From Acidimicrobiia bacterium (GTDB taxonomy: Bacteria > Actinomycetota > Acidimicrobiia > Spongiisociales > UBA5794): 64,000 nucleotides of DNA. The stretch lies in assembly GCA_026985095.1 (NCBI GenBank), contig JALSQW010000020.1, positions 1-64,000 on the forward strand, in the 5' to 3' direction. The translations under genes and the position numbers were made by a program. Under the pieces are notes generated by a model. It searched no databases and was not told where the DNA came from. It was given only the letters and a program-made list of their open reading frames with translations. Every line of letters starts with the position of its first letter. Within the stretch, counting starts at the first letter, position 1. This document shows, one piece after another, positions 1 through 64,000 of this stretch.

Positions 1-23
1 CGCCAGCATCGAAGCTCGGCGGG

Positions 24-64
24 AGTCCGCGAAGAGTCCGCGGAAAGTCCGCGAGAGGTCCGGA
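24..64. repeat. 11-bp tandem repeat, about 3.7 copies
   Basis: The octamer AGTCCGCG begins at 24, 35 and 46, and a degenerate fourth copy begins at 57, giving an exact 11-bp period. It lies in the short stretch left of the tRNA-Ala fragment, so it probably belongs to the end of an integrated element. Such iterons can be recombinase arm sites, but no protein is visible to assign them to. Confidence 0.7.
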
Positions 65-67
65 AAT

Positions 68-105
68 GACGAGAAACGACGAGAAACGACGAGAGACGTC
101 GAGAG
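68..105. repeat. 10-bp tandem repeat, about 3.8 copies
   Basis: GACGAGAAAC occurs at 68 and 78, with variants at 88 and 98, directly after the 11-bp repeat. Together the two arrays fill most of the first 105 bases. Function unknown; they may be arm-type sites or the degenerate 3' end of an upstream gene. Confidence 0.65.
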
Positions 106-137
106 GCGAAAACCCAATAGCCGCAACGGTTTTCGCC
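105..137. terminator. Hairpin with 9-bp stem, probable terminator
   Basis: GGCGAAAAC (105-113) pairs perfectly with GTTTTCGCC (129-137) around a 15-nt loop. It lies between the repeats and the tRNA fragment and could end transcription of a gene left of the window. There is no long U-tract after it, only GATTTCAC. Confidence 0.5.
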
Positions 138-172
138 GATTTCACAAGGGAGCGGGAACCCCCCGATCTTCA

Positions 173-214
173 ATGGCATGCAAGGGGTCAGGGGTTCAAA
201 TCCCCTCAGCTCCA
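173..214 (+). tRNA. 3' half of tRNA-Ala(GGC): partial gene, probable att site
   Basis: The sequence matches a bacterial tRNA-Ala from the anticodon loop onward: loop ATGGCAT with anticodon GGC at 175-177, 3' anticodon stem GCAAG (180-184), a 5-nt variable loop, T-arm AGGGG-TTCAAAT-CCCCT (190-206), acceptor 3' strand CAGCTCC (207-213) and discriminator A (214). No D-arm, 5' anticodon stem or 5' acceptor strand (expected GGAGCTG) lies upstream, so the gene is not functional here. A tRNA 3' half starting at the anticodon loop is the usual duplicated core left by tyrosine-recombinase integration. I infer that an integrated element lies to the left. Confidence 0.75.
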
Positions 215-255
215 CTCGCAGGGATCCACGACGGGAGCGGCGTCGATCGTCGGCC

Positions 256-272
256 CGACCCAGGGCGGGTCG
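256..272 (-). terminator. Possible terminator of the 291-1034 lipoprotein gene
   Basis: CGACCC (256-261) and GGGTCG (267-272) form a 6-bp GC stem with a 5-nt loop, 19 nt beyond the stop codon of the minus-strand lipoprotein gene. No U-tract is present. Confidence 0.35.
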
Positions 273-290
273 CCGCCACTTCCGGATCGC

Positions 291-1034
291 TCACCCCAGC
301 GGCGGTCGCGGCGGGATGAGGCCGCCGTCGAGGAGCAGCCTGCCGCCCAGCGGAGCGTCGAGCTCGACCTCCACGGGCACCTCGGTTCCCACCCCGGCGC
401 AGACTCCCGGGAACGGGAGCTGACGCACGAACGCGGTGATCGTCACGGCCTCGGCGGTCTCGCGGAGTTCGATTCGCTCGATCTCGGTGGCCGGCACGTG
501 GCCATCGGGAGTGACGCAGGCGCCGCCGTCGACGGCGAGCCGGAGCCGGCGGTCGGCTGCGGTCGGCGGTGTCATCGACCGCCAACGGGAGGCGACCGTG
601 TCGCCGTCGACCCGAACCGGTTCGCAGCCGCCCCAACCGGCGACGTCGCCGTCCTCGATCAGGATCCAGCCGGCCGGGTTGCCGTCGGTGTAGGAGACGA
701 CCGTCCCGTCGTCCAAGATCGAGAAGCCGTCGCTTCCCGAGAACACGAAGTCCTCCGGTGCTCCTGGGCCGCCGACGAAGAAGGCCTCGACGATGCGCCC
801 GGCGTCGGTCGCGAGAAAGGCATCGTGGTCCATCTGCGGCGCGGCGACGACATCTTCAGGTACAAGGATGTCGGCGCCGACCGAGCAGGCCGCGACCGGT
901 ACGCGGGTCGGGGCCGGGATGGTGGCCGACGCGTTCGGGCCGAGCCTCGGAGTGGACGGTGTCGTCGAACCCGCGGTGGCGCAGGCCGCCATGAGCGTCG
1001 CCATCGCGACGACTGCGATCGTCGGCTTCGCCAT
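291..1034 (-). CDS. Secreted lipoprotein of unknown function
   Basis: A 247-residue protein with an N-terminal lipoprotein signal: a charged start, a hydrophobic stretch, and lipobox LMAAC with the lipidated Cys at about 18. A Thr/Ser/Pro-rich linker follows. The mature part has four further Cys residues that could form disulfides, and no domain I recognise. I chose the ATG at 1034 because a GGAGGGTCC ribosome-binding site lies just upstream; an in-frame start at 1049 would put that site inside the gene. It is the first chromosomal gene beside the tRNA-Ala half site. Confidence 0.75.
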   Translation of the reverse strand: MAKPTIAVVAMATLMAACATAGSTTPSTPRLGPNASATIPAPTRVPVAACSVGADILVPEDVVAAPQMDHDAFLATDAGRIVEAFFVGGPGAPEDFVFSGSDGFSILDDGTVVSYTDGNPAGWILIEDGDVAGWGGCEPVRVDGDTVASRWRSMTPPTAADRRLRLAVDGGACVTPDGHVPATEIERIELRETAEAVTITAFVRQLPFPGVCAGVGTEVPVEVELDAPLGGRLLLDGGLIPPRPPLG

Positions 1035-1143
1035 GGACCCTCCAGTCATCCCATCGATGAGACGTTCCAGAGGAACGCCGGGTTCCCACCTCTACCCTGT
1101 GGACGGGACCGTACGCTTCGGAGGCGCACAGAGAGGAGTCGTC

Positions 1144-1611
1144 ATGTCCGAAGGTCACGTCGAGGCGGTCTTCGACGACCGCGGAGCCGCCGAGAACGCC
1201 GTCGAAGGCCTCGCCCACGCCGGGTTCACCGACCGGATCGGCGTCGCGATCAGGCTCCCGGAAGGGTGGGCCACCGAAGGTGATCTCGAGACGGATCGGG
1301 ACGTGCTCGCCGCCATCGAGAAGGGCATCGCCGCCGGGATCCCGGCCGGGGTTCTCGCCGGCCTCGGCATCGTCGCCCTGGCGATCCCCGGCATCGGCAC
1401 GCTCGGGGTCGCCGGGATCCTCGGCGCAGGCGGTGTGGCGGGCCTCCTCGCCGGAACCTACTTCGGGGCGATGCTCGGACTCGCCTCCGACGAACACGAC
1501 GCCGACGTTCTCGAACCAGGTCAGGTGCTCGTGATCGTCCACGGCGACGATCGGGCGTCAGACGCCACGACCATCCTCCGACGCCATGGCGGTCGCATCG
1601 TCCGCGGCTGA
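1144..1611 (+). CDS. Glycine-zipper membrane protein, general-stress-like
   Basis: A 155-residue protein. Residues 1-50 read like the small alpha/beta fold (VEAVFDDRGAAENAVEGL) of actinobacterial general stress/DUF1269-type proteins. Residues about 60-115 are a Gly/Ala-rich hydrophobic hairpin with repeated small-x3-small spacing, typical of glycine-zipper inner-membrane proteins. The C-terminal 35 residues return to a soluble beta-alpha pattern. The start at 1144 has GAGAGGAG five bases upstream, and an extended -10-like TACGCT sits at 1112. It is divergent from the lipoprotein gene. The family assignment is by pattern only. Confidence 0.65.
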   Translation: MSEGHVEAVFDDRGAAENAVEGLAHAGFTDRIGVAIRLPEGWATEGDLETDRDVLAAIEKGIAAGIPAGVLAGLGIVALAIPGIGTLGVAGILGAGGVAGLLAGTYFGAMLGLASDEHDADVLEPGQVLVIVHGDDRASDATTILRRHGGRIVRG

Positions 1612-1707
1612 CTCGGCCACCCTGCCTCTCGGCCCCGAGCGCAGCGGATGGACGGGCCGGCCGGGGCGATATATTGGCCGCAGGATCGCCGATAGCGGGA
1701 GGATGAC

Positions 1708-2493
1708 GTGCTCCACGGATACCAGCGGCTGCGGTTCGCCACGCCCGCCGACGGCGTGCTCGAGGTGATCATCTCCGACCCGGATCGCCTCAACGCCGTC
1801 GACGCCGTCGGACATCGTGAACTCGCCTACGTCTGGAAGGACATCGCTGCGCTCGACGACGTTCGAGCGGTCCTGCTGCGCGGCGACGGGAAGGCGTTCT
1901 CCGCCGGTGGCTCGTTCGACATGATCGAGCACATGATCGGCGACGCCGAAGCCACCGCCCGCATGTTCGAAGAGGCCCGGGCGCTCGTCGCCAACCTGGT
2001 CGAGTTCCCGAAGCCGATCGTCTCGGCCATCCACGGTCCCGCCGTCGGCGCCGGCCTCGTCGCCGCCCTCCTGTCCGACATCCCCATCGCCGCCCGCTCG
2101 GCCAAGATCCTCGATGGTCACGTCAAACTCGGCGTCGTCGCCGGCGACCATTCCGTGCTCGTCTGGCCGCTGCTCGTCGGCATGGCGAAAGCCAAGTACT
2201 ACCTGCTCACCAACGAGCCGCTCACCGGAGAGGAGGCCGAGCGGATCGGACTGGTCGCCAAGGTCGTCGACGACGACGAGCTGTACGACACGGCCCTGAA
2301 GATCGCCACGTCCCTCGCCGCCGGCCCCACCTGGGCCACCCGCTGGACGAAGCTCGCCCTCAACGAGTGGTACCGCCAGGCGATGCCGGCCTTCGACGCC
2401 TCGGTCGCGCTCGAGATGCTGTCGTTCTTCCATCCCGACGCCCGCGAAGGCCTCGACGCGCTCGTCGAGAAGCGCCCGCCGCGCTGGCACTGA
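1708..2493 (+). CDS. Enoyl-CoA hydratase/isomerase (crotonase) family protein
   Basis: A 261-residue crotonase-fold protein for acyl-CoA chemistry. The first oxyanion-hole segment is GKAFSAGGSFD (about residue 65) and the second is GPAVGAGLV (about 112). By alignment from memory with rat mitochondrial crotonase, the two catalytic glutamates appear replaced: Val follows the second oxyanion hole, and His stands in GHVKLG. The fold is clear but hydratase activity is not assured; an isomerase, hydrolase or decarboxylase role is possible. The GTG start at 1708 follows GGGAGGA with good spacing. No other beta-oxidation gene is adjacent; an acyl-CoA dehydrogenase lies far away at 60211. Confidence 0.85.
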   Translation: MLHGYQRLRFATPADGVLEVIISDPDRLNAVDAVGHRELAYVWKDIAALDDVRAVLLRGDGKAFSAGGSFDMIEHMIGDAEATARMFEEARALVANLVEFPKPIVSAIHGPAVGAGLVAALLSDIPIAARSAKILDGHVKLGVVAGDHSVLVWPLLVGMAKAKYYLLTNEPLTGEEAERIGLVAKVVDDDELYDTALKIATSLAAGPTWATRWTKLALNEWYRQAMPAFDASVALEMLSFFHPDAREGLDALVEKRPPRWH

Positions 2494-2661
2494 CCAGCAA
2501 CGGTCGCGGCTCGGTCCCGTTCAGCTCCCGCGGCCGGCAACGGGTCGGCGGCAAGCAGCTCTCTGCGAGGTGCACCCGGGAGCCGGCGACGGACATGGAT
2601 TCTCATCGAGAGCTCGGCGAGGACTCATCGGCCTCTCATCGTTGTCGCCGACGATCGGGAC

Positions 2662-3621
2662 ATGTCGATCACGACCCGCCTCCGCACCTCGCCGGCCCTG
2701 GTGACCTTCCTCCTGGCGCCGGTGATCGGCGAGCTCGTCAGCTCGTCCGCGCCCCTCCCGGGCTTCGTCGTCACGTGGCTCCCCCTCGCACTCCTGTACG
2801 GATGCGGGGCCCTCCTCGTCCACGAACTCTCCCTCCGCTGGCGCTCGGGATGGCTCGGGATCGCGTTGCTCGGAGCGGCCTACGGGATCGTCGAAGAAGG
2901 CCTGGTGACGCGGGCGTTCTTCGACCCCAACTGGCCAGACCTCGGCATGCTCGCCACTTTCGGTCGCGACGGGGGCGTCAACTGGCTGTGGGCCGTCCAG
3001 CTCACCATCTACCACGCCGCCATCAGCATCGGGGTGACCCTCCTGTTGGTCCGGATCCTCTTCCCCGACCGTTGGCATCGACCGTGGCTGACCCGGCGGT
3101 CCATGCGGTGGTGCGCCGTCGGTGTCGGCGTGTGGGTCGTCGCCGGGTTCGGCTTCTACCGTCCCGAGGCCGGGCTCCTGATCGCCGCCGCCGGAGCCGT
3201 CGCCGGGCTCACCGCCCTCGCCCGGACCGTCCGACCCCGGGCGGCACGCGGGGGCACGGTCCCACGACCGCGGCGGGTGTTCTTCGCCGGGTTGGCCGGT
3301 TCCGCCGTCGTCATGCTGATCCCGCACCTGCTCGCCGAGGTCCCCGACGCCGACCCCGCCGTCGCTCTGGCCCTCGTCGTCGGCACGGTGGCCCTCGTGT
3401 CGTGGCGGGCCCGCCGCTGGGCCGCCGCCGGATGGGACGACCGACATCGCTTCGCCCTCGCCGCCGGTGAGCTGGCGACCTTCCTCGTCGTCGGTCCGGT
3501 GTTCACCGGATCGCCGTGGGTGACGGCCACCAGTGTCGCCGTCGCCGTCGCCGGCCGGCGATGGTGGCGACGGATCTCAGATCGGGTCGCAGCTCGGGAG
3601 CCGGTCGAGGTGACGCCATGA
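2662..3621 (+). CDS. Polytopic membrane protein, unknown function
   Basis: A 319-residue protein with about eight or nine hydrophobic helices and almost no soluble domain. One helix carries YGIVEEGLVTRAFF followed later by a conserved-looking YHAAISIG. This loosely recalls the EExxxR and His motifs of CPBP-type intramembrane proteases, but the Glu-Glu to Arg spacing is one residue too long, so I do not assign that family. Its stop overlaps the next start (ATGA at 3618-3621), so the two genes are probably translationally coupled. The start ATG at 2662 is preceded by GGGAC rather than a clear ribosome-binding site. Confidence 0.7.
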   Translation: MSITTRLRTSPALVTFLLAPVIGELVSSSAPLPGFVVTWLPLALLYGCGALLVHELSLRWRSGWLGIALLGAAYGIVEEGLVTRAFFDPNWPDLGMLATFGRDGGVNWLWAVQLTIYHAAISIGVTLLLVRILFPDRWHRPWLTRRSMRWCAVGVGVWVVAGFGFYRPEAGLLIAAAGAVAGLTALARTVRPRAARGGTVPRPRRVFFAGLAGSAVVMLIPHLLAEVPDADPAVALALVVGTVALVSWRARRWAAAGWDDRHRFALAAGELATFLVVGPVFTGSPWVTATSVAVAVAGRRWWRRISDRVAAREPVEVTP

Positions 3622-5993
3622 GCAGGAGCATCGTTGTCGTCGCGGTCGCCGCGGCCCTCGTCGCCGCCGCCTGCACCACCGCAGCCACCGACGAACCGAC
3701 GCAGTTCGCGTCCCGTCACGCCATCACCGGCGCACGCATCGACGGGCCCTTCACGCCGGTCCCGTGGGTCGGCGACATCTGGACGACGACGTGGGCCGCC
3801 GACGGGACCCTCTACGGGGCATTCGGCGACGGCACCGGCATGGACCGCTGCCTCCCCGAGCTCCTCCCCGGCGAAGCCGACGAGTTCGACTCCGGCTACA
3901 CCGAGGTGGCCCCTGGGCGTTTCGTGCCCCCGAACCCCGCCTCCAACGAGTACTGCGAGGTCTTCGACTGTCCGGACGCCGGTCTCCCTCTCTGCCCGTA
4001 CACGCCTGCCGGGCTCGTGCGCATCGACGGCGACCTGCCGCAGGTCGAGCCGTGCGACGGAGCCGACCAGTGCATCGTCTCCCGGCATCTGCCCTACGGC
4101 GACCTGCGGGTCTTCGAGGCATCCGACAAGCCGTCGAGCCTGCTGGCCATCGGTGACCGCATCTACGCCGCGATGCACGCCCCGCCCGGTGAGGCCGAGG
4201 TCGGCTATCTCGCCTACTCCGACGACCGAGGTCGCACATGGACGAAGGTCGACGGCTCCCCGTGGACCGACGACAGCCCCTTCACCGTCCTCATGTTCAT
4301 CCAGAAGGGTCGCGGCTACGACCTCGACCGCGACGGCTACGTCTATGCGCTCGGCATCGCCGACGAACTGGGAACCCCGGCGACCTCCCAGCCCGTCCAT
4401 CTGGCCAGGGTCCGCCTCGGTGCGGGGGACACCGCGGCGGACCCCGTGATCGACTACGACGCCTGGGAGTACCTCGCCGAGGTCGCCCCGTCGGGTGCGC
4501 CTCGCTGGTCGAACGACCCCGCCTCGACGGTCGCGCTCGACGGCGTCACGACCCTCGCTCAGGGTGCCGCCCTCTACCATGAGGGATCCCGCCAGTACCT
4601 GTTCCTGTCGGGGTTCACCGACCTCGACGGCACCGGCACCCTGTACGCCGCCGACAACCCCTGGGGACCCTGGTACACGGCGGCGGAGCTCCCCGCCGGG
4701 TACATCGCCGGGGTGATCGCCGAGGACGCCGGACCCGACTCGTTCTGGTTCACGGCCGCCGGAGGCGGCGGCGTCACCTACAACCTCAACCTCGGCCAGA
4801 TCGTCCTCGACATCGACCGCGACGCCCGCCCCTCCGCGTTGAGCGTGGTGACCACCCAGAAGGTCGAACAGCTCATCGGCGATGTCGACCTCGAGACCCT
4901 CGAGCCCACCCGGCAGCGAACGGCGAGCCGGTTCAACGTCGAGTTCACCGACCTCGGTGCACCCTTCGAGTACGACGGTCGGCTTTGGTTCCTGTTCGGC
5001 GACACCGACCCGGAAGCCCCAGGATGGGACGAGTACCACGACGACACGATCGCCTGGACCGACGCCTCCTCGATCACCGATCTCCAACTGGAGTTCCTCA
5101 CCGACCCATCTGCGGGCCGTGGTGTCCAGAACCTCGTGATCGGCTGTCCCGACACCGGCGATCCCGACTGCGTCGACCTCGGCGCCGTCAACGTGCCCGT
5201 CGCCGGCCTCGGCGACGGAGACACCATGTTCGTCTGGTTCACCCAGGACGTCGCCGAACGGTCGCTCCTGGCTCGCTCCGACGACGGCGGGCGGACCTTC
5301 GCCAAGGTCTACGACCTCGGCGACACGCACTTCATCGACCTTCAGGCGACACGCGTCGACGACGCTCCCCCGGGCCTCGACGGCGACGGCCCCTGGGTGC
5401 TCATCTTCGGCAGCGGGGACCGGGATCACGCCGACGTTTACCTCGCCGCCACGCCCCTCGACGCCCTCCGCGCCGGCGACCGGTCCGCCGTCCGCTTCCT
5501 GGCCGACATCGCCTACGGCATCGACGGGACCGTCACCTCGGCGTCGTGGTCGGCCGACGAAGGGGACGCGACGGCCCTGTTCGACATCCAAGGCGGCACC
5601 GGGCCCGGCGTCATGGACGACGTCCCCCACGGCTGGGGATTCGGAGAGCCGCTGGTGACCTACGACCCGACCCTGGACCTCTGGCTCGCCACCACCAACG
5701 TCGCGCGCCGCCGCATCGTGCTGCGGACCGCCGCCGCACCATGGGGGCCGTGGTCGGCGCCGACGACCCTGTTCGACCCGGCGATCGACTACGGGGACGG
5801 ACCCGCCTACGGACGCTTCGTCGGCGACGGCGAGACCGACCGCCTCGGAGGCCAAGGCGAGCTGTACGGGCCGTACCTGCTGCCCCGCTTCACGGAGATC
5901 CGCGACGACGGAACCATCGCCCTGTACTGGCTGGTGTCGACCTGGCAGCCCTATACGGTCGTGGTCATGGAGAGCGTCGTCACCTGGCGGTGA
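3618..5993 (+). CDS. Large secreted lipoprotein with DUF4185-like beta-propeller repeats
   Basis: A 791-residue exported protein. A lipoprotein signal ends at Cys19 (lipobox VAAAC). The mature part contains two related halves. Each opens with a segment of the DUF4185/glycosidase-like propeller type: WVGDIWTTTWAADGTLYGAFGDGTG near residue 50, and APFEYDGRLWFLFGDTDPE near 450. Many Trp/Asp turn motifs (SDDRGRTW, ARSDDGGRTF) resemble BNR/Asp-box strands of sialidase-like propellers. It may bind or cleave extracellular glycans, but no catalytic residues can be named. The ATG at 3618 is the only start that gives a signal peptide. Confidence 0.7.
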   Translation: MSRSIVVVAVAAALVAAACTTAATDEPTQFASRHAITGARIDGPFTPVPWVGDIWTTTWAADGTLYGAFGDGTGMDRCLPELLPGEADEFDSGYTEVAPGRFVPPNPASNEYCEVFDCPDAGLPLCPYTPAGLVRIDGDLPQVEPCDGADQCIVSRHLPYGDLRVFEASDKPSSLLAIGDRIYAAMHAPPGEAEVGYLAYSDDRGRTWTKVDGSPWTDDSPFTVLMFIQKGRGYDLDRDGYVYALGIADELGTPATSQPVHLARVRLGAGDTAADPVIDYDAWEYLAEVAPSGAPRWSNDPASTVALDGVTTLAQGAALYHEGSRQYLFLSGFTDLDGTGTLYAADNPWGPWYTAAELPAGYIAGVIAEDAGPDSFWFTAAGGGGVTYNLNLGQIVLDIDRDARPSALSVVTTQKVEQLIGDVDLETLEPTRQRTASRFNVEFTDLGAPFEYDGRLWFLFGDTDPEAPGWDEYHDDTIAWTDASSITDLQLEFLTDPSAGRGVQNLVIGCPDTGDPDCVDLGAVNVPVAGLGDGDTMFVWFTQDVAERSLLARSDDGGRTFAKVYDLGDTHFIDLQATRVDDAPPGLDGDGPWVLIFGSGDRDHADVYLAATPLDALRAGDRSAVRFLADIAYGIDGTVTSASWSADEGDATALFDIQGGTGPGVMDDVPHGWGFGEPLVTYDPTLDLWLATTNVARRRIVLRTAAAPWGPWSAPTTLFDPAIDYGDGPAYGRFVGDGETDRLGGQGELYGPYLLPRFTEIRDDGTIALYWLVSTWQPYTVVVMESVVTWR

Positions 5994-6026
5994 GTGCTTC
6001 CCGCCCGGGTCTGCGAGCGCGCCAGG

Positions 6027-6032
6027 TAGCCT
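6027..6032 (+). promoter_or_regulatory. -10 box TAGCCT, leaderless start of sensor kinase
   Basis: TAGCCT lies exactly 7 nt before the ATG at 6040, with no ribosome-binding site between, so transcription probably begins at or next to the start codon. The same geometry recurs at nine other genes here. Confidence 0.5.
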
Positions 6033-6039
6033 GCAGGTC

Positions 6040-7380
6040 ATGGTGGACACCTCCGATGCGGCTCGACCCCGGCAGGTCGGAACCTTCCTCCGCATCGAAT
6101 GGCAAGAGCTCGGCCCCATCGGCCGCACGGTCCTGGTCGCCCTCGGCATGTTCCTCGTCGTGGCCGTCGCCCTCGCCGTCGCCATCCCTCGGCAGATCGA
6201 GGCGCATCTCATCGACGGACACATCCGCTCCCTGACCCGCGTCGTGGACGACCTCGACGCCGAGGGCATGATCCCGACGGGATCCGACGACGCCCTCGTC
6301 GAGCTCGACACCGCCGTGCGGCGGCATCTCCTCGGCGCCGACGTCGTTCGCGTCAAGGTCTGGCTCCCCGACGGGACGGTCGCGTACGCCGACGAGCCGG
6401 CGCTGATCGGCCGCTCGTTCGAACGATCCGCGGACCTCGACGCGGCGTTCGCCGGCGTCCCCATCTCCGACGTACCCGAACTGGAACGACCCGAGAACGT
6501 CTTCGAACGCGACCTCCCGCCGCTGCGAGAGTTCTACATCCCCGTGGACGGCCCCACCGGAACGAAGGCGGTGTTCGAGGTCTACCACCTCGCCGAGCCC
6601 ATCGAATCCACCGTGGCGGACATCCGTACCTACGTGTGGATCAGCCTCCTGGGCGGGATCGGCCTCCTGGCTGCGTTCGTCGCCACGCTCATCGTCATCA
6701 ACGGCCGGGCCGTCACTCGACGTCAACGGCTCGCCGAGGACCTCCTCGCCGATCTCGTCACCGCCCAAGCGCGCGAGCGGACCCGCATCATCGGGTCGCT
6801 CCACGACGACATCGGCCAGTCGCTGTACCGCATCCACTACGGCATCGAGGATCTCCGCACGAAGATCCCTCCCGATGATCCGGCTTCGCAGGAGCTCACC
6901 CACCTGTCGACACTCGTCGCCGACGTCGAGGGCAGCCTCCGAGCCGAACTGCGCTCGCTGTTCCAGGAGGACGGCAACGAGCTGTCCCTGGGGTTCGAAC
7001 TCGACGAACTGGCCGAGGTCACCGAGATGGAGTCCGATCTGGCCGTCGACGTGCGCCTCGACGGCTCTCCCCGGATCGAGCTGCTCGACCCCGCCGGTCG
7101 CGCCCTACTGGTTCGTGCCGCGCGGGAGGCCATCACCAACGTCCGCAAACACGCCCAGGCGTCGAAGGTGAAGATCGTCGTCCGCGGAACCGCCGACCGC
7201 GTGTCGCTCGAGGTCTCCGACGACGGCATCGGTATCTCCGGCGACGAAGGCCTCGGGATCGTCACGACCCGCCGCCGCCTCGAATCGTCCGGCGGCGGGC
7301 TCGTCGTCGAACGCGGCCGATCGGGCGGTACCCGTTTCGAGGCATGGCTGCCGCCGGCCGAATGCGGAGCCGGGACGTGA
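6040..7380 (+). CDS. NarL-partner type sensor histidine kinase
   Basis: A 446-residue membrane kinase. TM1 is at about 29-50, an extracytoplasmic sensor domain of about 150 residues follows, and TM2 is at about 200-225. The HisKA_3 dimerisation helix carries phospho-acceptor His255 in GSLHDDIGQSL, and a HATPase_c domain shows the N box (REAITNVRKHA), DDGIG and GLGIV. This is the LiaS/DegS/NarX architecture, which phosphorylates NarL/FixJ regulators. The extracellular signal is unknown; the sensor domain lacks recognisable haem or metal motifs. The regulator gene overlaps its stop (GTGA at 7377), and a respiratory gene cluster starts 190 nt after the pair, so control of that cluster is plausible but unproven. 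Confidence 0.92.
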   Translation: MVDTSDAARPRQVGTFLRIEWQELGPIGRTVLVALGMFLVVAVALAVAIPRQIEAHLIDGHIRSLTRVVDDLDAEGMIPTGSDDALVELDTAVRRHLLGADVVRVKVWLPDGTVAYADEPALIGRSFERSADLDAAFAGVPISDVPELERPENVFERDLPPLREFYIPVDGPTGTKAVFEVYHLAEPIESTVADIRTYVWISLLGGIGLLAAFVATLIVINGRAVTRRQRLAEDLLADLVTAQARERTRIIGSLHDDIGQSLYRIHYGIEDLRTKIPPDDPASQELTHLSTLVADVEGSLRAELRSLFQEDGNELSLGFELDELAEVTEMESDLAVDVRLDGSPRIELLDPAGRALLVRAAREAITNVRKHAQASKVKIVVRGTADRVSLEVSDDGIGISGDEGLGIVTTRRRLESSGGGLVVERGRSGGTRFEAWLPPAECGAGT

Positions 7381-8006
7381 AGGTCCTCGTCGTCGACGAT
7401 CATCGGATCGTGCGGGAAGGGATCCGCATGCTCCTCGATTCGGCGCCCGAGGTCGACGAGGTATCCGAGGCGACCAACGGCCAGGAGGCCATCGACACCA
7501 TCGCGTCGGCCGAAATCGACGTCGTGCTCCTCGACGTCCGGATGCCCGACATGGACGGTCTCCAGGTGCTGTCTCGACTCCAGGAACAGAGCGCCACACC
7601 GCGGGTCATCGTCCTGTCGATGTACGACGACCCGGCGTACGTCAAGCGCGCCGTCGAGCTGGGGGCGTCCGGCTACCTCCTCAAGTCCGTCGGTCGCGAC
7701 GAGCTCCTTCGGGCGCTGTCGGTGGTCGCCGGCGGCGGGTCGTACATCCAAGGCGAGATCACCGCGCCGCTCATCGCCAGGATGGTCGACCCGGCAGCCG
7801 GCGGCCCCGTCGGGCAGCTCAGTATCGAAGACATCGACATGTTGCAGATGCTCGCCGAAGGGCTCGACAACCGAGCGATCGCCCGGCGGATGGGGATCTC
7901 CGAAGCCGGGGTGAAGGCTCACCTCCGCAGCATCTACGCCAGGCTCGAGGTGAAACGTCGCTCCGAGGCCGTCGCCGTGGCGCTGCGCCTCGGTCTCATC
8001 ACCTGA
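7377..8006 (+). CDS. NarL/FixJ-family response regulator
   Basis: A 209-residue two-domain regulator. The receiver has the acidic pair DDH near residue 7, phospho-acceptor Asp53 in VVLLDVRMPDMDG, and the conserved Ser/Lys region ending YLLKSVG. The C-terminal LuxR-type helix-turn-helix includes MLAEGLDNRAIARRMGISEAGVKAHL. GTG at 7377 overlaps the kinase stop and has GCGGAG eight bases upstream; an ATG at 7362 would add five residues. It forms a pair with the preceding kinase. Likely targets are neighbouring genes, but no operator could be identified. Confidence 0.92.
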   Translation: MKVLVVDDHRIVREGIRMLLDSAPEVDEVSEATNGQEAIDTIASAEIDVVLLDVRMPDMDGLQVLSRLQEQSATPRVIVLSMYDDPAYVKRAVELGASGYLLKSVGRDELLRALSVVAGGGSYIQGEITAPLIARMVDPAAGGPVGQLSIEDIDMLQMLAEGLDNRAIARRMGISEAGVKAHLRSIYARLEVKRRSEAVAVALRLGLIT

Positions 8007-8196
8007 CGGTGACGGTCCCCCGATAGGGCCGAAGGTCCCCAACGGCTGATCGGCAGGCGACCACCGTGTCCTCCCAGCGGATACCCAACAGTGGCGCATC
8101 GCCCTCGGGACTGCCCGTCTGGCTACCCGTACGGTGCACGTAGACGCAGTTCGCCGGGCCGACATGGCCGGTGCGGACACCGAGGAGGTACCAGGA

Positions 8197-9078
8197 ATGA
8201 GAACGCGATGGTTCGTACTGCTGGCGCTGGTGGCGCTGGTGGCTGCCGCATGTTCCAGCGGCGGGACGACCACCACCAAGAGCGAGAGCGGCGGCGACGC
8301 GGCCGCGACGACCACGACCGAGAATGAAGAGATGGAGAGCCACGAGCCGACGGTGTTCGTCGACGCGCCGGTGGCGTCGATCACCGTCGACGGCGACCCG
8401 TCCGACTGGGCGACCATCGATGGGCTCGACATCGAGCTCGAACCGATCGAGGAAGAGGTCGGCAAAGGACCCGAGAACCGGGATGCGACGGTCAAGTTCG
8501 CCCACGACGACGAGAACATCTACGCCCTCGTGACCGTCGACGACGACTACAACTTCGACCCGAACAACGCCCACTTCTCCGCCGCGGTGGCGGTCATGTT
8601 CAACATCGATGGTGCGCCCCACATGGGCGCCGACGACGATGCCGGCGAGAACTCGGTCGGGATGGTCGACATCTGGCACTGGGAGCTCGACTGCGCGTCG
8701 GGTGAGCAGTCCGGCGGTGCCGTGAACCCGGCCGGGGACGGCAGCGATCCCGGCAACGACTCGGTGTGCAACCTCGACGACGAGTGGGCCACCGACTCGG
8801 ACAACCGTGAGGACGACAACACGGCGACCGGCGAGAACAGCCTGCTGGGCGTGTGGTCGCATTCGAACCCGGTCGAGGACGGCGAAGGCCAGTGGTACTT
8901 CGAGTTGTCCCGTCCCTTGCAGACCGGCGACGAGCAGGACGCCCAGTTCACGGTCGGCGACACGGCGGAACTCGCCATCGCCTACTGGGATCCGGACTTC
9001 TCCCCCGAAGGCTGGGACGGGGACCATCACGTGCAGTCGGCAGAGCTCGGCTGGATCGGGGTGAACCTCCAGGGATGA
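8197..9078 (+). CDS. Lipoprotein with EB_dh-like (ethylbenzene dehydrogenase gamma-type) haem domain
   Basis: A 293-residue exported lipoprotein (lipobox VAAAC, Cys19), then a Ser/Thr/Glu-rich linker and one beta-rich domain. Hallmarks of the EB_dh/DMSO-reductase haem-subunit family are visible: VDGDPSDWATIDG, the VDIWHWELD segment, and the C-terminal WYFELSRPLQTGD and AELAIAYWDP strands. In characterised members this domain binds haem b and passes electrons to or from a molybdoenzyme; none is encoded here. An expanded acidic, Asn/Asp-rich insert containing two Cys lies mid-domain. GAGGAGG precedes the ATG at 8197. It sits between a two-component system and a cytochrome bc operon, so a periplasmic electron-transfer role is a reasonable guess. 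Confidence 0.7.
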   Translation: MRTRWFVLLALVALVAAACSSGGTTTTKSESGGDAAATTTTENEEMESHEPTVFVDAPVASITVDGDPSDWATIDGLDIELEPIEEEVGKGPENRDATVKFAHDDENIYALVTVDDDYNFDPNNAHFSAAVAVMFNIDGAPHMGADDDAGENSVGMVDIWHWELDCASGEQSGGAVNPAGDGSDPGNDSVCNLDDEWATDSDNREDDNTATGENSLLGVWSHSNPVEDGEGQWYFELSRPLQTGDEQDAQFTVGDTAELAIAYWDPDFSPEGWDGDHHVQSAELGWIGVNLQG

Positions 9079-9183
9079 CCTCCGTCGGGTGAGTGAGGGG
9101 GCTACGGTGAAACGGGTCCGATCGCGGCATCGGGATATCGCGTGGCGGACCGGTGGGTCGATGCCGTCGATGGGAGGAGCGCG

Positions 9184-9411
9184 ATGAGGAACCGAGGCAG
9201 GATCTCGCATGGCAGGGCCGCCCTGTCCGCCATCGCCATCTTCGTGTACTTCGCCGTGTTCACGGCCTGGCTCCCGTCCTACGTGCTGCGTACCGCCTTG
9301 TCGTCGGCCCCCAAGAACGTGGCGGACCTCGTCACCGTCGGGATCTGGGGGGCAACCCTCCTCGCCGGCCTGTGGGGTCTGCGGAAGGCCCAGGAGGAGG
9401 GATGGATCTGA
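9184..9411 (+). CDS. Small two-helix membrane protein, first gene of the bc operon
   Basis: A 75-residue protein with two hydrophobic segments (about 12-32 and 47-64), a basic N-terminus and a charged KAQEEGWI tail. No family is recognised. It begins the operon that continues with an NAD(P)/FeS oxidoreductase and cytochrome bc genes, and its stop overlaps the next start by ten bases. A structural subunit anchoring the soluble oxidoreductase to the membrane complex would fit its position. ATG at 9184 follows GGGAGGAGCG; an upstream ATG at 9142 lacks such a signal. Confidence 0.65.
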   Translation: MRNRGRISHGRAALSAIAIFVYFAVFTAWLPSYVLRTALSSAPKNVADLVTVGIWGATLLAGLWGLRKAQEEGWI

Positions 9412-11237
9412 CGATGGGGAACGGCCTCGGGTTCTACGACCTGAACATCCCGTGCCTCGCGGCCTGTCCGGTCCACACCAACGCCGGCGCCTACGTCGCC
9501 GCGATCGCCGACGGCGACGACCGGTTCGCCTACCTCACCGCTCGGCTGCCCAATCCCTTCGCGTCGGTCTGCGGCCGGGTGTGTGCAGCTCCATGCGAGG
9601 ACGCCTGCCGGAGGGGCAAGATCGACCGACCCATCGCTATCCGGGCGTTGAAGCGGTTCGTGACCGAGAAGTACGGACCCGAATCGGGACACGACAGTCT
9701 GTGGAGCATCGTCGATCGGCCGGCTCCCGCCGATCGTCACGGCCGCGTCGCCGTCGTCGGAGGCGGTCCCGCCGGGCTGGCGTGCGCCCACGATCTGCTC
9801 CTCCAGGGCTACGGCGTGTCGCTGTACGAGGCGACCGGCCGGCTGGGAGGCATGATGGTCTTGGGCATCCCCGAGTACCGGCTTCCCCGAGACGTCATCG
9901 ACGGCGAGATCCAGGCGATCGTCGACCTCGGGCTCGACGTGCATCTCGAGACCCGGTTGGGTCGTGACCTGACGCTCGACGATCTCCGCCGTGACCACGA
10001 CGCGGTGTTCCTCGCCATCGGGGCGATGCTCGGGCGGGACCTCGACATCCCCGGCCACGAAGCAGACGGCGTGTTCCGCGCGGTCGAGTTCCTCCTCAAC
10101 ATCAACCAAGGGTTCACGGTCGACGTCGGCGAGAAGGTCGTCGTGATCGGCGGCGGCAACGTCGCGATGGACGCCGCCCGCACGGCCCTTCGCGCTGCGG
10201 CCTATCAGCGCCGGGAAGCCACCCCCGACTCGCCGCCCGTCGACGACGGCTCCGGTCCGGGCCATGCGATCGATGTGGCCAGGAGCGCCCGCCGGGCGGG
10301 CGCGACGGAGGTCACGGTCGTTTCGCTCGAATCGCGTGAAGAGATGCCGGCTGCCGAGTACGAGATCGAGGAAGCCGAAGCCGAGGACATCGAGTTCGTC
10401 AACCGTCGGGGGCCGAAGGCGATCATCACCGACGACGACGGCCGGGTCACCGGCCTCGAGACGGTCGGCGTCACCCGCGTGTTCGACGACGATGGCCGGT
10501 TCGCTCCGCAGTTCGACGAGACCGACATGGCGGTCCTCGATGCCGACACGGTCATCCTGGCCATCGGGCAGGCGATCGACGTGGCCGCGCTGGGCGCCGG
10601 CGGCCCCGAGATCTCTCCGCGGGGCACGATCCTCACCGACCCAGAGACGCTGCGGACGTCGCTCCCCGACGTGTGGGCCGGCGGGGACGCGGCGTTCGGA
10701 CCGCGGCTGCTCATCACCGCGGTGGCCGAAGGTCGCAAGGCGGCCGCGTCGATCCACGCGGCTCTGGCGCCGGCCGATGTGCCTCTGGCTCCTCGACCTT
10801 CGGGCCGGATAACGATCGTGGAGGGCTTCCATCGGGAGATGGATCGGTACGACGAGCGCGACCGGGTCCCCATCCCGTCGCTTCCCAGCGGCCGTCGGAT
10901 CGGCCTCGAGGAGGTCGAGGTGGGCTACAGCGAGGAGGAGGCCCGCGCGGAGGCGGCCAGGTGCCTGCGCTGCTTCCTCGACATCCAGCTCGACGTGGCG
11001 TCGTGTGTGCTGTGTGGACTGTGCGCCGACGTGTGCCCTCTCGACCTGATCTCGCTCGTGCCTGCCGAGGCCCTCGGTGGCGTGCCCGGGCACACGGCGC
11101 TGGTCCTGGACGAGTCGGCGTGCATCCGCTGCGCCCTGTGCGTGGATCGGTGCCCGTCGAAAGCGCTGTCCATGGGGAAATGGACCGGCGTCGGCGTACC
11201 GGAGGGGATCCCCTTGACGATCGGAGGAGTGGCATGA
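9402..11237 (+). CDS. GltD-like NAD(P)/FAD oxidoreductase with [4Fe-4S] domains
   Basis: A 611-residue cytoplasmic flavo-iron-sulfur protein built as a glutamate-synthase small subunit plus ferredoxin. The N-terminal Cys cluster region starts at C18/C22 (CLAACPVH) and continues with CGRVC, CEDAC. A FAD Rossmann site is VVGGGPAGLACAHDL (about 110), an NAD(P) Rossmann site is VIGGGNVAMDAARTA (about 245), and the FAD-closing motif is AGGDAAFGP. The C-terminal dicluster ferredoxin has CxxCxxCxxxCP at 535-545 and 574-584. No glutamine amidotransferase/GltB gene is adjacent; it is embedded in a cytochrome bc operon, so it probably exchanges electrons between NAD(P)H or ferredoxin and the quinone-linked complex. 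ATG 9402 has GGAGG upstream; 9414 is an alternative. Confidence 0.88.
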   Translation: MDLTMGNGLGFYDLNIPCLAACPVHTNAGAYVAAIADGDDRFAYLTARLPNPFASVCGRVCAAPCEDACRRGKIDRPIAIRALKRFVTEKYGPESGHDSLWSIVDRPAPADRHGRVAVVGGGPAGLACAHDLLLQGYGVSLYEATGRLGGMMVLGIPEYRLPRDVIDGEIQAIVDLGLDVHLETRLGRDLTLDDLRRDHDAVFLAIGAMLGRDLDIPGHEADGVFRAVEFLLNINQGFTVDVGEKVVVIGGGNVAMDAARTALRAAAYQRREATPDSPPVDDGSGPGHAIDVARSARRAGATEVTVVSLESREEMPAAEYEIEEAEAEDIEFVNRRGPKAIITDDDGRVTGLETVGVTRVFDDDGRFAPQFDETDMAVLDADTVILAIGQAIDVAALGAGGPEISPRGTILTDPETLRTSLPDVWAGGDAAFGPRLLITAVAEGRKAAASIHAALAPADVPLAPRPSGRITIVEGFHREMDRYDERDRVPIPSLPSGRRIGLEEVEVGYSEEEARAEAARCLRCFLDIQLDVASCVLCGLCADVCPLDLISLVPAEALGGVPGHTALVLDESACIRCALCVDRCPSKALSMGKWTGVGVPEGIPLTIGGVA

Positions 11238-11968
11238 AGCCGACGGTCACCGAACGGGTGAAAGAGACGACGGTCGGGCGGTCGATCTTCCGGGTGCCCG
11301 ACCGCCAGACGCCGCGCGAGCGCGCCGAGGGGCATTGGGCCAACTTCTTCCTTCACCTGTACCCGGTGAAGATCCGCAGGGAAGAGCTCGGCTTCCGCTA
11401 CTCGTGGTACCTCGGGGTGATCAGCTTGACGCTGTTCGTTTCGCTGATCGTCTCGGGGGTCTACCTGATGTTCTTCTACGTGCCGTCGCCGACGACGGCG
11501 TACGGCAACATCCAGTTCCTCCAGACGAGCGTGCCCTTCGGGCAGTTCATCCGCAACGTCCACCGCTGGTCGGCCCATCTGATGGTCGTCGCCGTGATGG
11601 CCCACATGGCGAAGGTCTTCTACCGGGGAGCCTACAAACCGCCCCGCGAGTTCAACTGGGTGATCGGTGTCGTGCTGCTCGTGCTCACGCTGTTGATGTC
11701 GTTCACCGGCTACCTGTTGCCGTGGGACCAGTTGGCGTACTGGGCCATCACCGTGGGAACGTCGCTGGCGGCGTACGTCCCGTTCGTCGGCAAGCAGGTC
11801 TCGCAACTGTTGCTCGGCGGACCGCAGGTGTCGTCGGCGACGTTGCTGCGCTTCTACGTGCTGCACGTGGCGATGCTGCCGGTGATCCTCGTGATGGCGA
11901 TCGTCATCCACCTGTGGCGATGGCGCAAAGACGGCACCCTCGATCCAGGAGGTGAGCTCGATGTCTGA
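11234..11968 (+). CDS. Cytochrome b6-type subunit of a bc complex
   Basis: A 244-residue four-helix cytochrome b. Haem ligands are His110/His124 on helix B (14 apart) and His211/His226 on helix D (15 apart); the 15-residue helix-D spacing is the b6f hallmark, as is the split from subunit IV. Conserved NVHRWSAH, FTGYLLPWDQ and RFYVLHVAMLP are present. The position matching cytochrome b6 Cys35, which holds the extra haem c_n/c_i covalently, reads Tyr59 (SWYLGV), so that thioether bond cannot form. The start overlaps the previous stop (ATGA). It oxidises quinol, probably menaquinol, in the inner membrane. Confidence 0.93.
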   Translation: MKPTVTERVKETTVGRSIFRVPDRQTPRERAEGHWANFFLHLYPVKIRREELGFRYSWYLGVISLTLFVSLIVSGVYLMFFYVPSPTTAYGNIQFLQTSVPFGQFIRNVHRWSAHLMVVAVMAHMAKVFYRGAYKPPREFNWVIGVVLLVLTLLMSFTGYLLPWDQLAYWAITVGTSLAAYVPFVGKQVSQLLLGGPQVSSATLLRFYVLHVAMLPVILVMAIVIHLWRWRKDGTLDPGGELDV

Positions 11969-12479
11969 GGAGCCACGCATCGTCGACGGTTCTCGGGTCC
12001 TCGGGGTGGTTCCCGGCAAACCGGCCGTTGGTGAGGAGAAGATCCCCGCCCGGCAGAGACTCGTCTTCGTGTGGCCGCATCTGTTGGTCCGCCACGCCGT
12101 CGCGTCGCTTGGTGTGCTGCTGTTCGTGCTCGCCGTCTCGTTGGTCTTCGATGCCCCGCTGCGGGAGATCGCCAATCCCATGTCCACCCCGAACCCGGAG
12201 AAGGCGCCCTGGTACTTCGTGGGGCTCCAGGAGCTGCTGAGCCACCTCCATCCGATGATCGCCGGGGTCCTGCTACCGGGCCTGATCGTGATCGGTCTGG
12301 TGGCGCTGCCCTACATCGACCGCAACCCCCAGAAGAGGGCCCGCTACCGCAAGGTGGCGGTGTGGACCTTCACGCTCTTCCTCGTCGCGTGGCTGGCGGC
12401 GACCATCATCGGCTTCGCGTTCCGAGGGCCCGACTGGACGTGGGTGTGGCCATGGAATGGGTGGTACGGCGAACTATGA
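11961..12479 (+). CDS. Cytochrome b6f subunit-IV-type protein
   Basis: A 172-residue protein equivalent to the C-terminal part of cytochrome b (helices E-G), with three hydrophobic segments after a 40-residue N-terminal cytoplasmic part. The quinol-oxidation loop reads KAPWYFVGLQE (APWY at 82-85), so the PEWY glutamate of canonical complexes is replaced by Pro. I recall such PPWY-like variants in other bacterial lineages. ATG 11961 lies eight bases after AGGAGG and overlaps the cytochrome b stop; the alternative GTG at 11952 sits within that site. Confidence 0.9.
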   Translation: MSEEPRIVDGSRVLGVVPGKPAVGEEKIPARQRLVFVWPHLLVRHAVASLGVLLFVLAVSLVFDAPLREIANPMSTPNPEKAPWYFVGLQELLSHLHPMIAGVLLPGLIVIGLVALPYIDRNPQKRARYRKVAVWTFTLFLVAWLAATIIGFAFRGPDWTWVWPWNGWYGEL

Positions 12480-12982
12480 GCACCAAGCAACCGATGGAAC
12501 GGCGCAGGTTCCTCTCGAAGATCTGGAAGTGGGCGTTCGGTCTCGTCGCCGTCGCCGGGGCCTGGACGTCGTGGGACGTCCTCCAGCCCGCCAACCCAGG
12601 CGGTTTCGGCGGCAAGATCAAGGACGGCGATCCTGCCGACATCCCCAGCAAGGGGATCGAGACCGTGTCCGCGGCGCAGGCGTATCTCACCAAGGAAGGC
12701 GACGAGGTCGTGGCGTTGTGGTGGCGATGCCCTCACCTGGGATGCCGCGTGCCGTGGTGCGAGACCGCAGGTGAGTTCGAGTGTCCGTGTCACGGTTCAC
12801 GTTTCAACCGTCTCGGCGAGTACCGCGCCGGTCCATCACCGCGAGGCATGGATCGGTTCGCCGTCGAGGTCGTCGACGGTGCCGTCGTCATCGACACCGG
12901 CTCGATCACCGAGGGGCCACCTCCGGGTCCAGAATCGATCGACGAGCCTCCCGGGCCGATGTGCATCGAAGGGGGTGAGTGA
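12476..12982 (+). CDS. Rieske [2Fe-2S] protein of the bc complex
   Basis: A 168-residue protein with a Tat-like signal-anchor (RRRFLSK then a hydrophobic helix at about 18-32) and a C-terminal Rieske domain. Cluster motifs are CPHLGC (85-90) and CPCHGS (103-108); His87 and His106 with Cys85 and Cys103 bind the cluster, and Cys90/Cys105 form the usual disulfide. The proline loop GPSPRGMD follows. It takes one electron from quinol at the Qo site and passes it to cytochrome c. The start overlaps the subunit IV stop (ATGA); the next gene starts on its last base. Confidence 0.94.
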   Translation: MSTKQPMERRRFLSKIWKWAFGLVAVAGAWTSWDVLQPANPGGFGGKIKDGDPADIPSKGIETVSAAQAYLTKEGDEVVALWWRCPHLGCRVPWCETAGEFECPCHGSRFNRLGEYRAGPSPRGMDRFAVEVVDGAVVIDTGSITEGPPPGPESIDEPPGPMCIEGGE

Positions 12983-13680
12983 TGGGCGACTATCGCGTCG
13001 ATGATCCAGAGCTGGAGGAGTCCACCAACCGCTGGATGGCTTGGGGCGCCGTGCTCTTGGTGTTGTTCGTCCTGGCGTTCCCCGTATACCGGATCATCCA
13101 GCCGTCTCGGCTCGCTGCCGCCCAGGCCGCCCTGGATCAGAACCTGGCCGCTCAAGGCGAAGAGATCTTCGCCAACAACTGTGCGCAGTGTCACGGTGCC
13201 GAAGGCGCCGGGGCTATCGGCCCAGCCCTCAAGTCGAAGCAGTTCCTCCAATCGGTCACGGACCAGCAGATGGAGCAGCTCATCTCGACGGGGGTCCCTG
13301 GGACGCTGATGGTGGCGTACGGATCCGACTTCGGTGGTCCGTTGACCCAGGAACAGATCCGGGCGGTCGTCAAGTACCTCCGGTCCTTCGAGGAAGCCGC
13401 CCCCGATTTCCCCGAGTGGCGGACGCCACTCGCCCGGTCCTCCTTGACCGGCAAGGACCTGTACAACCTGGCATGTGCGTACTGCCACGGGGTGAACCTG
13501 GAAGGCAACATCGGTCCCGACCTGGGGAAGGGATCCGACATCACCGAGGAGCCGGACGAGTTCATCGAGAAGCGGATCCGACGAGGCAAAGACGAGATGC
13601 CGGCGTTCGGCAACAGCCTCACCGACGAGCAGATCCAGGACATCATCGACTACCTGCGGGAGGTCCAGCAGGATCCCTGA
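12982..13680 (+). CDS. Membrane-anchored dihaem cytochrome c
   Basis: A 232-residue protein with one N-terminal membrane anchor (about 20-38) and two class-I cytochrome c domains, with haem sites CAQCH (67-71) and CAYCH (165-169). A likely Met ligand of the second haem is in EMPAFG near 206; that of the first may be Met110. Such dihaem subunits replace cytochrome c1/f in many actinobacterial and deltaproteobacterial bc complexes. It is last in the operon, followed by a strong hairpin. ATG 12982 overlaps the Rieske stop; GTG 12979 would add one residue. Confidence 0.92.
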   Translation: MGDYRVDDPELEESTNRWMAWGAVLLVLFVLAFPVYRIIQPSRLAAAQAALDQNLAAQGEEIFANNCAQCHGAEGAGAIGPALKSKQFLQSVTDQQMEQLISTGVPGTLMVAYGSDFGGPLTQEQIRAVVKYLRSFEEAAPDFPEWRTPLARSSLTGKDLYNLACAYCHGVNLEGNIGPDLGKGSDITEEPDEFIEKRIRRGKDEMPAFGNSLTDEQIQDIIDYLREVQQDP

Positions 13681-13703
13681 GCGACGGGAGATCCGCGTCG
13701 ATG

Positions 13704-13734
13704 CGGCGGTGGCCGGAGGTCCCGGCCACCGCCG
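13704..13734 (+). terminator. Terminator hairpin of the bc operon
   Basis: CGGCGGTGGCCGG (13704-13716) and CCGGCCACCGCCG (13722-13734) are perfect complements around the 5-nt loop AGGTC, 24 nt after the cytochrome c stop. No U-tract follows, as is common in high-GC actinobacteria. Confidence 0.7.
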
Positions 13735-13764
13735 GTCGCGATCATCCGCCGCCCCGACGACCCG

Positions 13765-13794
13765 TTGACGGGCAGGGCGACCGACAGCTACGCT
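13765..13794 (+). promoter_or_regulatory. Promoter of the glycosyltransferase operon
   Basis: TTGACG (13765-13770) and TACGCT (13789-13794) are separated by 18 nt, the best -35/-10 pair in the window. Transcription would start near 13801, leaving a leader of about 130 nt before the first small ORF and 205 nt before the glycosyltransferase. Confidence 0.55.
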
Positions 13795-13800
13795 CGAAGG

Positions 13801-13932
13801 AGAGGGGGAAGGCGTCCGGAAGCACCCGATGGTGCAGGCCGGGCCAGGGAACCAGAGGGCATTTCGTCCGCTTCGGGGGAACCGTCGGCACTCGAGACGA
13901 GTCGCCGCGTGCGTTCTCGACGCGGAGGAACG
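13801..13932 (+). other. Structured 5' leader, unassigned
   Basis: The leader has several potential helices. GGC-ACTCG (13887-13894) pairs with CGAGT-GCC (13898-13906) with one bulge, and CCGCGT (13905-13910) pairs with ACGCGG (13920-13925), whose 3' strand reaches into the GGAGG ribosome-binding site of the following small ORF. Two GGGGAA/GGGAACC segments are also present. I compared it from memory with c-di-AMP, c-di-GMP, cobalamin and SAM riboswitch signatures and found no convincing match. A regulatory RNA is possible but unproven. Confidence 0.35.
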
Positions 13933-14007
13933 ATGGCGGAACGATCCATCGACGACTGGGAGCTTCATCGGCCCGCCGTGTCGGCGAGCGAACGGGGAGC
14001 GCCGTGA
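13933..14007 (+). CDS. Possible 24-residue upstream peptide
   Basis: A short ORF starting at an ATG preceded by GGAGGAACG and ending in TGA that overlaps the glycosyltransferase ATG (TGATG at 14005-14009). The peptide has mixed composition with no hydrophobic segment or run of one codon. Its good ribosome-binding site and perfect stop/start overlap suggest translation coupled to the glycosyltransferase; conservation is untested. Confidence 0.35.
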   Translation: MAERSIDDWELHRPAVSASERGAP

Positions 14008-15287
14008 TGATCTGGGCCCTGATCCTGGTGGCGTTCTGGGTCCTGCTCGCGATCCATTCCCTCGTCTCCCTTCGGTTGCTGCTGCATGCCTGGGACGCGC
14101 CGGGGCGTGCCGCCGACGCTCGAGTCTGGGCGGTCGCCTCCGAGACGCCTACCACCTCGTTCAGCCTCATCGTGCCTGCACGGGACGAGGCCAAGGTGAT
14201 CGCGGGGACGCTCGCGTCCCTCGCCGAACTGGACTACCCGCGGTCCCGATGGGACGTGGTGGTCGTGTGCCATCGATCGGACCGGGAGACGATCGAGGCC
14301 GTCAAGCGCTCGATGGCACGAAGCGACTGGGAGGCGGACGTCGAGCTCCTGATCTACGACGGACCGCATCAGTCGAAGCCGGCCGCGCTCAACCAGGCGC
14401 TCGCGGTCTGCAGAGGCGACTACGTGGGGATCGTCGACGCCGAGGACGACGTTCGCCCCGGGTTGCTCAGGATGGTCGACGCGCTGGTCGCTCAGACCGG
14501 CGCCACCGTCGTCCAGGGCGGGGTGCAGCTCATGAACATCCACGGCCCATGGTTCGCCACGCTCAACTGCCTGGAGTACTACGCCTGGTTCGGTTCCCGG
14601 CTGCATCACGATGCATCGCTCGGTGCCATGCCGCTCGGGGGCAACACCGTGTTCTTCTCTCGGCGGGTGCTTGAGGAGGTCGGAGGATGGGACCCGACCG
14701 CCCTCACCGAGGACGCCGACATCGGGATCGAGCTCAGCCTCCGCGGCGAGCACTTCCGGGTGTTCTACGAACCGAGCGTGACCACCCGCGAGGAGGCTCC
14801 GGTGACGATCGGGGGGTTCGTCCGGCAACGGACTCGATGGCACCAGGGGTTCCTTCAGATCCTGTTCGCGGGTCGCTGGCGGAAACTCCGGCGGCGGGAG
14901 CAGCGCATGCTCGTCGGGTACACCCTGACCTATCCGTTCGTTGCGGCCGTCACGGCCACGTTGTGGCCGATCGCCGTGGCCGCGCTGTTCGTCGTCCGTC
15001 TTCCTCCGATGCTGGTCCTCGTGAGCCTCATACCGCTTCTCGTGCTGTTCCTCCACGGTGCGTCGCAGCTCGTGTTGTACCGGGAGTTCGTCGAGACCTA
15101 CCGGCTCGCGCCCCGCGCCAAGGGCTACCTGAACGTCGTGCTCGGGGTGATCCCGTACTCCTTGCTGCTCGGCCTCAGCTCGTATCGGGCCATGTTCCGG
15201 ATGCTCACCGGAAGGCTCGCATGGGAGAAGACCGTCCACCTCGGAGCCCATCGGGAAGGCGTCGGCCATGAAGCCGCGGCGGTCTGA
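14007..15287 (+). CDS. Membrane family-2 glycosyltransferase
   Basis: A 426-residue processive-type GT2. An N-terminal helix is followed by a GT-A domain with FSLIVPARDEAKVI, the sugar-nucleotide Asp in GIVDAEDDV, TEDADIGIEL, and the acceptor-side QRTRWHQG (QxxRW motif) of cellulose/hyaluronan-synthase-like enzymes. Three or four C-terminal membrane helices follow. It transfers sugars from nucleotide donors to a lipid or growing polysaccharide at the inner membrane; donor and product are unknown. A GGGGAG site seven bases before ATG 14007 decides the start (GTG 14004 is the alternative). It overlaps the next gene by 20 nt. Confidence 0.88.
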   Translation: MIWALILVAFWVLLAIHSLVSLRLLLHAWDAPGRAADARVWAVASETPTTSFSLIVPARDEAKVIAGTLASLAELDYPRSRWDVVVVCHRSDRETIEAVKRSMARSDWEADVELLIYDGPHQSKPAALNQALAVCRGDYVGIVDAEDDVRPGLLRMVDALVAQTGATVVQGGVQLMNIHGPWFATLNCLEYYAWFGSRLHHDASLGAMPLGGNTVFFSRRVLEEVGGWDPTALTEDADIGIELSLRGEHFRVFYEPSVTTREEAPVTIGGFVRQRTRWHQGFLQILFAGRWRKLRRREQRMLVGYTLTYPFVAAVTATLWPIAVAALFVVRLPPMLVLVSLIPLLVLFLHGASQLVLYREFVETYRLAPRAKGYLNVVLGVIPYSLLLGLSSYRAMFRMLTGRLAWEKTVHLGAHREGVGHEAAAV

Positions 15288-17046
15288 GTCTCCTCCGGCC
15301 CGACGTCCGGGATGGTCGTCGATCGCCGGCGCGCCCAGGGCTCTCGGCGTGGCGTTGGTGCGAGCCGTCGACCGGAACCGGGCGCTCGGGCTCTCGGCGG
15401 CGATCGTCGCGTTGGTGCATGCCGTCAACATGACGGGTTTCCCCTACTACGAGAACGACGAGGGAACGTACCTGTCGCAGGCGTGGTCGGTGCTGCATCT
15501 GGGCCGATTGGCCCCCTACACCTACTGGTACGACCACCCGCCGCTCGGATGGATCCAGATCGGGCCGCTGGTGGAGCTCTTCCGGGTCGTGTCCCCGACG
15601 TACCTGGGAGCCGGACGGTTCGTCATGTTCCTCCTCGCGGTCGCCAGCGCCGTGCTCGTGTACCTGTCGACGATCCGGCTCACGAGGTCCCGGGTGGCTG
15701 CTCTCGTCGCGACACTGGTCTTCGGGTTGAGCCCGTTCGCGGTCATGTTCCACCGACGGGTCCTGCTCGACAACATCGCCACGTTCTGGGTCCTGGTCGC
15801 GCTCGTGATCGCCCTACGCACGGACAAGACGCTGACGTCGACATGGGCGAGCGCGGCCGCCATGGCGGCGGCGGTCCTCTCCAAGGAGGTCGTCGTCTTC
15901 TTCTTCCCCGCCGTGTTGTACGCGGCGCTGCTCGGAGTGGATCGACGACGTCGGAGGATGTTCCTGTCCAACTGGCTCGGCATGTTCGCCATCGTCGGCT
16001 CGCTCTATCCCCTGTACGCGCTGTTGAAGGGTGAGTTCTTCCCGGCCGGATCCGTCTTCGGGGGTCGGACGCCCCACGTGAGTCTGCTCGGCACGTTGGC
16101 GTTCCAGGCAGGACGGACGGGCGGATGCGGCGACGCCATCAACGGCGTTCTCGACTGTGTCTGGCAGCAGGATCCGCTCTTGATGGTGGCTGCCGCCGTC
16201 GGTCTGGGCGTCGCGCTCTTCGAGGTGTGGGAGGACGCGCACGCCCGGCTCATGGCGCTCCTCGTCGTGCCGTTCCTCACGTTCCTCCTCCGCGGCGGCC
16301 TCGTGCTCGATTGGTACTTCGTGCCGCTGATCCCGATGGTGGCGATCGCGCTCGCCTGGGCAGGGTGCGAGGTCCTCGGTGCCGCAGGGCGGGCGCTTCG
16401 TCGGTCGCTGTTGGCGCGCGAGAGCTGGGGTGCATTCCCGGACCGACTCCGGCGTCATGATCTGCCGGCGCTTCCGGGGAGGTTGATGCTGTCGCTCCGG
16501 CATCGGATGGCCGCTCGTCTCCTGGTCGGCCGTCGACTTCGTCACGCCTCGCTCTCGATCGTGCTGCCGCTCGTGGTGGTCGTCGTTGGAGTCGGTCCTG
16601 CGTTCGAGGCGGTCGCCGCGGCTTCGAGTCGTGCCGCCGCCCACCTGGCTGCAGCGTACTCGGGGAGCTATCGCTCGCTGCTGAGCGAGGGCGCGACGCG
16701 GTCTCAGCTCCAGGCCCTGGGGTGGATCCGCGAGAACCTTTCGGCAGGGTCCACGATCGTCGTCGACAACTACCTGTGGGCGGACCTCGCATCGGACGGT
16801 GTGGCCCACGAGGCTCACTACTACTGGAAGGTCGAGAAGGACCCGGAGATCCGGATGGGGGTGCTCTCGGACGACTGGCGGTCGGTGGACTATGTGGTCG
16901 TCACCGAGACGTTGGCGTCGGATGTCCGCACCGACGAGTTCCCGTTCCTGCGGGCGGTCCTCCAACATGGCCGACCGATCGTGTCGTTCCGTGGCGGCGG
17001 GTCGTTCGTCGAGATCGTCGAGATCGTCGACGACATGGATGGCTGA
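15268..17046 (+). CDS. GT-C family (ArnT/PMT-like) membrane glycosyltransferase
   Basis: A 592-residue protein with about eleven or twelve membrane helices. The first periplasmic loop has the acidic motif ENDEGTYLSQAW followed by TYWYDHPPLGW, the arrangement in dolichyl/undecaprenyl-phosphate-sugar transferases (ArnT, PMT, GT39/GT83). A periplasmic C-terminal domain of about 140 residues follows. It probably moves a sugar from a polyprenyl-phosphate donor to a lipid or protein acceptor outside the membrane. It overlaps the GT2 gene by 20 nt, so the pair likely works together: GT2 could load the lipid donor that this enzyme uses. Confidence 0.85.
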   Translation: MKPRRSESPPARRPGWSSIAGAPRALGVALVRAVDRNRALGLSAAIVALVHAVNMTGFPYYENDEGTYLSQAWSVLHLGRLAPYTYWYDHPPLGWIQIGPLVELFRVVSPTYLGAGRFVMFLLAVASAVLVYLSTIRLTRSRVAALVATLVFGLSPFAVMFHRRVLLDNIATFWVLVALVIALRTDKTLTSTWASAAAMAAAVLSKEVVVFFFPAVLYAALLGVDRRRRRMFLSNWLGMFAIVGSLYPLYALLKGEFFPAGSVFGGRTPHVSLLGTLAFQAGRTGGCGDAINGVLDCVWQQDPLLMVAAAVGLGVALFEVWEDAHARLMALLVVPFLTFLLRGGLVLDWYFVPLIPMVAIALAWAGCEVLGAAGRALRRSLLARESWGAFPDRLRRHDLPALPGRLMLSLRHRMAARLLVGRRLRHASLSIVLPLVVVVVGVGPAFEAVAAASSRAAAHLAAAYSGSYRSLLSEGATRSQLQALGWIRENLSAGSTIVVDNYLWADLASDGVAHEAHYYWKVEKDPEIRMGVLSDDWRSVDYVVVTETLASDVRTDEFPFLRAVLQHGRPIVSFRGGGSFVEIVEIVDDMDG

Positions 17047-17099
17047 ACGTCCCGAGGGCGCGGACCGAATCCGTCGACCGATGTGCCGGTTCGGCGCTC

Positions 17100-17105
17100 T
17101 ATCGT
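17100..17105 (+). promoter_or_regulatory. -10 box TATCGT, leaderless start
   Basis: TATCGT ends 7 nt before the ATG at 17113, with no ribosome-binding site between them. This implies a leaderless mRNA for the aldehyde-dehydrogenase-like gene. Confidence 0.5.
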
Positions 17106-17112
17106 CTGGGTC

Positions 17113-18615
17113 ATGACGCAGCCACTGGAGCACCTCGAAACCGGGATGGCGATCGTCTATGGGGGCGACAAGGTCACCTTCGTCCCCGCCGAGCTCGCCG
17201 CCGCCTTCCGGCCGGGGGATTCGCTGATCGTCGTCCAGGACACCGGCGACCTCCTCCATGTGCCGAAAGCCGACGCCGAGATCGCCGGGGCCGCCGTCTC
17301 GCGGGCGGTCGAAGCTTTCGGTGAGCTCGGCGCGGTCGACGACGACCAGATCACCGACTTCTACGAACGCTTCGCCGCCGCTCTCGAAGACGATGCCACG
17401 TTCGCGCCGATCGCCGCCGCCAACGACGTCGACGTCGCGAAGGCCAAGGAACGCGGCCGATCGGTTACTCGCCTGATCCTCGACGACACGATGCGGCGGG
17501 GCATGATCGACGGGCTCCGTTCGTGGCGAGATGCGCCGTCGGGTCGTGGCGCGGTCGTCGATGTCGTTCACCACGACGGGTGGCGGGTCGAGCAGGTCCG
17601 TGGCGGGCTCGGGGTCGTCGGCTTCGTCTTCGAGGGGCGCCCCAACGTCTTCGCCGACGCCACCGGGGTCCTCCGGTCGGGCAACACCGTCGTCTTCCGT
17701 ATCGGCTCGGACGCCCTCGGCACCGCCGAAGCGATCGTCACGAACGCTCTGGATCCTGCCCTGGCCGGCGCCGGACTGCCCCCCGGTGCGGCGTCGCTCG
17801 TCGCCTCCGCATCGCATGCTTCCGGATGGGCCATGTTCGCCGACCCGCGTCTGGCCCTGGCGGTGGCCCGGGGGTCGGGTCGAGCGACCGCCCAGCTCGG
17901 CGCCGTCGCCCGACAGGCGGGGAACGCGGTGTCGCTGCACGGCACCGGAGGCGGATGGATCGTCGCCGGCCCCGGCGCCGATGCCGAGGCCTTCGCCGCC
18001 GCGGTGGTCCACTCCCTCGACCGGAAGGTGTGCAACACGCTCAACACCTGTTGCATCGTCGCCGAGCGTGCCGCCGAACTGGTCCCGGTCTTCCTCGCCG
18101 CGGTCCGACGCGCCGGCGAACGTCGAGGCACGAACCCCAAGCTCCATGTCACCGACTCGGCGGCGCCGTCCGTGCCTCGGGACTGGTTCACTCGTGAGGT
18201 ACCCATCGCCAGGGCCGGCAGGGAACGGGCCGAACCCCAGGCCGAACCGATCCCGGTGGATCGCCTCGGCGAGGAATGGGAATGGGAGGACAGCCCGGAG
18301 GTGACCCTCACCGTGGTCGCCGACGTCGACGAGGCCATCGATCTGTTCAACCGCTACAGCCCCAGGTTCGTCGTCGGGTTCGTCGACGACGACACCGAAC
18401 GGCAGCGCCGCTTCTTCGAGCGGATCGACTCGCCGTTCGTCGGCAACGGGTTCACTCGGTGGGTCGACGGTCAGTACGCACTCGACAAACCCGAGCTGGG
18501 TCTGTCCAACTGGCAGCACGGCAGGCTCTTCGGTCGGAGCGGCATCCTGAGTGGAGATTCGGTGTACACGATCCGGTTGCGGGTGATCCAGGAGGATCCC
18601 GACATCGGACGATGA
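17113..18615 (+). CDS. ProA-like aldehyde dehydrogenase superfamily protein
   Basis: A 500-residue protein whose middle and C-terminal parts resemble glutamate-5-semialdehyde dehydrogenase (gamma-glutamyl phosphate reductase). Present are GVVGFVFEGRPNVFADA, the cofactor segment GNTVVFRIGSDA, and the nucleophile Cys307 in KVCNTLNTCC, where ProA has VCNA. It is about 80 residues longer than typical ProA: an N-terminal region with VYGGDKVTFVPAELAAAF precedes the ALDH helices. No proB or obgE is nearby, so a proline-biosynthesis role is not supported by context. It probably reduces an acyl-phosphate or acyl-thioester; the substrate is unknown. Confidence 0.75.
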   Translation: MTQPLEHLETGMAIVYGGDKVTFVPAELAAAFRPGDSLIVVQDTGDLLHVPKADAEIAGAAVSRAVEAFGELGAVDDDQITDFYERFAAALEDDATFAPIAAANDVDVAKAKERGRSVTRLILDDTMRRGMIDGLRSWRDAPSGRGAVVDVVHHDGWRVEQVRGGLGVVGFVFEGRPNVFADATGVLRSGNTVVFRIGSDALGTAEAIVTNALDPALAGAGLPPGAASLVASASHASGWAMFADPRLALAVARGSGRATAQLGAVARQAGNAVSLHGTGGGWIVAGPGADAEAFAAAVVHSLDRKVCNTLNTCCIVAERAAELVPVFLAAVRRAGERRGTNPKLHVTDSAAPSVPRDWFTREVPIARAGRERAEPQAEPIPVDRLGEEWEWEDSPEVTLTVVADVDEAIDLFNRYSPRFVVGFVDDDTERQRRFFERIDSPFVGNGFTRWVDGQYALDKPELGLSNWQHGRLFGRSGILSGDSVYTIRLRVIQEDPDIGR

Positions 18616-18651
18616 TCAGAGCCTTCGCGGCTCACGAGACGGAGGTGGACG

Positions 18652-20004
18652 ATGGGCCGGAAACTCGTGGTGATCGGTGCCGACGCGGCCGGCATGACCG
18701 CCGCGTCGATGGCGCGGCGACGTGACCGGAGCCTCGACGTCGTCGCCTACGAACGCACCGCATGGGCGAGCTACGCCGCGTGCGGAGAGCCCTACTACAT
18801 CGCCGGGTACGTCGCCGAGCTCGACGACCTCGTCGCCCGGACCCCCGAGCAGTTCGCCAAGGCGGGCATCGACCTGCGGCTCCGTCACGAGGTCGTCGCC
18901 ATCGACCCGGATGCTGGGACCGTGACGGTGCACGACCTCGATGCCGGCCGGACCTTCGAGGACGGCTACGACGAGCTCCTCGTCACGACCGGCGCCAGGG
19001 CGTTCGTCCCGCCGATCCCCGGTGTGGATCTCGACGGGGTGCACACGTTGCGAACCCTCGGGGACGCCGAGGCGCTCCGCGACGTCGCCGACGGCGGTCC
19101 CGGTACGGTCGTCGTCGTCGGCGGGGGATACATCGGCTTGGAGGTCGCGGAGGCGTTCCACGCCAAGGGATGGTCGGTCGCCGTCGTCGAAGCTGCCCCG
19201 GCGATGCTGCCGAGGACCCTCGACACGGACCTCGGCCTCGAGGTCGCCGATCGGATGCGGTCGATGGGCATGGCCGTGCATCTGGGGGCGATGGTGACCG
19301 CCATCGAAGGCGCCGGGCAGGCGACCAAGGTCGTCGCCGGGACGCTGGAGCTGCCCGCCGACGTCGTCGTGCTCGGCATCGGATCCCGGCCGGTCGTCGA
19401 GCTGGCCGAGGCCGCCGGTATCGCCCTCGGGCCGACGGGGGCGATCGCGGTGGACGATCGTCAGCGCACCTCGGTCGAGCACGTGTGGTCGGCCGGGGAC
19501 TGCGCCGAGACGAGACATCGGATCACCGGCCGACCGGTCAACTACCACCTCGGCACCGTCGCCAACAAGACGGGCAGGGTCGCCGGCATGAACCTCACTG
19601 GAGGCGACTTCGCGTTCCCCGGCGTCCTCGGCAGTGCCATCACCAAGGTCCACGAGCTGGAGATCGCTTCGACCGGCCTGCGCCGAGACGATGCCGAGGC
19701 GGCGGGCTTCGAGGCCGTCGATGCCACCGTGAAGGGATTGACGACGGCCCACTACTGGCCCGGCCATGCGGAGATGAGCATCCGGGTCACGGCGGAGCGG
19801 GGGAGCGGCCGGATCCTCGGCGCCCAGATCGTCGGCGGCCCCGGCGCCGGCAAACGGATCGACGTGTTCGCCACCGCCATCTGGCAGGCGATGTCCGCCG
19901 CCGATCTGTCCTGGGTCGACCTGTCCTACGCCCCGCCGTTCTCGCCCGTGTGGGACCTCGTCGCCATCGCCGCCCGCAAGGCCGCGCAAGCCGCCACGGG
20001 GTGA
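18652..20004 (+). CDS. CoA-disulfide reductase/NADH oxidase-family flavoprotein
   Basis: A 450-residue single-cysteine pyridine-nucleotide disulfide reductase. An N-terminal FAD site (VIGADAAGMTAAS) is followed by redox Cys44 in SYAACGEPYYIAG, an NAD(P)H Rossmann motif (VVVGGGYIGLEVAEAF near 155), the FAD-closing AGDCAET, and the dimerisation domain ending in DLSYAPPFSPVWD, whose Tyr is conserved in CoA-disulfide reductases. It would reduce CoA or related disulfides, persulfides or O2 with NAD(P)H. ATG 18652 follows GGAGG. The upstream ProA-like gene ends 36 nt earlier, so the two may be co-transcribed. Confidence 0.87.
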   Translation: MGRKLVVIGADAAGMTAASMARRRDRSLDVVAYERTAWASYAACGEPYYIAGYVAELDDLVARTPEQFAKAGIDLRLRHEVVAIDPDAGTVTVHDLDAGRTFEDGYDELLVTTGARAFVPPIPGVDLDGVHTLRTLGDAEALRDVADGGPGTVVVVGGGYIGLEVAEAFHAKGWSVAVVEAAPAMLPRTLDTDLGLEVADRMRSMGMAVHLGAMVTAIEGAGQATKVVAGTLELPADVVVLGIGSRPVVELAEAAGIALGPTGAIAVDDRQRTSVEHVWSAGDCAETRHRITGRPVNYHLGTVANKTGRVAGMNLTGGDFAFPGVLGSAITKVHELEIASTGLRRDDAEAAGFEAVDATVKGLTTAHYWPGHAEMSIRVTAERGSGRILGAQIVGGPGAGKRIDVFATAIWQAMSAADLSWVDLSYAPPFSPVWDLVAIAARKAAQAATG

Positions 20005-20101
20005 CGGACCCCCATCCCGTCCGCACCGGCCGCTTCGGATGGGAGATCGGATGCAACGATGCGGCTCGCCGCGGTGTGGTCGTCATGTGGGAGCCACGAC
20101 C

Positions 20102-20563
20102 GTGATCGACGACCGGGACCTCTACCTCGAGCACGCGCCGGCGGTGATGCGCTACGCGACGGCGCTGGTCGGGCCCGACGATGCCGCCGATGTGGTGTCG
20201 GCGGTCATCGCCCGGGTCATGGCCGCCGGGGGCCTCACCCGGCTCGACGACGCCCGGGCCTACCTGTTCCGGGCGGTCCTCAACGAGGCCCGCAACCTGC
20301 ACCGGTCCCGGATGCGAGGTGCCGCAGCGGTGGTGCGGATCGGGCCCGCCCCGACGGCGCCGGCGGCCGAAGACGAGGTCCATCCCGAGATCGTCGACGC
20401 CGTCATGGCGCTCCCGGTCCGCCAGCGGGCGGTCGTCTACCTCGTGTACTGGGAGGGGCTGACCATCGGCCAAGCCGCCGAACGTCTCGGGCTCCGTCCT
20501 GCCACCGCTCGCCGCTATCTGTTCCTCGCCCGTCAGAAGCTCCGGAGGGTTCTCGATGGATGA
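20102..20563 (+). CDS. ECF-type RNA polymerase sigma factor
   Basis: A 153-residue protein with region 2 (LYLEHAPAVMRYATALVG, then DDAADVVSAVIARVM in place of the usual AEDLVQ) and region 4 (VMALPVRQRAVVYLVYWEGLTIGQAAERLGLRPATARRYLFLARQKLRRVL). The linker is short, as in the SigE/SigM-like actinobacterial group. GTG 20102 has GGGAG eight bases upstream; starts from 20039 would add an unconserved tail. The next gene overlaps by 8 nt and encodes a protein with one membrane helix, the usual position of an anti-sigma factor. Confidence 0.85.
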   Translation: MIDDRDLYLEHAPAVMRYATALVGPDDAADVVSAVIARVMAAGGLTRLDDARAYLFRAVLNEARNLHRSRMRGAAAVVRIGPAPTAPAAEDEVHPEIVDAVMALPVRQRAVVYLVYWEGLTIGQAAERLGLRPATARRYLFLARQKLRRVLDG

Positions 20564-22619
20564 CCACGCCGACCAGATCCGCGCCGCCTTCGAACGCATC
20601 GTCGCCGACGCCCCCGAACCGCCCGAGCTGCCCGATGCCGCCGCGGGATCCGAGGCGGGAACCGCCTCCCGCACCCAGGGATTGCTGGTTGCGGCCGTGG
20701 CGGCCGTCGTCGTGCTCGTCGCCGTGGGCGCGGTGGTGCTGGTCCGATCGGTCGGGTCCCCCGTCGCGCCCGGCACCGGCCCGATCTCGACGACCGAGCT
20801 CGGGTACGTCGACACCACCGAGGTGGCGCCGTCGACGGTGGACAGCGTCGACGTCGCGTTCGTCGTCGATCCGGCGCTCGACGTCGCCTCGTGGGAGGTC
20901 CATCTCGAACCGGCGGTCGAAGAGCGCGGGATGGTCACCAGCGTCGTGGCCGGTGACGTTGCCGCCGCCCGGGTCGGCGACCTCCCTCCGCTGCTCAGGG
21001 GCGACGCGCCCGGCGTGATCGTGGCGCAGGGCCTGCGGGCCGGCGTCGAGGACCGGATCCTCGATGCCCTCGCCATGGGTACGCCGATCCCCGGGTTGGC
21101 GCTGGCCGACCACCAGGGGACACCGATCGAGTTCATCGCCGACCGGTTGTTCGGCGTCGTCGTGACGTCGAACGGTGAGACGTCCACCTTCGTGTCTCCG
21201 AGGATCGACGATGCCCTCGGCCGTCAGGCCGCGTGGTTCGGGATCCGGGTCCTGATGGGCGAGACCGGCAGGCTCGGGAGGGTCACCGGGGCCGAAGCGG
21301 TGGCGATCAGGGCGCTTGCCGTCGACGACTACGGACGTCCCGATTTCCTCGAAGAACGGTGGCGGCGCCTCGCCGGTCAGGCGTGTCTCCTCACCGAGCG
21401 TCGTGAACCTCTCGATCCGGTCGTCGAGCAGCTCGTCGGGGAAGGGTTCGACGCCGGGCGGGCCTCGTCGCTGAGCGAGCGGATCGTGGAGATCGCCTGT
21501 CCCGAGGAGATCCCCTGGCAGCAGCTCGCGCCGGTCGCGTGGGGATCGCCGAGGGGCTTCGCTGCAGCCGCCGTTGCCGAGATGCCGGTGAAGGTCCCGC
21601 CGGCACCGGTCGACCCCGAGGTGGACTGCTGCGCGTCGCCTCCCTTCGAGACCGGCATCCCGCTCGGTCCCGACGACCTGACCGACGCCGATCGCCGACT
21701 CGTTCGGGAGGCGGCCGCTCCGATGCTCGAGGTCGGTGACACACCCCCTCCCTACACCGCCTACGTCCTCTTCCGGGACCGACGCGACCTCGTGGTCGTC
21801 CTCGAAGGTGGAGACGGGTTCCGGCGGGCGTTCACCGTCCGAAGAGAGGGCGACGGGCTCCTCACCGAGATCCTCGCCCAGGCCGGGAAGCCGTCGTACA
21901 CGTTCGGAGACCGGTCGATGCGGATCGTCTGGGTCGACGTTCCGGTGAACACCGCCTGGGTGTCGCTGACCACCGTGGAGCAGAACACGCCCGATGCTCG
22001 GCAGACGATCCAACTCCCGTACGCACGAGCCGTCTTCTTCGCCGTCGACGAACCCTCGTACGACCAGTACATCCAACTGTTCGCGCAGGATGCGAGCGGC
22101 GAGGTCCTGGGCGGTGTCGAGCTCCTCGTCGACGGCGGGGGATGCTCGGGACGGGGCCTGAACCCCGAGGTCGATGCGCAGCCGGGTCTGCCGGAGCCGG
22201 TGGCAGAGACACGGGCGGCGATCGCCCGGGCCGCGGCGACCTGCGACGTCGCGACGCTGGCGGGTCTCGCCGCCGATCCGAACGGGTTCTTCTTCTGGGT
22301 GGAGACGCCGCCCACCGCGCAGGACCTGGCCGACCACGACCGGCGCACCGGCGAGCTGCGGAGGCTGTACGAGACCCTCCGGACGCCCTTCGGTGTGCGA
22401 TCGATCGCCGACGCCGAAGGTCGGAGGCATGACGTGTACCTGTGGCCGTCGGCGGCCGCCTACGACCGTTTCGAGGACATCCCGGCGGGGGAGTGGGCGC
22501 GTACCGAGGCGATCCTCGGTGATCTCGACGAGCGGCAGTTCGCCGACTCCGGCTTCATCGATTTCCGGGTCGGCATCCGGGCGGACGGCCTGTGGAGCTT
22601 CGCCCTGGCTGGGGAGTGA
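20556..22619 (+). CDS. Large single-pass protein coupled to the ECF sigma factor
   Basis: A 687-residue protein with an acidic, Pro-rich cytoplasmic segment of about 45 residues, one membrane helix (about 46-68), and a huge extracytoplasmic part of about 600 residues. The topology and the 8-nt overlap with the sigma gene fit an anti-sigma factor, but the cytoplasmic part is short and lacks a zinc HxxxCxxC motif. Cys pairs (CC near 365) occur in the extracellular part. No sensor family is recognised. It ends 9 nt from the convergent leuS gene. Confidence 0.7.
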   Translation: MDDHADQIRAAFERIVADAPEPPELPDAAAGSEAGTASRTQGLLVAAVAAVVVLVAVGAVVLVRSVGSPVAPGTGPISTTELGYVDTTEVAPSTVDSVDVAFVVDPALDVASWEVHLEPAVEERGMVTSVVAGDVAAARVGDLPPLLRGDAPGVIVAQGLRAGVEDRILDALAMGTPIPGLALADHQGTPIEFIADRLFGVVVTSNGETSTFVSPRIDDALGRQAAWFGIRVLMGETGRLGRVTGAEAVAIRALAVDDYGRPDFLEERWRRLAGQACLLTERREPLDPVVEQLVGEGFDAGRASSLSERIVEIACPEEIPWQQLAPVAWGSPRGFAAAAVAEMPVKVPPAPVDPEVDCCASPPFETGIPLGPDDLTDADRRLVREAAAPMLEVGDTPPPYTAYVLFRDRRDLVVVLEGGDGFRRAFTVRREGDGLLTEILAQAGKPSYTFGDRSMRIVWVDVPVNTAWVSLTTVEQNTPDARQTIQLPYARAVFFAVDEPSYDQYIQLFAQDASGEVLGGVELLVDGGGCSGRGLNPEVDAQPGLPEPVAETRAAIARAAATCDVATLAGLAADPNGFFFWVETPPTAQDLADHDRRTGELRRLYETLRTPFGVRSIADAEGRRHDVYLWPSAAAYDRFEDIPAGEWARTEAILGDLDERQFADSGFIDFRVGIRADGLWSFALAGE

Positions 22620-22628
22620 GATTGCTCG

Positions 22629-25385
22629 TCAGGCGACGACGATGTTCACCAGGCCGGGGGGGCGGGCGATGACCTTGCGCACCTCGCCGTTCTCGATCCA
22701 CGTCCGGATCCGCTCGGAGGACAGGGCCGCCCGTTCGATCGTCTCGGCGTCGGCATCGGCGGGAACCTGGAGGCGGTCCCTGACCTTCCCGTTCACCTGC
22801 ACGACCAGCGTCACCGTCTCCTCCTTGGCAGCTTCGGGATCGAACTCGGGCCAGGCTTGGAGATGGATCGATCTCTCGAAGCCGAGTCCCCGCCACAGTT
22901 CCTCGGTCACATGCGGCGCCATCGGCGCCAGCAGCAGCAGGAGCGTCCGGAGCGCCTCGTTCCACACGTCGGCCGACACCGAGCCCGACCGCGTCACGTC
23001 GAGCATCTCGTTGCGCAAGGTCATCAGCGCCGCCACGGCGGTGTTCCACTTGAACGACTCCATGTCGCGATCGACCTTCTCGATCGTTCGGTGGACCCGA
23101 CGTCGCAGGTCCGTGTCGGCGTTCTCGGACGGCTGTACGGGCACGTAGCGGGCGGTGCCGAGGCGGTAGACGTCTTCGATGAACCGGCGGGTCCCCACGA
23201 TGCCGCGGCTGTCCCACGGACCGCCCTTCTCCCAGTCGTAGGCGAACATCAGGTAGGTCCGGACCGTGTCCGCGCCGTAGACGTCCACCAGCTCGTCGGG
23301 GTTGACGACGTTGCCCTTCGACTTCGACATCCGCTGTACGTCGAGGTGGTGACGGATCTGGGTGACGTCGTTGTCGCCGGGGATCCCCGGGATCTCGACG
23401 ACGGCGTCCTCGGGTACCTCGACGGGGACGAGCCCGTCGTCGGTCTGGATCTGCAGGATGTTCTCGGTTCGGCGCATCACCTCGCCGTAGAGGATGCTCC
23501 CCGCCGGCGGCGCGTCGGGATCGACCCGCACCAACTCGGCCACCACCAGTTCCCCGCGCCGCTCGCCGACCACGTGGACGACGTCGCCCTGGCGCTCCTC
23601 GCCGAGGACCTGACCTTGGTTGCGGAGCTGGAGCATCGGTTCGTCGAACAGCCCGTCGGGGTCACGGCCATGCGCCCGCATCGCCTCGATCGTGTTGTCG
23701 AACAGTCCCAGGTCTCGCATGACCTTCGTCCAGAACCTCGTGTAGAGCAGATGCATCGTGGCGTGCTCGGCCCCGCCCGTGTACGTGTCGACCGGGAGCC
23801 AGTAGGCGGCCTCCTCCGGGTCGAAGGGTCCTTCGTCGTAGCGGGGAGACAGGTACCGGTACTGGTACCAGGACGAATCCACGAAGGTGTCCATCGTGTC
23901 GGTCTCCCGCCGGGCCGGGTTGCCATCCGAGTCGACGGTCTCGACGAACTCCTTCACCTCGGGCAGGGGGCTGCGGCCGGTGAACTGGACGTCCTCGGGG
24001 AGGACCACGGGGAGTTGATCCTCGGGGACGGGCACGACGGTGCCGTCCTGGCGGTAGATCATCGGGATCGGGCAGCCCCAATAGCGCTGCCGGGAGATGA
24101 GCCAGTCCCGCAGCCGGTACGAGACCGCCTCCCTGCCGATGCCGTGTTCCACGAGCCAGTCGATGGCGGCGGCGATCGACGGGTTGGCTCGGCCCTTGGC
24201 GTCGGTCGTGCGGATCCCGTCGAGCGGACCCGAGTTGACCATCGTCCCCGGACCCACGTACGCCTCGGTCATCGTCGCTCCGTCGAGGGGTTCGCCATCG
24301 TCGGGTCGGATGACCGGGACGATCGGGAGCCCGTAGGTGCGGGCGAACTCGAGATCACGTTGATCGTGGGCCGGGACCGCCATGATCGCCCCCGACCCGT
24401 ATGAGATGAGGACGTAGTCGGCGATCCACACCGGGATCTGCTCCCCGTTCACCGGGTTGATCGCGTAGCCGCCGGTGAACACGCCGGTCTTGTCCCCCTC
24501 GGCCTCCATCCGTTCGAGCTCGGTGCGTCGCATGGCTCGTCGCCGGTAGGCCTCCACCGGATCCCGATGCTCTGGGGTCGTGAGGCGATCGACGAGCGCA
24601 TGTTCGGGCGCGAGCACCATGAACGTCGCCCCCCACAGCGTGTCGGGGCGGGTCGTGAACACCTCCAGCTCGTCCCCGGCTTCGGTGGTGAACACCACGT
24701 CGGCGCCCTCCGAACGACCGATCCAGTTGGTCTGCATCGCCTTGATCGGCTCGGGCCAGTCGAGCCCGTCGAAGTCGAGCAGCTCATCCGCGTACCGGGT
24801 GATGGCGAAGAACCACTGCTCCATCATCTTCTGGACGACGGGCTGGCCGGTGCGCTCATCCTTGCCGTCGATGACCTGCTCGTTGGCGAGGACGGTCTGC
24901 AGGGTCGGTGACCAGTTCACCATCGCCTCGCCCCGGTAGGCGACGTCGCCGTCGAAGAAGCGCTCGAAGAACCACTCCGTCCACCGGTAGAAGGACGGAT
25001 CGCACGAGACGGCCTCCCGTTCCCAGTCGAACATCGCCCCCATCGTGCGGAGCTGCCGGCGCATCCGCTCGATGTTCTCCCACGTCCACTTCGCCGGATG
25101 GATGTTGCGTTGCACCGCAGCGTTCTCCGCGGGGAGACCGAAGGCGTCGAAGCCCATCGGGAACAGGACGTTGAAGCCCTTCATCCGCATCCACCGCGCC
25201 CGTGCGTCCGACGGGGTCATCGCGTACCAGTGGCCGATGTGCAGATCGCCCGACGGGTAGGGGAGCATGGTGAGGGCATAGTGCTTGGGCCGGTCCCAGT
25301 CGACCTCGGCGCGGTAGATGCCCTCCTCCTCCCAGCGGTCCTGCCAGCGGCGTTCGATCGCCTTGTGGTCGTAGTCGGTAGCCAT
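22629..25385 (-). CDS. leuS: Leucine--tRNA ligase
   Basis: A 918-residue class-I synthetase that charges tRNA-Leu. The HIGH motif is at 49-52 (GDLHIGHW), the KMSKS loop is RMSKS at 685-689, and the CP1 editing domain (about 220-420) contains TTRPDTLWGATF and the VPAHDQRDLEFA editing pocket. A leucine-specific insertion precedes the KMSKS loop, with anticodon-binding and C-terminal domains after it (VQVNGKVRDRLQVP). The length is normal for a family with an extended insertion. The chosen ATG (25385) begins MATDYDHKAIERRWQ, the usual LeuS N-terminus. A -10-like TACCAT (complement of 25416-25421) lies 31 nt upstream. Confidence 0.97.
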   Translation of the reverse strand: MATDYDHKAIERRWQDRWEEEGIYRAEVDWDRPKHYALTMLPYPSGDLHIGHWYAMTPSDARARWMRMKGFNVLFPMGFDAFGLPAENAAVQRNIHPAKWTWENIERMRRQLRTMGAMFDWEREAVSCDPSFYRWTEWFFERFFDGDVAYRGEAMVNWSPTLQTVLANEQVIDGKDERTGQPVVQKMMEQWFFAITRYADELLDFDGLDWPEPIKAMQTNWIGRSEGADVVFTTEAGDELEVFTTRPDTLWGATFMVLAPEHALVDRLTTPEHRDPVEAYRRRAMRRTELERMEAEGDKTGVFTGGYAINPVNGEQIPVWIADYVLISYGSGAIMAVPAHDQRDLEFARTYGLPIVPVIRPDDGEPLDGATMTEAYVGPGTMVNSGPLDGIRTTDAKGRANPSIAAAIDWLVEHGIGREAVSYRLRDWLISRQRYWGCPIPMIYRQDGTVVPVPEDQLPVVLPEDVQFTGRSPLPEVKEFVETVDSDGNPARRETDTMDTFVDSSWYQYRYLSPRYDEGPFDPEEAAYWLPVDTYTGGAEHATMHLLYTRFWTKVMRDLGLFDNTIEAMRAHGRDPDGLFDEPMLQLRNQGQVLGEERQGDVVHVVGERRGELVVAELVRVDPDAPPAGSILYGEVMRRTENILQIQTDDGLVPVEVPEDAVVEIPGIPGDNDVTQIRHHLDVQRMSKSKGNVVNPDELVDVYGADTVRTYLMFAYDWEKGGPWDSRGIVGTRRFIEDVYRLGTARYVPVQPSENADTDLRRRVHRTIEKVDRDMESFKWNTAVAALMTLRNEMLDVTRSGSVSADVWNEALRTLLLLLAPMAPHVTEELWRGLGFERSIHLQAWPEFDPEAAKEETVTLVVQVNGKVRDRLQVPADADAETIERAALSSERIRTWIENGEVRKVIARPPGLVNIVVA

Positions 25386-25608
25386 GGTCACCCGTCGTGT
25401 GTGGAATGGGGGACAATGGTAGGGGCCTCGGAGACGAGTTCCATGCCCCGCCGCGGACGAGGAGGCGAACATCTCGGACGGTCGTCATCATCGTGTCGGG
25501 ACCGTCGCCGCCGCGTCGGGTGTCGCGGTTGCCGACGCCGACGCACATGCTCGCGTCAGGCCAGCACCTTCTTGGCTCGCCCGCCTCTGGGACGGCCGGG
25601 TTTCGGCG

Positions 25609-25863
25609 ATGACCCTCCCGGGCACGATCCTCGTCCGTCCCGATCTCGTCGCCGGCGTCGTCTCGGGTGATCGACCCGGCCTCCTTCGACACGAGATCGT
25701 CCACCTCGCCCAGTGGCGACGCCACGGTGCGGTCCGTTTCCTGGCGAGCTATCTGTTGCAGTACGCGTCTGCGAGGATGGCCGGCATGCCTCACGACGTC
25801 GCCTACCGCGGGATCTCGTTCGAACGGCAGGCCATCTCCGCCGAGGCCGGTCCGAGAGCATGA
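25609..25863 (+). CDS. Small HExxH protein, DUF4157-like
   Basis: An 84-residue protein with a zinc-peptidase-like helix LLRHEIVHLAQW (H28, E29, H32), preceded by a strand GTILVRPDLV and followed by ASYLLQYASARM and AYRGISFERQA. This order resembles the DUF4157/eCIS-core-like mini-metallopeptidase family, though no third zinc ligand is obvious. The reading frame stays open upstream to a stop at 25420, and the residues just before the ATG (WLARLWDGRVSA) look conserved. No ATG, GTG or TTG exists there, so the N-terminus may be lost or misread. It overlaps the CPBP gene by ATGA. Confidence 0.6.
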   Translation: MTLPGTILVRPDLVAGVVSGDRPGLLRHEIVHLAQWRRHGAVRFLASYLLQYASARMAGMPHDVAYRGISFERQAISAEAGPRA

Positions 25864-26645
25864 CCGTCGCTCCGCACCGCACGGCCGCCGAGTGGAGCCT
25901 GCCCGACGTCGCCCTCGTCGTCGGCGCCGGGCTGTTCGCCAGTTCGGTCGCCGGGGCTCTCGTCGTGCTGTCCTTGGGTGCCGGACTCACGATCCTCACC
26001 TTCTCGTTGCTCTTCGCCGCCCAGACCCTCGGCAGCCTCGCCGCGATGTGGGTCCTGTCCGAACGCAAGGGCACCGGCGATCTCGTCGCCGACTACGGAC
26101 TCGCCGTGCACGGCGCCGACCTGTGGGCGATCTTCCTCGGCATAGGACTCCAGATCGGTATCTCGATCCTGCTGGCGCCGCTGCTGTTCCGGCTCTTCCC
26201 GGATGGCCCACCGGAGCAGGCGGTCGCCGCCCTCGCCGGCCAAGCCCGAGGCGCCATCGAGATCGTGCTCGTGTTCGTCAGCGTCGTCGTCGTGGCCCCG
26301 ATCGTCGAAGAGATGATCTACCGCAAGATGCTCCTCGACCGGCTTCGACGTTCGTTCGGCACCGCTCCTGCCGTCCTCGGCTCTGCGGCGATCTTCGCGC
26401 TCATCCACCTGATGGACCCGAACGCCATCGCCGTGGTGCCTGGCCTGTTCGTCGTCGGGATCGTTCTCGGTGTCCTCGCCGTCCGACGAGGCGACCTCAG
26501 CCTCGCCATCCTCACCCATGCTGGTGTGAACCTGACGGGGGTCGTCCTGCTGCTGTGGGGCGACCGGATGCTCGAGTACCTGCAGCGTCTCGCCGAGCAA
26601 GCTGAACAGGCGGCCATCGTCGTCGGGCGTCTCACCGGAGGCTGA
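25860..26645 (+). CDS. CPBP-family intramembrane metalloprotease
   Basis: A 261-residue polytopic protein of the CAAX-processing/bacteriocin-processing (Abi) family. It has eight hydrophobic segments and the three conserved motifs: EEMIYR (150-155, EExxxR), FALIHL (about 181) and HAGVNLTG (about 222). These Glu/His residues coordinate the catalytic metal in the membrane. The substrate is unknown; in bacteria these enzymes cleave membrane peptides or act in bacteriocin immunity. The start overlaps the preceding small HExxH gene. Confidence 0.9.
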   Translation: MTVAPHRTAAEWSLPDVALVVGAGLFASSVAGALVVLSLGAGLTILTFSLLFAAQTLGSLAAMWVLSERKGTGDLVADYGLAVHGADLWAIFLGIGLQIGISILLAPLLFRLFPDGPPEQAVAALAGQARGAIEIVLVFVSVVVVAPIVEEMIYRKMLLDRLRRSFGTAPAVLGSAAIFALIHLMDPNAIAVVPGLFVVGIVLGVLAVRRGDLSLAILTHAGVNLTGVVLLLWGDRMLEYLQRLAEQAEQAAIVVGRLTGG

Positions 26646-26742
26646 CCCGCCCCATCGTCCCTCTTCCCGGCGGGTGTCCGCTCTGGTAGTAGTCGGCTCG
26701 CGGGATCCGATCGTCGCTGCTGGAGGGCAGAGGGAGACCATC

Positions 26743-27306
26743 ATGCCCCAAGTGCCCGCCGGTCGGGTCATGGCGGCGCTCGGCGCCGTCCTCGTCGGTG
26801 CCGCCGTCGTCGGCCTGTGGTTCGGCGTCCGGCGCGGCGCCCCACCGCCGGTACCGGCCATGGCCCCGGCTCCCGCGTCGACGGCAGCGACGCCGCCCAC
26901 CGCCACGGTGCACGTCACCGGTGCGGTCGTCGAACCCGGCCTGGTCGTCGTTCCCGAAGGATCCAGGGTCGCCGACGTCATCGCCGCCGCCGGCGGATCC
27001 ACCGGCTCCGCCGATCTGGGCGCCATCAACCTCGCCCAGACCGTCGCCGACGGCGACCGCGTCCACATCCCCAACGTCGGCGAACGTATCGAACAGCCGA
27101 CCGCGGAGCCTGGAGGCGTCGATCTCAACCGGGCATCGGCTGTCGAGCTCGAGACCCTCGACGGGGTCGGCCCCGTCCTGGCCCGACGCATCGTCGAATG
27201 GCGCGACGCCCACGGGCCGTTCGCCACCGTCGAGGATCTCCTCGACGTGCCGGGCATCGGTGAAGCCAAACTGGCGGGGATGCGCGACGGCATCGCCGTG
27301 CCCTGA
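26743..27306 (+). CDS. comEA: ComEA-family DNA-binding competence protein
   Basis: A 187-residue protein. A membrane anchor (about 10-27) is followed by a Pro/Ala linker, an SLBB domain (VHVTGAVVEPGLVVVPEGSRV, about 45-110), and a C-terminal helix-hairpin-helix pair (VDLNRASAVELETLDGVGPVLARRI, then DLLDVPGIGEAKLAGM). ComEA binds incoming double-stranded DNA outside the membrane and hands it to the ComEC channel, whose gene starts 2 nt after the stop. ATG 26743 follows GGAGGGCAGAGGGAG. Confidence 0.93.
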   Translation: MPQVPAGRVMAALGAVLVGAAVVGLWFGVRRGAPPPVPAMAPAPASTAATPPTATVHVTGAVVEPGLVVVPEGSRVADVIAAAGGSTGSADLGAINLAQTVADGDRVHIPNVGERIEQPTAEPGGVDLNRASAVELETLDGVGPVLARRIVEWRDAHGPFATVEDLLDVPGIGEAKLAGMRDGIAVP

Positions 27307-27308
27307 CG

Positions 27309-29423
27309 ATGCGCCTTCCCGGGATCGCCGGCCAGCACGCCATCGCCTCTGCCACCGTCGTGTGGGTGGGAGTGGCGGCCGGCCGGGTGCTCGTGACCGC
27401 CCCGGCGCTCGTGGTGGCGGCGGCCCTCGTCGGTGGGGGGTGGGCGATCCGGCGATGGTGGCCGGTCGGCCTCGGCATCGCCCTCGCCGTGGCCACCGTC
27501 GTAGGCGCCGTCTCGGTGCCGGACCGTCCTCCGGATCTGTCGTCGCTGACAGGGCCCGTCGATCTCACGGTCCGCGTCGTCCGGGAGCCGTACGGGGCGG
27601 AGGGTCCTTTCGTCGCGGTCCCGACCGCGGTCGCGTACCGGGACGGCACCGCCGTCGCCTGGCGGGGACCGCCCATCGCCGTGCGCGACGGGAACGTCGT
27701 CGTCGGCGACGTGGTGCAGGTCGTCGGCACCCTATCGCCGCGTCGCGGACGGCTCCGGGGAGTGGAGGTGGCCGGCGTCGTGACCGCCCGGCGTATCGCC
27801 GTCGTCGGCTCCGCGGCCGACCCGATCGTGCGGGCCGGCAATCTCGTGCGGGCCCGGGTCCGAGCCGTCCTCGGGAGCGGGCGACCCGACGACACGCTCC
27901 TGTCGGGCTTCCTCATCGGGGACGTGGCGGCGATGAGCGACCTCGATCAGGAGGCGATGCGACGATCGGGGCTCACGCATCTGGTCGCGGTCTCCGGCAG
28001 TAACGTCGCCATGTTCCTGGCGGCCTGGTGGGTCCTGACGTTCCCGCTGGCGATCCGCCCTCGAGCGCGGGCGGTCATCGGTCTCCTCGGTCTCGCCGTG
28101 TTCTGCGCCACCACTCGTTGGGAACCGTCGGTGATGCGTGCGTCGGTGATGGCCGCGCTCATGCTCGTCGGACCGATCGTCGGGGTCGGCATCGACGCGT
28201 GGACCGCGCTCGGTTCGGCGGTCGCCATCGTGCTCCTCGCTGCACCGGCGCTGTCGTCGAGCGTCGGGTTCCAACTGTCGGTGGCCGCCACCGCGGGGAT
28301 CATCGCCGTCGCTCGCACCCACCGAGGCATCGTGGGGGCGGTCCGGACGACCGTCGAAGCAGCCGTCGCCGCCCAAGCGGCGGTCGTTCCGCTGCTCCTC
28401 GTCCACTTCGGCACCGTCCCGCTGCTGTCGCCCATCGCGAATCTGCTGGCCGCACCCTTCGCCACCGCCGGGACGGCCCTCGGCGCCGCGGCAGCGGCGA
28501 CGGGGTGGTCCCCGCTGCGGACCGCGGCCCGGGTCCCGGCGAACGCCGTCCTCGAGATCGCCCGCGTGGCGTCGGGCTGGCCTCAGCTCGACCTCGCCGG
28601 CGTCGCCGCGGTCGCTGCCGGCGGGCTCGCCGCCACCCGCCGGGCGTTGCGCCCGGCCGTCCTCGTCGCCGCGGTCGGCGTCTTCGCGCTGTCGGGTCCC
28701 TTCGCTATCGGGGCGCCGAAGCTGCCGACCGTCGGGTTCCTCGACATCGGTCAGGGGGACGCCATCGTGCTGCAGGATCCCGGTGGGGCGGTCGTCGCGG
28801 TGGACGGAGGATCCGATCCCGTCGTCTGGCACGATGCGCTCGATCGCCGCGGCATCACCCGGATCGACCTCCTCGTCGTCACCCACGGCGATATCGACCA
28901 CGTGGGCGGACTCAGGGGGGTGTTCGACCACCTGCCGGTCGGGGTCGTCTGGTACCCGGACGAACCGGACCTGGGGGATGTCCTCGAGGGGCTGATCGCC
29001 GACGCGACCGGGCGCGGGATCCCGGCGGTGCCTGCACCGGTGGGGACCGCGGTGTCGATGGGCGCCTTCCGGATCGACGTCCTCGGGCCGCGTCGACGCT
29101 ACCTGGCCCAGAACGACGGCTCGGTGGTGCTGTGGGTCGAGGTGGCCGGACGGTCCGTGTTCCTCGGCGGCGACATCGAAGCGGTCGCCCAGCGGGAGTT
29201 GCCGCCGTTGCGACCCGACGTGTTGCTGGTGCCGCATCACGGGTCGATGACCTCGGATCTGCGGTGGCTGGCCGAGACGGTCGGTCCCCTCGCCGTCGTC
29301 AGCGTCGGTGCCGGCAACCCCTACGGTCACCCTCGCCGGGAGGTGCTCGACACCCTTGCTGCTGCCGGGGCCGAGGTCAGGATGACGATGGACGAGGGCG
29401 ACATCATCGTGCCGTTCCCGTGA
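27309..29423 (+). CDS. comEC: ComEC/Rec2 DNA-uptake channel
   Basis: A 704-residue protein. N-terminal helices and an OB-like segment (residues about 80-160) precede the Competence domain (SGFLIGDVAAM, LVAVSGSNVAMFLAAWW) with multiple membrane helices. The C-terminal metallo-beta-lactamase domain has FLDIGQGDAIVL, THGDIDHVGGL and PHHGSMTSD. The channel translocates single-stranded DNA into the cytoplasm, and the lactamase-like domain is thought to degrade the other strand. All metal-ligand motifs are intact. holA, which commonly follows comEC, is displaced by the islet at 29627-30991. Confidence 0.95.
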   Translation: MRLPGIAGQHAIASATVVWVGVAAGRVLVTAPALVVAAALVGGGWAIRRWWPVGLGIALAVATVVGAVSVPDRPPDLSSLTGPVDLTVRVVREPYGAEGPFVAVPTAVAYRDGTAVAWRGPPIAVRDGNVVVGDVVQVVGTLSPRRGRLRGVEVAGVVTARRIAVVGSAADPIVRAGNLVRARVRAVLGSGRPDDTLLSGFLIGDVAAMSDLDQEAMRRSGLTHLVAVSGSNVAMFLAAWWVLTFPLAIRPRARAVIGLLGLAVFCATTRWEPSVMRASVMAALMLVGPIVGVGIDAWTALGSAVAIVLLAAPALSSSVGFQLSVAATAGIIAVARTHRGIVGAVRTTVEAAVAAQAAVVPLLLVHFGTVPLLSPIANLLAAPFATAGTALGAAAAATGWSPLRTAARVPANAVLEIARVASGWPQLDLAGVAAVAAGGLAATRRALRPAVLVAAVGVFALSGPFAIGAPKLPTVGFLDIGQGDAIVLQDPGGAVVAVDGGSDPVVWHDALDRRGITRIDLLVVTHGDIDHVGGLRGVFDHLPVGVVWYPDEPDLGDVLEGLIADATGRGIPAVPAPVGTAVSMGAFRIDVLGPRRRYLAQNDGSVVLWVEVAGRSVFLGGDIEAVAQRELPPLRPDVLLVPHHGSMTSDLRWLAETVGPLAVVSVGAGNPYGHPRREVLDTLAAAGAEVRMTMDEGDIIVPFP

Positions 29424-29626
29424 CCCGCGTCGGGCGGGGGGTGGATGCGGCTGGCCGCGGCGAGGACCGAGACGGATCCCGCACGAGCTTCTCCAGCCGG
29501 CGGTCCGGTGCCGGCTGTGGCGTGGCGACACCTCGAACGGCCAAGGGTCTCCGTCGAAGCGCCGGCACGGCCGTCGTCGCCGCCTCGGGGTGGGACCCTG
29601 GCGCCGAGGATCCAGGCATCGGCCGG

Positions 29627-29632
29627 TACGCT
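29627..29632 (+). promoter_or_regulatory. -10 box TACGCT of the broken nitroreductase
   Basis: TACGCT lies 6 nt before the ATG at 29639, the leaderless geometry seen elsewhere. The promoter of the truncated gene therefore survives and may drive transcription into the inserted cassette. Confidence 0.4.
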
Positions 29633-29638
29633 CATGTC

Positions 29639-29771
29639 ATGCCCGAGTTCGTCCCCTACCGGAGGCCCCGAGTGCCGGCCGCCGAGCTCGTCACCAGGGC
29701 GAGGGCGGTCTTCGCCGAGATGGACACCCGGCGCAGCGTGCGCCACTTCAGCGACGAGCCGGTTCCTCCAC
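29639..29771 (+). pseudogene. Truncated nitroreductase-family gene
   Basis: The first 44 codons encode a nitroreductase N-terminus: FVPYRRPRVPAAEL, then RARAVFAEMDTRRSVRHFSDEPVPP, matching the RRSVRxFxDxPVP FMN-binding start of the family. Directly afterwards the sequence changes, the frame runs into unrelated residues, and the expected APSGANxQPW region is missing. About 80% of the gene is lost. The break coincides with the 12-bp direct repeat at 29772 and the start of the islet, so an insertion/deletion event is the likely cause. Confidence 0.75.
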
Positions 29772-29817
29772 GCGACAGCCGTCCCTGTTTGTACCGGGAT
29801 GATGCGCGACAGCCGTC
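29772..29817. repeat. 12-bp direct repeat at the islet boundary
   Basis: GCGACAGCCGTC occurs at 29772-29783 and 29806-29817, flanking TCCCTG and CCGGGATGATG. The arrangement sits exactly where the nitroreductase coding sequence breaks off. It resembles the end of an insertion sequence (I recall GCGCATcatCCCGG-type ends in actinobacterial elements) but no transposase gene is here. Confidence 0.55.
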
Positions 29818-29906
29818 GCAACTCTTGGCAGCAAGCCACTTTGCTGTAGAAGTGAACCCTGGGGGACGGACGACTCGGAGAGGAGTAGCACATCGGACAC
29901 AGGCGA

Positions 29907-30440
29907 TTGAGGCTGCTTGGACTCGCCGTCGTCGTTGCGATGGTCGCCACAGCAGCACCTGCCGTCGCCGCGGTCGGCGATCCGAGCACAGTTCCGAGCC
30001 TCGATGAGGGGTCGTGGCTGTCGGTTCCGATCGTGGCTGGGGCTGCGGTTGTCCAACCGTCGAATCACAGCTTGTCGACCTCCTTCGGTCGGGAAGGCCA
30101 GTCCCGCGTCGAGATGCGGTCGGTGCAGTCCGATGGTATTGCCGCCAGCGACCTCGATCAGCCCCAGTTCTCGGTCAGGCTTGGCTGGTATATCTACATG
30201 TATCTGGATCGCGGCGACTGGATCTTTCTGGCGGGCCTGGGATACACCGCAGCGACGGCGGCGCTCTGCGCTTGGCTTGTGCCCACGATCGGTGGCGCAG
30301 TCGCTTGCGCCGTAGCCGCCTATGTAATCGGATACTATGTGATCAACTGGTCTGCTCCGCCGTACGGGTACTGTCGTGAGTTCAAGTTCAACTACGCGGG
30401 TACCTTTCGGGGCACGAAGTTGGTAAAGAGGGGTTGCTGA
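29907..30440 (+). CDS. Secreted bacteriocin-like peptide precursor
   Basis: From TTG 29907 the 177-residue product begins with a signal peptide (LLGLAVVVAMVATAAPAVAA). A soluble spacer of about 70 residues and a hydrophobic, Gly/Ala-rich segment (about 105-150, IFLAGLGYTAATAALCAWLV) follow, then a short basic tail ending FRGTKLVKRGC. A secreted precursor with a helical Gly/Ala-rich core and Cys near both ends of it looks like a pore-forming bacteriocin or toxin; no named family is recognised. Base composition is lower in GC than the neighbours. The best ribosome-binding site (GGAGAGGAG) points to an in-frame ATC at 29892, not to the TTG. The next gene follows after 1 nt. Confidence 0.55.
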   Translation: MRLLGLAVVVAMVATAAPAVAAVGDPSTVPSLDEGSWLSVPIVAGAAVVQPSNHSLSTSFGREGQSRVEMRSVQSDGIAASDLDQPQFSVRLGWYIYMYLDRGDWIFLAGLGYTAATAALCAWLVPTIGGAVACAVAAYVIGYYVINWSAPPYGYCREFKFNYAGTFRGTKLVKRGC

Positions 30441-30441
30441 G

Positions 30442-30795
30442 ATGACGGACCGTCTTCGACATCTGCGCTTGGCAGCGTACGGTTTGATAGCTGTAGGCTT
30501 GGCGAGCTATGCATGGTCTGCTGTAGCCGACGTGAGGCCTTCGGCGTGGACCCTGTCGTACGCTGCAGTCGGGCTCTTGCTCCTGGTCGTGAGCCAATAC
30601 CTGGGCGTCCCACCGACCGGCGACTGGAGTCGACGCGGGCTCATCGTGGGTCTCGCGCTCGCCGTCGCCGGAGTGGTTGCGATCACGTGGGGAGGTATCG
30701 CTGGTGACACGACCATAGCCGAGTATGGCGCTTCCGGTCTGTTGGTTGGCGCGGGTTTTGCTTCGCTGAGCGGTCGAGCCGCCTCGGCGAAGTGA
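30442..30795 (+). CDS. Four-helix membrane protein, possible immunity protein
   Basis: A 117-residue protein with four hydrophobic helices (about 10-28, 38-55, 69-84 and 93-110), short loops and basic ends. It starts 1 nt after the stop of the secreted precursor, with GTAAAGAGGGG just upstream. Small polytopic proteins in this position are typical bacteriocin immunity proteins, so that is the suggested role, but sequence alone does not prove it. Like its partner, it has less GC bias and different codon use (TTG, ATA, GTA) from nearby housekeeping genes. Confidence 0.6.
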   Translation: MTDRLRHLRLAAYGLIAVGLASYAWSAVADVRPSAWTLSYAAVGLLLLVVSQYLGVPPTGDWSRRGLIVGLALAVAGVVAITWGGIAGDTTIAEYGASGLLVGAGFASLSGRAASAK

Positions 30796-30811
30796 CAACA
30801 AGCAGCGTCGA

Positions 30812-30833
30812 CAGGGCGCAGTGAATCGCCCTG
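30812..30833 (+). terminator. Terminator of the two-gene cassette
   Basis: CAGGGCG (30812-30818) pairs with CGCCCTG (30827-30833) around an 8-nt loop and is followed by GGTTTG, 17 nt after the membrane-protein stop. A second hairpin, CGCCC/GGGCG (30854-30871), follows. Confidence 0.55.
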
Positions 30834-30878
30834 GGTTTGCTGGAGATCCCTAGCGCCCTCCTCCCCGGGCGATTCTGA

Positions 30879-30991
30879 GGGTGTCCTGAACCCAGGGTTC
30901 GTGACGTACCTTTTGGGGTGTCCTGAACCCAGGGTTCGTGACGTACCTTTTGGGGTGTCCTGAACCCTGGGTTGGTGACGCCCTGTGGGGT
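30879..30991. repeat. Three 37-bp tandem repeats with palindromic core
   Basis: The unit starts GTGTCCTGAACCC at 30881, 30918 and 30955, an exact 37-bp period. The first two copies are identical and the third is diverged. Each contains GAACCC-A/T-GGGTT(C/G), a near-perfect 13-bp palindrome, followed by a GTGACG box. There are no variable spacers, so this is not a CRISPR array. The array ends only 14 nt before holA, so it replaces the native upstream region. It could be a protein-binding array or an insertion-sequence end. Confidence 0.85.
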
Positions 30992-31004
30992 CTACGCTGG
31001 GGAC

Positions 31005-31973
31005 GTGGCCATCGTGACCGTCAGTGGACCCAAGGACGCCGGCCCCGGTGAGCGGGAGCAGATGCTCGACCGCGCCGTCGAGATCCTCGGTGAGGACGTC
31101 CTCCGCATCGATGTCCCCGCCCGAGGTACCGCCTCCGACGGCGACGGGAGGCTCCGCGACGCCGTCCACGGGATCGTGCCCGCGCTCCAGAGCGGATCGC
31201 TGTTCGGCGACACCGCCAAGGTGATGGTCGTCGACGCCCAGCAGCTCCTCAAAGCCGAGGCGGAGGTCATCGCCGAGCTCATCGCCTCGATCGACGCCGA
31301 CGCCGTCGAGGTCGTGTTCGTCGCCGCCGGAACCATCCCCGCGCCGCTCGCCAAGACCCTCAAGGCCGGCGGCGAGACCATCACGGTCAAGAAGCTGCGG
31401 GAACGCGACGCGGCCCAATGGCTCGGCCGGGCCGCCAAGGAGCGCAAGCTCCGCATCGACTCCGACGCGGCACACATCCTGCTCCAGCGATTCGGGACCG
31501 ACGTCGCGGCCCTCGGTCGAGCGCTCGATCAGCTCGCCGTCGAAGGCCCCAGCATCGACGCCGCCATGGTCCGGAATCGGTTCACCAATCGTCCCGAGGA
31601 GCCCGTGTGGCTCCTGTCGGACGCGATCGTCGCCGGGAAGGAAGGCGAGGCGCTTCGTCGCTTGGAGGACTACCTCGAGCACGGCCATCCGCTGGCGTTG
31701 CTCTCCTTCCTCGAAGGCGAGGTGCGGAGACGCTCCCTCGCCCAGGTCGCGCCCGACGTCGAGACCTACGCGGCCTGGGTCGGCTCGACGCCCACTTCCT
31801 ATCCCGTCAGGAAGGCGTGGGACGCCAGGAACCGGACCCGCTCGGCCAACCTGGCTCGATCCCTCGACGCCATCGCCCGCGCGGACGTGACGTTGAAGAC
31901 GGCCCCCGAAGCCGTCCATCGGGTCACGTTGGAGCGCCTGACCGTGGCGCTGTCCCGCTGGCTCAGTCGCTGA
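31005..31973 (+). CDS. holA: DNA polymerase III delta subunit
   Basis: A 322-residue clamp-loader delta subunit, which opens the beta sliding clamp. The N-terminal domain carries SLFGDTAKVMVVDAQQLLK and VFVAAGTIPAPLAKTLK. The middle AAA+-like part has RDAAQWLGRAAKERKLRID and LLQRFGTDVAALGRALDQLA, and the C-terminal collar ends TVALSRWLSR. The order comEA-comEC-holA is common in actinobacteria and supports the call. GTG 31005 gives the usual N-terminus; no ribosome-binding site is visible and the 37-bp repeats end 14 nt upstream. It converges on greA with a 4-nt gap. Confidence 0.9.
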   Translation: MAIVTVSGPKDAGPGEREQMLDRAVEILGEDVLRIDVPARGTASDGDGRLRDAVHGIVPALQSGSLFGDTAKVMVVDAQQLLKAEAEVIAELIASIDADAVEVVFVAAGTIPAPLAKTLKAGGETITVKKLRERDAAQWLGRAAKERKLRIDSDAAHILLQRFGTDVAALGRALDQLAVEGPSIDAAMVRNRFTNRPEEPVWLLSDAIVAGKEGEALRRLEDYLEHGHPLALLSFLEGEVRRRSLAQVAPDVETYAAWVGSTPTSYPVRKAWDARNRTRSANLARSLDAIARADVTLKTAPEAVHRVTLERLTVALSRWLSR

Positions 31974-31977
31974 ACGA

Positions 31978-32457
31978 TCAGCCTTCGAACGGCCGAACCG
32001 CGACGACCGTCAGCGTGAACGTGCCGGCCGGCGCCTCGTAGGACACCTGGTCGCCCTCGGACGCACCGAGCAGCGCCGCGCCGAGGGGACTGTCGGGAGA
32101 CGCCAGCATCATCCCGGGCGCCTTGTTCTCGGCCGGAGCGACGAAGACGTCCATCTCGTCGCCGTCGGCGTCGATGATCGTGACCACGGACCCGATCTGG
32201 ACCTCGTCGGAGTGCTCCACCTGACGGACCTCGGCGGTATCGAGGAGATGCTTCAGCTGGCGGATCCGCGCCTCCATCATGCCCTGATCGTTCTTCGCCG
32301 TGTCGTACTCGGCGTTCTCCCTCAGGTCGCCGTGGTCGCGAGCCTCCGAGATGCGCTCTTCGATCTTGCGCCGACCTTCGGTGGTCAGGTACTCGAGCTC
32401 CGCCTTGAGTTTCTCGAATGCGGCAGGCGTCAACCAGGTGCCGGCGTCGGCGCTCAT
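31978..32457 (-). CDS. greA: Transcription elongation factor GreA
   Basis: A 159-residue factor that rescues backtracked RNA polymerase. The N-terminal coiled coil (about 8-80) has the tip acidic residues in LRENAEYDTAKNDQGMMEARI, where the Asp/Glu pair reaches into the polymerase active site. The C-terminal FKBP-like domain starts at about 88 (VQIGSVVTIIDADG) and carries SPLGAALLGASEGD, the conserved SPxGxALLG loop. It lies 4 nt upstream of rpsT on the same strand but is read after it, so both are probably co-transcribed. Confidence 0.96.
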   Translation of the reverse strand: MSADAGTWLTPAAFEKLKAELEYLTTEGRRKIEERISEARDHGDLRENAEYDTAKNDQGMMEARIRQLKHLLDTAEVRQVEHSDEVQIGSVVTIIDADGDEMDVFVAPAENKAPGMMLASPDSPLGAALLGASEGDQVSYEAPAGTFTLTVVAVRPFEG

Positions 32458-32461
32458 GACG

Positions 32462-32728
32462 TCACCCCAGCAGGGTGCGGACCTGCTTGGTCAACCGGGC
32501 CTTGCGGCGTGCCGCCGTCCGCTTGTGGAGGACGCCCTTGGACACCGCCATGTCGATGCGCTTCTGGGCGAGCCGGAGCATCTCTTCGGCCTTGGCGGCG
32601 TCGCCGGCCTGGGCAGCCTGCACCGCGGCGCGGGCCCGGGTCTTCAACTCGGAACGGACCGACCTGTTGCGCAGATGCCGCTTCTCGTTCTGGCGGTTGC
32701 GCTTGATCTGGGACTGGATGTTGGCCAT
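32462..32728 (-). CDS. rpsT: 30S ribosomal protein S20
   Basis: An 88-residue basic protein with the S20 pattern: [37 protein letters not shown], and the C-terminal [16 protein letters not shown]. It binds the 5' domain of 16S rRNA. The start at 32728 matches the family N-terminus; GCGAGGT lies 11 nt upstream. It is divergent from lepA, a common arrangement in bacteria. Confidence 0.97.
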
Positions 32729-32792
32729 GGAGAAACAAACCTCGCGAGGTGGGTGGGACGATCCGAGAGGATAGCAGAGCCACACGCAACGG

Positions 32793-32798
32793 TACAAT
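32793..32798 (+). promoter_or_regulatory. -10 box TACAAT of lepA
   Basis: GGTACAAT, an extended -10, lies 37 nt before the LepA ATG in the rpsT-lepA divergent gap. Two related GGTACC(C/A)T boxes precede recO and glyS. Confidence 0.45.
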
Positions 32799-32835
32799 GG
32801 TCGAGCCCGTTGAGCTGCACGGGCTCCCCTTCCCC

Positions 32836-34638
32836 ATGACCGCCCCGTCGCGTATCCGGAACTTCAGCATCATCGCCCACATCGACCATGGCAAGTCCAC
32901 CCTGGCCGACCGGCTGCTGGAGCGCACCGGGGCCATCTCGGAACGGGACATGCGCGCCCAGGTGCTCGACGAGATGGATCTGGAACGTGAACGAGGGATC
33001 ACGATCAAGGCCAACGCGGTTCGTCTCGACTACGTCGCTTCCGACGGGGAGACGTACCAGCTCAACCTCATCGACACCCCGGGTCACGTCGACTTCTCCT
33101 ATGAGGTGTCCCGCAGCCTGGAGGCCTGCGAAGGCGCCCTGCTCCTGGTCGATGCCTCCCAGGGCGTCGAGGCGCAGACCCTGGCCAATGCCTATCTGGC
33201 GATCGAAGGGGGCCTCGAGATCATCCCGGTGGTCAACAAGATCGATCTGCCCGCCGCCGAGCCGGACCGCGTCGCGGCTGAGCTGGCAGGGATCCTCGGC
33301 GGGTCCGCCGACGAGGTGCTGCGGGTATCGGCCAAGACCGGCGAAGGCATCGACGAGCTGCTCGAAGCGATCGTCGACAGGCTCCCTGCGCCCGAAGGCG
33401 ACCAGGCCGCCCCGCTCCGGGCACTCGTGTTCGACTCGTTCTACGACACCTATCGCGGCGTCGTGTCCCACGTCAGGATCTTCGATGGCGCGATCGGCCA
33501 GGGTGACGGCCTCCGGTTCATGGCGACCGGCCTGGACACCTCGGCCGACGAGATCGGGATCCGCCGCCCCAGGACCGAGCCGGTCGAGACCCTCGGCACT
33601 GGCGAGGTCGGCTATCTCGTCACCGGGGTCAAGGAGATCGACCTCATCCGAGTGGGCGACACCGTCACCCACCGTGATCGCCCCGCCGCGGAAGCCCTGC
33701 CCGGGTACCGTGAACCCAAACCGATGGTGTTCTCCGGCTTGTTCCCGACCGACGGGGACGACTTCGAACGTCTGCGTGACGCCCTCGAGAAGCTGCGGCT
33801 CAACGACTCGGCACTGATCTACCAGCCGGAGACCAGCCGGGCGCTCGGGTTCGGCTTCCGGGTCGGGTTCCTCGGTCTGCTCCACATGGAGATCGTCCGA
33901 GAGCGGCTCGAACGCGAGTACGACCTCGACCTGGTCGCCACGGCACCGTCGGTCGCCTACCGGGTGAACCTCACCGATGGCGAGACCTTCATGATCCGCA
34001 GCCCGCAGGACATGCCCGAGCCGGGGAAGATCGCCTCCATCGAGGAACCGTACGTGAAGGCGATGATCATCGCCCCGGCCACGTACATCGGCACGATCAT
34101 GGAGCTCGCCCAGTCCCGGCGCGGGGAGATGGGCGAGATGACCTACCTGAGTCCCGAACGCGTCGAGCTGCACTACGAACTGCCGCTGTCGGAGATCGTG
34201 TTCGACTTCTTCGACCAGCTCAAGTCGCGAACCCGGGGCTACGCGTCCCTCGACTACGAACCGGCCGACTATCGACCGTCGGATCTGGTGCGGGTCGACA
34301 TCCTCCTCAACGGTGTGCCGGTCGACGCCTTCTCGTCCATCGTGCACCGCTCCGAGGCCTACCGGTACGGGAAGGCGATGGTGGAGCGGCTTCGGGAGCT
34401 GATCCCCCGTCAGCTCTTCGACGTGCCCGTCCAAGCGGCGATCGGGAGTCGCATCATCGCCAGGGAGACCATCAAGGCCAAGCGGAAGGACGTCATCGCC
34501 AAGTGCTACGGCGGCGACGTCACCCGCAAGCGCAAGCTGCTCGAACGCCAGAAGGAGGGCAAGAAGCGCATGAAGATGGTCGGCCAGGTCGAGGTCCCGC
34601 AGGAGGCCTTCATCTCGGCCCTCAAACTCGACCAGTGA
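32836..34638 (+). CDS. lepA: Elongation factor 4 (LepA)
   Basis: A 600-residue translational GTPase, exactly family length. G1 is [11 protein letters not shown]2 lies in [10 protein letters not shown]3 is DTPGH, G4 is NKID, and G5 is SAKTGEG. The C-terminal LepA-specific region is present ([29 protein letters not shown], and [22 protein letters not shown]). It remodels stalled or assembling ribosomes. The start at 32836 gives the common [16 protein letters not shown]-terminus; an upstream ATG at 32797 overlaps the -10 box and is rejected. hemW overlaps the stop. Confidence 0.97.
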
Positions 34639-35837
34639 CGCCCCCGGTCGTCCGACCAGACGACCCGCTCCTCGCCGATGAGGCGGCTCGGTGGGCCAGC
34701 GCCTATGTGCACGTTCCCTTCTGTGCCCGACGCTGCCCCTACTGCGACTTCGCGGTGGTCGTCGACGGAGAACCCGGCGCCGACGCTGGGACCGACGCGT
34801 ACGTCGAGGCCGTCGTCGCCGAGATCGCCATGGAGCGACCGTGGGGCCCGCTCCATGCCATCGCTTTCGGCGGTGGGACCCCGTCCCGGCTCTCGGCGGT
34901 GGCGCTGGGCCGTATCGTCGGAGCCCTTCGCCGGCGCTTCGGCGTGGTCGATGGCGTCGAGGTCGCGATCGAGGTCAACCCGGAGGACTGGACCGACCGC
35001 TTCGCCGCGGAGCTGCTCGACGCGGGGTTCGACCGGGTGTCGTTCGGGGTCCAGTCCTTCGACGCCCACACGTTGGCCTGGCTGGGAAGGGTGCACGACC
35101 CTCACCAGGCCGAGGCCGCGGTCGTGTCGGCTCGACACGCAGGCTTCCGGTCCGTCGGGATCGACCTCATCTACGGTACGCCGGGCGAGGACCTCGATCG
35201 GTGGGTGACGACGGTGCGGCGGGCCTTGGCGCTCGACCTGGATCATCTCTCGGCGTACGCGTTGACGGTCGAACGGGGAACCGCCCTGTCACGGTCGATC
35301 CTCGCCGGTGCTCCGGCGCCCGATCCCGACCAGCAGGCCGACGCGTACGAGGCCATCGGGGAGCTCGCGGTGGCGGCGGGTCTCGTGCGCTACGAGGTCT
35401 CGAACTGGGCCAGGCCCGGTCACCACAGTCGGTACAACCTGGCGACCTGGGGCGGTGCCGAGTTCGTGGCGTTCGGGGCCGGCGCCCACGATCACCGCGA
35501 TGGCGTCAGGGCTCGCAACGTGCGGCGCCTCGACGTCTACCTCGATCGGGTCGCCTCCGGGGTCCGTCCCCGGGCAGGGAGCGAACGGCTCGACCGGGCG
35601 GCAGCGGACGTCGAACGTCTCGTGCTCGGCTTGCGCCGGGTGGCCGGGGTTCGGCGGGACGACCTCGTCGAACGCCTCGTCGTCGACCCTGCCGGTCGGC
35701 GCCTCGTCGCCGCCGGGGTGCTCCGTGTGGGCCCGGACCGGCTCGTCGTCGAGCGTCCCCTCGTGACTGACGAGGTGTCCCGCGCCGTCCTGGCGCTGGT
35801 CGATCGGGACCCCTCAGTGTCCGGCGACGACTGCTAA
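34635..35837 (+). CDS. hemW: HemW-type radical SAM protein
   Basis: A 400-residue radical SAM protein. The N-terminal cluster motif is [10 protein letters not shown] (CxxxCxxC), with family segments [32 protein letters not shown] and DLIYGTPGE, and a C-terminal HemN-type domain ([20 protein letters not shown]). Family members once called HemN lack coproporphyrinogen oxidase activity and act as haem chaperones; this gene has the HemW-type sequence. GTG 34635 overlaps the lepA stop, a conserved lepA-hemW-hrcA-dnaJ order. Confidence 0.93.
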
Positions 35838-35840
35838 CTT
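35835..35840 (+). promoter_or_regulatory. -10 box TAACTT before hrcA
   Basis: TAACTT overlaps the hemW stop and ends 6 nt before the hrcA ATG, consistent with a leaderless hrcA-dnaJ transcript. I saw no CIRCE inverted repeat (TTAGCACTC-N9-GAGTGCTAA) near it. Confidence 0.4.
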
Positions 35841-35846
35841 CCGGAC

Positions 35847-36839
35847 ATGCTCGACGACCGCAGATCGAGGGTGCTGCAGGCCCTGATCGAGGAGTACATC
35901 CGTACCGGCGAGCCGGTCAGTTCCGCTGCGGTGCTCGACCGCAGCGGTCTCGATGTGTCGTCTGCCACGATCCGCAACGATCTCGCCCGGCTCGAGTCGT
36001 ACGGGTTCGTCGCTCAGCCGCATCGATCCGCCGGGCGGGTGCCGACCTCGCAGGGCTACCGCTTCTACGTCGACCACATCGGCCCGGGTCGGCTCCGGAG
36101 TGCGACCCGAGCCCGGATCGAGGAGTTCTTCACCGACGTCCATCGTGAGCTGGGCCGGCTCCTCAAGGAGACCTCCGGTCTCCTGGCCGACCTCACCCAT
36201 TTCCCGGCGGTCGTGATCGGTCCGGGGATCGAGAAGGACACCATCCACGCCGTCCATCTCGTCCGTCTCGGTGGGCGCAACGTGCTGCTGGTGGTCGTGG
36301 CCGACTCCGGACGCGTCGTCCAGGAAGTCGTCACCCTGGAGGTCGAGCCCACGCCCCGTCAGCTCGACGCAGCCGAGCGGGTCATCGAACGGACCGTTGC
36401 CGGCAAGTGCCTGTCGGACGTGGGAGCCGGGACCGTCGACGGCAGGCTGTCGGAAGCGGTTCGGCATATCGTCGCCGCGGTCGAGGAGCGGCTCCGGTCC
36501 GGCGACGACGAGACGGGTGAGGTCTACGTCGGCGGAACCGCGCAGCTCGCGCAGATCTGGAACGACCTCGCCGTCGTCCAGCACCTCCTCAGCATGCTCG
36601 AAGCCGAATCCACGGTCCGAGAGATCCTCGGCGACGGCGGGACCGGAACGACCGTGAAGTTCGGTGCTGAGCTGGGCGACGACGTCGATCTGGCCGTCGT
36701 CTCCGCCGAGTTCGACACCGGCGGGAGAGGGACGGGACGGATCGGCGTCCTCGGGCCGATGCGTATGGACTACCGCCGGACGATGCGTCTCGTCGAGGAG
36801 ATCGGCGAGATCCTCGAAGTGCGTCTCGGGTCGGACTGA
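35847..36839 (+). CDS. hrcA: Heat-inducible transcription repressor HrcA
   Basis: A 330-residue repressor. An N-terminal winged helix-turn-helix (MLDDRRSRVLQALIEEYIRTGEPVSS, then VSSATIRNDLARLESYGFV) is followed by the GAF-like dimerisation domain (HRSAGRVPTSQGYRFYVD) and a C-terminal core with GRIGVLGPMRMDYRR. HrcA normally binds CIRCE operators of chaperone operons. It is directly coupled to dnaJ (the start overlaps the stop by 1 nt). Confidence 0.95.
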   Translation: MLDDRRSRVLQALIEEYIRTGEPVSSAAVLDRSGLDVSSATIRNDLARLESYGFVAQPHRSAGRVPTSQGYRFYVDHIGPGRLRSATRARIEEFFTDVHRELGRLLKETSGLLADLTHFPAVVIGPGIEKDTIHAVHLVRLGGRNVLLVVVADSGRVVQEVVTLEVEPTPRQLDAAERVIERTVAGKCLSDVGAGTVDGRLSEAVRHIVAAVEERLRSGDDETGEVYVGGTAQLAQIWNDLAVVQHLLSMLEAESTVREILGDGGTGTTVKFGAELGDDVDLAVVSAEFDTGGRGTGRIGVLGPMRMDYRRTMRLVEEIGEILEVRLGSD

Positions 36840-37936
36840 TGACCGACTACTACGCGATCCTCGGGGTCAGCAAGGACGCGACCCAAGAGGAGATCAAGAA
36901 GCGCTTCCGTCGGCTCGCCAGGGAGACCCACCCGGACGCCAACCCCGACGATCCGTCGGCCGAGGCGCGGTTCCGGGAGATCGCCGAGGCGTACGAGGTC
37001 CTGTCCGACCCGCAGCGGCGCGCCCGGTACGACCGTGGGGAGGTCTTCCAGACCGGCGACCTGTTCTCCCAGTTCGGGGGCCTGGACGACATCTTGCAGC
37101 AGTTCTTCGGCGGCGGGTTCGGCGGCGGGTTCGACTTCGGATTCGGGCGGGCCGCCTCCGGACCGCGGCGAGGCACCGACGTGGTGACGTCCGTCGATCT
37201 CACCCTGGAGGAAGCCGCGTTCGGAGCCTCCAAGGAGCTGATGTTCACCGCCGAGGCGACCTGTGGCCGTTGCGGTGGATCGCGTGCCGAGCCGGGATCG
37301 TCGGTCGTCACCTGTTCGGCGTGCGCCGGTCGAGGGCAGGTGCAGGTCGCCAGGAACACGCTCCTGGGCAGGGTCATGACCGTCACCCGCTGCGCCACCT
37401 GCGGCGGTGCCGGTCAGGTCGTTCAGACCCCGTGCTCGGAGTGTCGAGGACTGGGCAAGGTCGAGCAGGAACGTACCGTCACCGTCGAGGTCCCCGCCGG
37501 AGTCGAAGACGGGACCCGGCTCCGGTTGTCTGGGCGCGGCGGGGCGGGGGATCGCAGCGCGCCGCCGGGTGACCTGTACGTCGAGTTGCACGTCGCCGCG
37601 GACGACCGGTGGCACCGTGACGGCGACGATCTGCACCATCGCGTCACCATCGGGATCGCCGAAGCGGCCCTCGGGACCTCCGTCGAGGTGCCGCTGCTCG
37701 ATGGCGGAACCCACCGCATCGACCTGACGCCCGGGACCCAGCCCGAGACGGTCGTTCGCGTCGCCAAGAAGGGCGTTCCACACCTCCGTCGTCGCGGGCG
37801 CGGCGACCTGTTCGTGCACGTGGGCGTGGAGGTGCCGACCGAGCTCGACGGTGAGGAGGAGACGCTGCTCCGCAGGTTCGCCGAGGCGAGAGGGGAACGG
37901 CCCGCCGAACGGCGACGTGGGTTGTTCCGGCACTGA
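36839..37936 (+). CDS. dnaJ: Chaperone protein DnaJ
   Basis: A 365-residue type-I Hsp40. The J-domain includes the HPD tripeptide (THPDAN), the Gly/Phe-rich linker is at about 85-105 (FFGGGFGGGFDFGFG), and four CxxCxGxG-type zinc repeats run from about 140 to 205 (CGRCGGSRA, CSACAGRGQ, CATCGGAGQ, CSECRGLGK). Substrate-binding beta domains complete the protein. It delivers unfolded proteins to DnaK and stimulates its ATPase. It lies in the hrcA-dnaJ-rsmE order. Confidence 0.96.
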   Translation: MTDYYAILGVSKDATQEEIKKRFRRLARETHPDANPDDPSAEARFREIAEAYEVLSDPQRRARYDRGEVFQTGDLFSQFGGLDDILQQFFGGGFGGGFDFGFGRAASGPRRGTDVVTSVDLTLEEAAFGASKELMFTAEATCGRCGGSRAEPGSSVVTCSACAGRGQVQVARNTLLGRVMTVTRCATCGGAGQVVQTPCSECRGLGKVEQERTVTVEVPAGVEDGTRLRLSGRGGAGDRSAPPGDLYVELHVAADDRWHRDGDDLHHRVTIGIAEAALGTSVEVPLLDGGTHRIDLTPGTQPETVVRVAKKGVPHLRRRGRGDLFVHVGVEVPTELDGEEETLLRRFAEARGERPAERRRGLFRH

Positions 37937-37937
37937 G

Positions 37938-38582
37938 ATGCGGCGCATCCCGCATCTGTACCTGCCTCCCCCGTGGCCCGAGGGTCCCGTCGTTCCGCCA
38001 TCGACGACGGTCCGACATCTGCGCGTCGTGCTGCGGCTCGCAGATGGCGCCTCGGTGACCTACACCGACGGGCGAGGGACCATGGGAACCGGCCGCTGGA
38101 TCGACGGTGCCGTCGATCGCGGCGACGAGCAGCACGTGGACGATCCTTCCCCGCTGGTGCTGGCGGTCGCTCCGCCGCGGCGGATGGAGCGACTTCGGTT
38201 CGTCGTCGAGAAGCTGGCCGAGTTGGGCGTCCCGATGCTGCGGTGGCTCGTCGCCGAGCGAGCCCAGGCCCGACTCCCGAGAGCGGACAAGGTGCAGGCA
38301 TGGGCGATCGGGGCGTTGCAGCAGTCGCGAGGCGCCCATCTGTTGGATGTCTCGGGTCCGGTCGGCTGGTCGGAGCTGCCTCGACCCTTGGTCGTGGCAC
38401 AGCCCGGAGGTCGTCCCCTGGTCGGTGTCGCCCCGCCGGCGACGATCGCGATCGGTCCGGAGGGTGGGTTCTCGTCCGCCGAGATCCCCCCGGATGCGGA
38501 ACGCGTCGACCTCGGGGAACGGATCTTGCGGGTCGAAACGGCCGCGCTCGTGGCCGCGGCCGCGATGCTCGTCGGGAGATGA
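37938..38582 (+). CDS. rsmE: 16S rRNA m3U1498 methyltransferase RsmE
   Basis: A 214-residue SPOUT methyltransferase. The C-terminal knot motifs are AIGPEGGFSSAEI and LGERILRVETAALVAAAAM, with VVEKLAELGVPMLRWLVAERAQ in the middle. The N-terminal PUA-like domain is short, so the protein is about 25 residues below typical length. It methylates N3 of U1498 in the 30S decoding centre. It starts 1 nt after the dnaJ stop. Confidence 0.92.
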   Translation: MRRIPHLYLPPPWPEGPVVPPSTTVRHLRVVLRLADGASVTYTDGRGTMGTGRWIDGAVDRGDEQHVDDPSPLVLAVAPPRRMERLRFVVEKLAELGVPMLRWLVAERAQARLPRADKVQAWAIGALQQSRGAHLLDVSGPVGWSELPRPLVVAQPGGRPLVGVAPPATIAIGPEGGFSSAEIPPDAERVDLGERILRVETAALVAAAAMLVGR

Positions 38583-38664
38583 TGCGCATCGGCGGTGGTT
38601 CGTGTCTAGAATGCTCACAGAGCGCGGTTGGGGCTGCGCGCTCGGTAGCGGGAAGGGGGGCCAT

Positions 38665-39147
38665 GTGGCCACCTACAACGAACTGCTCGGTGAACGGCTT
38701 CGGTCCATTCGCCGGCAACGAGGGATGTCGCTGCAGGACGTTCAACGGGCGACCTCAGGCGAGTTCAAGGCGGCGGTCCTCGGCGCCTACGAACGCGGGG
38801 AACGCGCGTTGTCGGTCCCGCGCCTGCACCGCCTTGCCGAGGTCTATGGCGTTCCGATTGCCCAGATGCTGCCACCCGAGCCGGGATCGACCATGGTGGA
38901 ACTCCGCCAGGAGTCGGCGATCGTCATCGACCTCAATCGGGTCGAATCGCTCACCGGAGCCGAAGGCGACGTCCTCGAACGGTTCATCCGCGGCATCCAG
39001 ATGCAGCGTCAGGACTTCAACGGGCGGGTCCTCACCCTCCGCCGAGACGACCTGAAGATCCTGGCCATGATGCTCGACGCCACCCCCGCCCACATCGGTG
39101 AGCGCCTCGAGGCGATCCGCGCCAACGGGTCCCGCGCCGCCACCTGA
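38665..39147 (+). CDS. bldD: BldD-like c-di-GMP-responsive transcription regulator
   Basis: A 160-residue regulator matching BldD over its whole length. The N-terminal HTH_3 domain reads LGERLRSIRRQRGMSLQDV, then LGAYERGERALSVPRLHRLAEVYGVP. The C-terminal domain holds the c-di-GMP signature RxD-x8-RxxD as R115-Q-D117 and R126-R-D-D129. In Streptomyces coelicolor these residues (114/116, 125/128) bind tetrameric c-di-GMP and drive dimerisation on DNA, repressing development genes. Conservation of all four suggests c-di-GMP control here too. GTG 38665 follows GGAAGGGGGG. A possible -10 TAGAAT is at 38607. Confidence 0.88.
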   Translation: MATYNELLGERLRSIRRQRGMSLQDVQRATSGEFKAAVLGAYERGERALSVPRLHRLAEVYGVPIAQMLPPEPGSTMVELRQESAIVIDLNRVESLTGAEGDVLERFIRGIQMQRQDFNGRVLTLRRDDLKILAMMLDATPAHIGERLEAIRANGSRAAT

Positions 39148-39192
39148 CCTACGGGCACCATCGGACCTGGCCGTTTTCGGCGTCCCGACCGA

Positions 39193-39198
39193 TATACT
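39193..39198 (+). promoter_or_regulatory. -10 box TATACT before phoH
   Basis: TATACT, 61 nt before the phoH GTG, in the 112-nt gap after the BldD-like gene. No -35 consensus is visible. Confidence 0.4.
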
Positions 39199-39259
39199 CG
39201 CCATCTCTGATGGGCTACCACGCCGCATTCCCTGTTCCCGGCAACGAGGAACCCTCCCG

Positions 39260-40240
39260 GTGACGAACCTCCCTGCAACCGATGCCCGCATCCGCGTGCC
39301 CAGCAACCATCTCATGGTGGAGCTGCTGGGTCACCGCGACGCGCATCTTCGTCAGGTCGAGGAGGCGTTCCCCGCGGTCCGGATCGTCGCCCGCGGCAAC
39401 GAGATCAGCTTCGATGGGCCCGACGCCGACATCGATCGGGCACGCACCGTCGTCGAGGAGCTCCTGATCCTGGTTCAGGAGGGGGAGTCCCTCGACGTCG
39501 ACCGCGTCGATCGGGTGATCGCGATGGTCCGCGACGACGTTCCGAGCCCGTCGCGGGTGTTCACCGAGTCCATCCGGGTCGGTCGAGGACGACACGTCCG
39601 ACCCAAGACGCTCGGACAGAAGCGCTACGTCGACGCCATCAAGGACAACACCCTCGTGTTCGGCATCGGCCCGGCGGGAACCGGCAAGACCTACCTGGCG
39701 ATGGCGTGCGCCATCGAGGCACTCATCGAAGGATCCGTCCGCCGCATCGTCCTCAGCCGGCCGGCGGTCGAGGCCGGCGAGCGACTCGGCTTCCTTCCCG
39801 GCGACCTCGCCGCCAAGGTCGACCCGTACCTTCGGCCGCTCTACGACGCCCTCTACGAGATGCTGGGGCCCGAAGAGACCGCCCGGCTCATGGAACGCGG
39901 CACGATCGAGATCGCCCCCCTTGCGTACATGCGCGGCCGGACCCTCAACGACGCGTTCGTGGTGCTCGACGAAGCCCAGAACACGTCCCCCGAGCAGATG
40001 AAGATGTTCCTGACACGGCTCGGCTTCAACTCGAAGATGGTCATCACCGGTGACGTCACCCAGGTCGACCTCGACGCCGGGCAGGCTTCGGGACTCCGCA
40101 TGATCCGCAGCGTCCTCGGCGACGTTCCCGGCATCGCCTTCGAGGAGCTGACCAGCTCCGACGTCGTGCGGCATCGGATCGTGGCCGCCATCGTCGAGGC
40201 CTACCGCCGGTTCGAAGAACGCGAGAGGGACACACGATGA
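39260..40240 (+). CDS. phoH: PhoH family ATPase
   Basis: A 326-residue PhoH/YbeZ protein. An N-terminal KH-like region (VELLGHRDAHLRQVEEAF) precedes the P-loop ATPase with Walker A GPAGTGKTYLA, SRPAVEAGERLGFLPGD, and Walker B VVLDEAQNTSPEQMKMFL, then ITGDVTQVDL. YbeZ proteins work with YbeY on rRNA processing and RNA quality control, and ybeY lies two genes downstream in the same overlapping operon. GTG 39260 has GAGGA upstream. Confidence 0.94.
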   Translation: MTNLPATDARIRVPSNHLMVELLGHRDAHLRQVEEAFPAVRIVARGNEISFDGPDADIDRARTVVEELLILVQEGESLDVDRVDRVIAMVRDDVPSPSRVFTESIRVGRGRHVRPKTLGQKRYVDAIKDNTLVFGIGPAGTGKTYLAMACAIEALIEGSVRRIVLSRPAVEAGERLGFLPGDLAAKVDPYLRPLYDALYEMLGPEETARLMERGTIEIAPLAYMRGRTLNDAFVVLDEAQNTSPEQMKMFLTRLGFNSKMVITGDVTQVDLDAGQASGLRMIRSVLGDVPGIAFEELTSSDVVRHRIVAAIVEAYRRFEERERDTR

Positions 40241-42624
40241 CCGTGACCCGGCGCAACATCGTGCTCAACCTCGTCATCCTGCTGGCGACGCTGGTGGTCG
40301 TGTCGATCATCTTGATCGTCGGCCGAGCGGTCCCCGAGCCGGCCAACACGACCCTGGCCGTCGGTCAGCCGTCGCCCGAGACGTTCGTCGCCAACCGATC
40401 GACCGAACCGATCGTCGACGAGGCAGCCGTCGAAGAGGCCCGCCAGGAAGCACGGGCGTCGGTTCCGACCCAGTTCAAGTTCAACAACGTCGCCACCCTC
40501 GAAGCCCAGCGTGAGGTCGCCCGCTTCTTCCAGGATCTCGAACGTCTCGCGTTCGTCGATGTTCCCGACGTTCCTCCACCGACGACGAGCCAGCCGCCGG
40601 AGACGACCACGACCACCGGTGCCACGTCGACGACCGACGGGGAGACCGGTCCGACGACCACCACCACGGTCCCGACCACGACGACGACCACCACCATCCC
40701 TCGCAAGGCCATCGAGGACCAGATCGCCCAGCTCTCGGCCTTGTATCCGAACCTCTCGATCGAGGCGATCCAGGCGTTCGTGCTCCTGTACAACAGCGAC
40801 CTCGATCGGGTCGAGGAGGGCGCCGATCCGGTGTTCCCCAAGATCGAGGAGCTGGCTCTCGGGCTGGTTCGCGACGAGGAGAACAAGGGGATCAAGCAGG
40901 GCGACCTCGCCGAGATCCGGAACAACTACCTGACCGGTGCGTTGCCGCGACCGCCGATCTTCGTTCCCGATCTCCCGGCCGAAGAGCAGGAGATGGCCGC
41001 CTCCGCCATCGGCGAGCTGGTGGGCCGGAGCCTTCGCGCCAACCTGGATCCCGACGACGAAGCCACCGAAGCCAAGCGTGAAGCGGAGGCGGCGGCCGTC
41101 GATCCGGACGACTACGCCGTCGTCTATTCGGGGGACGACACGATCGCCGTCGTCGGTGAGCCCCTCACCGACGTGCAGATAGAAGCCATCCGCCAACTCG
41201 GCTTGTACCAACCCGACGACGACTCGGTTCCGCTGCTGGCGATGGCGTTGCTCGGCTCGATCGCCGTTCTGCTCGCCGCGTTCTTCCTGTGGCGGATCGC
41301 GCCGTCACAGTGGTCCCGCCCGCGCCACTTCGCCCTCCTCGGGATCCTCCTGGTGCTGGCGGCGCTGATCTCCCGGATCCCCGAGTTCTTCATGGAGGAC
41401 AACCGGGCCCTGGGCTACCTGCTGCCTGCCGTCGCCGTCGGGTTCATCGCCGCGATCCTGTTCGATCCCCGCACCGCGGTGCTCATGGCGATCCCGATGG
41501 CGGCGTTCACCGCCATCTCGACCCAGGACCTGGCGTTCACCGTCTTCGCCGGGGCGTCCACGGTCGTGCCGGTGGGGTTCGTCTCGAGCTTGTCGTCGCG
41601 ACGTCAGCTCCGGCTGGCGGTGCTCGGCTCGGCGGCTGCCGCGGCGCCGATCGCCTACTCCGCCGAATGGCTGTTCGGATCCGCCGACACGGCGCTCCGA
41701 GCCGGACTGTGGGCGTTCGTGGGGGCGCTCGTCGCAGGGTTCTTGGGTCAGGGATTGGTTTCGTTCCTCGAGAACGCCTTCGGGGTGACGACCACCCTCA
41801 GCCTCCTCGATCTCCTGGACCGCAACCATCCGGCGTTGCGGCTCTTGGAGGAGAAGGCGCCGGGGACGTTCAACCACTCGATGCTCGTCGGGTCCCTCAC
41901 CGGGCGCGCGGCCCGAGCCATCGGCGCCGACCCGCTCCTCGCCCAAGCCGCCGCGTGGTACCACGACCTCGGCAAGACCGAAGACCCGCAGTACTTCATC
42001 GAGAACCAGTTCGGCGTGTCGAATCCACACGATCTCCTCGCTCCGGAGGAGTCGGCGGCGATCATCCGCAAGCACGTGACCGATGGTCTGCGGCTGGCCA
42101 AGAAGTACCGGATCCCGCCCGAGGTGGCAGCCGGGATCCGGGAGCATCACGGAACGGGCCTCATGCGGTACTTCTACCACAAGGCGCTCGAGGAGGATCC
42201 GACCGTGGATCCGAACCTGTTCCGTCACCACGGGGCCAAACCCAAGCGCAAGGAGATGGCGATCCTCATGATCGCCGATGCCGTGGAGGGCGCCTCGCGG
42301 GCGTATGCCCAGAACGAGGACCCCACCGCCGAGGGACTCGTCCGCCTCGTCGACACGGTCGTCCAGGAGAAGGTCGACGACGGCCAGCTCGACGAGTCGG
42401 CGCTCACCTTCGGTGACCTCACCGCGGTGAAGCGTGAGCTCGTCAGAGCACTGGTGGGGTACTACCACACGAGGGTGCCGTATCCGGGCTTCCCCGGCCC
42501 TCGGGTCGGCGCCGGGACCTCGGTCGCGCTTCCCGAACCCGACGAGCCTGCGCCGGTGATCGAGGTCGAAGCCTCCGCAGACACGGGAGAGGACGCGGAC
42601 CAGATCACGGAACCGCGCCCATGA
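40237..42624 (+). CDS. pgpH: PgpH-like 7TM-HD c-di-AMP phosphodiesterase
   Basis: A 795-residue membrane protein in the order TM1 (about 9-29), a 7TMR-HDED extracellular domain, seven TM helices (about 330-530) and a cytoplasmic HD domain. HD motifs include FNHSMLV, WYHDLGKT (H576-D577), and HHGTGLMRYFY. Known members (Listeria PgpH) hydrolyse c-di-AMP to pApA. A Thr/Pro-rich low-complexity insert (113-154) interrupts the extracellular domain. The phoH-pgpH-ybeY order is shared with Firmicutes. It overlaps both neighbours by 4 nt. Confidence 0.93.
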   Translation: MTVTRRNIVLNLVILLATLVVVSIILIVGRAVPEPANTTLAVGQPSPETFVANRSTEPIVDEAAVEEARQEARASVPTQFKFNNVATLEAQREVARFFQDLERLAFVDVPDVPPPTTSQPPETTTTTGATSTTDGETGPTTTTTVPTTTTTTTIPRKAIEDQIAQLSALYPNLSIEAIQAFVLLYNSDLDRVEEGADPVFPKIEELALGLVRDEENKGIKQGDLAEIRNNYLTGALPRPPIFVPDLPAEEQEMAASAIGELVGRSLRANLDPDDEATEAKREAEAAAVDPDDYAVVYSGDDTIAVVGEPLTDVQIEAIRQLGLYQPDDDSVPLLAMALLGSIAVLLAAFFLWRIAPSQWSRPRHFALLGILLVLAALISRIPEFFMEDNRALGYLLPAVAVGFIAAILFDPRTAVLMAIPMAAFTAISTQDLAFTVFAGASTVVPVGFVSSLSSRRQLRLAVLGSAAAAAPIAYSAEWLFGSADTALRAGLWAFVGALVAGFLGQGLVSFLENAFGVTTTLSLLDLLDRNHPALRLLEEKAPGTFNHSMLVGSLTGRAARAIGADPLLAQAAAWYHDLGKTEDPQYFIENQFGVSNPHDLLAPEESAAIIRKHVTDGLRLAKKYRIPPEVAAGIREHHGTGLMRYFYHKALEEDPTVDPNLFRHHGAKPKRKEMAILMIADAVEGASRAYAQNEDPTAEGLVRLVDTVVQEKVDDGQLDESALTFGDLTAVKRELVRALVGYYHTRVPYPGFPGPRVGAGTSVALPEPDEPAPVIEVEASADTGEDADQITEPRP

Positions 42625-43085
42625 ACATCATCGTGTCGGACGAACAGGACGACCCGCTCCCACTCGAGCGTGTGCTGCCCCTCGCCGAACAGGTGCTGGA
42701 GGCCGAAGGCGTCACTCCCGACGCCGAGGTGGCGATCGTGTTCGTCGACGAGGACGCCATCGCCGGCTACAACGAGCGGTACATGGGACGTTCCGGCCCC
42801 ACCGACGTCCTGTCGTTCCCGGTTCACGATGCCGAGCCGGGGACGCCTCCGGTGCCTGAGGCCCCTGGCGTGCCCCTCGCCCTCGGTGACGTCTTCATCG
42901 CTCCGGCGGTCGTCCGTCGCAACGCCGAGCGACACGGTGTCGATTTCGTCGACGAGTTGGCGCTGATGGTCGTCCACGGCCTCTTGCATCTGCTTGGCTG
43001 GGACCATCAGGAGGACGAGGAGGCCGAGCGGATGGAGGCCGAGGAACGCAAGCTCCTGGCGGCGGCGGGGAGACGTCGCCCGTGA
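42621..43085 (+). CDS. ybeY: Endoribonuclease YbeY
   Basis: A 154-residue zinc protein. The signature HGLLHLLGWDHQED matches HxxxHxxxxDH. The N-terminal half has GRSGPTDVLSFPVHD and ALGDVFIAP. It takes part in 16S rRNA 3'-end maturation and ribosome quality control. It overlaps pgpH and the CorC-like gene by 4 nt each, so all are translationally coupled. Confidence 0.95.
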   Translation: MNIIVSDEQDDPLPLERVLPLAEQVLEAEGVTPDAEVAIVFVDEDAIAGYNERYMGRSGPTDVLSFPVHDAEPGTPPVPEAPGVPLALGDVFIAPAVVRRNAERHGVDFVDELALMVVHGLLHLLGWDHQEDEEAERMEAEERKLLAAAGRRRP

Positions 43086-44254
43086 CGGCCGGCGCGTTGG
43101 CCCTGTCGGCTGCGCTGCTGTTCATGAGCGCCGTCCTGCGGGCAGCGGGGGCGTCGCTCGTGCGGACCCCTCGCGCCGACGCTCTGCACGACGCCGCCGC
43201 CGGTGACGAACGGGCAGCACTGGTCGCGGAACTCCTGGAGAGCCGCAACCGTGTGCAGCTGGCGTTGAGTCCCGTGCTGACGATGCTCGTCGTCCTCGCG
43301 GTGATCCCGGCGACCTGGGCGTTCTCTCGGATGTTCTCCGGTCCGACGCTGTTCGTCGTCCTCGTCGCGACGACGTTGCTGCTCGTGCTCGTCTCCGATC
43401 TCGCTCCGCGCACGATCGGTCGCACCCGTCCCCGCTGGTTCGCGTACCGCTTCGCTCGCTTGCTGGCGCTGGCGATGGCCGTCGGCGACGCCGCCAACGA
43501 CCTGGTGAGCGATCTCGAGGAGGAGATCGACCAGGACGAGGAGGCAGCAGCCGAGGCCGAAGAACGGGAGCTGATCTCGTCGGTCCTCGAGTTCACCGAC
43601 ACGCTCGTCCGGGAGGTGATGGTGCCCCGGCCCGACATGGTGACGCTCCCGGCGACCGCGTCGATCGACGAAGGCCTCGATGTGGTGCTCGAGTCGGGGA
43701 AGTCCCGCATCCCGCTGACCGGTGAGGGCCTCGACGACATCGTCGGGGTGTTGTACGCCCGGGACCTGCTTCGGGTCGTCGACGACGACAGTAGCCGACC
43801 CAGGACCTGCGGCGAGATCGCTCGGCCCGCGTACTTCGTTCCCGAGACGAAGCACATCGCCGAGTTGCTCCGCGACATGCAAGCCAACCAGGTCCACATG
43901 GCGATCGTCGTCGACGAGTTCGGGGGGACCGCGGGGCTGGTCACGATCGAGGATCTGATCGAGGAGATCGTCGGCGAGATCGCCGACGAGTACGACCGGG
44001 AGGAGCCGATGATCGTCCCCGTGGGGGAGGGCCGGTACCTGATCGACGCCCGTCTCGACGTCGACAGCCTCGCCGAGCTCACCGGCACCGACCTGCCCGA
44101 TCAGGACTGGGACACCGTCGGGGGACTCGTCCTCGGCCTCGCCGGTCGGGTCCCGAAGGAAGGCGAGCGGTTCGAGCACGACGGGCTCGTCTTCGTCGCC
44201 GAGCGGGTGCAGGGACGACGCATCGCCAAGGTGCGGGTGGAGCCTCGCCGATGA
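43082..44254 (+). CDS. CNNM/CorC-HlyC-type membrane protein with CBS domains
   Basis: A 390-residue protein. A DUF21/CNNM membrane domain with three helices (residues about 1-135) is followed by an acidic cytoplasmic linker (EEEIDQDEEAAAEAEE) and a CBS pair beginning VREVMVPRPDMVTL with MAIVVDEFGGTAGLVTIEDLIEEIVGEI. A C-terminal CorC_HlyC domain (GRYLIDARLDVDSLAEL, DTVGGLVLGLAGRVP) ends the protein. Members are implicated in Mg2+/Co2+ efflux or homeostasis. It sits between ybeY and era, the usual actinobacterial order. Confidence 0.92.
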   Translation: MTAGALALSAALLFMSAVLRAAGASLVRTPRADALHDAAAGDERAALVAELLESRNRVQLALSPVLTMLVVLAVIPATWAFSRMFSGPTLFVVLVATTLLLVLVSDLAPRTIGRTRPRWFAYRFARLLALAMAVGDAANDLVSDLEEEIDQDEEAAAEAEERELISSVLEFTDTLVREVMVPRPDMVTLPATASIDEGLDVVLESGKSRIPLTGEGLDDIVGVLYARDLLRVVDDDSSRPRTCGEIARPAYFVPETKHIAELLRDMQANQVHMAIVVDEFGGTAGLVTIEDLIEEIVGEIADEYDREEPMIVPVGEGRYLIDARLDVDSLAELTGTDLPDQDWDTVGGLVLGLAGRVPKEGERFEHDGLVFVAERVQGRRIAKVRVEPRR

Positions 44255-45132
44255 CCCGCTCGGGTTTCGTGTCCGTCGTCGGTCGTCCCAACGTCGGGAA
44301 GTCGACGCTCGTCAACGCGCTCGTCGGCCAGAAGGTGGCCATCACCTCTCCTCGACCGCAGACGACCCGCAACACCGTTCGTGGCGTGCTGACCTTGCCC
44401 GACGAGGACGCGCAGATCGTGTTCATCGACACACCGGGGCTGCACAAGCCCAAGAACGCGCTGGGAGAGCGGCTCAACCATCTCGTCTCGGGTTCCCTCA
44501 AGGACGCCGACGCGGTGCTGTTCGTTCTCGACGCCACCCAGAAGATCGGGCCCGGAGACCGGTTGATCGCCGAACGGCTCCGTCAGGCCGGGAGCCCCGT
44601 GGTGGTGGTCGTCAACAAGATCGATCTGGCGTCCAAGGAACAGATCGCCGAGCATCTGCTCGAAGCCGGCGAGTGGGACTTCGCCGCCTACGTCCCGACC
44701 TCGGCGACCGAAGGCGCCGGCCTGGACGCCGTCGTCACCGAGTTGGTCGATCTGCTTCCCGACGGGCCGTTCTACTTCCCGCCCGACATGCGCACGGACC
44801 AGCCCGACCGGCTCCTCGCCGCCGAGCTGATCCGGGAGAAGTACCTCGCCCGACTGCGGGAGGAGCTGCCGCACTCGTTGGCGGTCGTCGTCGACGAGAT
44901 GGAGACCCGCCCCAACGGGACCCTGTACGCCGCGGCAACGATCTACGTCGAGCGGGACTCGCAGAAGGGCATGGTCATCGGCAAGGGCGGGCGGCTGATC
45001 TCCGTCGTCGGGCGGGAAGCTCGCGAGGAGATGGAGACCGTCTTCGGTGCGCCCGTGTATCTCGATCTGCGAGTGAAGGTGGAGAAGGACTGGCAACGCC
45101 GCGACGCCCTCCTCGACCGTCTCGGCTTCTGA
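44251..45132 (+). CDS. era: GTPase Era
   Basis: A 293-residue ribosome-assembly GTPase. G1 is GRPNVGKSTL, G3 is DTPGLH, and G4 is NKID. A C-terminal KH domain has VIGKGGRLISVVGREAREEME and ends DWQRRDALLDRLGF. Era binds the 3' end of 16S rRNA during 30S maturation, consistent with its operon partners ybeY and phoH. It overlaps the preceding gene by 4 nt and is last of the phoH operon. Confidence 0.97.
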   Translation: MTRSGFVSVVGRPNVGKSTLVNALVGQKVAITSPRPQTTRNTVRGVLTLPDEDAQIVFIDTPGLHKPKNALGERLNHLVSGSLKDADAVLFVLDATQKIGPGDRLIAERLRQAGSPVVVVVNKIDLASKEQIAEHLLEAGEWDFAAYVPTSATEGAGLDAVVTELVDLLPDGPFYFPPDMRTDQPDRLLAAELIREKYLARLREELPHSLAVVVDEMETRPNGTLYAAATIYVERDSQKGMVIGKGGRLISVVGREAREEMETVFGAPVYLDLRVKVEKDWQRRDALLDRLGF

Positions 45133-45152
45133 GGCGATCCGCCGGGGAGGGA

Positions 45153-45434
45153 TCAGCCGGCGTAGCCGTGAACGAGGTGGGCCAGGTCCGTGTCCTTGTC
45201 GGTGAGGGCGGACTCCGCATGGGTCGTGAGGGTCAACGTCACCCGGTTCCAGCGGATGTCGATGTCGGGGTGATGGTCGGCGACCTCGGCGGCGAGGGCG
45301 ACCCGTACGACGAACCCCATGGCTTCGGCGAAATCGGCGAACACGAAGGTCCGTCGGAGGGATTCGCCGTCGATCTCCCATCCGGGATGGGATCGCACGA
45401 ACGCCCGGCGGAGCTCCTCGTCGAGTCTCGGCAT
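45153..45434 (-). CDS. Pterin-4a-carbinolamine dehydratase
   Basis: A 93-residue PCD/DCoH-family protein. The active-site pattern is VADHHPDIDIRWNRVTLTLTTH, with paired His, then a later His and the closing ALTDKDTDLA. PCD dehydrates 4a-hydroxy-tetrahydropterin; in bacteria without aromatic hydroxylases it is linked to molybdopterin or pterin salvage. No hydroxylase is nearby. The start at 45434 (MPRLDEELRRAF) follows CGAGGAGGCGACG and is divergent from recO, 45 nt apart. Confidence 0.88.
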   Translation of the reverse strand: MPRLDEELRRAFVRSHPGWEIDGESLRRTFVFADFAEAMGFVVRVALAAEVADHHPDIDIRWNRVTLTLTTHAESALTDKDTDLAHLVHGYAG

Positions 45435-45466
45435 CGTCGCCTCCTCGGTCGGTGGGATCTGTACGG

Positions 45467-45472
45467 TACCCT
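45467..45472 (+). promoter_or_regulatory. -10 box TACCCT, leaderless recO
   Basis: GGTACCCT (extended -10) ends 7 nt before the recO ATG at 45480, in the gap divergent from the PCD gene. No ribosome-binding site lies between them. Confidence 0.5.
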
Positions 45473-45479
45473 CCGAGCC

Positions 45480-46199
45480 ATGTCGCTGCGCTCCGACCAG
45501 GCGATCGTCCTGCGGGCCTACCCCTTCGGGGAGGCCGACAAGGTGGTCATCCTCCTCAGCCCGAACCGAGGGAAGCTCCGGACCGTCGCCAAGGGCGTTC
45601 GCAGGACCAAGAGCCGGTTCGGGGGTCGCCTCGAGCCGCTCACGCACGTCGATGTCGTCCTCTATGAGGGACGGAACCTCGACACCATCACCCAGGTCTC
45701 GATCATCGAGGGATTCCTCCATCTGCGGTCGGATCTCGATGCGTTGATGGCGGCAGGGACGATGGTCGAGATCGCCGATCTCGTCGCCCAGGAGGACGAG
45801 CCGGCGCACGGGCTGTTCCTGCTCCTCAGGCGAGGCCTCGAAGCCCTCGACGCGGGGGCGGTCCATCCCGACATCGTCACCGCGTTCCTGCTCCGGGCTG
45901 CGGCGGTGGTCGGGGTCGCTCCGGCCCTGGAGGCGTGCGCGGGATGTGGGACGCGCACGGGGCTCACGAGGTTCGGCTTTGGGGCCGGGGGTGTGCTCTG
46001 CGACTCGTGTCGTGTGCCCGGCGCCTACACGTTGCGAGACGGGATCGTGGAGTACCTCACGGTGCTCTCGCGGTCCGACCTGGCGTCGCTCCCCGAGGTC
46101 GATCGGCGGTTCACCGGGGAGGCGAGGGGCATCGCGAGGCGGTTCGTGGAGTACCACCTGGAACGTCGGCTCGAGTCGATGGTCGTCGCCGATGCCTGA
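45480..46199 (+). CDS. recO: DNA repair protein RecO
   Basis: A 239-residue recombination mediator. An N-terminal OB-fold (MSLRSDQAIVLRAYPFGEADKVV, then GKLRTVAKGVRRTKSRFGGRLEP) precedes a helical domain with a CxxC-x15-17-CxxC-like zinc site (CAGCGTRTG, LCDSC). RecO loads RecA onto SSB-coated single strands with RecR. Its last 8 nt overlap the uppS start. Confidence 0.94.
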   Translation: MSLRSDQAIVLRAYPFGEADKVVILLSPNRGKLRTVAKGVRRTKSRFGGRLEPLTHVDVVLYEGRNLDTITQVSIIEGFLHLRSDLDALMAAGTMVEIADLVAQEDEPAHGLFLLLRRGLEALDAGAVHPDIVTAFLLRAAAVVGVAPALEACAGCGTRTGLTRFGFGAGGVLCDSCRVPGAYTLRDGIVEYLTVLSRSDLASLPEVDRRFTGEARGIARRFVEYHLERRLESMVVADA

Positions 46200-46944
46200 A
46201 CGCGACGTTCCCCGTCATGTCGGGATCATCATGGATGGCAACGGTCGGTGGGCGAACGCCCGAGGCCTGCCGCGTACCGCCGGGCACGCCCAAGGGGAGC
46301 CCGCGCTGTTCGACGTCATCCACGGCGCCCTCGACCTGGGTATCGAGTGGCTGACCGCCTACACGTTCTCGACCGAGAACTGGAGCCGGTCTCCCGAAGA
46401 GGTCGAGTTCCTCATGAACTTCAACATCGACCTCCTGCGGCGCCGGCGCGACGAGCTCGACGACCTCGACGTAAGGGTCGTCTTCATCGGTGAGCGGGAC
46501 GATCCTCGGGTGCCCGACCAGCTCCGGATCGAGATGGCGGCCGCCGAGGGCCTGACCGAGGACAACACCACCATGACCGTCGTGTTCGCCTTCAACTACG
46601 GCGGTCGGGCGGAGATCGCTCATGCGGCTCGGCGTCTGGCGGAGGCCGCAGTGGCCGCCGACGTCGATCCTCGAGAGATCGACGTCGACGCCGTGGCGGG
46701 CCAGCTCTACCTCCCCGAGATGCCGGATCCGGAGTTGATCATCCGTACCTCGGGGGAGATGCGCATCTCGAACTTCCTCCTGTGGGAGGCGGCGTATGCC
46801 GAGTTCGTGTTCACCCCGGTGTTGTGGCCCGATTTCGATCGGAACGAACTGGCGCGGTGTGTCGACGAGTACCGGCGACGCGAACGACGGTTCGGTGGAG
46901 CGACCGACGCCGTCGCCGGGCCCAGGGACGGCACGTCGAGCTGA
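46192..46944 (+). CDS. uppS: Isoprenyl (undecaprenyl) diphosphate synthase
   Basis: A 250-residue cis-prenyltransferase. [20 protein letters not shown] holds the catalytic Asp. [18 protein letters not shown] and the C-terminal [26 protein letters not shown] (RxSG...RxSNF) complete the family set. It elongates farnesyl- or geranyl-diphosphate with IPP to the polyprenyl carrier for peptidoglycan and glycan assembly, possibly used by the glycosyltransferases at 14007-17046. The recO-uppS overlap is typical of actinobacteria. Confidence 0.95.
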
Positions 46945-46949
46945 CGCGG

Positions 46950-46955
46950 TACCAT
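46950..46955 (+). promoter_or_regulatory. -10 box TACCAT of glyS
   Basis: GGTACCAT lies 27 nt before the glycyl-tRNA synthetase ATG, with a short leader holding GCGAGGA. Confidence 0.4.
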
Positions 46956-46982
46956 GCCGGACCCTTCGCGAGGACGTGCGTG

Positions 46983-48287
46983 ATGCCCGCCGATTTCGAC
47001 ACCATCGTCAACCTGGCCACCAAACGTGGCTTCGTGTTCCAATCCTCCGAGATCTACGGAGGGCTGCGCTCGGCCTACGACTACGGGCCGTTGGGCGTCG
47101 AGCTGCTGCGCAACGTCAAGGAGCAGTGGTGGCGGTCGATGGTCCAGCTCCGGGAGGACGTCGTCGGCGTCGACACCGCCGTGATCCAGTCGCCCCTCGT
47201 CTGGGTCGCCTCGGGTCATGTCGCGTCCTTCTCCGATCCGCTCGTCGAATGCAAGGTCTGCCACAACCGGTTCCGGCTCGACAAGCTGGAGGATCCGAAC
47301 CGGTGTCCCGAGTGCGGATCGTCGGATTCGTTCACCGAGCCAAGGGCGTTCGAGTTGATGTTCAAGACGCACATGGGTCCGGTGGCCTCGGAGGAGAACA
47401 TCGTCTACCTGCGGCCCGAGACCGCGCAGGGGATCTTCATCAACTTCGAGAACGTCCGTCGCACCGCCCGCAAGAAGCTGCCGTTCGGGATCGCGCAGAT
47501 CGGCAAGTCGTTCCGCAACGAGATCACGCCGGGCCAGTTCGTGTTCCGGACGCGGGAGTTCGAGCAGATGGAGATGGAGTACTTCTGCCGGCCGGAGGAC
47601 GCCGACGAGTGGTTCCAGTACTGGCTCGAGGCGCGGCGCGACTGGTACCTCGATCTGGGGATGAGCGAGGACAACCTTCGGTTGCGCCCTCACGCGACCG
47701 ACGAGCTCTCCCACTATTCGTCGGGGACCTACGACGTCGAGTACCTGTTCCCGTGGGGCTGGGACGAGCTCGAGGGCATCGCCAACCGCACGGACTTCGA
47801 CCTCAAGGCCCACGCCGAGATGTCCGGCCAGGACCTCCGCTACTTCGACGCCGAGCGCAACGAGCGCTTCTATCCCTACGTCATCGAACCTGCCGCGGGT
47901 GCCACCCGGACGACGTTCGCGTTCCTCATCGACGCCTATCACACCGAGACGGTCCGGGGCGAGACCCGCGCGGTGCTTCGCCTCGACGCTCGGTTGGCGC
48001 CGATCAAGGTGGCGGTGCTTCCCCTCTCCAAGAAGGAGGAGCTGATCTCGGTGTCCCGAGAGCTGGCCGATTCGCTTCGGCCGCACTGGATGATCGAGCA
48101 CGACATCACCCAGTCGATCGGTCGGCGCTACCGGCGTCAGGACGAGATCGGGACCCCGTACTGTGTGACCGTCGACTTCGATACCCTGGACGATCGCCAG
48201 GTGACCGTGAGGGAGCGGGACTCGATGGCCCAGGATCGGATCCCCATCGACCGGTTGATCTCGTATCTCGCCGACCGCCTGCCGTAG
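46983..48287 (+). CDS. glyS: Glycine--tRNA ligase, dimeric alpha2 type
   Basis: A 434-residue class-II synthetase. It has the N-terminal [22 protein letters not shown], a small zinc-like insert with four Cys ([16 protein letters not shown]), motif 2 ([27 protein letters not shown]), motif 3 and the anticodon-binding domain ending [17 protein letters not shown]. This is the eukaryote/archaea-like alpha2 form used in actinobacteria and many Firmicutes, not the alpha2beta2 form. Confidence 0.96.
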
Positions 48288-48410
48288 CCGACGGGGGTGG
48301 CCGCTGTGCCGGTGCCGGCGATGTCTCTGTCCGTCCCCTGGGATCGTGGGTGGCGACCGTGCCGTTCGCGACGGTCCCGAGCGGAGGGCGAATGGGTGGT
48401 CGGGACCTGA

Positions 48411-49661
48411 TCAGGTGGTTTCGACGATCCGGCCGTCGGCGACGTAGAGGTTGCGGACGAGGCCGTCGGCCTTGATCAGCCTGCCGGTGAACGTCACCTG
48501 TTGGTCTCGGTCGAGACGGTCCGCAGCGTCGGGGGGAAACGCCACGATGGCGTCCACCTCGGTGTTGCCGTACAGATCGTTGGGGATCGTGGCGATGTGG
48601 ATCTTCGTCTTGGTGATCGGTTCTCCGGGGAAGTCCATGTCGGAGGTGCTTCGGGTGGCTCGTTTGACGATGCCCTCCCAGCGGACGGACGTTCCGGCGT
48701 ACCGTTCGTCGAAGCGTGCGTCCGTCTCGAAGGACAGCCGTCGTTCGGCGAACAGGTCCTGGGCGATCTCCAGCGGGTCGGTGGAGATCTGCGCATCGCG
48801 TGTGGTCGGGTGGTCGGCGGCGGGACGACCGGATCGTCCGGCTCGAGTGGCGTGCCATCCGGCGACGTCGGGGTCGGCGGGTAGGCGGTCGGCGAGTTCG
48901 TCGAGGATGGCGCCTGCTCCGGCGATGTCGCCGGCGGCCTGGAGGGGCTCCATCTGGGTCAACCGACCGTCGAGGTCGTCGGGGTGGGGTTGCACGGTCC
49001 CCCGCATGGCCTCGGCTGCCCGCCCTGCGTCGCCCTCGAGGCGGATCTCGACGGCTTCGTCGAGGCGGCGGGACAGCTCGGCGTCGGTGAGGGTGCGGCC
49101 GGTTGCGACGAGGCGTCGCACGGTGGAGACGATGACGTCGCGGTCCTTCTCGGCGCCTCTGGTGGTGAGCGTCGAGCCGGTGTCGGAGATCCGGAGGTTG
49201 GGGTGGGAGGCGAGGAGGCGCAGCAGCGCCATTTTCCGGGCCGGAGTCAAGAACGCGCGCAGGCCGTCGGGCTCGTCGGTGCGGATGGTGAAGCGATCGT
49301 CGAATTCGGCGTCTCCGATCTCCGTGTCGCCGACGCCGAAGATCTTGAGGACCCTGTGGATGCCCGATTCGTTGCGGAGCTCGAACGAGACGCCGACGGG
49401 TGGATAGGTGACGGTGTAGCGGGTGTACGTGGCGGAGTTCTCACCGGATTGCTGGGTGTAGGTGTACACCTCCACGGGAAGCCCCTGGAGGGTGCCTCGC
49501 AGTTGCGGTCGGCCGAAGAGGGTCGAGGGGCGGAACTCGACTCCGAGTTCTTCGGCTGCCTGGGCCCACGCGGTGTTGACGCGTTTGCGGCGGGCGGCTG
49601 CGGCACCGAGCGCGGCCCCGAAGACCAGGAGGATCAGGAAGAACACGACGATACCGACCAC
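48411..49661 (-). CDS. Membrane-anchored protein with OB-like C-terminal domain
   Basis: A 416-residue protein with one N-terminal membrane helix (about 3-23). A domain of about 150 residues opens ELGVEFRPSTLFGRPQLRGTLQGLPVEVYTYT, a pattern seen in DUF3137-like bacterial proteins. A helical TPR-like middle (TQMEPLQAAGDIAGAGAILDELADRL) and a C-terminal beta domain (VRWEGIVKRATRS, then QQVTFTGRLIKADGLVRNLYVADG) resembling tRNA_anti-like OB folds follow. Function unknown. The start is GTG at 49661, 22 nt from the Lrp-type gene on the same strand. Confidence 0.75.
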   Translation of the reverse strand: MVGIVVFFLILLVFGAALGAAAARRKRVNTAWAQAAEELGVEFRPSTLFGRPQLRGTLQGLPVEVYTYTQQSGENSATYTRYTVTYPPVGVSFELRNESGIHRVLKIFGVGDTEIGDAEFDDRFTIRTDEPDGLRAFLTPARKMALLRLLASHPNLRISDTGSTLTTRGAEKDRDVIVSTVRRLVATGRTLTDAELSRRLDEAVEIRLEGDAGRAAEAMRGTVQPHPDDLDGRLTQMEPLQAAGDIAGAGAILDELADRLPADPDVAGWHATRAGRSGRPAADHPTTRDAQISTDPLEIAQDLFAERRLSFETDARFDERYAGTSVRWEGIVKRATRSTSDMDFPGEPITKTKIHIATIPNDLYGNTEVDAIVAFPPDAADRLDRDQQVTFTGRLIKADGLVRNLYVADGRIVETT

Positions 49662-49683
49662 GTCGCCAGTGTAGGTTCCGGCG

Positions 49684-50151
49684 TCAGCCGCGGCCGTCGG
49701 TTTCGGTCCCGGCGATGGGTGGGATGCGCCCTTCGAAGTAGGTGGCCAGCACGACCACCGTCCGGCTCCGGCCGGGAACGATCCGTCGGATGTCCTCGAG
49801 GACCTCGCCGAGATGGTCGGACGATCGGGCTCGGACGGTCAGGAGGAGATCGAACTCGCCGGTCACCGCGTAGCAGTTCTGGATGTAAGGGATCCTAGCG
49901 AGCTCGGTGGCGACGTCCCCGAGGCCGTCGGGCCCGGCGTACTCGACACTGACCAGCGCCGTCACGGGCAGGCCAACGGCCTCCCAGTCGAGCGTGATCC
50001 GTGTGCCGCGGATGATCCCGCGGTCCTTGAGACGCTGGATGCGATGGTGGATCGTGGTGGCGGACACCCCGAGCCGGGCGGCGATCTGCCGGTACGGCGT
50101 GCGGGCGTTCTCCAGGAGGATGGAGATGATCGTACGATCCAGCGGGTCCAT
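49684..50151 (-). CDS. Lrp/AsnC-family transcription regulator
   Basis: A 155-residue regulator. The N-terminal winged HTH reads MDPLDRTIISILLENARTPY, then LGVSATTIHHRIQRLKDRGII; the C-terminal RAM ligand-binding domain includes VTALVSVEYAG, YAVTGEFDLLLTVRA and the closing EGRIPP. These proteins respond to amino acids or related small molecules. ATG 50151 is chosen over an upstream start at 50193 because the latter would cover the operator-like palindrome. It is divergent from a 26-codon ORF, which is the most likely regulated target. Confidence 0.9.
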   Translation of the reverse strand: MDPLDRTIISILLENARTPYRQIAARLGVSATTIHHRIQRLKDRGIIRGTRITLDWEAVGLPVTALVSVEYAGPDGLGDVATELARIPYIQNCYAVTGEFDLLLTVRARSSDHLGEVLEDIRRIVPGRSRTVVVLATYFEGRIPPIAGTETDGRG

Positions 50152-50181
50152 GGAATAACGATAGTACAGATTGTGTTGAGT

Positions 50182-50196
50182 ACAATGCAACATTGT
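50182..50196. promoter_or_regulatory. Operator-like palindrome between Lrp gene and small ORF
   Basis: ACAATG-CAA-CATTGT is a perfect 6-bp inverted repeat in an AT-rich island, unusual in this GC-rich window. It lies 31 nt from the Lrp start and 38 nt from the small ORF start, where an AsnC/Lrp dimer would control both. A second related half, ACAGATTGTG, is at 50166. Confidence 0.6.
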
Positions 50197-50233
50197 TCAC
50201 ATCGTCGAGGACGACACGAAGAAGGGAGGGCCC

Positions 50234-50314
50234 ATGAACCCCGATGCCGCGTACCTGCTCGATCGCGCGCGGCGCCAGGCCGCAGCGGTCCTGGCCCGTC
50301 GCAACCGCACCTGA
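50234..50314 (+). CDS. 26-residue Arg/Ala-rich small protein
   Basis: An ATG preceded by GAAGGGAGGG at ideal spacing opens a 26-codon ORF ending in TGA. The peptide begins MNPDAAYLLDRARRQAAAV and ends LARRNRT, with seven Arg, seven Ala and an amphipathic-helix look. It has no run of a single amino acid as in attenuator leaders. Promoter region, operator, ribosome-binding site and terminator frame it as its own transcription unit under a divergent Lrp/AsnC regulator. No function is recognised. Confidence 0.6.
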   Translation: MNPDAAYLLDRARRQAAAVLARRNRT

Positions 50315-50328
50315 CCGCCATCTCGATC

Positions 50329-50365
50329 CGAGTGAAGGGACGCCACCGACGTGTCCCTTCACTCG
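50329..50365 (+). terminator. Terminator hairpin after the 26-codon ORF
   Basis: CGAGTGAAGGGAC (50329-50341) and GTCCCTTCACTCG (50353-50365) form a perfect 13-bp stem with an 11-nt loop, 14 nt after the small ORF stop and 42 nt before dnaG. No U-tract. It should insulate dnaG from the small-ORF promoter. Confidence 0.7.
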
Positions 50366-50395
50366 CGTCCGGGGGGACCACCGCGCACATCGGTC

Positions 50396-50401
50396 TATCT
50401 T
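50396..50401 (+). promoter_or_regulatory. -10 box TATCTT, leaderless dnaG
   Basis: TATCTT ends 6 nt before the dnaG ATG at 50408 and lies downstream of the hairpin, so dnaG-sigA probably has its own leaderless promoter. Confidence 0.5.
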
Positions 50402-50407
50402 CGGGGT

Positions 50408-52156
50408 ATGTACTCGCGGGCCGACATCGACCGGGTCAGGGATCGGACCGATCTCGTCGAGCTCGCGCAGGAGATCACGAAGATCAAGCGTTCCGGGCGC
50501 TCGGTGATGGCGGTCTGTCCCTTCCACTCCGAGAAGACGCCTTCGCTGTCGATCGACCCGGCTCGGGGGCTCTACCACTGTTTCGGCTGCGGCAAGAGCG
50601 GCGACGTCTTCCGGTGGGTCCAGGAGACCCAGGGTCTCGACTTCACCGAGGCGCTCGAACTGCTGGCACGACGGGCCGGGGTGACGATCACCCCCGAGAA
50701 GGGCGCATCCCGCCGCCGCGACCGGCGCGAGGCGCTGGTAGCGGCGACCGAGGCCGCGGTCGCCTTCTACACCGATACCTTGAAGACCGGCGCCGATGCC
50801 GGCGCCGCCCGGGCCTACGTCCGCTCGCGGGGATACGACGGCGACATCGTCGATCGCTTCCGCCTCGGGTACTCACCGTCGGATTGGGACCGGCTGGTCG
50901 TCCACCTGCGGGAGCTCGGGGTCCGTGACGACGTGATGGTCGCCGCCGGGCTCGCCTCCCGGACTCGCAAAGGCGGCGTGGTCGACCGGTTCCGGGGTCG
51001 GTTGATGTTCCCGATCTTCGATCTTCGCGGTGACCCGGTCGGGTTCGGTGCCCGGCTGTTGGAGGGAGACGGGCCGAAGTACCTGAACTCCCCAGAGACG
51101 CCGATCTACCACAAGTCGCGACTGCTGTACGGGCTCAACTGGGCGAAGTCCGAGATCGTCCGATCGGGAGCCTCGGTCGTCGTCGAGGGCTACACCGACG
51201 TCATCGCCTTCCACCTGGCGGGCATGCCGGTGGCGGTGGCAACCTGCGGAACCGCCCTTGGGGTCGAGCACCTCGATCTCCTCCGTCGCTTCTCCGAACG
51301 GGTCGTCCTCGCCTTCGACGCCGATGAGGCGGGGACCGGCGCCGCGCTCCGGGGCTTCGAGAAGTCGGTCCCCGGGGACCTGGACCTGCGGGTGGCTGCG
51401 CTCCCCGAAGGTCGCGATCCAGCCGATGTGGTGGCGGACGGAGATGTCGACCGCCTCCTCGAGGCGATCGACGGTTCCGTGCCGCTGCTGCGGTTCCGCA
51501 TCGAGCGGGAACTCGAGCGATTCGACCTCTCCGAAGCGGAAGGGCGAGGGCGAGCCGTGCGGGCCGCGGCGGCCTTGATCGCCCTGCATCCCGACGCGGT
51601 CGTTCGTCACGAGTACGCCGTGGTCGTCGCCCGCCGGACCGGCGTCGAGCTCGCGATGGTGGAGTCCGCGGTGCGCGGTGCGGGACGACCGGCAGCCGAC
51701 CAGGGTCCACCGGCGGCCGCCGACGAGCCGCTGTCGGGCGTCGCCAAGGCGGAACGTGAGGTGCTGCGGCTCCTGCTCGCCAACGACCCCGCGATCCGGG
51801 ATGCGGAGCTGTCGGCGGACATGTTCACCCGTCCCGACCATCGGCGCGCCTACGAGCTGATCGCTCCGGCGCTGGCCGGTCTGCGGCCAGGTGAGGCACC
51901 CGACCTCGGGTCGCTGATCGGCACCGACGGGTCGCCGCTTGCGGCCATGTTGCGGTCCGTGGCGTTGGATCGACGACCCCTCCCGGAGGTGGATCCGGTG
52001 ATGAATCGCCTCAAGGAAGGTGCCCTTCAACGCCGAATCGATGAACTGCGGGTCGAGCTCGACGAACTCGACCCTTCCGATGAGAGGTATTCCGACACGT
52101 TCGCCCGCTTGATAGCGTTGGAGCGGCAGCGACGGGAACTGCGAGAGGTCGAGTGA
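50408..52156 (+). CDS. dnaG: DNA primase DnaG
   Basis: A 582-residue primase. The CHC2 zinc finger is C37-x2-H40 ... C58-x2-C61 (CPFH, CFGC). The RNA-polymerase domain has the TOPRIM motifs [16 protein letters not shown] and LAFDADEAG, and a C-terminal helicase-binding domain starts after about 440. It synthesises RNA primers at the replication fork. Its stop overlaps the sigma-factor GTG, the classical dnaG-rpoD arrangement. Confidence 0.96.
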
Positions 52157-53289
52157 ACGAAACAGCCGAGCACGTCCTCGCCGAGCTCAAGGAACGCGGT
52201 CGTCAGCGCGGGTTCCTGATCATGAGCGAGATCCAGCAGGAGCTGGAGGACGCCGATGCTCCCGCCGAGTCCTTCGACGAGGTGTTCGTGGCGCTGCGGG
52301 AGGCGAAGGTCCCGCTGCGGGAGGACTCCGAAGACGCCCTCGCCGCTACGGCGTTGTCCACCGACGAGCTGGTGCACGTGTCGGATCCGGTGCGGATGTA
52401 CTTCCAGGAGATCGGCCGGTATCCGTTGTTGACCTCCCAGCAGGAGGTCGAGCTCGCCATGCAGATGGAGACCGGGGCCAGGGCGGAAGAGAAGCTGGCT
52501 TCGGGGGTCGAGCTGGACGATGCCGAACGGATCCTGTTGGAGCGCCAGGTGCGCCTCGCCGACCGGGCCCGCAAGCGGCTGGTCGAGGCGAACCTCCGGT
52601 TGGTGGTGTCGATCGCCAAGAAGTACGTGGGTCGAGGCCTGTCGCTGTTGGATCTGATCCAGGAAGGGAACCTGGGGTTGATCCGGGCGGTCGAGAAGTT
52701 CGACTACCGCAAGGGATTCAAGTTCTCCACCTACGCGACCTGGTGGATCCGTCAGTCCGTCACTCGAGCGCTGGCCGATCAGGCGAGGACGATCCGGGTG
52801 CCGGTCCACATGGTCGAGACGATCAACAAGCTGGCCAAGGCCCAGCGGACGCTCATGCAGGAACTCGGGAGGGAACCGACGATCGAGGAGATCGCCATCG
52901 AGTTGGAGCTGGAGCCGTCGAAGGTGACGGAGTTGCGGCGGATCGCCCTCGATCCGGTGTCGTTGGAGACGCCTCTGGGTGAAGAGGCCGATTCGACGAT
53001 CGGGGACTTCGTCGAGGACACCGATGCCGAAGTTCCGGTCGAGGCGGCGTCGTTCCGTCTCCTCCAGGACTACCTGAACCTGGCCCTGGAGGACCTCAAC
53101 GAGCGTGAGCGCCAGGTGCTGGTGATGCGCTTCGGGCTGGCCGACGGGAAGGTGCGGACCCTCGAGGAGGTCGGTGCCCATTTCCGGGTGACGCGTGAGC
53201 GGATCCGTCAGATCGAGACGAAAGCCCTGGCGAAGCTGCGCCAGCCGGCCCGGGCTCGCAAGCTCGAAGGCTATCTCGAAGGCGCGTGA
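52153..53289 (+). CDS. sigA: Principal RNA polymerase sigma factor
   Basis: A 378-residue group-1 sigma factor with a short N-terminal region 1.1. Region 1.2 ([17 protein letters not shown]), regions 2.1-2.4 ([59 protein letters not shown]) and region 3 follow. Region 4.2 ends in [18 protein letters not shown]. It recognises the housekeeping -10/-35 promoters, including the TANNNT boxes found here. It is translationally coupled to dnaG by a 4-nt overlap. Confidence 0.95.
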
Positions 53290-53299
53290 CGTCCGTCCG

Positions 53300-53533
53300 T
53301 CAGTTCCCGGCTCGGTCCTTGACGGTGTCGGCGGCGGCGACCATGGAGTCGCCGACGATCTTCCTGACGGTTCGGGTCTTCCGGTCGGCGGTATCGAGGG
53401 CGTTCCGTACCTGCGGGTTCGCGGCCGCCGCGTCGAGGGCGGCCTTGAGTTGTTCGTAGCGGTCGCGCCCGGCTCGGGCACCGAGGACGTAGCCGATACC
53501 GAGGCCGAGGACCAGTCCGGTCTTGAACTTCAT
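53300..53533 (-). CDS. YtxH-like small membrane-associated protein
   Basis: A 77-residue protein: a glycine-rich hydrophobic N-terminus (KTGLVLGLGIGYVLGARAGRDRY) then a helical, charged C-terminal part (KAALDAAAANPQVRNALDTADRK). The GxGxGYxxGARAGRDRYEQ pattern is the YtxH/actinobacterial variant found near sigma-factor genes. Function is unknown; general-stress membrane anchoring is suggested for relatives. It converges on sigA with a 10-nt gap. Confidence 0.75.
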   Translation of the reverse strand: MKFKTGLVLGLGIGYVLGARAGRDRYEQLKAALDAAAANPQVRNALDTADRKTRTVRKIVGDSMVAAADTVKDRAGN

Positions 53534-53594
53534 GACCCGATTCTGGCAGGGGTCTGGAGCCTGAGCGAAGGGAGGCCTACGGGAGTCGCTGTGA

Positions 53595-53600
53595 TATCCT
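53595..53600 (+). promoter_or_regulatory. -10 box TATCCT of tRNA-Asn
   Basis: TATCCT lies 21 nt before the mature tRNA 5' end, a typical precursor leader length. Confidence 0.4.
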
Positions 53601-53621
53601 CCGGCCGCCCGTTGGCTTCAT

Positions 53622-53694
53622 TCCGGGGTAGCTCAATCGGCAGAGCAGCGGACTGTTAATCCGTTTGTTGGGAGTTCGAGTCTCCCCCCCGGAG
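53622..53694 (+). tRNA. tRNA-Asn(GTT)
   Basis: A complete cloverleaf: acceptor TCCGGGG (53622-53628) pairs with CCCCGGA (53687-53693), discriminator G at 53694. The D-arm is AGCTCAATCGGCAGAGC. The anticodon stem GCGGA/TCCGT carries loop CTGTTAA with anticodon GTT. The T-arm is GGGAG-TTCGAGT-CTCCC. CCA is not encoded (CCG follows). It stands alone between convergent and divergent protein genes. Confidence 0.96.
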
Positions 53695-53702
53695 CCGTTC
53701 GC

Positions 53703-54947
53703 TCACGTCGAAGGGTCTCGGTCGGTAGCGGCGATCCCGTGGTCGGCGGCGACCGGGGGGAGGAAGGGTTCGCCGGTGCGGACCCAGAACCCGAAGATCG
53801 CGGCGGCGAACACGAGACTCAGCGTCGACAGATCGAGGGCCCGACCCCACAGGTCGAATTGTACGGCGGCGACGAACGGTCCGGTGGACAGACCGAGCGC
53901 CAGCACCAGCCCGATCATGGTCACGTCGCGATGGAACGGCGTCGACGCCAGCATCGCCAGGGGGATCATCAGGATCAACACGTCGTAGATGACGACGTGA
54001 GGCATGAACAGCAAGCCGGCTGTCAGCGCGAGTGCGATGTGCTGCACCGACGGTCCAGCTCCTGCGCGAATCCGGAGCGTCGCCACCGATAGAGGTATCC
54101 CGATCGCCACGACGCCGGTGAAGACGATCCACCGGATGGCTCCCTCGGAGCCGATCAGGAGCGCGACCATCCCAGGGAGTGACGCCTCGAGCGCCGGACT
54201 GGCCAGGTCGTTGACCGAACCGGCGAGAAACCTGAGCCATGACACCCACGAGCCAGCGATGGCCAACTCGGAGATGACGACCAGCGATGCCGTCGTCGTC
54301 GCCGCCCACGCGATCTGCCGCCGCCACCGCCGCGGATCGGCAACCCACAGCAGGGCGAAACCGGCGAGGAGATGCGGTTTCCATCCGGCTGCCGAGAGCC
54401 AGCCGCCGCTAGCTCGCTGGTTGTCTCGCAGCATCGCACCGATGACGAACGCCACCACACCCACCAGCAGGAAGGTGCTCTGACCCAACCCGAGCGCGAC
54501 CGCCGAAGGGAACGAGATCATCGCCACGGCGACGGGACGCCACTCGGTGACGCCACAGGAGCGGAGCCCCGCCACCATGATGCCCAACCCGGCGAGCGTC
54601 CACAGCGCGAGGCCGGGGAGGGTCGGCAGGAACGTCCAGGGGATCATCGCCAGCGCCGCCCACGGCGGGTACACGAACCCGACCTGGGCGAGCTGGAGGA
54701 ACTCGGCGGTGGCCGGCTGGTAGATCAGGTCTCCCCGCCCCGACCTCACCAGGTCGCCGGCTGCGACGAAGGCGCGGTAGTCGAGCCCGATCCTCCCCGG
54801 GTCACCGTGCATCCCGGCGTATGCCACCCTGACGAGATGGTCGAGCGAGATCGCCGCGACCGCCACGAGCGTGAGCCACACCATCGCACGGGTCACCGGC
54901 GACGGCTCGACGCCGCGTACGGCCGCGATCAGCCGCCGCGGCGACAT
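53703..54947 (-). CDS. GT87-like (DUF2029) membrane mannosyltransferase
   Basis: A 414-residue polytopic protein with about ten helices. Features of the actinobacterial GT87/DUF2029 family are GLDYRAFVAAGDLVRSGRGDLIYQ in the first outer loop (Asp in the acidic motif), FVYPPWAALAMIPW, FPSAVALGLGQSTFLLVG, and GWKPHLLAGFALLW. Members such as PimE use polyprenyl-phosphate-mannose on the outer face of the membrane. Its acceptor is unknown. It begins 8 nt after the tRNA-Asn on the opposite strand. Confidence 0.85.
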   Translation of the reverse strand: MSPRRLIAAVRGVEPSPVTRAMVWLTLVAVAAISLDHLVRVAYAGMHGDPGRIGLDYRAFVAAGDLVRSGRGDLIYQPATAEFLQLAQVGFVYPPWAALAMIPWTFLPTLPGLALWTLAGLGIMVAGLRSCGVTEWRPVAVAMISFPSAVALGLGQSTFLLVGVVAFVIGAMLRDNQRASGGWLSAAGWKPHLLAGFALLWVADPRRWRRQIAWAATTTASLVVISELAIAGSWVSWLRFLAGSVNDLASPALEASLPGMVALLIGSEGAIRWIVFTGVVAIGIPLSVATLRIRAGAGPSVQHIALALTAGLLFMPHVVIYDVLILMIPLAMLASTPFHRDVTMIGLVLALGLSTGPFVAAVQFDLWGRALDLSTLSLVFAAAIFGFWVRTGEPFLPPVAADHGIAATDRDPST

Positions 54948-55031
54948 GGCGAGATCGGATCGGGGTCCATGGCGATGGATTCGGCAGCTTCGTCGGGGCG
55001 GTTCATCGATTTTCTCGGTCGACGGTCCAGG

Positions 55032-56054
55032 CTACGCCATGGATCGCACCGACCGGCGTGCCGCCCACGTGAACGCCCACCCGCCGCCGATCACCTGGGC
55101 CGCGACGAACACCCAGTACCCGACGGACAGCACCACATCGGGGAGGTCCGCCGACCATGCCAGCAGGTACACGACCGATGCGGTAGCCGGCATCGCCAGG
55201 AGTACCACCGTGTCGCGAAGGCGTACCTCGCCGGCCAAGCGGGCGATGACCGATGGTTCGCCGGCGGGGATCCCGGCCCGGCTCCGACGTGCCAGCCAGG
55301 CCGTGGCGCCGAGCAACGCCGCCAGTTTCAGCGGCGCCCACGGGACCGCAGGCAGGACCGCGACCGCCATGTAGGCCAGCGAGCCGAGGACGAGGATCGC
55401 CGTGGCGATCCGCCCGGGGCGCCACCCCTCATCCGGCCAGACGAACCCGATCCCCCAATGGGCGACCGCCAGGACCGCGCCGACCACGAAGGCGTACGCG
55501 GCGAACTCCGGCGGCGACATCACCGCCGCGCCGGCGATCTCGGCCGGAGGATCGGCCAACGACGCCACGATCGCCCAGAACCCCCACAGGCCTCCCACGA
55601 CCGCCGCCGCGGTCACCAGGGTGCGGCGGCGACCCTCGACGAGCAGCTTGCGGGTGAGGTACCAGAAGCCCGCGAACGCCAACATCCCGTGCCATCCGAC
55701 GAACAGTGCCGCGAGCACCGGGAACGGACCGTCGGCGTAGATGATCGGGGTCAACACGCCCTCGACGACGAAGGCGAAGACCGCTCCGGCCAGGACGACC
55801 TGGTGGATGCGCGTGGCCGGGATCAGCGCCATCGCCCAGAGCCCCGCCAGTGTCGGGATCAGGTAGAACAGGGCGATCTCGAAGATGTTGCCCGCCGTCA
55901 CGCCACCCCAGTACCAGTACACGCGCTCGGAGGCCATCACGACGATGGTCGATGTCAGGTAGGCGAACATCGCCAAGGAGACCCAGCGAGCCCAGCGGAC
56001 GGTTCGTCCGCCGGTTCGTGGCTTCGATGATCCCTCGGTGAGGTGGATCCCCAT
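55032..56054 (-). CDS. Polytopic membrane protein, unknown
   Basis: A 340-residue protein with about ten hydrophobic helices evenly spaced, no large loops and no catalytic motif I can name. WYWGGVTAGNIFEIALFYLIPTL and FVGWHGMLAFAGFWYLTRK are its most distinctive segments. It is encoded 84 nt before the GT87-like gene on the same strand and may share its transcript. A weak GGGAGCG site precedes ATG 56054. Confidence 0.65.
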   Translation of the reverse strand: MGIHLTEGSSKPRTGGRTVRWARWVSLAMFAYLTSTIVVMASERVYWYWGGVTAGNIFEIALFYLIPTLAGLWAMALIPATRIHQVVLAGAVFAFVVEGVLTPIIYADGPFPVLAALFVGWHGMLAFAGFWYLTRKLLVEGRRRTLVTAAAVVGGLWGFWAIVASLADPPAEIAGAAVMSPPEFAAYAFVVGAVLAVAHWGIGFVWPDEGWRPGRIATAILVLGSLAYMAVAVLPAVPWAPLKLAALLGATAWLARRSRAGIPAGEPSVIARLAGEVRLRDTVVLLAMPATASVVYLLAWSADLPDVVLSVGYWVFVAAQVIGGGWAFTWAARRSVRSMA

Positions 56055-56147
56055 GGGGCGCTCCCGGCTCGTCGGATACCTCCACGATCGGTCAGGTCGA
56101 TGACGCCGACATGAGACGCCGATGAACGCCCGATGAGAACGCCCGGA

Positions 56148-56579
56148 TCAGTCCGATACCCCGGCCTGGCCGACCAGTCGGGTCGGTGTGACGAACACGA
56201 CCAGCTCGCCGGGAACGGCGTTGCGTCGACCGAACTCGTCGGCACGGGTGTCGCCCACGTAGCGGCGGCTCGTCTCGGTTGCCCACCAGAGGAGCTCGTC
56301 GGGATCCGAGGAGAAGCTGGCGTCGCCGTCGAGGCGCGCCCAGGCGAAGGGCATCTCTTCGACGTCGGTGAGGAGCGAGATCCGAGGGTCCCTCTGCATG
56401 TTGCGAGCCTTGAGGGTCGTCGAGCCGGTGAGGAACACGGCGCGGCCCTGTTCGTCGAAGGTGAACCACACGGCGGCGATGTGCGGGCGGCCGTCGGACC
56501 GTACCGTGGCCAGCTTCCCGGTCTTGGAGCCCTCGAGCATGAAGGCCCGGATCTCGGGCTCGGTCATCGCGTGTCCCAT
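56148..56579 (-). CDS. PPOX-class F420-dependent-type split-barrel protein
   Basis: A 143-residue flavin/deazaflavin split-barrel protein. GKLATVRSDGRPHIAAVWFTFDEQGR and FLTGSTTLKARNMQRDPRISLLTD are the core strands; TSRRYVGDTRADEFGRR follows. This order is typical of actinobacterial F420-binding FDOR-B reductases. The substrate is unknown. AGGAGGAAG immediately precedes ATG 56579; ATG 56567 is the other candidate. Confidence 0.85.
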   Translation of the reverse strand: MGHAMTEPEIRAFMLEGSKTGKLATVRSDGRPHIAAVWFTFDEQGRAVFLTGSTTLKARNMQRDPRISLLTDVEEMPFAWARLDGDASFSSDPDELLWWATETSRRYVGDTRADEFGRRNAVPGELVVFVTPTRLVGQAGVSD

Positions 56580-56714
56580 CTTCCTCCTCGTCGACGGTCT
56601 CGAGGGGAAACGGACCGGCGGGGCCGTCGATTCCGCGGATCGGTCGATGTCGGCAGGTCGGCGCCGGGATTCAGGAGTGAATGCTGCTGCGTTTCACCCG
56701 ACAGGTTGAACATC

Positions 56715-56867
56715 ATGTTCATCGCACTCCTCATCAACGATCCGGGCACACCCGTCGCCGTGGCTGCGGCCGTCGGTGTCGGTGGGGTCTCGGTGGCCGT
56801 CCGCACCTGGTGGCATCGCCGCCGGATCGGGCGCCTCGACCTGAGCCGGATGAAGCGCTACATCTGA
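56715..56867 (+). CDS. Possible 50-residue single-helix membrane peptide
   Basis: A short ORF with one hydrophobic segment (about 12-30, VAVAAAVGVGGVSVAV) followed by a basic tail (RTWWHRRRIGRLDLSRMKRYI). It lies between a divergent PPOX gene and the convergent site-2 protease gene, ending 9 nt from the latter. The ribosome-binding site is weak (CAGG). It could be real, but length alone is not strong evidence. Confidence 0.35.
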   Translation: MFIALLINDPGTPVAVAAAVGVGGVSVAVRTWWHRRRIGRLDLSRMKRYI

Positions 56868-56875
56868 CCCGACCG

Positions 56876-58009
56876 TCACCGGGTCGTCGCGAGCTGCGGG
56901 CCCAACGCTCGGAGATAGGCGGCGACGTCGTCGGAGCTCAACGTGCCGACGACGGCGCCGGTGTCGTCGACGACGACGAGCCGGTCGGCGTCGGTCTCTT
57001 GGAGACGCTCGACCGCGGTCCACAGATCCGTCTCCGTCGACACCTCGGCGGCTTCGCCGATCGCATCCATCACGTCGCGAACCGTCGTCGACGGCCATCG
57101 CCCGCGTGGCACCCGGTCGAAGCGCCGCCGCGATGTGAGCCCGACCACCTGCTCGCCGTCGCGCACGACGAACGTCCGTTCCGTCGTCCCGAGGATGTGC
57201 CAGTCGGCCAGCTCTTGGAGGGTCGTGTCCGCCGACAAGAACGCGTAGTTGCGTTCCATCGCCTCGGCAACGCGATGCCGCTGCAGGATCTCCTTCACGT
57301 GGAGCTGTTGGATCTGGGCGACCGCTGCGCTCTCGAGGAACCATCCGATGAACATGACCCACAGGCCGTCGTAGAGATCTGCCCCGGCCACCAGCCAGAT
57401 GCCGGCGAAGATGAGCAGGTAGGCGAAGGCTCGTCCGATGTTGGCGGCGACGATCGTTGCCCGACGGGGGTCGCCGGTCCGTTGCCAGATGACCGCTCGG
57501 AGGACGTTGCCGCCGTCGAGGGGGAACCCGGGGATCAGATTGAAGATCGCCAACACCAGGTTGATCAGCGCCAGATACGAGACGATCGCGTAGACGAACT
57601 CGACCGGCGCCACGGCGAAGCGCAGCGCCCAGAAGACGACGGCCACCGCCAACGACGTCAACGGGCCGACGAGCGCGATCCAGAACTCCTCGCTGCCGCG
57701 GTCCGGGTCGCGGACCATCTCCGAGACGCCCCCGAAGATGAACAGCGTGATCCGCTTCACCGGTACCCCGTAGTGCCTCGCCACCAGCGAGTGGCCGAGC
57801 TCGTGGACCAGCACGCTGGCGAACAGCAGGAGTGACGTGATGGCGCCTGCCGCCCAGTAGGTGACCGGCGTCCATCCGGGGAACCCGGCGGGGTAGTAGC
57901 CGACGGCCAACGTCCACGAGAGCAGGCCGACGATCAGGAACCATGAGAAGTCGAGCTCGAGCGGGATCCCGAAGATGGTGCCGATCCGGATGTGCCGGCC
58001 CGTGAGCAT
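56876..58009 (-). CDS. Site-2 protease family (M50) membrane metalloprotease with CBS domains
   Basis: A 377-residue intramembrane protease. The zinc motif is HELGH at 69-73 (VLVHELGHSLVARHYG), the third ligand lies in NLIPGFPLDGG (about 170), and five or six helices are present. Two C-terminal CBS domains run from about 245 (VAEAMERNYAFLSADTTLQEL, DVMDAIGEAAEVSTETDLWTAVERL). This M50B/CBS layout is found in SpoIVFB-like actinobacterial proteins; CBS domains may sense adenine nucleotides. The chosen ATG (58009) follows AGGAAGG. Confidence 0.92.
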   Translation of the reverse strand: MLTGRHIRIGTIFGIPLELDFSWFLIVGLLSWTLAVGYYPAGFPGWTPVTYWAAGAITSLLLFASVLVHELGHSLVARHYGVPVKRITLFIFGGVSEMVRDPDRGSEEFWIALVGPLTSLAVAVVFWALRFAVAPVEFVYAIVSYLALINLVLAIFNLIPGFPLDGGNVLRAVIWQRTGDPRRATIVAANIGRAFAYLLIFAGIWLVAGADLYDGLWVMFIGWFLESAAVAQIQQLHVKEILQRHRVAEAMERNYAFLSADTTLQELADWHILGTTERTFVVRDGEQVVGLTSRRRFDRVPRGRWPSTTVRDVMDAIGEAAEVSTETDLWTAVERLQETDADRLVVVDDTGAVVGTLSSDDVAAYLRALGPQLATTR

Positions 58010-58369
58010 GGTCGCCTTCCTGATGGGCCGGTCAGGATACCGAGGGTCGAACGTCGATCGCCGACCGAGACCCCGGCCCGTGAAGATCCCCCCAGGCGAT
58101 CCTGCGGTACCGGCGTCTCGATCGGCGATCCTGCCTGTGGTGGAGGACGATCCGACCCGTACGTTCGGTGTGCCTGTCGGCCGGTCCCCGGATCGGACAA
58201 GGGGTCGTGAACACGCCGGCGGTGTGGCCGACAGCGTGGACGGGCCGTCGAGGTCCGCGACGCGGATCGGCGGCTCCGCTCGACCGGTCGGGTACCGGTA
58301 CCGGCCGGAGGTGGGGGTCGGGGCCGTTCGCACGGATGCGGCGGCACCGGCCTCCACCCGAGCGCGTCC
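58010..58369. other. 360-bp intergenic region, no gene seen
   Basis: The gap between the divergent protease and menC genes has no credible coding frame: open frames crossing it lack starts with ribosome-binding sites. GGTACCGGTACC (a 12-bp palindrome) is at about 58291, and GGCGATCCTGC occurs twice (near 58097 and 58122). No promoter for the protease was identified. Confidence 0.5.
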
Positions 58370-58375
58370 TACCCT
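58370..58375 (+). promoter_or_regulatory. -10 box TACCCT, leaderless menC
   Basis: TACCCT ends 7 nt before GTG 58383, the geometry shared with recO and the sensor kinase. No ribosome-binding site intervenes. Confidence 0.5.
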
Positions 58376-58382
58376 GACGCCG

Positions 58383-59399
58383 GTGATCGATCGGGTCGAG
58401 TACCACGAGATCGAGGTGTCGCTGCGACGGCCGTTCGTGACCGCGGCAGCGGCCGTCCGGACGCGTCGGTCGATCCTGGTGGCTCTCCACGGCGATGGGA
58501 CGACCGGATGGGGTGAGGCGGCACCGTTCCCGGGAGCCGGGGTGGACGGGATCGACGGGGTGTGGGACGCGTTGTCCTCCGGTGAAGCGGAGCGTTCGGC
58601 ACTGGCTGCCGCGGCGTGGGGAGAAGCCGCCGCCGATCTGGCCGCTCGGCGGGCAGGGGAGCCGCTCTGGCGCCGACTGGGCGGATCGGGATCGCCGCTG
58701 GTCGCCTCGCTCGCCATCGGGATGACCGAGGATCCCGTCGCCGCCGCCGCCGAGGCGGTCGCTGCGGGCTATCGCCGGGTGAAGCTGAAGGTGGCGCCGG
58801 GAAGGGATCTCTCGACCGTGGCCGCCGTCCGGGCGGCGTTCCCAGACCTCGAGGTCGGCCTCGACGCGAACGGCGGCTATACGCCGTCGGTGGACGACGT
58901 CCCCGGCGAGCTCGCCGACCTCGGCGTCGCCTATCTCGAGCAGCCGTACCCGGTCGGCGCCGAAGCCGAGACCGCGACGTTGCGTCGACGCTTGCCGATC
59001 CCGATCGGCCTCGATGAGTCCGTGACCTCGCCGGCGGCGGCGGCCCAGATCGTCGAACGGGGCGCCGCCGACGTGCTGGTCGTCAAGCCCGGCCGTCTCG
59101 GCCTCGACGGCTCCCTGGCCGTCCATGCCCTCGCGGTCGACGCCGGCCTCCACACGAAGGCGTCGGGGCTCCTCGAAACAGCCGTCGGTCGGGCTCACAC
59201 CGCGGCGCTCGCGACGCTCCCCTCGATGGCGTTCTCCGACCTCGCCAGGGGGATGGACGTCTTCGCGGTCGACCCGGGGGGAGCCGCAGCGCCGCTCGTC
59301 GACGGGACGCTGCGACCGGCGGACCGCCCCGGCATCGGCATCGAACCCGATCTCGGGCTCGTCGAGGTCATCCGCTCCGCGGCTCGTGCCGTTCGATGA
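58383..59399 (+). CDS. menC: o-Succinylbenzoate synthase-like enolase-superfamily enzyme
   Basis: A 338-residue enzyme of the muconate-lactonizing/MenC subgroup. An N-terminal capping domain (WGEAAPFPGAG) precedes the barrel with the catalytic KxK at KLKVAPG (residues about 136-138). Metal ligands lie in VGLDANGG, YLEQPYP and GLDESV, and the second catalytic Lys in VVKPGRLG. This order supports OSB synthase for menaquinone, but dipeptide epimerases share it. No other men gene is adjacent. Its 3' end overlaps the convergent thioesterase gene by 32 nt. Confidence 0.8.
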   Translation: MIDRVEYHEIEVSLRRPFVTAAAAVRTRRSILVALHGDGTTGWGEAAPFPGAGVDGIDGVWDALSSGEAERSALAAAAWGEAAADLAARRAGEPLWRRLGGSGSPLVASLAIGMTEDPVAAAAEAVAAGYRRVKLKVAPGRDLSTVAAVRAAFPDLEVGLDANGGYTPSVDDVPGELADLGVAYLEQPYPVGAEAETATLRRRLPIPIGLDESVTSPAAAAQIVERGAADVLVVKPGRLGLDGSLAVHALAVDAGLHTKASGLLETAVGRAHTAALATLPSMAFSDLARGMDVFAVDPGGAAAPLVDGTLRPADRPGIGIEPDLGLVEVIRSAARAVR

Positions 59400-60189
59400 G
59401 CTGAGATTGGGCCACCCTGCCGATCCGATCGCGCTGGTCGAACAGCTCGGTGTCCGCGAACCCGATCCCGTTCGGATGCTGGTAGGCGACCGATCGCATC
59501 CCCAGCCATTCGCCATCGATCTCGCGATGGAGATGCAGCGTCAGGTCCGGGTTGACGTACAGCCATTGCCGCGGGTCCACGGCGCCTGAGTTCCCATTGC
59601 CCATGTCGGCCAGCGCCGCCATACGCGCCAACGGGGAGGTCGGCTCTCCCGACACGACCGGCACCATGAGGCGGAACCACGACAGGCCCGGACCGGGTCG
59701 GAGGAAGCTGTTGTCGATGCTGCGGATCTCGATGGCGTCCATGTGGAACCGGCGGAGCGGACCCCAGTCGACGGGCAGGGACCGCCAGTCGAGCAGTGCC
59801 CCCGCCTCGGGGCCCGGAGGGGGCTCCCACGGCGGGTTCGGCGACGGTGGGAGGTCTGCATGCTGGAGCCGGATCTTGAGCCCCCGGGCCCGGGCCACCT
59901 CCACGCCGTCGGAGAACAAGGTGGCGGTGGCGAGTTGGATCCGACGCCCGTCCCGGAGCACCGCGGTGTCGACGGTGAGGGGCGTCAAGGGCACCTCACG
60001 GAACAGGTCGACGGTGAGCCGTACCACCTCCATCGGGCGTTGGGTGGGGATCCGCTCGATGGCTCGTGCGAGCAGCGCCGTGGGCGGGCCACCGTGTTGG
60101 GCGTCGTCGGACCATCCGCCGCGGGTCAGGTCCGATGGCAGGACGAGGTCGCCGTCGACGGTGAACAGCGCGTCGGGGTCCGGCTCCAT
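59368..60189 (-). CDS. Acyl-CoA thioesterase, double-hotdog family
   Basis: A 273-residue TesB-like thioesterase. The N-terminal half starts WSDDAQHGGPPTALLARAIE, a hotdog helix with the typical HGG, and RLTVDLFREVPLTPLTV. The C-terminal half has ADMGNGNSG, WLYVNPDLTLHLHREIDGEWLGMRS (Asn-Pro-Asp as in family members) and the closing NGIGFADTELFDQRDRIG. It hydrolyses acyl-CoAs, chain length unknown. It ends opposite the last 32 nt of menC and precedes the acyl-CoA dehydrogenase on the other side. Confidence 0.85.
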   Translation of the reverse strand: MEPDPDALFTVDGDLVLPSDLTRGGWSDDAQHGGPPTALLARAIERIPTQRPMEVVRLTVDLFREVPLTPLTVDTAVLRDGRRIQLATATLFSDGVEVARARGLKIRLQHADLPPSPNPPWEPPPGPEAGALLDWRSLPVDWGPLRRFHMDAIEIRSIDNSFLRPGPGLSWFRLMVPVVSGEPTSPLARMAALADMGNGNSGAVDPRQWLYVNPDLTLHLHREIDGEWLGMRSVAYQHPNGIGFADTELFDQRDRIGRVAQSQLIERHEPRSG

Positions 60190-60196
60190 GGCCGGG

Positions 60197-60202
60197 AGCG
60201 TA
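60197..60202 (-). promoter_or_regulatory. -10 box TACGCT (minus strand), leaderless thioesterase
   Basis: Read on the minus strand, TACGCT ends 7 nt before the ATG whose first base is 60189, matching the leaderless pattern. Confidence 0.45.
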
Positions 60203-60210
60203 GTCGGCGG

Positions 60211-61356
60211 CTATCGCTCGACCGGCAGGCCGAGGCCTCGACTGATGACGAGCCTCTGGATCTCGTTGGTGCCCTCGCCGATCTCCAGGATCTTGGCGTC
60301 GCGGTACTGGCGGGCGACCGGTGTCTCGTCCATGAACCCGTAGCCGCCGAAGATCTGGGTGGCTTCTCGGGTCGCGGTGACCGCCGCCTCGGCCGCGTAC
60401 AGTTTGGCGACCGCCGCGGCCTGTTTGAAGGGCAGCCCCTGGTCCTTGAGCCATGCCGCCTTGTACGTCAACAGCCGGGCGGCCTCGGTCATCGTCTCGA
60501 GGTCGGCGCATTTGAAGGCGATCGCCTGGTTCGCGCCGATCGGTCGACCGAAGGCTGTGCGCTCCTTGGCGTACGCGACGGAATGCTCGAGGCACGCCTG
60601 GAGGACACCCGTCGCCATGGCCGCCACCGCGATCCGTCCGTCGTCCAAGATGGCGAGGAACTGGTGGAACCCGCGTCCCCGTTCGCCGAGCAGGTTCTCC
60701 TTCGGCACCCGACAGTCGTCGAACCGAAGGCCATGGGTGTCCGACGCGTGCCATCCCATCTTCCGGTACGGCGGTTCGACGGTGAGCCCGGGGGTGTCCG
60801 CAGGAACGACGATGGTGGAGATCTCGTCCTGGCCGGTGCGGGCGGTGATGGTCACCAGCGAGGTGATGTCGGTACCGGAGTTGGTGATGAACGCCTTCGA
60901 GCCGTTGATGACCCATTCGTCCCCGTCGAGGATCGCCCGGGTCTTGGTCGCTCCGGCATCGGATCCGGCGTCGGGCTCGGTCAGGCCGAACGCCGCCAAC
61001 GACCGGCCCGCGACGAGGTCCGGCAGCCAGCGTTCCTTCTGCTCGGGTGACCCGTAGACGGCGATCGGATTGATGCCGAGGCCGACCCCGGCCTCCAGCG
61101 TGATCGCCATCGATTGGTCGACCCGGGCGAGTTCCTCGATGGCGATGCACAACGTCGTGAAGTCCGCCTCGGATCCCCCGTACTCGGCGGGGAACGGGAG
61201 ACCGAAGAGCCCCAGCTCACCCATCTTCAGGACCGTCTCGGTCGGGAACTCGTGGGTGCGGTCCCACTCCTCGGCGTATGGCGCGATCTCGGCCTCGGCG
61301 AACTCGCGGACGACCTTCCGAAACGCCTTCTGCTCGTCGCTGAACTCAAAATCCAC
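60211..61356 (-). CDS. Acyl-CoA dehydrogenase
   Basis: A 381-residue FAD enzyme of beta-oxidation or branched-chain catabolism. AAFGLTEPDAGSDAGATKT and WVINGSKAFITNSG are FAD/substrate segments, and the catalytic Glu is in EIGEGTNEIQRLVISRGL. RTAFGRPIGANQAIAFKCADL and QIFGGYGFMDETPVARQYRDAKI are also diagnostic. It oxidises acyl-CoA to enoyl-CoA and passes electrons to ETF. Upstream, TAGCCT and AGGAGGAG give it a normal leader, unlike its neighbour. Confidence 0.96.
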   Translation of the reverse strand: MDFEFSDEQKAFRKVVREFAEAEIAPYAEEWDRTHEFPTETVLKMGELGLFGLPFPAEYGGSEADFTTLCIAIEELARVDQSMAITLEAGVGLGINPIAVYGSPEQKERWLPDLVAGRSLAAFGLTEPDAGSDAGATKTRAILDGDEWVINGSKAFITNSGTDITSLVTITARTGQDEISTIVVPADTPGLTVEPPYRKMGWHASDTHGLRFDDCRVPKENLLGERGRGFHQFLAILDDGRIAVAAMATGVLQACLEHSVAYAKERTAFGRPIGANQAIAFKCADLETMTEAARLLTYKAAWLKDQGLPFKQAAAVAKLYAAEAAVTATREATQIFGGYGFMDETPVARQYRDAKILEIGEGTNEIQRLVISRGLGLPVER

Positions 61357-61431
61357 GCCCCTGCGCTCCTCCTCGCGAACGCCCCCAGGCTACCGTCGGC
61401 CGCGTCGGCTCCCGGCGGCGCGTGCCGGTCC

Positions 61432-61437
61432 TAGGCT
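61432..61437 (+). promoter_or_regulatory. -10 box TAGGCT, leaderless start
   Basis: TAGGCT ends 7 nt before GTG 61445 with no ribosome-binding site between. Confidence 0.45.
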
Positions 61438-61444
61438 GACGGTC

Positions 61445-62053
61445 GTGGATACCGCCGTCGCCCTCGTCCAGAGCTACCTGTACATGAACGGGTACTTCAC
61501 GGTGACCGAGTATCCCGTCCTGGAGCTGCTCGACTCGGGTGAGGTGCGTACCGTCACCGACGCCGACATGCTGGCCGTGCGGTTCCCCGGGGCAGGTCGG
61601 GTTCTGGCCGGGGATCATCCGACCAAGGGTTCGCGGATCGAATGCGACCCGGCGCTCGACATCGCCGACGACCGGATCGACCTCATCATCGCCGAGGTCA
61701 AGGAAGGCCGAGCCGAGATCAACGCCGCCGCCCGCGATCCGGAGGTGATCCACGCGATCTTGCATCGGTTCGGTCGGGTCGACGAAGCGACCGCCGAGGA
61801 CCTCGTCGAGCAGCTCGTGTCGTCGGGCGAGGCGCTGCACCCCGCCGGGATCCGGGTGCGGTTGATGTCGTTCGGTTCCCGACCTCCCAAACACGGCGCC
61901 GACGGCTACACGTGGATGTCGTTGGGACACATCGGCGGCTTCATGCACACCGTGATCTCCGACAACTGGCCCGCGGCGCAGGCGATCCAGTCCAAGGACC
62001 CGGCCCTCGGGTTCCTGCTCCTGTTGGAGAAGGCCGTCCGCGGCGAGGATTGA
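61445..62053 (+). CDS. Uncharacterised PD-(D/E)xK-nuclease-like protein
   Basis: A 202-residue soluble protein. Residues about 77-92 read DRIDLIIAEVKEGRAEIN, an Asp then Glu-x-Lys pattern at the end of a beta strand, as in PD-(D/E)xK nuclease folds, after the N-terminal VQSYLYMNGYFTVTEYPVLEL. The C-terminal half (GYTWMSLGHIGGFMH) carries Trp/His residues. I recall similar uncharacterised proteins in many bacteria; the nuclease idea is inference. It is followed 1 nt later by trmL. Confidence 0.6.
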   Translation: MDTAVALVQSYLYMNGYFTVTEYPVLELLDSGEVRTVTDADMLAVRFPGAGRVLAGDHPTKGSRIECDPALDIADDRIDLIIAEVKEGRAEINAAARDPEVIHAILHRFGRVDEATAEDLVEQLVSSGEALHPAGIRVRLMSFGSRPPKHGADGYTWMSLGHIGGFMHTVISDNWPAAQAIQSKDPALGFLLLLEKAVRGED

Positions 62054-62054
62054 C

Positions 62055-62519
62055 GTGTTCGACGTCGTGCTCCACATGCCCGAGATCCCGCAGAACACCG
62101 GGAACCTGATGCGCCTCACCGTCAACGTCGGGGCTCGACTCCATCTCATCGAGCCGCTCGGGTTCTCGCTCGACGACGCTCGGCTTCGGCGTGCCGGGCT
62201 CGACTACCGCGAGTACGCCGAGGTGGCGCTGCACCCGGACTTCGGAGCCTTCCTCGCCGAGGTGTCCCCGGCGCGGATCTTCGCGTTCACTCAGCACGCG
62301 ACCCGACGCTACACCGAGGTCGCATACCAGCCCGGCGACGTGCTCGTCTTCGGTCGCGAGTCGGTCGGGTTGCCGGTCGACGTGATGGAGCATCCCTCGA
62401 TCACCGATCAGGTGCGGATCCCGATCGCTCCTGGCGGCCGGAGCCTCAACTTGGCCAACGCCGTCGCGGTCGGTGTCTACGAGGCATGGCGGCAGCTCGG
62501 CTTCCCCGACGTCGGGTAG
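62055..62519 (+). CDS. trmL: tRNA (cytidine34-2'-O)-methyltransferase TrmL
   Basis: A 154-residue minimal SPOUT methyltransferase. MFDVVLHMPEIPQNTGNLMR holds the conserved EIPxNTGNxxR. VLVFGRESVGLP and RIPIAPGGRSLNLANAVAVGVYEAWRQ are the knot motifs. It methylates the wobble ribose of leucine isoacceptors in E. coli. GTG 62055 is 1 nt after the upstream stop, so it is probably co-transcribed and translationally coupled. Confidence 0.94.
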   Translation: MFDVVLHMPEIPQNTGNLMRLTVNVGARLHLIEPLGFSLDDARLRRAGLDYREYAEVALHPDFGAFLAEVSPARIFAFTQHATRRYTEVAYQPGDVLVFGRESVGLPVDVMEHPSITDQVRIPIAPGGRSLNLANAVAVGVYEAWRQLGFPDVG

Positions 62520-62522
62520 CGT
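62517..62522 (+). promoter_or_regulatory. -10 box TAGCGT, leaderless start
   Basis: TAGCGT overlaps the trmL stop (TAG) and ends 7 nt before ATG 62530. Confidence 0.4.
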
Positions 62523-62529
62523 GTCGCGC

Positions 62530-62961
62530 ATGGTGCACCGATTCCCGATCGCGGTCCGCTTCTATGAACTCGACCCGTACAGCCACCTCAACCACTCGGT
62601 GTACATCCAGTACTTCGAGACGGCCCGGATCGACCTGCTCGCAGAGGCGGGGTTCGACTTGACCGAGATGGCCGATCGGGGAAGGATGATCGTCGTCACC
62701 GAGATCCGAACCCGGTTCCTGGCATCGGCCACCATGGGCGACGAGGTCGTCGTCGAGACCGAGGTGGTCGACACGAAGCGGGTCACGACCCGGTGGCGCC
62801 AACGGATGTACCGGGACGGCGAGCTGATCGCCGAACAGGACCTCTTCGCCGCGATGACGAACCTCGGGGGGAGACCGGTGCGTCTCCTGCCCGAGTTGGT
62901 CGCGGCGTTGGAGCCGTACCGAGTCGACGAGCCCAGCGAGAAGACCGACGAGAAGGGATGA
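62530..62961 (+). CDS. Acyl-CoA thioesterase, 4-hydroxybenzoyl-CoA type hotdog
   Basis: A 143-residue single-hotdog thioesterase. VRFYELDPYSHLNHSVYIQYFETARIDL contains the family RxxDxxxxHxNNxxYxxxFExAR pattern, with catalytic Asp in place and Ser where the second Asn is usual. The rest is the typical hotdog sheet (VVTEIRTRFLASATMGDEVVVETEV). Substrate is unknown. It is followed by an F420-type reductase starting 2 nt after the stop. Confidence 0.88.
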   Translation: MVHRFPIAVRFYELDPYSHLNHSVYIQYFETARIDLLAEAGFDLTEMADRGRMIVVTEIRTRFLASATMGDEVVVETEVVDTKRVTTRWRQRMYRDGELIAEQDLFAAMTNLGGRPVRLLPELVAALEPYRVDEPSEKTDEKG

Positions 62962-62963
62962 CG

Positions 62964-63401
62964 ATGGCCAAGCAATACGAGATGAACGGGTTCCGGAGGG
63001 CGGCGAATGCGTTCGTGTCGTGGCTCGCCCGGCGGGGCCGAGGGCCGGCCTTCGAGCTCGTCACGATCGGACGCCGCAGCCACGAGCCCCGTACCGTGCC
63101 GGTCACGCCGGTGGAGGTGGACGGGGACCGATATCTGGTGTCGCCGTACGGAGACGTGGGATGGGTGCACAACATCCGGGCTTCCGGGACCGCGACGTTG
63201 CGGCGAGGCGGGCAGGCCGAGTCGATCACGGTGACCGAGGTCGGACCGGAAGAGGCCGGACGGGTGCTCGCGGTCTACCACGCGCAGGTCGGGAAGATCG
63301 TCCATCCCTACTTCGACGTTCCGGCCGTCCCGACCGTCGAGGACTTCGTGGCCGAGGCGGCGGCCCATCCGGTGTTCCGGATCGAACAGGTCGTCACGTA
63401 G
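62964..63401 (+). CDS. Deazaflavin-dependent nitroreductase-like (Ddn family) protein
   Basis: A 145-residue split-barrel protein of the F420H2-dependent reductase family A. NAFVSWLARRGRGPAFELVTIGRRS is the N-terminal helix and strand, followed by RTVPVTPVEVDGDRYLVSPYGDVGWVHNIRASGTATLRRGG, whose YGDxxWVxNxxA motif contacts F420. Typical substrates are quinones, enones or nitroaromatics. ATG 62964 is chosen because GAAGGGA lies 6 nt upstream; ATG 62958 overlaps the previous stop. Confidence 0.9.
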   Translation: MAKQYEMNGFRRAANAFVSWLARRGRGPAFELVTIGRRSHEPRTVPVTPVEVDGDRYLVSPYGDVGWVHNIRASGTATLRRGGQAESITVTEVGPEEAGRVLAVYHAQVGKIVHPYFDVPAVPTVEDFVAEAAAHPVFRIEQVVT

Positions 63402-63488
63402 CGGGTGCCGTGGTTCGGTCGATGTCGGGCGCCGTCACCGACGCCGCAGGCGGCCCGTAGAGTTCCCAGGTGATACCCGGAGGTGGCC

Positions 63489-64000
63489 GTGCGACCGATC
63501 CGTGTCGCCCAATGGAACGAACTCGAACCGGACCGGCCCCACGGCGTCCTCGTCGAGGGCGTCGATGTGGTCGTGATCCGCTGGCCTGAAGCCGACCGCG
63601 TGTCGGTCCTGTACGGACGATGTCAGCATCGGGGGGCGTTACTGGCCGACGGGACGATCGAGGGCGACAACCTCGTGTGCGGGCTGCACGGCTGGGACTA
63701 CCGCTTCCGGAGCGGCGTCTCTGAGTACCACAACGACGAGCGTCTCGAGCGGTTCACGGCGTGGATCGAAGACGACGCGGTGTGGGTGGATGGCGACGAG
63801 ATCGTCGCGTGGCGGGCCGACCATCCCCAGCCGTGGAAACGTGACGAGTACCAGGGCGCCTACCGGGATCACACCGGAACGCCGGCCGAGCCGTTCGTCG
63901 CGGAGATCGACGAGCTCGCCGCCCACGGCCTCGATCGGGTCGGGCACCACGGCCCGATGGTGGCGATGGGCGTGCCTCGCACCGACCTGCCGACGTGGGA
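63489..64000 (+). CDS. Rieske-domain protein, 5' part only (possible GltB-like fusion)
   Basis: 170 codons are visible before the window ends. The N-terminal Rieske domain has RCQHRGALLADG (CxHRG) and CGLHGWDYRF (CxLHGW), the plant/ring-oxygenase type cluster motif. The final residues (GPMVAMGVPRTDLPTW) look like the linker into an FMN-binding glutamate-synthase-like domain seen in Rieske-GltB fusions, but that part lies outside. GGAGG five bases upstream supports GTG 63489. Confidence 0.75.
   Translation, partial: MRPIRVAQWNELEPDRPHGVLVEGVDVVVIRWPEADRVSVLYGRCQHRGALLADGTIEGDNLVCGLHGWDYRFRSGVSEYHNDERLERFTAWIEDDAVWVDGDEIVAWRADHPQPWKRDEYQGAYRDHTGTPAEPFVAEIDELAAHGLDRVGHHGPMVAMGVPRTDLPTW

Follow-up and report, generated by a model that had tools for sequence, protein, structure and literature searches.

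A b6f-type gene cluster with a probable built-in NAD oxidoreductase in an Acidimicrobiia bacterium

Six genes lie on the plus strand between positions 9184 and 13680 of the window (here, the whole stretch of 64,000 nucleotides that was analysed), each overlapping or abutting the next (Table 1). Pfam searches and motifs agree with the content given in the first-pass annotation, namely a GltD-like protein, a cytochrome b split into b6 and subunit IV, a twin-arginine-like Rieske protein and a dihaem cytochrome c. The N-terminus of the Rieske protein (MERRRFLSKIWKWAFG) has the twin-arginine-like character. The cytochrome c has mostly one CxxCH motif in relatives, rather than the two found in the window.

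Table 1. Genes and key codons of the operon and its upstream neighbours (positions in the window).
Feature	Position	Strand	Basis or remark
Sensor kinase, possible regulator	6040-7380	+	
LuxR-type response regulator, possible regulator	7344-8006	+	
EB_dh-type lipoprotein, probable haem b carrier, possible accessory	8134-9078	+	PF09459, 67.7 bits
p1, membrane protein, 75 aa	9184-9411	+	No family match
gltD-like FAD/NAD oxidoreductase, 611 aa	9402-11237	+	Pfam Fer4_20 + Pyr_redox_2 + C-terminal Fer4 pair
Leu309-Glu310-Ser311 codons of GltD-like protein	10326-10334	+	NAD-type, versus YRR in NfnABC (9bov alignment)
Cytochrome b6-like subunit	11234-11968	+	Pfam Cytochrome_B, 161 bits
Tyr59 codon of b6-like subunit	11408-11410	+	Aligns with b6f Cys35, which binds haem cN
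Subunit IV, three predicted helices, APWY motif	11961-12479	+	Pfam Cytochrom_B_C, 47 bits; hydropathy
His45 codon of subunit IV	12093-12095	+	Aligns with Glu of the haem cN-bearing class B complex
Rieske [2Fe-2S] protein, CPCHGSRF cluster loop	12476-12982	+	Pfam Rieske, 38 bits
Dihaem cytochrome c, membrane-anchored	12982-13680	+	Two CxxCH motifs

The order gltD-b6-subunit IV-Rieske-cytochrome c recurs in nearly all related loci, down to about 55% identity, and a chance arrangement is thereby excluded. The gene order suggested earlier as a check, with the gltD-like gene directly before a petB-like gene, was found in an independent scan at 76 of 77 informative loci, where the gltD-like gene is immediately 5' of the b6 gene; the two genes overlap in 70 of 86 loci. 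Their linkage is also present in deep Actinomycetota lineages (~55% identity), and the operon occurs in 63 of 395 sampled genomes of the actinobacterial class (about 16%). Because the order is fixed and the stop of one gene overlaps the start of the next, genomic context supports a role for the GltD-like protein as a subunit of the bc complex.

Operons without the first two genes were also sought. The gltD-like gene accompanies this type of cytochrome b in every operon that could be checked, but p1 is less constant, and in some related loci it was not found. Homologues of p1 occur in approximately 50 other loci, and in 22 of 53 related loci p1 makes up the C-terminal portion of a reading frame with a cytochrome c domain. 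The protein matched nothing in Pfam or NCBIfam, and a simple hydropathy scan detects one clear helix (residues 12-30), missing a weaker second one.

The GltD-like protein consists of an N-terminal FeS domain, FAD and NAD domains, and a C-terminal 2[4Fe-4S] domain, with ligands for about four FeS clusters in all. Its best NCBIfam model is PRK12771 (473 bits, below the curated cut-off of 516), while the GltD models all score far below their cut-offs. It is nonetheless the only full-length GltD in the genome, and the large subunit of glutamate synthase (GltB) is present, unlinked to the gltD-like gene, so that a soluble protein working with GltB might be imagined, as the first-pass annotation had allowed. 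We regard this as very improbable. At least six relatives (G007, G011, G016, G019, G025 and G032) have GltB without any GltD (E 1e-20), showing that GltB does not need the GltD-like protein of the operon. The nearly universal bc linkage, the additional C-terminal ferredoxin domain and the absence of the NADPH motif point the same way, and identification as the glutamate synthase small subunit was rejected on the basis of the model scores, the independence of GltB and the bc linkage.

The best fold match of the GltD-like protein is instead the bifurcating NfnABC. NfnABC and other bifurcating transhydrogenases (9bov, 8oh5, 9n5u) have the same FAD/NAD(P)/FeS fold, and a CxxC segment follows the NAD domain in both, but the NfnABC-type enzymes are found outside bc complexes and keep YRR where the operon family has SLE. 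The Glu of this motif (Glu310) is invariant in 111 of 111 GltD-like sequences. Since it stands where the NADPH-type arginine pair would be, the nucleotide is more likely NAD than NADP. Coupling to NAD(P)H or ferredoxin had been proposed for this locus; the NAD-type motif agrees with the first of these, although NADP is the less likely form, and ferredoxin as a partner gained no specific support.

A second b6-type complex, which we call class B (G000:C8, L058), coexists in these genomes and provides an internal control within the same cell. Like the operon, it has a 2[4Fe-4S] protein encoded before b6, subunit IV, Rieske and cytochrome c genes, and its b6 is approximately 55% identical to that of the operon; unlike the operon, it has a plain ferredoxin subunit that lacks the FAD and NAD domains, and its haem cN Cys and subunit IV Glu are intact. 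The class B ferredoxin subunit and the C-terminal domain of the GltD-like protein are homologues, encoded in equivalent positions before b6, which makes it more likely that this shared domain faces cytochrome b. The same observation bears on the idea that the partner of the FAD/FeS subunit is not NAD but a different soluble carrier (ferredoxin or some other donor). The two C-terminal [4Fe-4S] clusters and the relation to the ferredoxin-handling NfnABC would suit such a role, but with the clusters probably turned towards cytochrome b, and with an intact NAD domain that carries the invariant NAD-type Glu, we think it improbable.

In the b6-like subunit, the four b haem ligands (His110, His124, His211 and His226) are all conserved with b6-type spacing, and His41, Arg231 and Lys232 are invariant. 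His41 occurs in complexes that have an FeS subunit and is absent from class C, b6-type complexes with neither the haem cN Cys nor an NAD module; such a distribution would fit the interface haem that PMC12954380 proposes. The position of the helix A Cys to which haem cN is covalently bound in b6f, at Tyr59, is Tyr or Phe in 85/85 sequences of class A, Arg in 21/21 of class D and Cys in 10/10 of class B, so the residue is replaced in all 106 rows of classes A and D combined. The position of the subunit IV Glu (His45) is His in 82/83 sequences of class A and 21/21 of class D (103/104), and Glu in 9/9 of class B. Both determinants of haem cN have thus been lost in the NAD-linked complexes, which had not been foreseen. 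The idea that the loss is unique to them was rejected, because class C likewise lacks the Cys. Absence of the haem and output to NAD are also not strictly coupled, since class C has no NAD module and the anammox complexes are modelled with haem cN.

The intact ligands of the bc core, together with class C, would also be compatible with a complex that runs an ordinary Q cycle, its GltD-like subunit having a structural or regulatory role or serving as a minor side route by which electrons enter. The cysteines and nucleotide-binding residues of that subunit are invariant, however, which argues for redox activity, and we consider the ordinary Q cycle unlikely.

The nearest described systems are the Rieske/cytochrome b complexes of Kuenenia stuttgartiensis (Kuste4569-4574 and Kustd1480-1485; PMC12954380), and the anammox parallel drawn in the first-pass annotation is real. 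These likewise combine, in one cluster, a split b6-type cytochrome b, a Rieske protein and an NAD(P) oxidoreductase of GltD/Nfn fold (NfnABC is also named for Kuste4570 in PMC12954380), and, compared by description, they share about four FeS clusters; they also have a His before helix A, to which the invariant His41 may correspond. They differ in having a five-helix subunit IV, as opposed to three helices (by hydropathy) and a separate p1; a hexa- or octahaem cytochrome c, as opposed to one or two haems c; and a modelled haem cN with a Glu ligand (PMC12954380), where the operon has both Cys and Glu replaced. Their hosts are anaerobic planctomycetes rather than actinobacteria. A Rieske potential above +300 mV also belongs to the description of the anammox type; in the cluster loop encoded by the operon, the Ser is kept and the Tyr is replaced by Phe. 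From these descriptions, the operon is a variant of the anammox-type complex and not a member of it. A Bacteroidota relative (L136) does have a five-helix subunit IV. Similarity of the Rieske protein to that of Kuenenia was rejected as evidence of kinship, because a ferredoxin-type Rieske protein gives identical top matches.

Other systems are more distant. The best NCBIfam models for b6 and subunit IV are ExtP and ExtQ of Geobacter (PMC5877670), with scores of 271 and 57 bits that lie under the cut-offs of 290 and 150; the Ext operon (ExtO/ExtP/ExtQ) comprises multihaem cytochromes and a porin, with no NAD enzyme described (PMC5877670). Canonical b6f and bc1 complexes share the haem b ligands, b6-type His spacing, split cytochrome b and Rieske protein, but have no pyridine-nucleotide enzyme, and b6f has haem cN. 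No earlier description of the operon in Acidimicrobiia was found in the open-licence literature, which is weak evidence of absence.

As judged from sequence, the most likely product of the six genes is a respiratory membrane complex of the b6f kind with a built-in NAD enzyme, which may allow its hosts to transfer electrons directly among quinol, cytochrome c and NAD. We give roughly even weight, for and against, to a quinol-driven, bifurcating NAD+ reductase of the sort proposed for anammox bacteria. Here, a b6-type Rieske/cytochrome b core and a cytoplasmic NAD/FAD/FeS subunit would form one complex, with the C-terminal 2[4Fe-4S] domain of the latter docked against the negative-side face of cytochrome b. 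A quinol, presumably menaquinol, would be oxidised at the positive-side site; the first electron would pass through the Rieske protein and cytochrome c to a high-potential oxidase, and the second through the two b haems, the FeS clusters and FAD to NAD+, bypassing the haem cN-to-quinone route.

The structural evidence is identical for the reverse direction, in which NADH would feed FAD/FeS, the b haems and then quinone or the positive-side chain, as a dehydrogenase joined to a bc complex. Electron transfer chains can operate both ways, and nothing points to a demand for reverse electron flow, as RuBisCO would: among 41 genomes, the operon is not associated with RuBisCO, full-length NiFe hydrogenase or CoxL, and a connection with autotrophy or with the oxidation of H2 or CO was rejected accordingly. 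Against the reverse direction, complex I is present in all 41 relatives, so NADH oxidation is already served by an enzyme that would conserve more energy, and quinone reduction on the negative side is disfavoured by the loss of haem cN, the haem that partners quinone on that side in b6f. We therefore hold NADH oxidation to be possible but rather doubtful.

Until now, NAD-linked Rieske/cytochrome b complexes have been a hypothesis from anammox bacteria, and the operon presents the idea with a far smaller set of subunits. That the haem cN Cys and the Glu of subunit IV are replaced together gives a clear and testable indication that the electron exit on the negative side was rewired. If NADH is indeed formed at the expense of quinol, the hosts would have an additional route to NADH that bypasses complex I. 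We tentatively suggest that in aerobic actinobacteria a complex III has become a quinone-bifurcating NADH synthase, abandoning quinone reduction on the negative side and making NADH from menaquinol; the cost might, just as tentatively, be met by the second electron passing to cytochrome c and oxygen.

Upstream of the operon, the EB_dh-type lipoprotein, the sensor kinase and the LuxR-type regulator have an equivalent position by synteny at three other loci (L111, L121 and L124). In one relative, a heme-copper oxidase adjoins the operon.

The six genes of the operon lie in the order that the first-pass annotation described, with slightly corrected starts and with identities borne out by domain searches: a 75-residue membrane protein (p1), which has no family match in those searches, is followed by the GltD-like gene, cytochrome b6, subunit IV, the Rieske protein and a dihaem cytochrome c. 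The GltD-like protein comprises an N-terminal FeS domain of the dihydropyrimidine dehydrogenase type, a pyridine-nucleotide/FAD region and, at its C terminus, paired [4Fe-4S] motifs. The 2.93 Mb genome contains the window as contig 20. The closest named loci, in an independent scan with one genome per species, are from MAGs bearing the labels Actinomycetes, Acidimicrobiia, Acidimicrobiales and Ilumatobacteraceae, which makes an uncultured actinobacterium of Acidimicrobiia type the most likely host.

Coordinates of the operon and of features discussed with it
Feature	Location	Remarks
Sensor kinase/response regulator	window 6040-8006	before p1; likewise in L111, L121, L124
EB_dh-type lipoprotein	window 8134-9078	before p1; most relatives have cytochrome c there
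Six-gene operon	window 9184-13680 (+)	
Class B complex (L058)	G000:C8:65000-84000	has the haem cN determinants and, as a subunit, a 2[4Fe-4S] ferredoxin; adjoined by genes resembling cbb3-type oxidase
720-residue fusion	L047:14801-16963 (+)	cytochrome b N-terminal domain, two [4Fe-4S] motifs, FlpD/MvhD-like domain, cytochrome c
Homologue of the fusion	G000:C11 near 5420	

The gene order is strongly conserved. gltD stands directly 5' of b6 on the same strand in 76 of 77 informative loci (the best 80 of the scan, less three that end before the next gene), and subunit IV, Rieske and cytochrome c come next, up to the contig limit. The sole exception, L136 from a MAG labelled Bacteroidota, has the order gltD-Rieske-small gene-b6-subunit IV. 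Of 86 loci tested, 70 have the gltD stop overlapping the b6 start by four bases (ATGA, GTGA or TTGA), a pattern that commonly signals translational coupling. Order is unchanged in class D, a deeper group (~55% identical) from other families and classes of Actinomycetota. The window-type cytochrome b or its GltD-like gene occurs in 22 of 41 related genomes, and the GltD-like protein (E 1e-150) in 63 of 395 sampled genomes of the class. All these counts of loci and genomes include some duplicate rows where one record came from two collections. In the cytochrome b tree, window-type complexes (class A) form one clade (97/100) and class B, the second b6-type complex of this genome, another (100/97); class D is not one clade. 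In L043 and L049 the b6 frame extends to 427-430 residues, and b6 and subunit IV may be fused into one protein.

The GltD-like protein is most likely a subunit of the bc complex, not part of a glutamate synthase. No other full-length GltD relative is encoded in its genome, where GltB is also found, and a partnership between the GltD-like protein and GltB was considered; six relatives (G007, G011, G016, G019, G025, G032) have GltB and no GltD at E 1e-20, so that GltB is independent of the GltD-like protein in this group, and we rejected that role. In class B, a small 2[4Fe-4S] protein homologous to the GltD-like C-terminal domain is encoded directly 5' of b6. The simplest reading of this homology and position is that both proteins would dock on cytochrome b through a common ferredoxin-type domain, which in the window's complex is additionally joined to FAD and NAD domains. 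GltD-like domains also recur within open frames of ~1190-1240 residues in relatives (G005, G013, G020, G027, G034 and others).

Six N-terminal Cys, Cys521/Cys524 and eight ferredoxin-type Cys are conserved in essentially all 111 GltD-like sequences. By profile alignment, the CxxC segment found at the N terminus of NfnL falls near residues 490-524 in the window's protein; with it, the ligands would suffice for some four clusters, as many as have been modelled in Kuenenia stuttgartiensis (PMC12954380). The AlphaFold2 model (pLDDT 78.5) best matches the bifurcating transhydrogenase NfnABC (9bov), whose second Rossmann strand ends in YRRxREEMPA, whereas the window has SLESREEMPA. An acidic residue at this strand end usually denotes NAD, not NADP, and Glu310, invariant across the family, points to NAD for the window's enzyme.

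Loss of haem cN is well supported, because two replacements in separate genes go together. Residue 59 of b6, aligned with the haem cN-binding Cys35 of b6f, is Tyr/Phe in class A (85/85), Arg in class D (21/21), Gly in L136 and Cys in class B (10/10). The subunit IV position that we take to be the axial ligand, from petD numbering and the Glu ligand in PMC12954380, is His in classes A (82/83) and D (21/21), and Glu in class B (9/9) and L136. In the anammox complexes haem cN is modelled as present, with a Glu ligand (PMC12954380). We rejected loss of the Cys as peculiar to NAD-linked complexes: class C, in which no FeS or NAD subunit is seen, has Thr there (4/4 examined). At six loci (L045, L046, L048, L106, L107, L112) a class C operon, also of the b6 type and made up of genes for Rieske, b6, subunit IV and cytochrome c, stands immediately upstream of gltD, in tandem with the class A operon. 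The class B b6 exceeds the ExtP cut-off (302 vs 290 bits).

For Kuenenia, an interface haem of b type, to which each cytochrome b monomer contributes one His (Kuste4571 His43, Kustd1481 His62), has been proposed to link the b haems with the FeS chain (PMC12954380). His41 of the window's b6, before helix A, is invariant in L136 and in classes A, B and D, which all have a cytoplasmic FeS subunit; class C lacks both that subunit and a counterpart of His41. Arg231 and Lys232 are distributed likewise. With the Kuenenia His compared by published description, this pattern fits the proposal.

We propose that quinol would drive NAD+ reduction by bifurcation, a direction to which we give an even chance; nothing in the sequence fixes it. 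The quinone is presumably menaquinone, from general knowledge of actinobacteria. The energetics would follow published values, ~-70 mV for menaquinone, ~-320 mV for NAD and +303 and +335 mV for the Kuenenia Rieske proteins (PMC12954380). NADH oxidation by the complex, the opposite direction, seems rather unlikely: complex I is present in 41/41 relatives, which would make it wasteful, and loss of the usual negative-side exit counts for quinol-driven NAD+ reduction. On the other side, no link of the operon with RuBisCO, hydrogenase or CO dehydrogenase was found in the 41 genomes, which counts against quinol-driven NAD+ reduction. The remaining probability falls to readings other than these two.

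The suggested parallel with anammox planctomycetes stands insofar as the complex would work like an NAD(P)-linked Rieske/cytochrome b complex; but a five-helix subunit IV, multihaem c and haem cN, typical of the anammox complexes, are absent, and because these three features fail it is a variant of that type, not a member. L136 is a bridge between the two, since it has anammox-like features (a five-helix subunit IV, multihaem c and a Rieske protein scoring 108.6 bits to Kuste4569), while its GltD-like protein shares 49% identity with that of the window. Kuenenia proteins are the top matches of the window's Rieske among solved structures, which we rejected as specific kinship, the class B Rieske giving the same first matches. 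We found no earlier description of the window's complex in the open-licence papers searched.

On the positive side, in 22 of 53 related loci p1 is represented by the C-terminal membrane segment of a frame that includes a cytochrome c domain; it is separate in the window, L111, L121 and L124, where an EB_dh-type protein and the kinase/regulator pair precede it. The window's downstream cytochrome c is dihaem, whereas that of most relatives is monohaem. There seem to be two haem sites on this side, probably supplied differently among loci. In L047 a heme-copper oxidase adjoins the operon, and the fusion gene adjoins the oxidase genes and is divergent from the operon, as are similar neighbours in ~16 of 80 loci.
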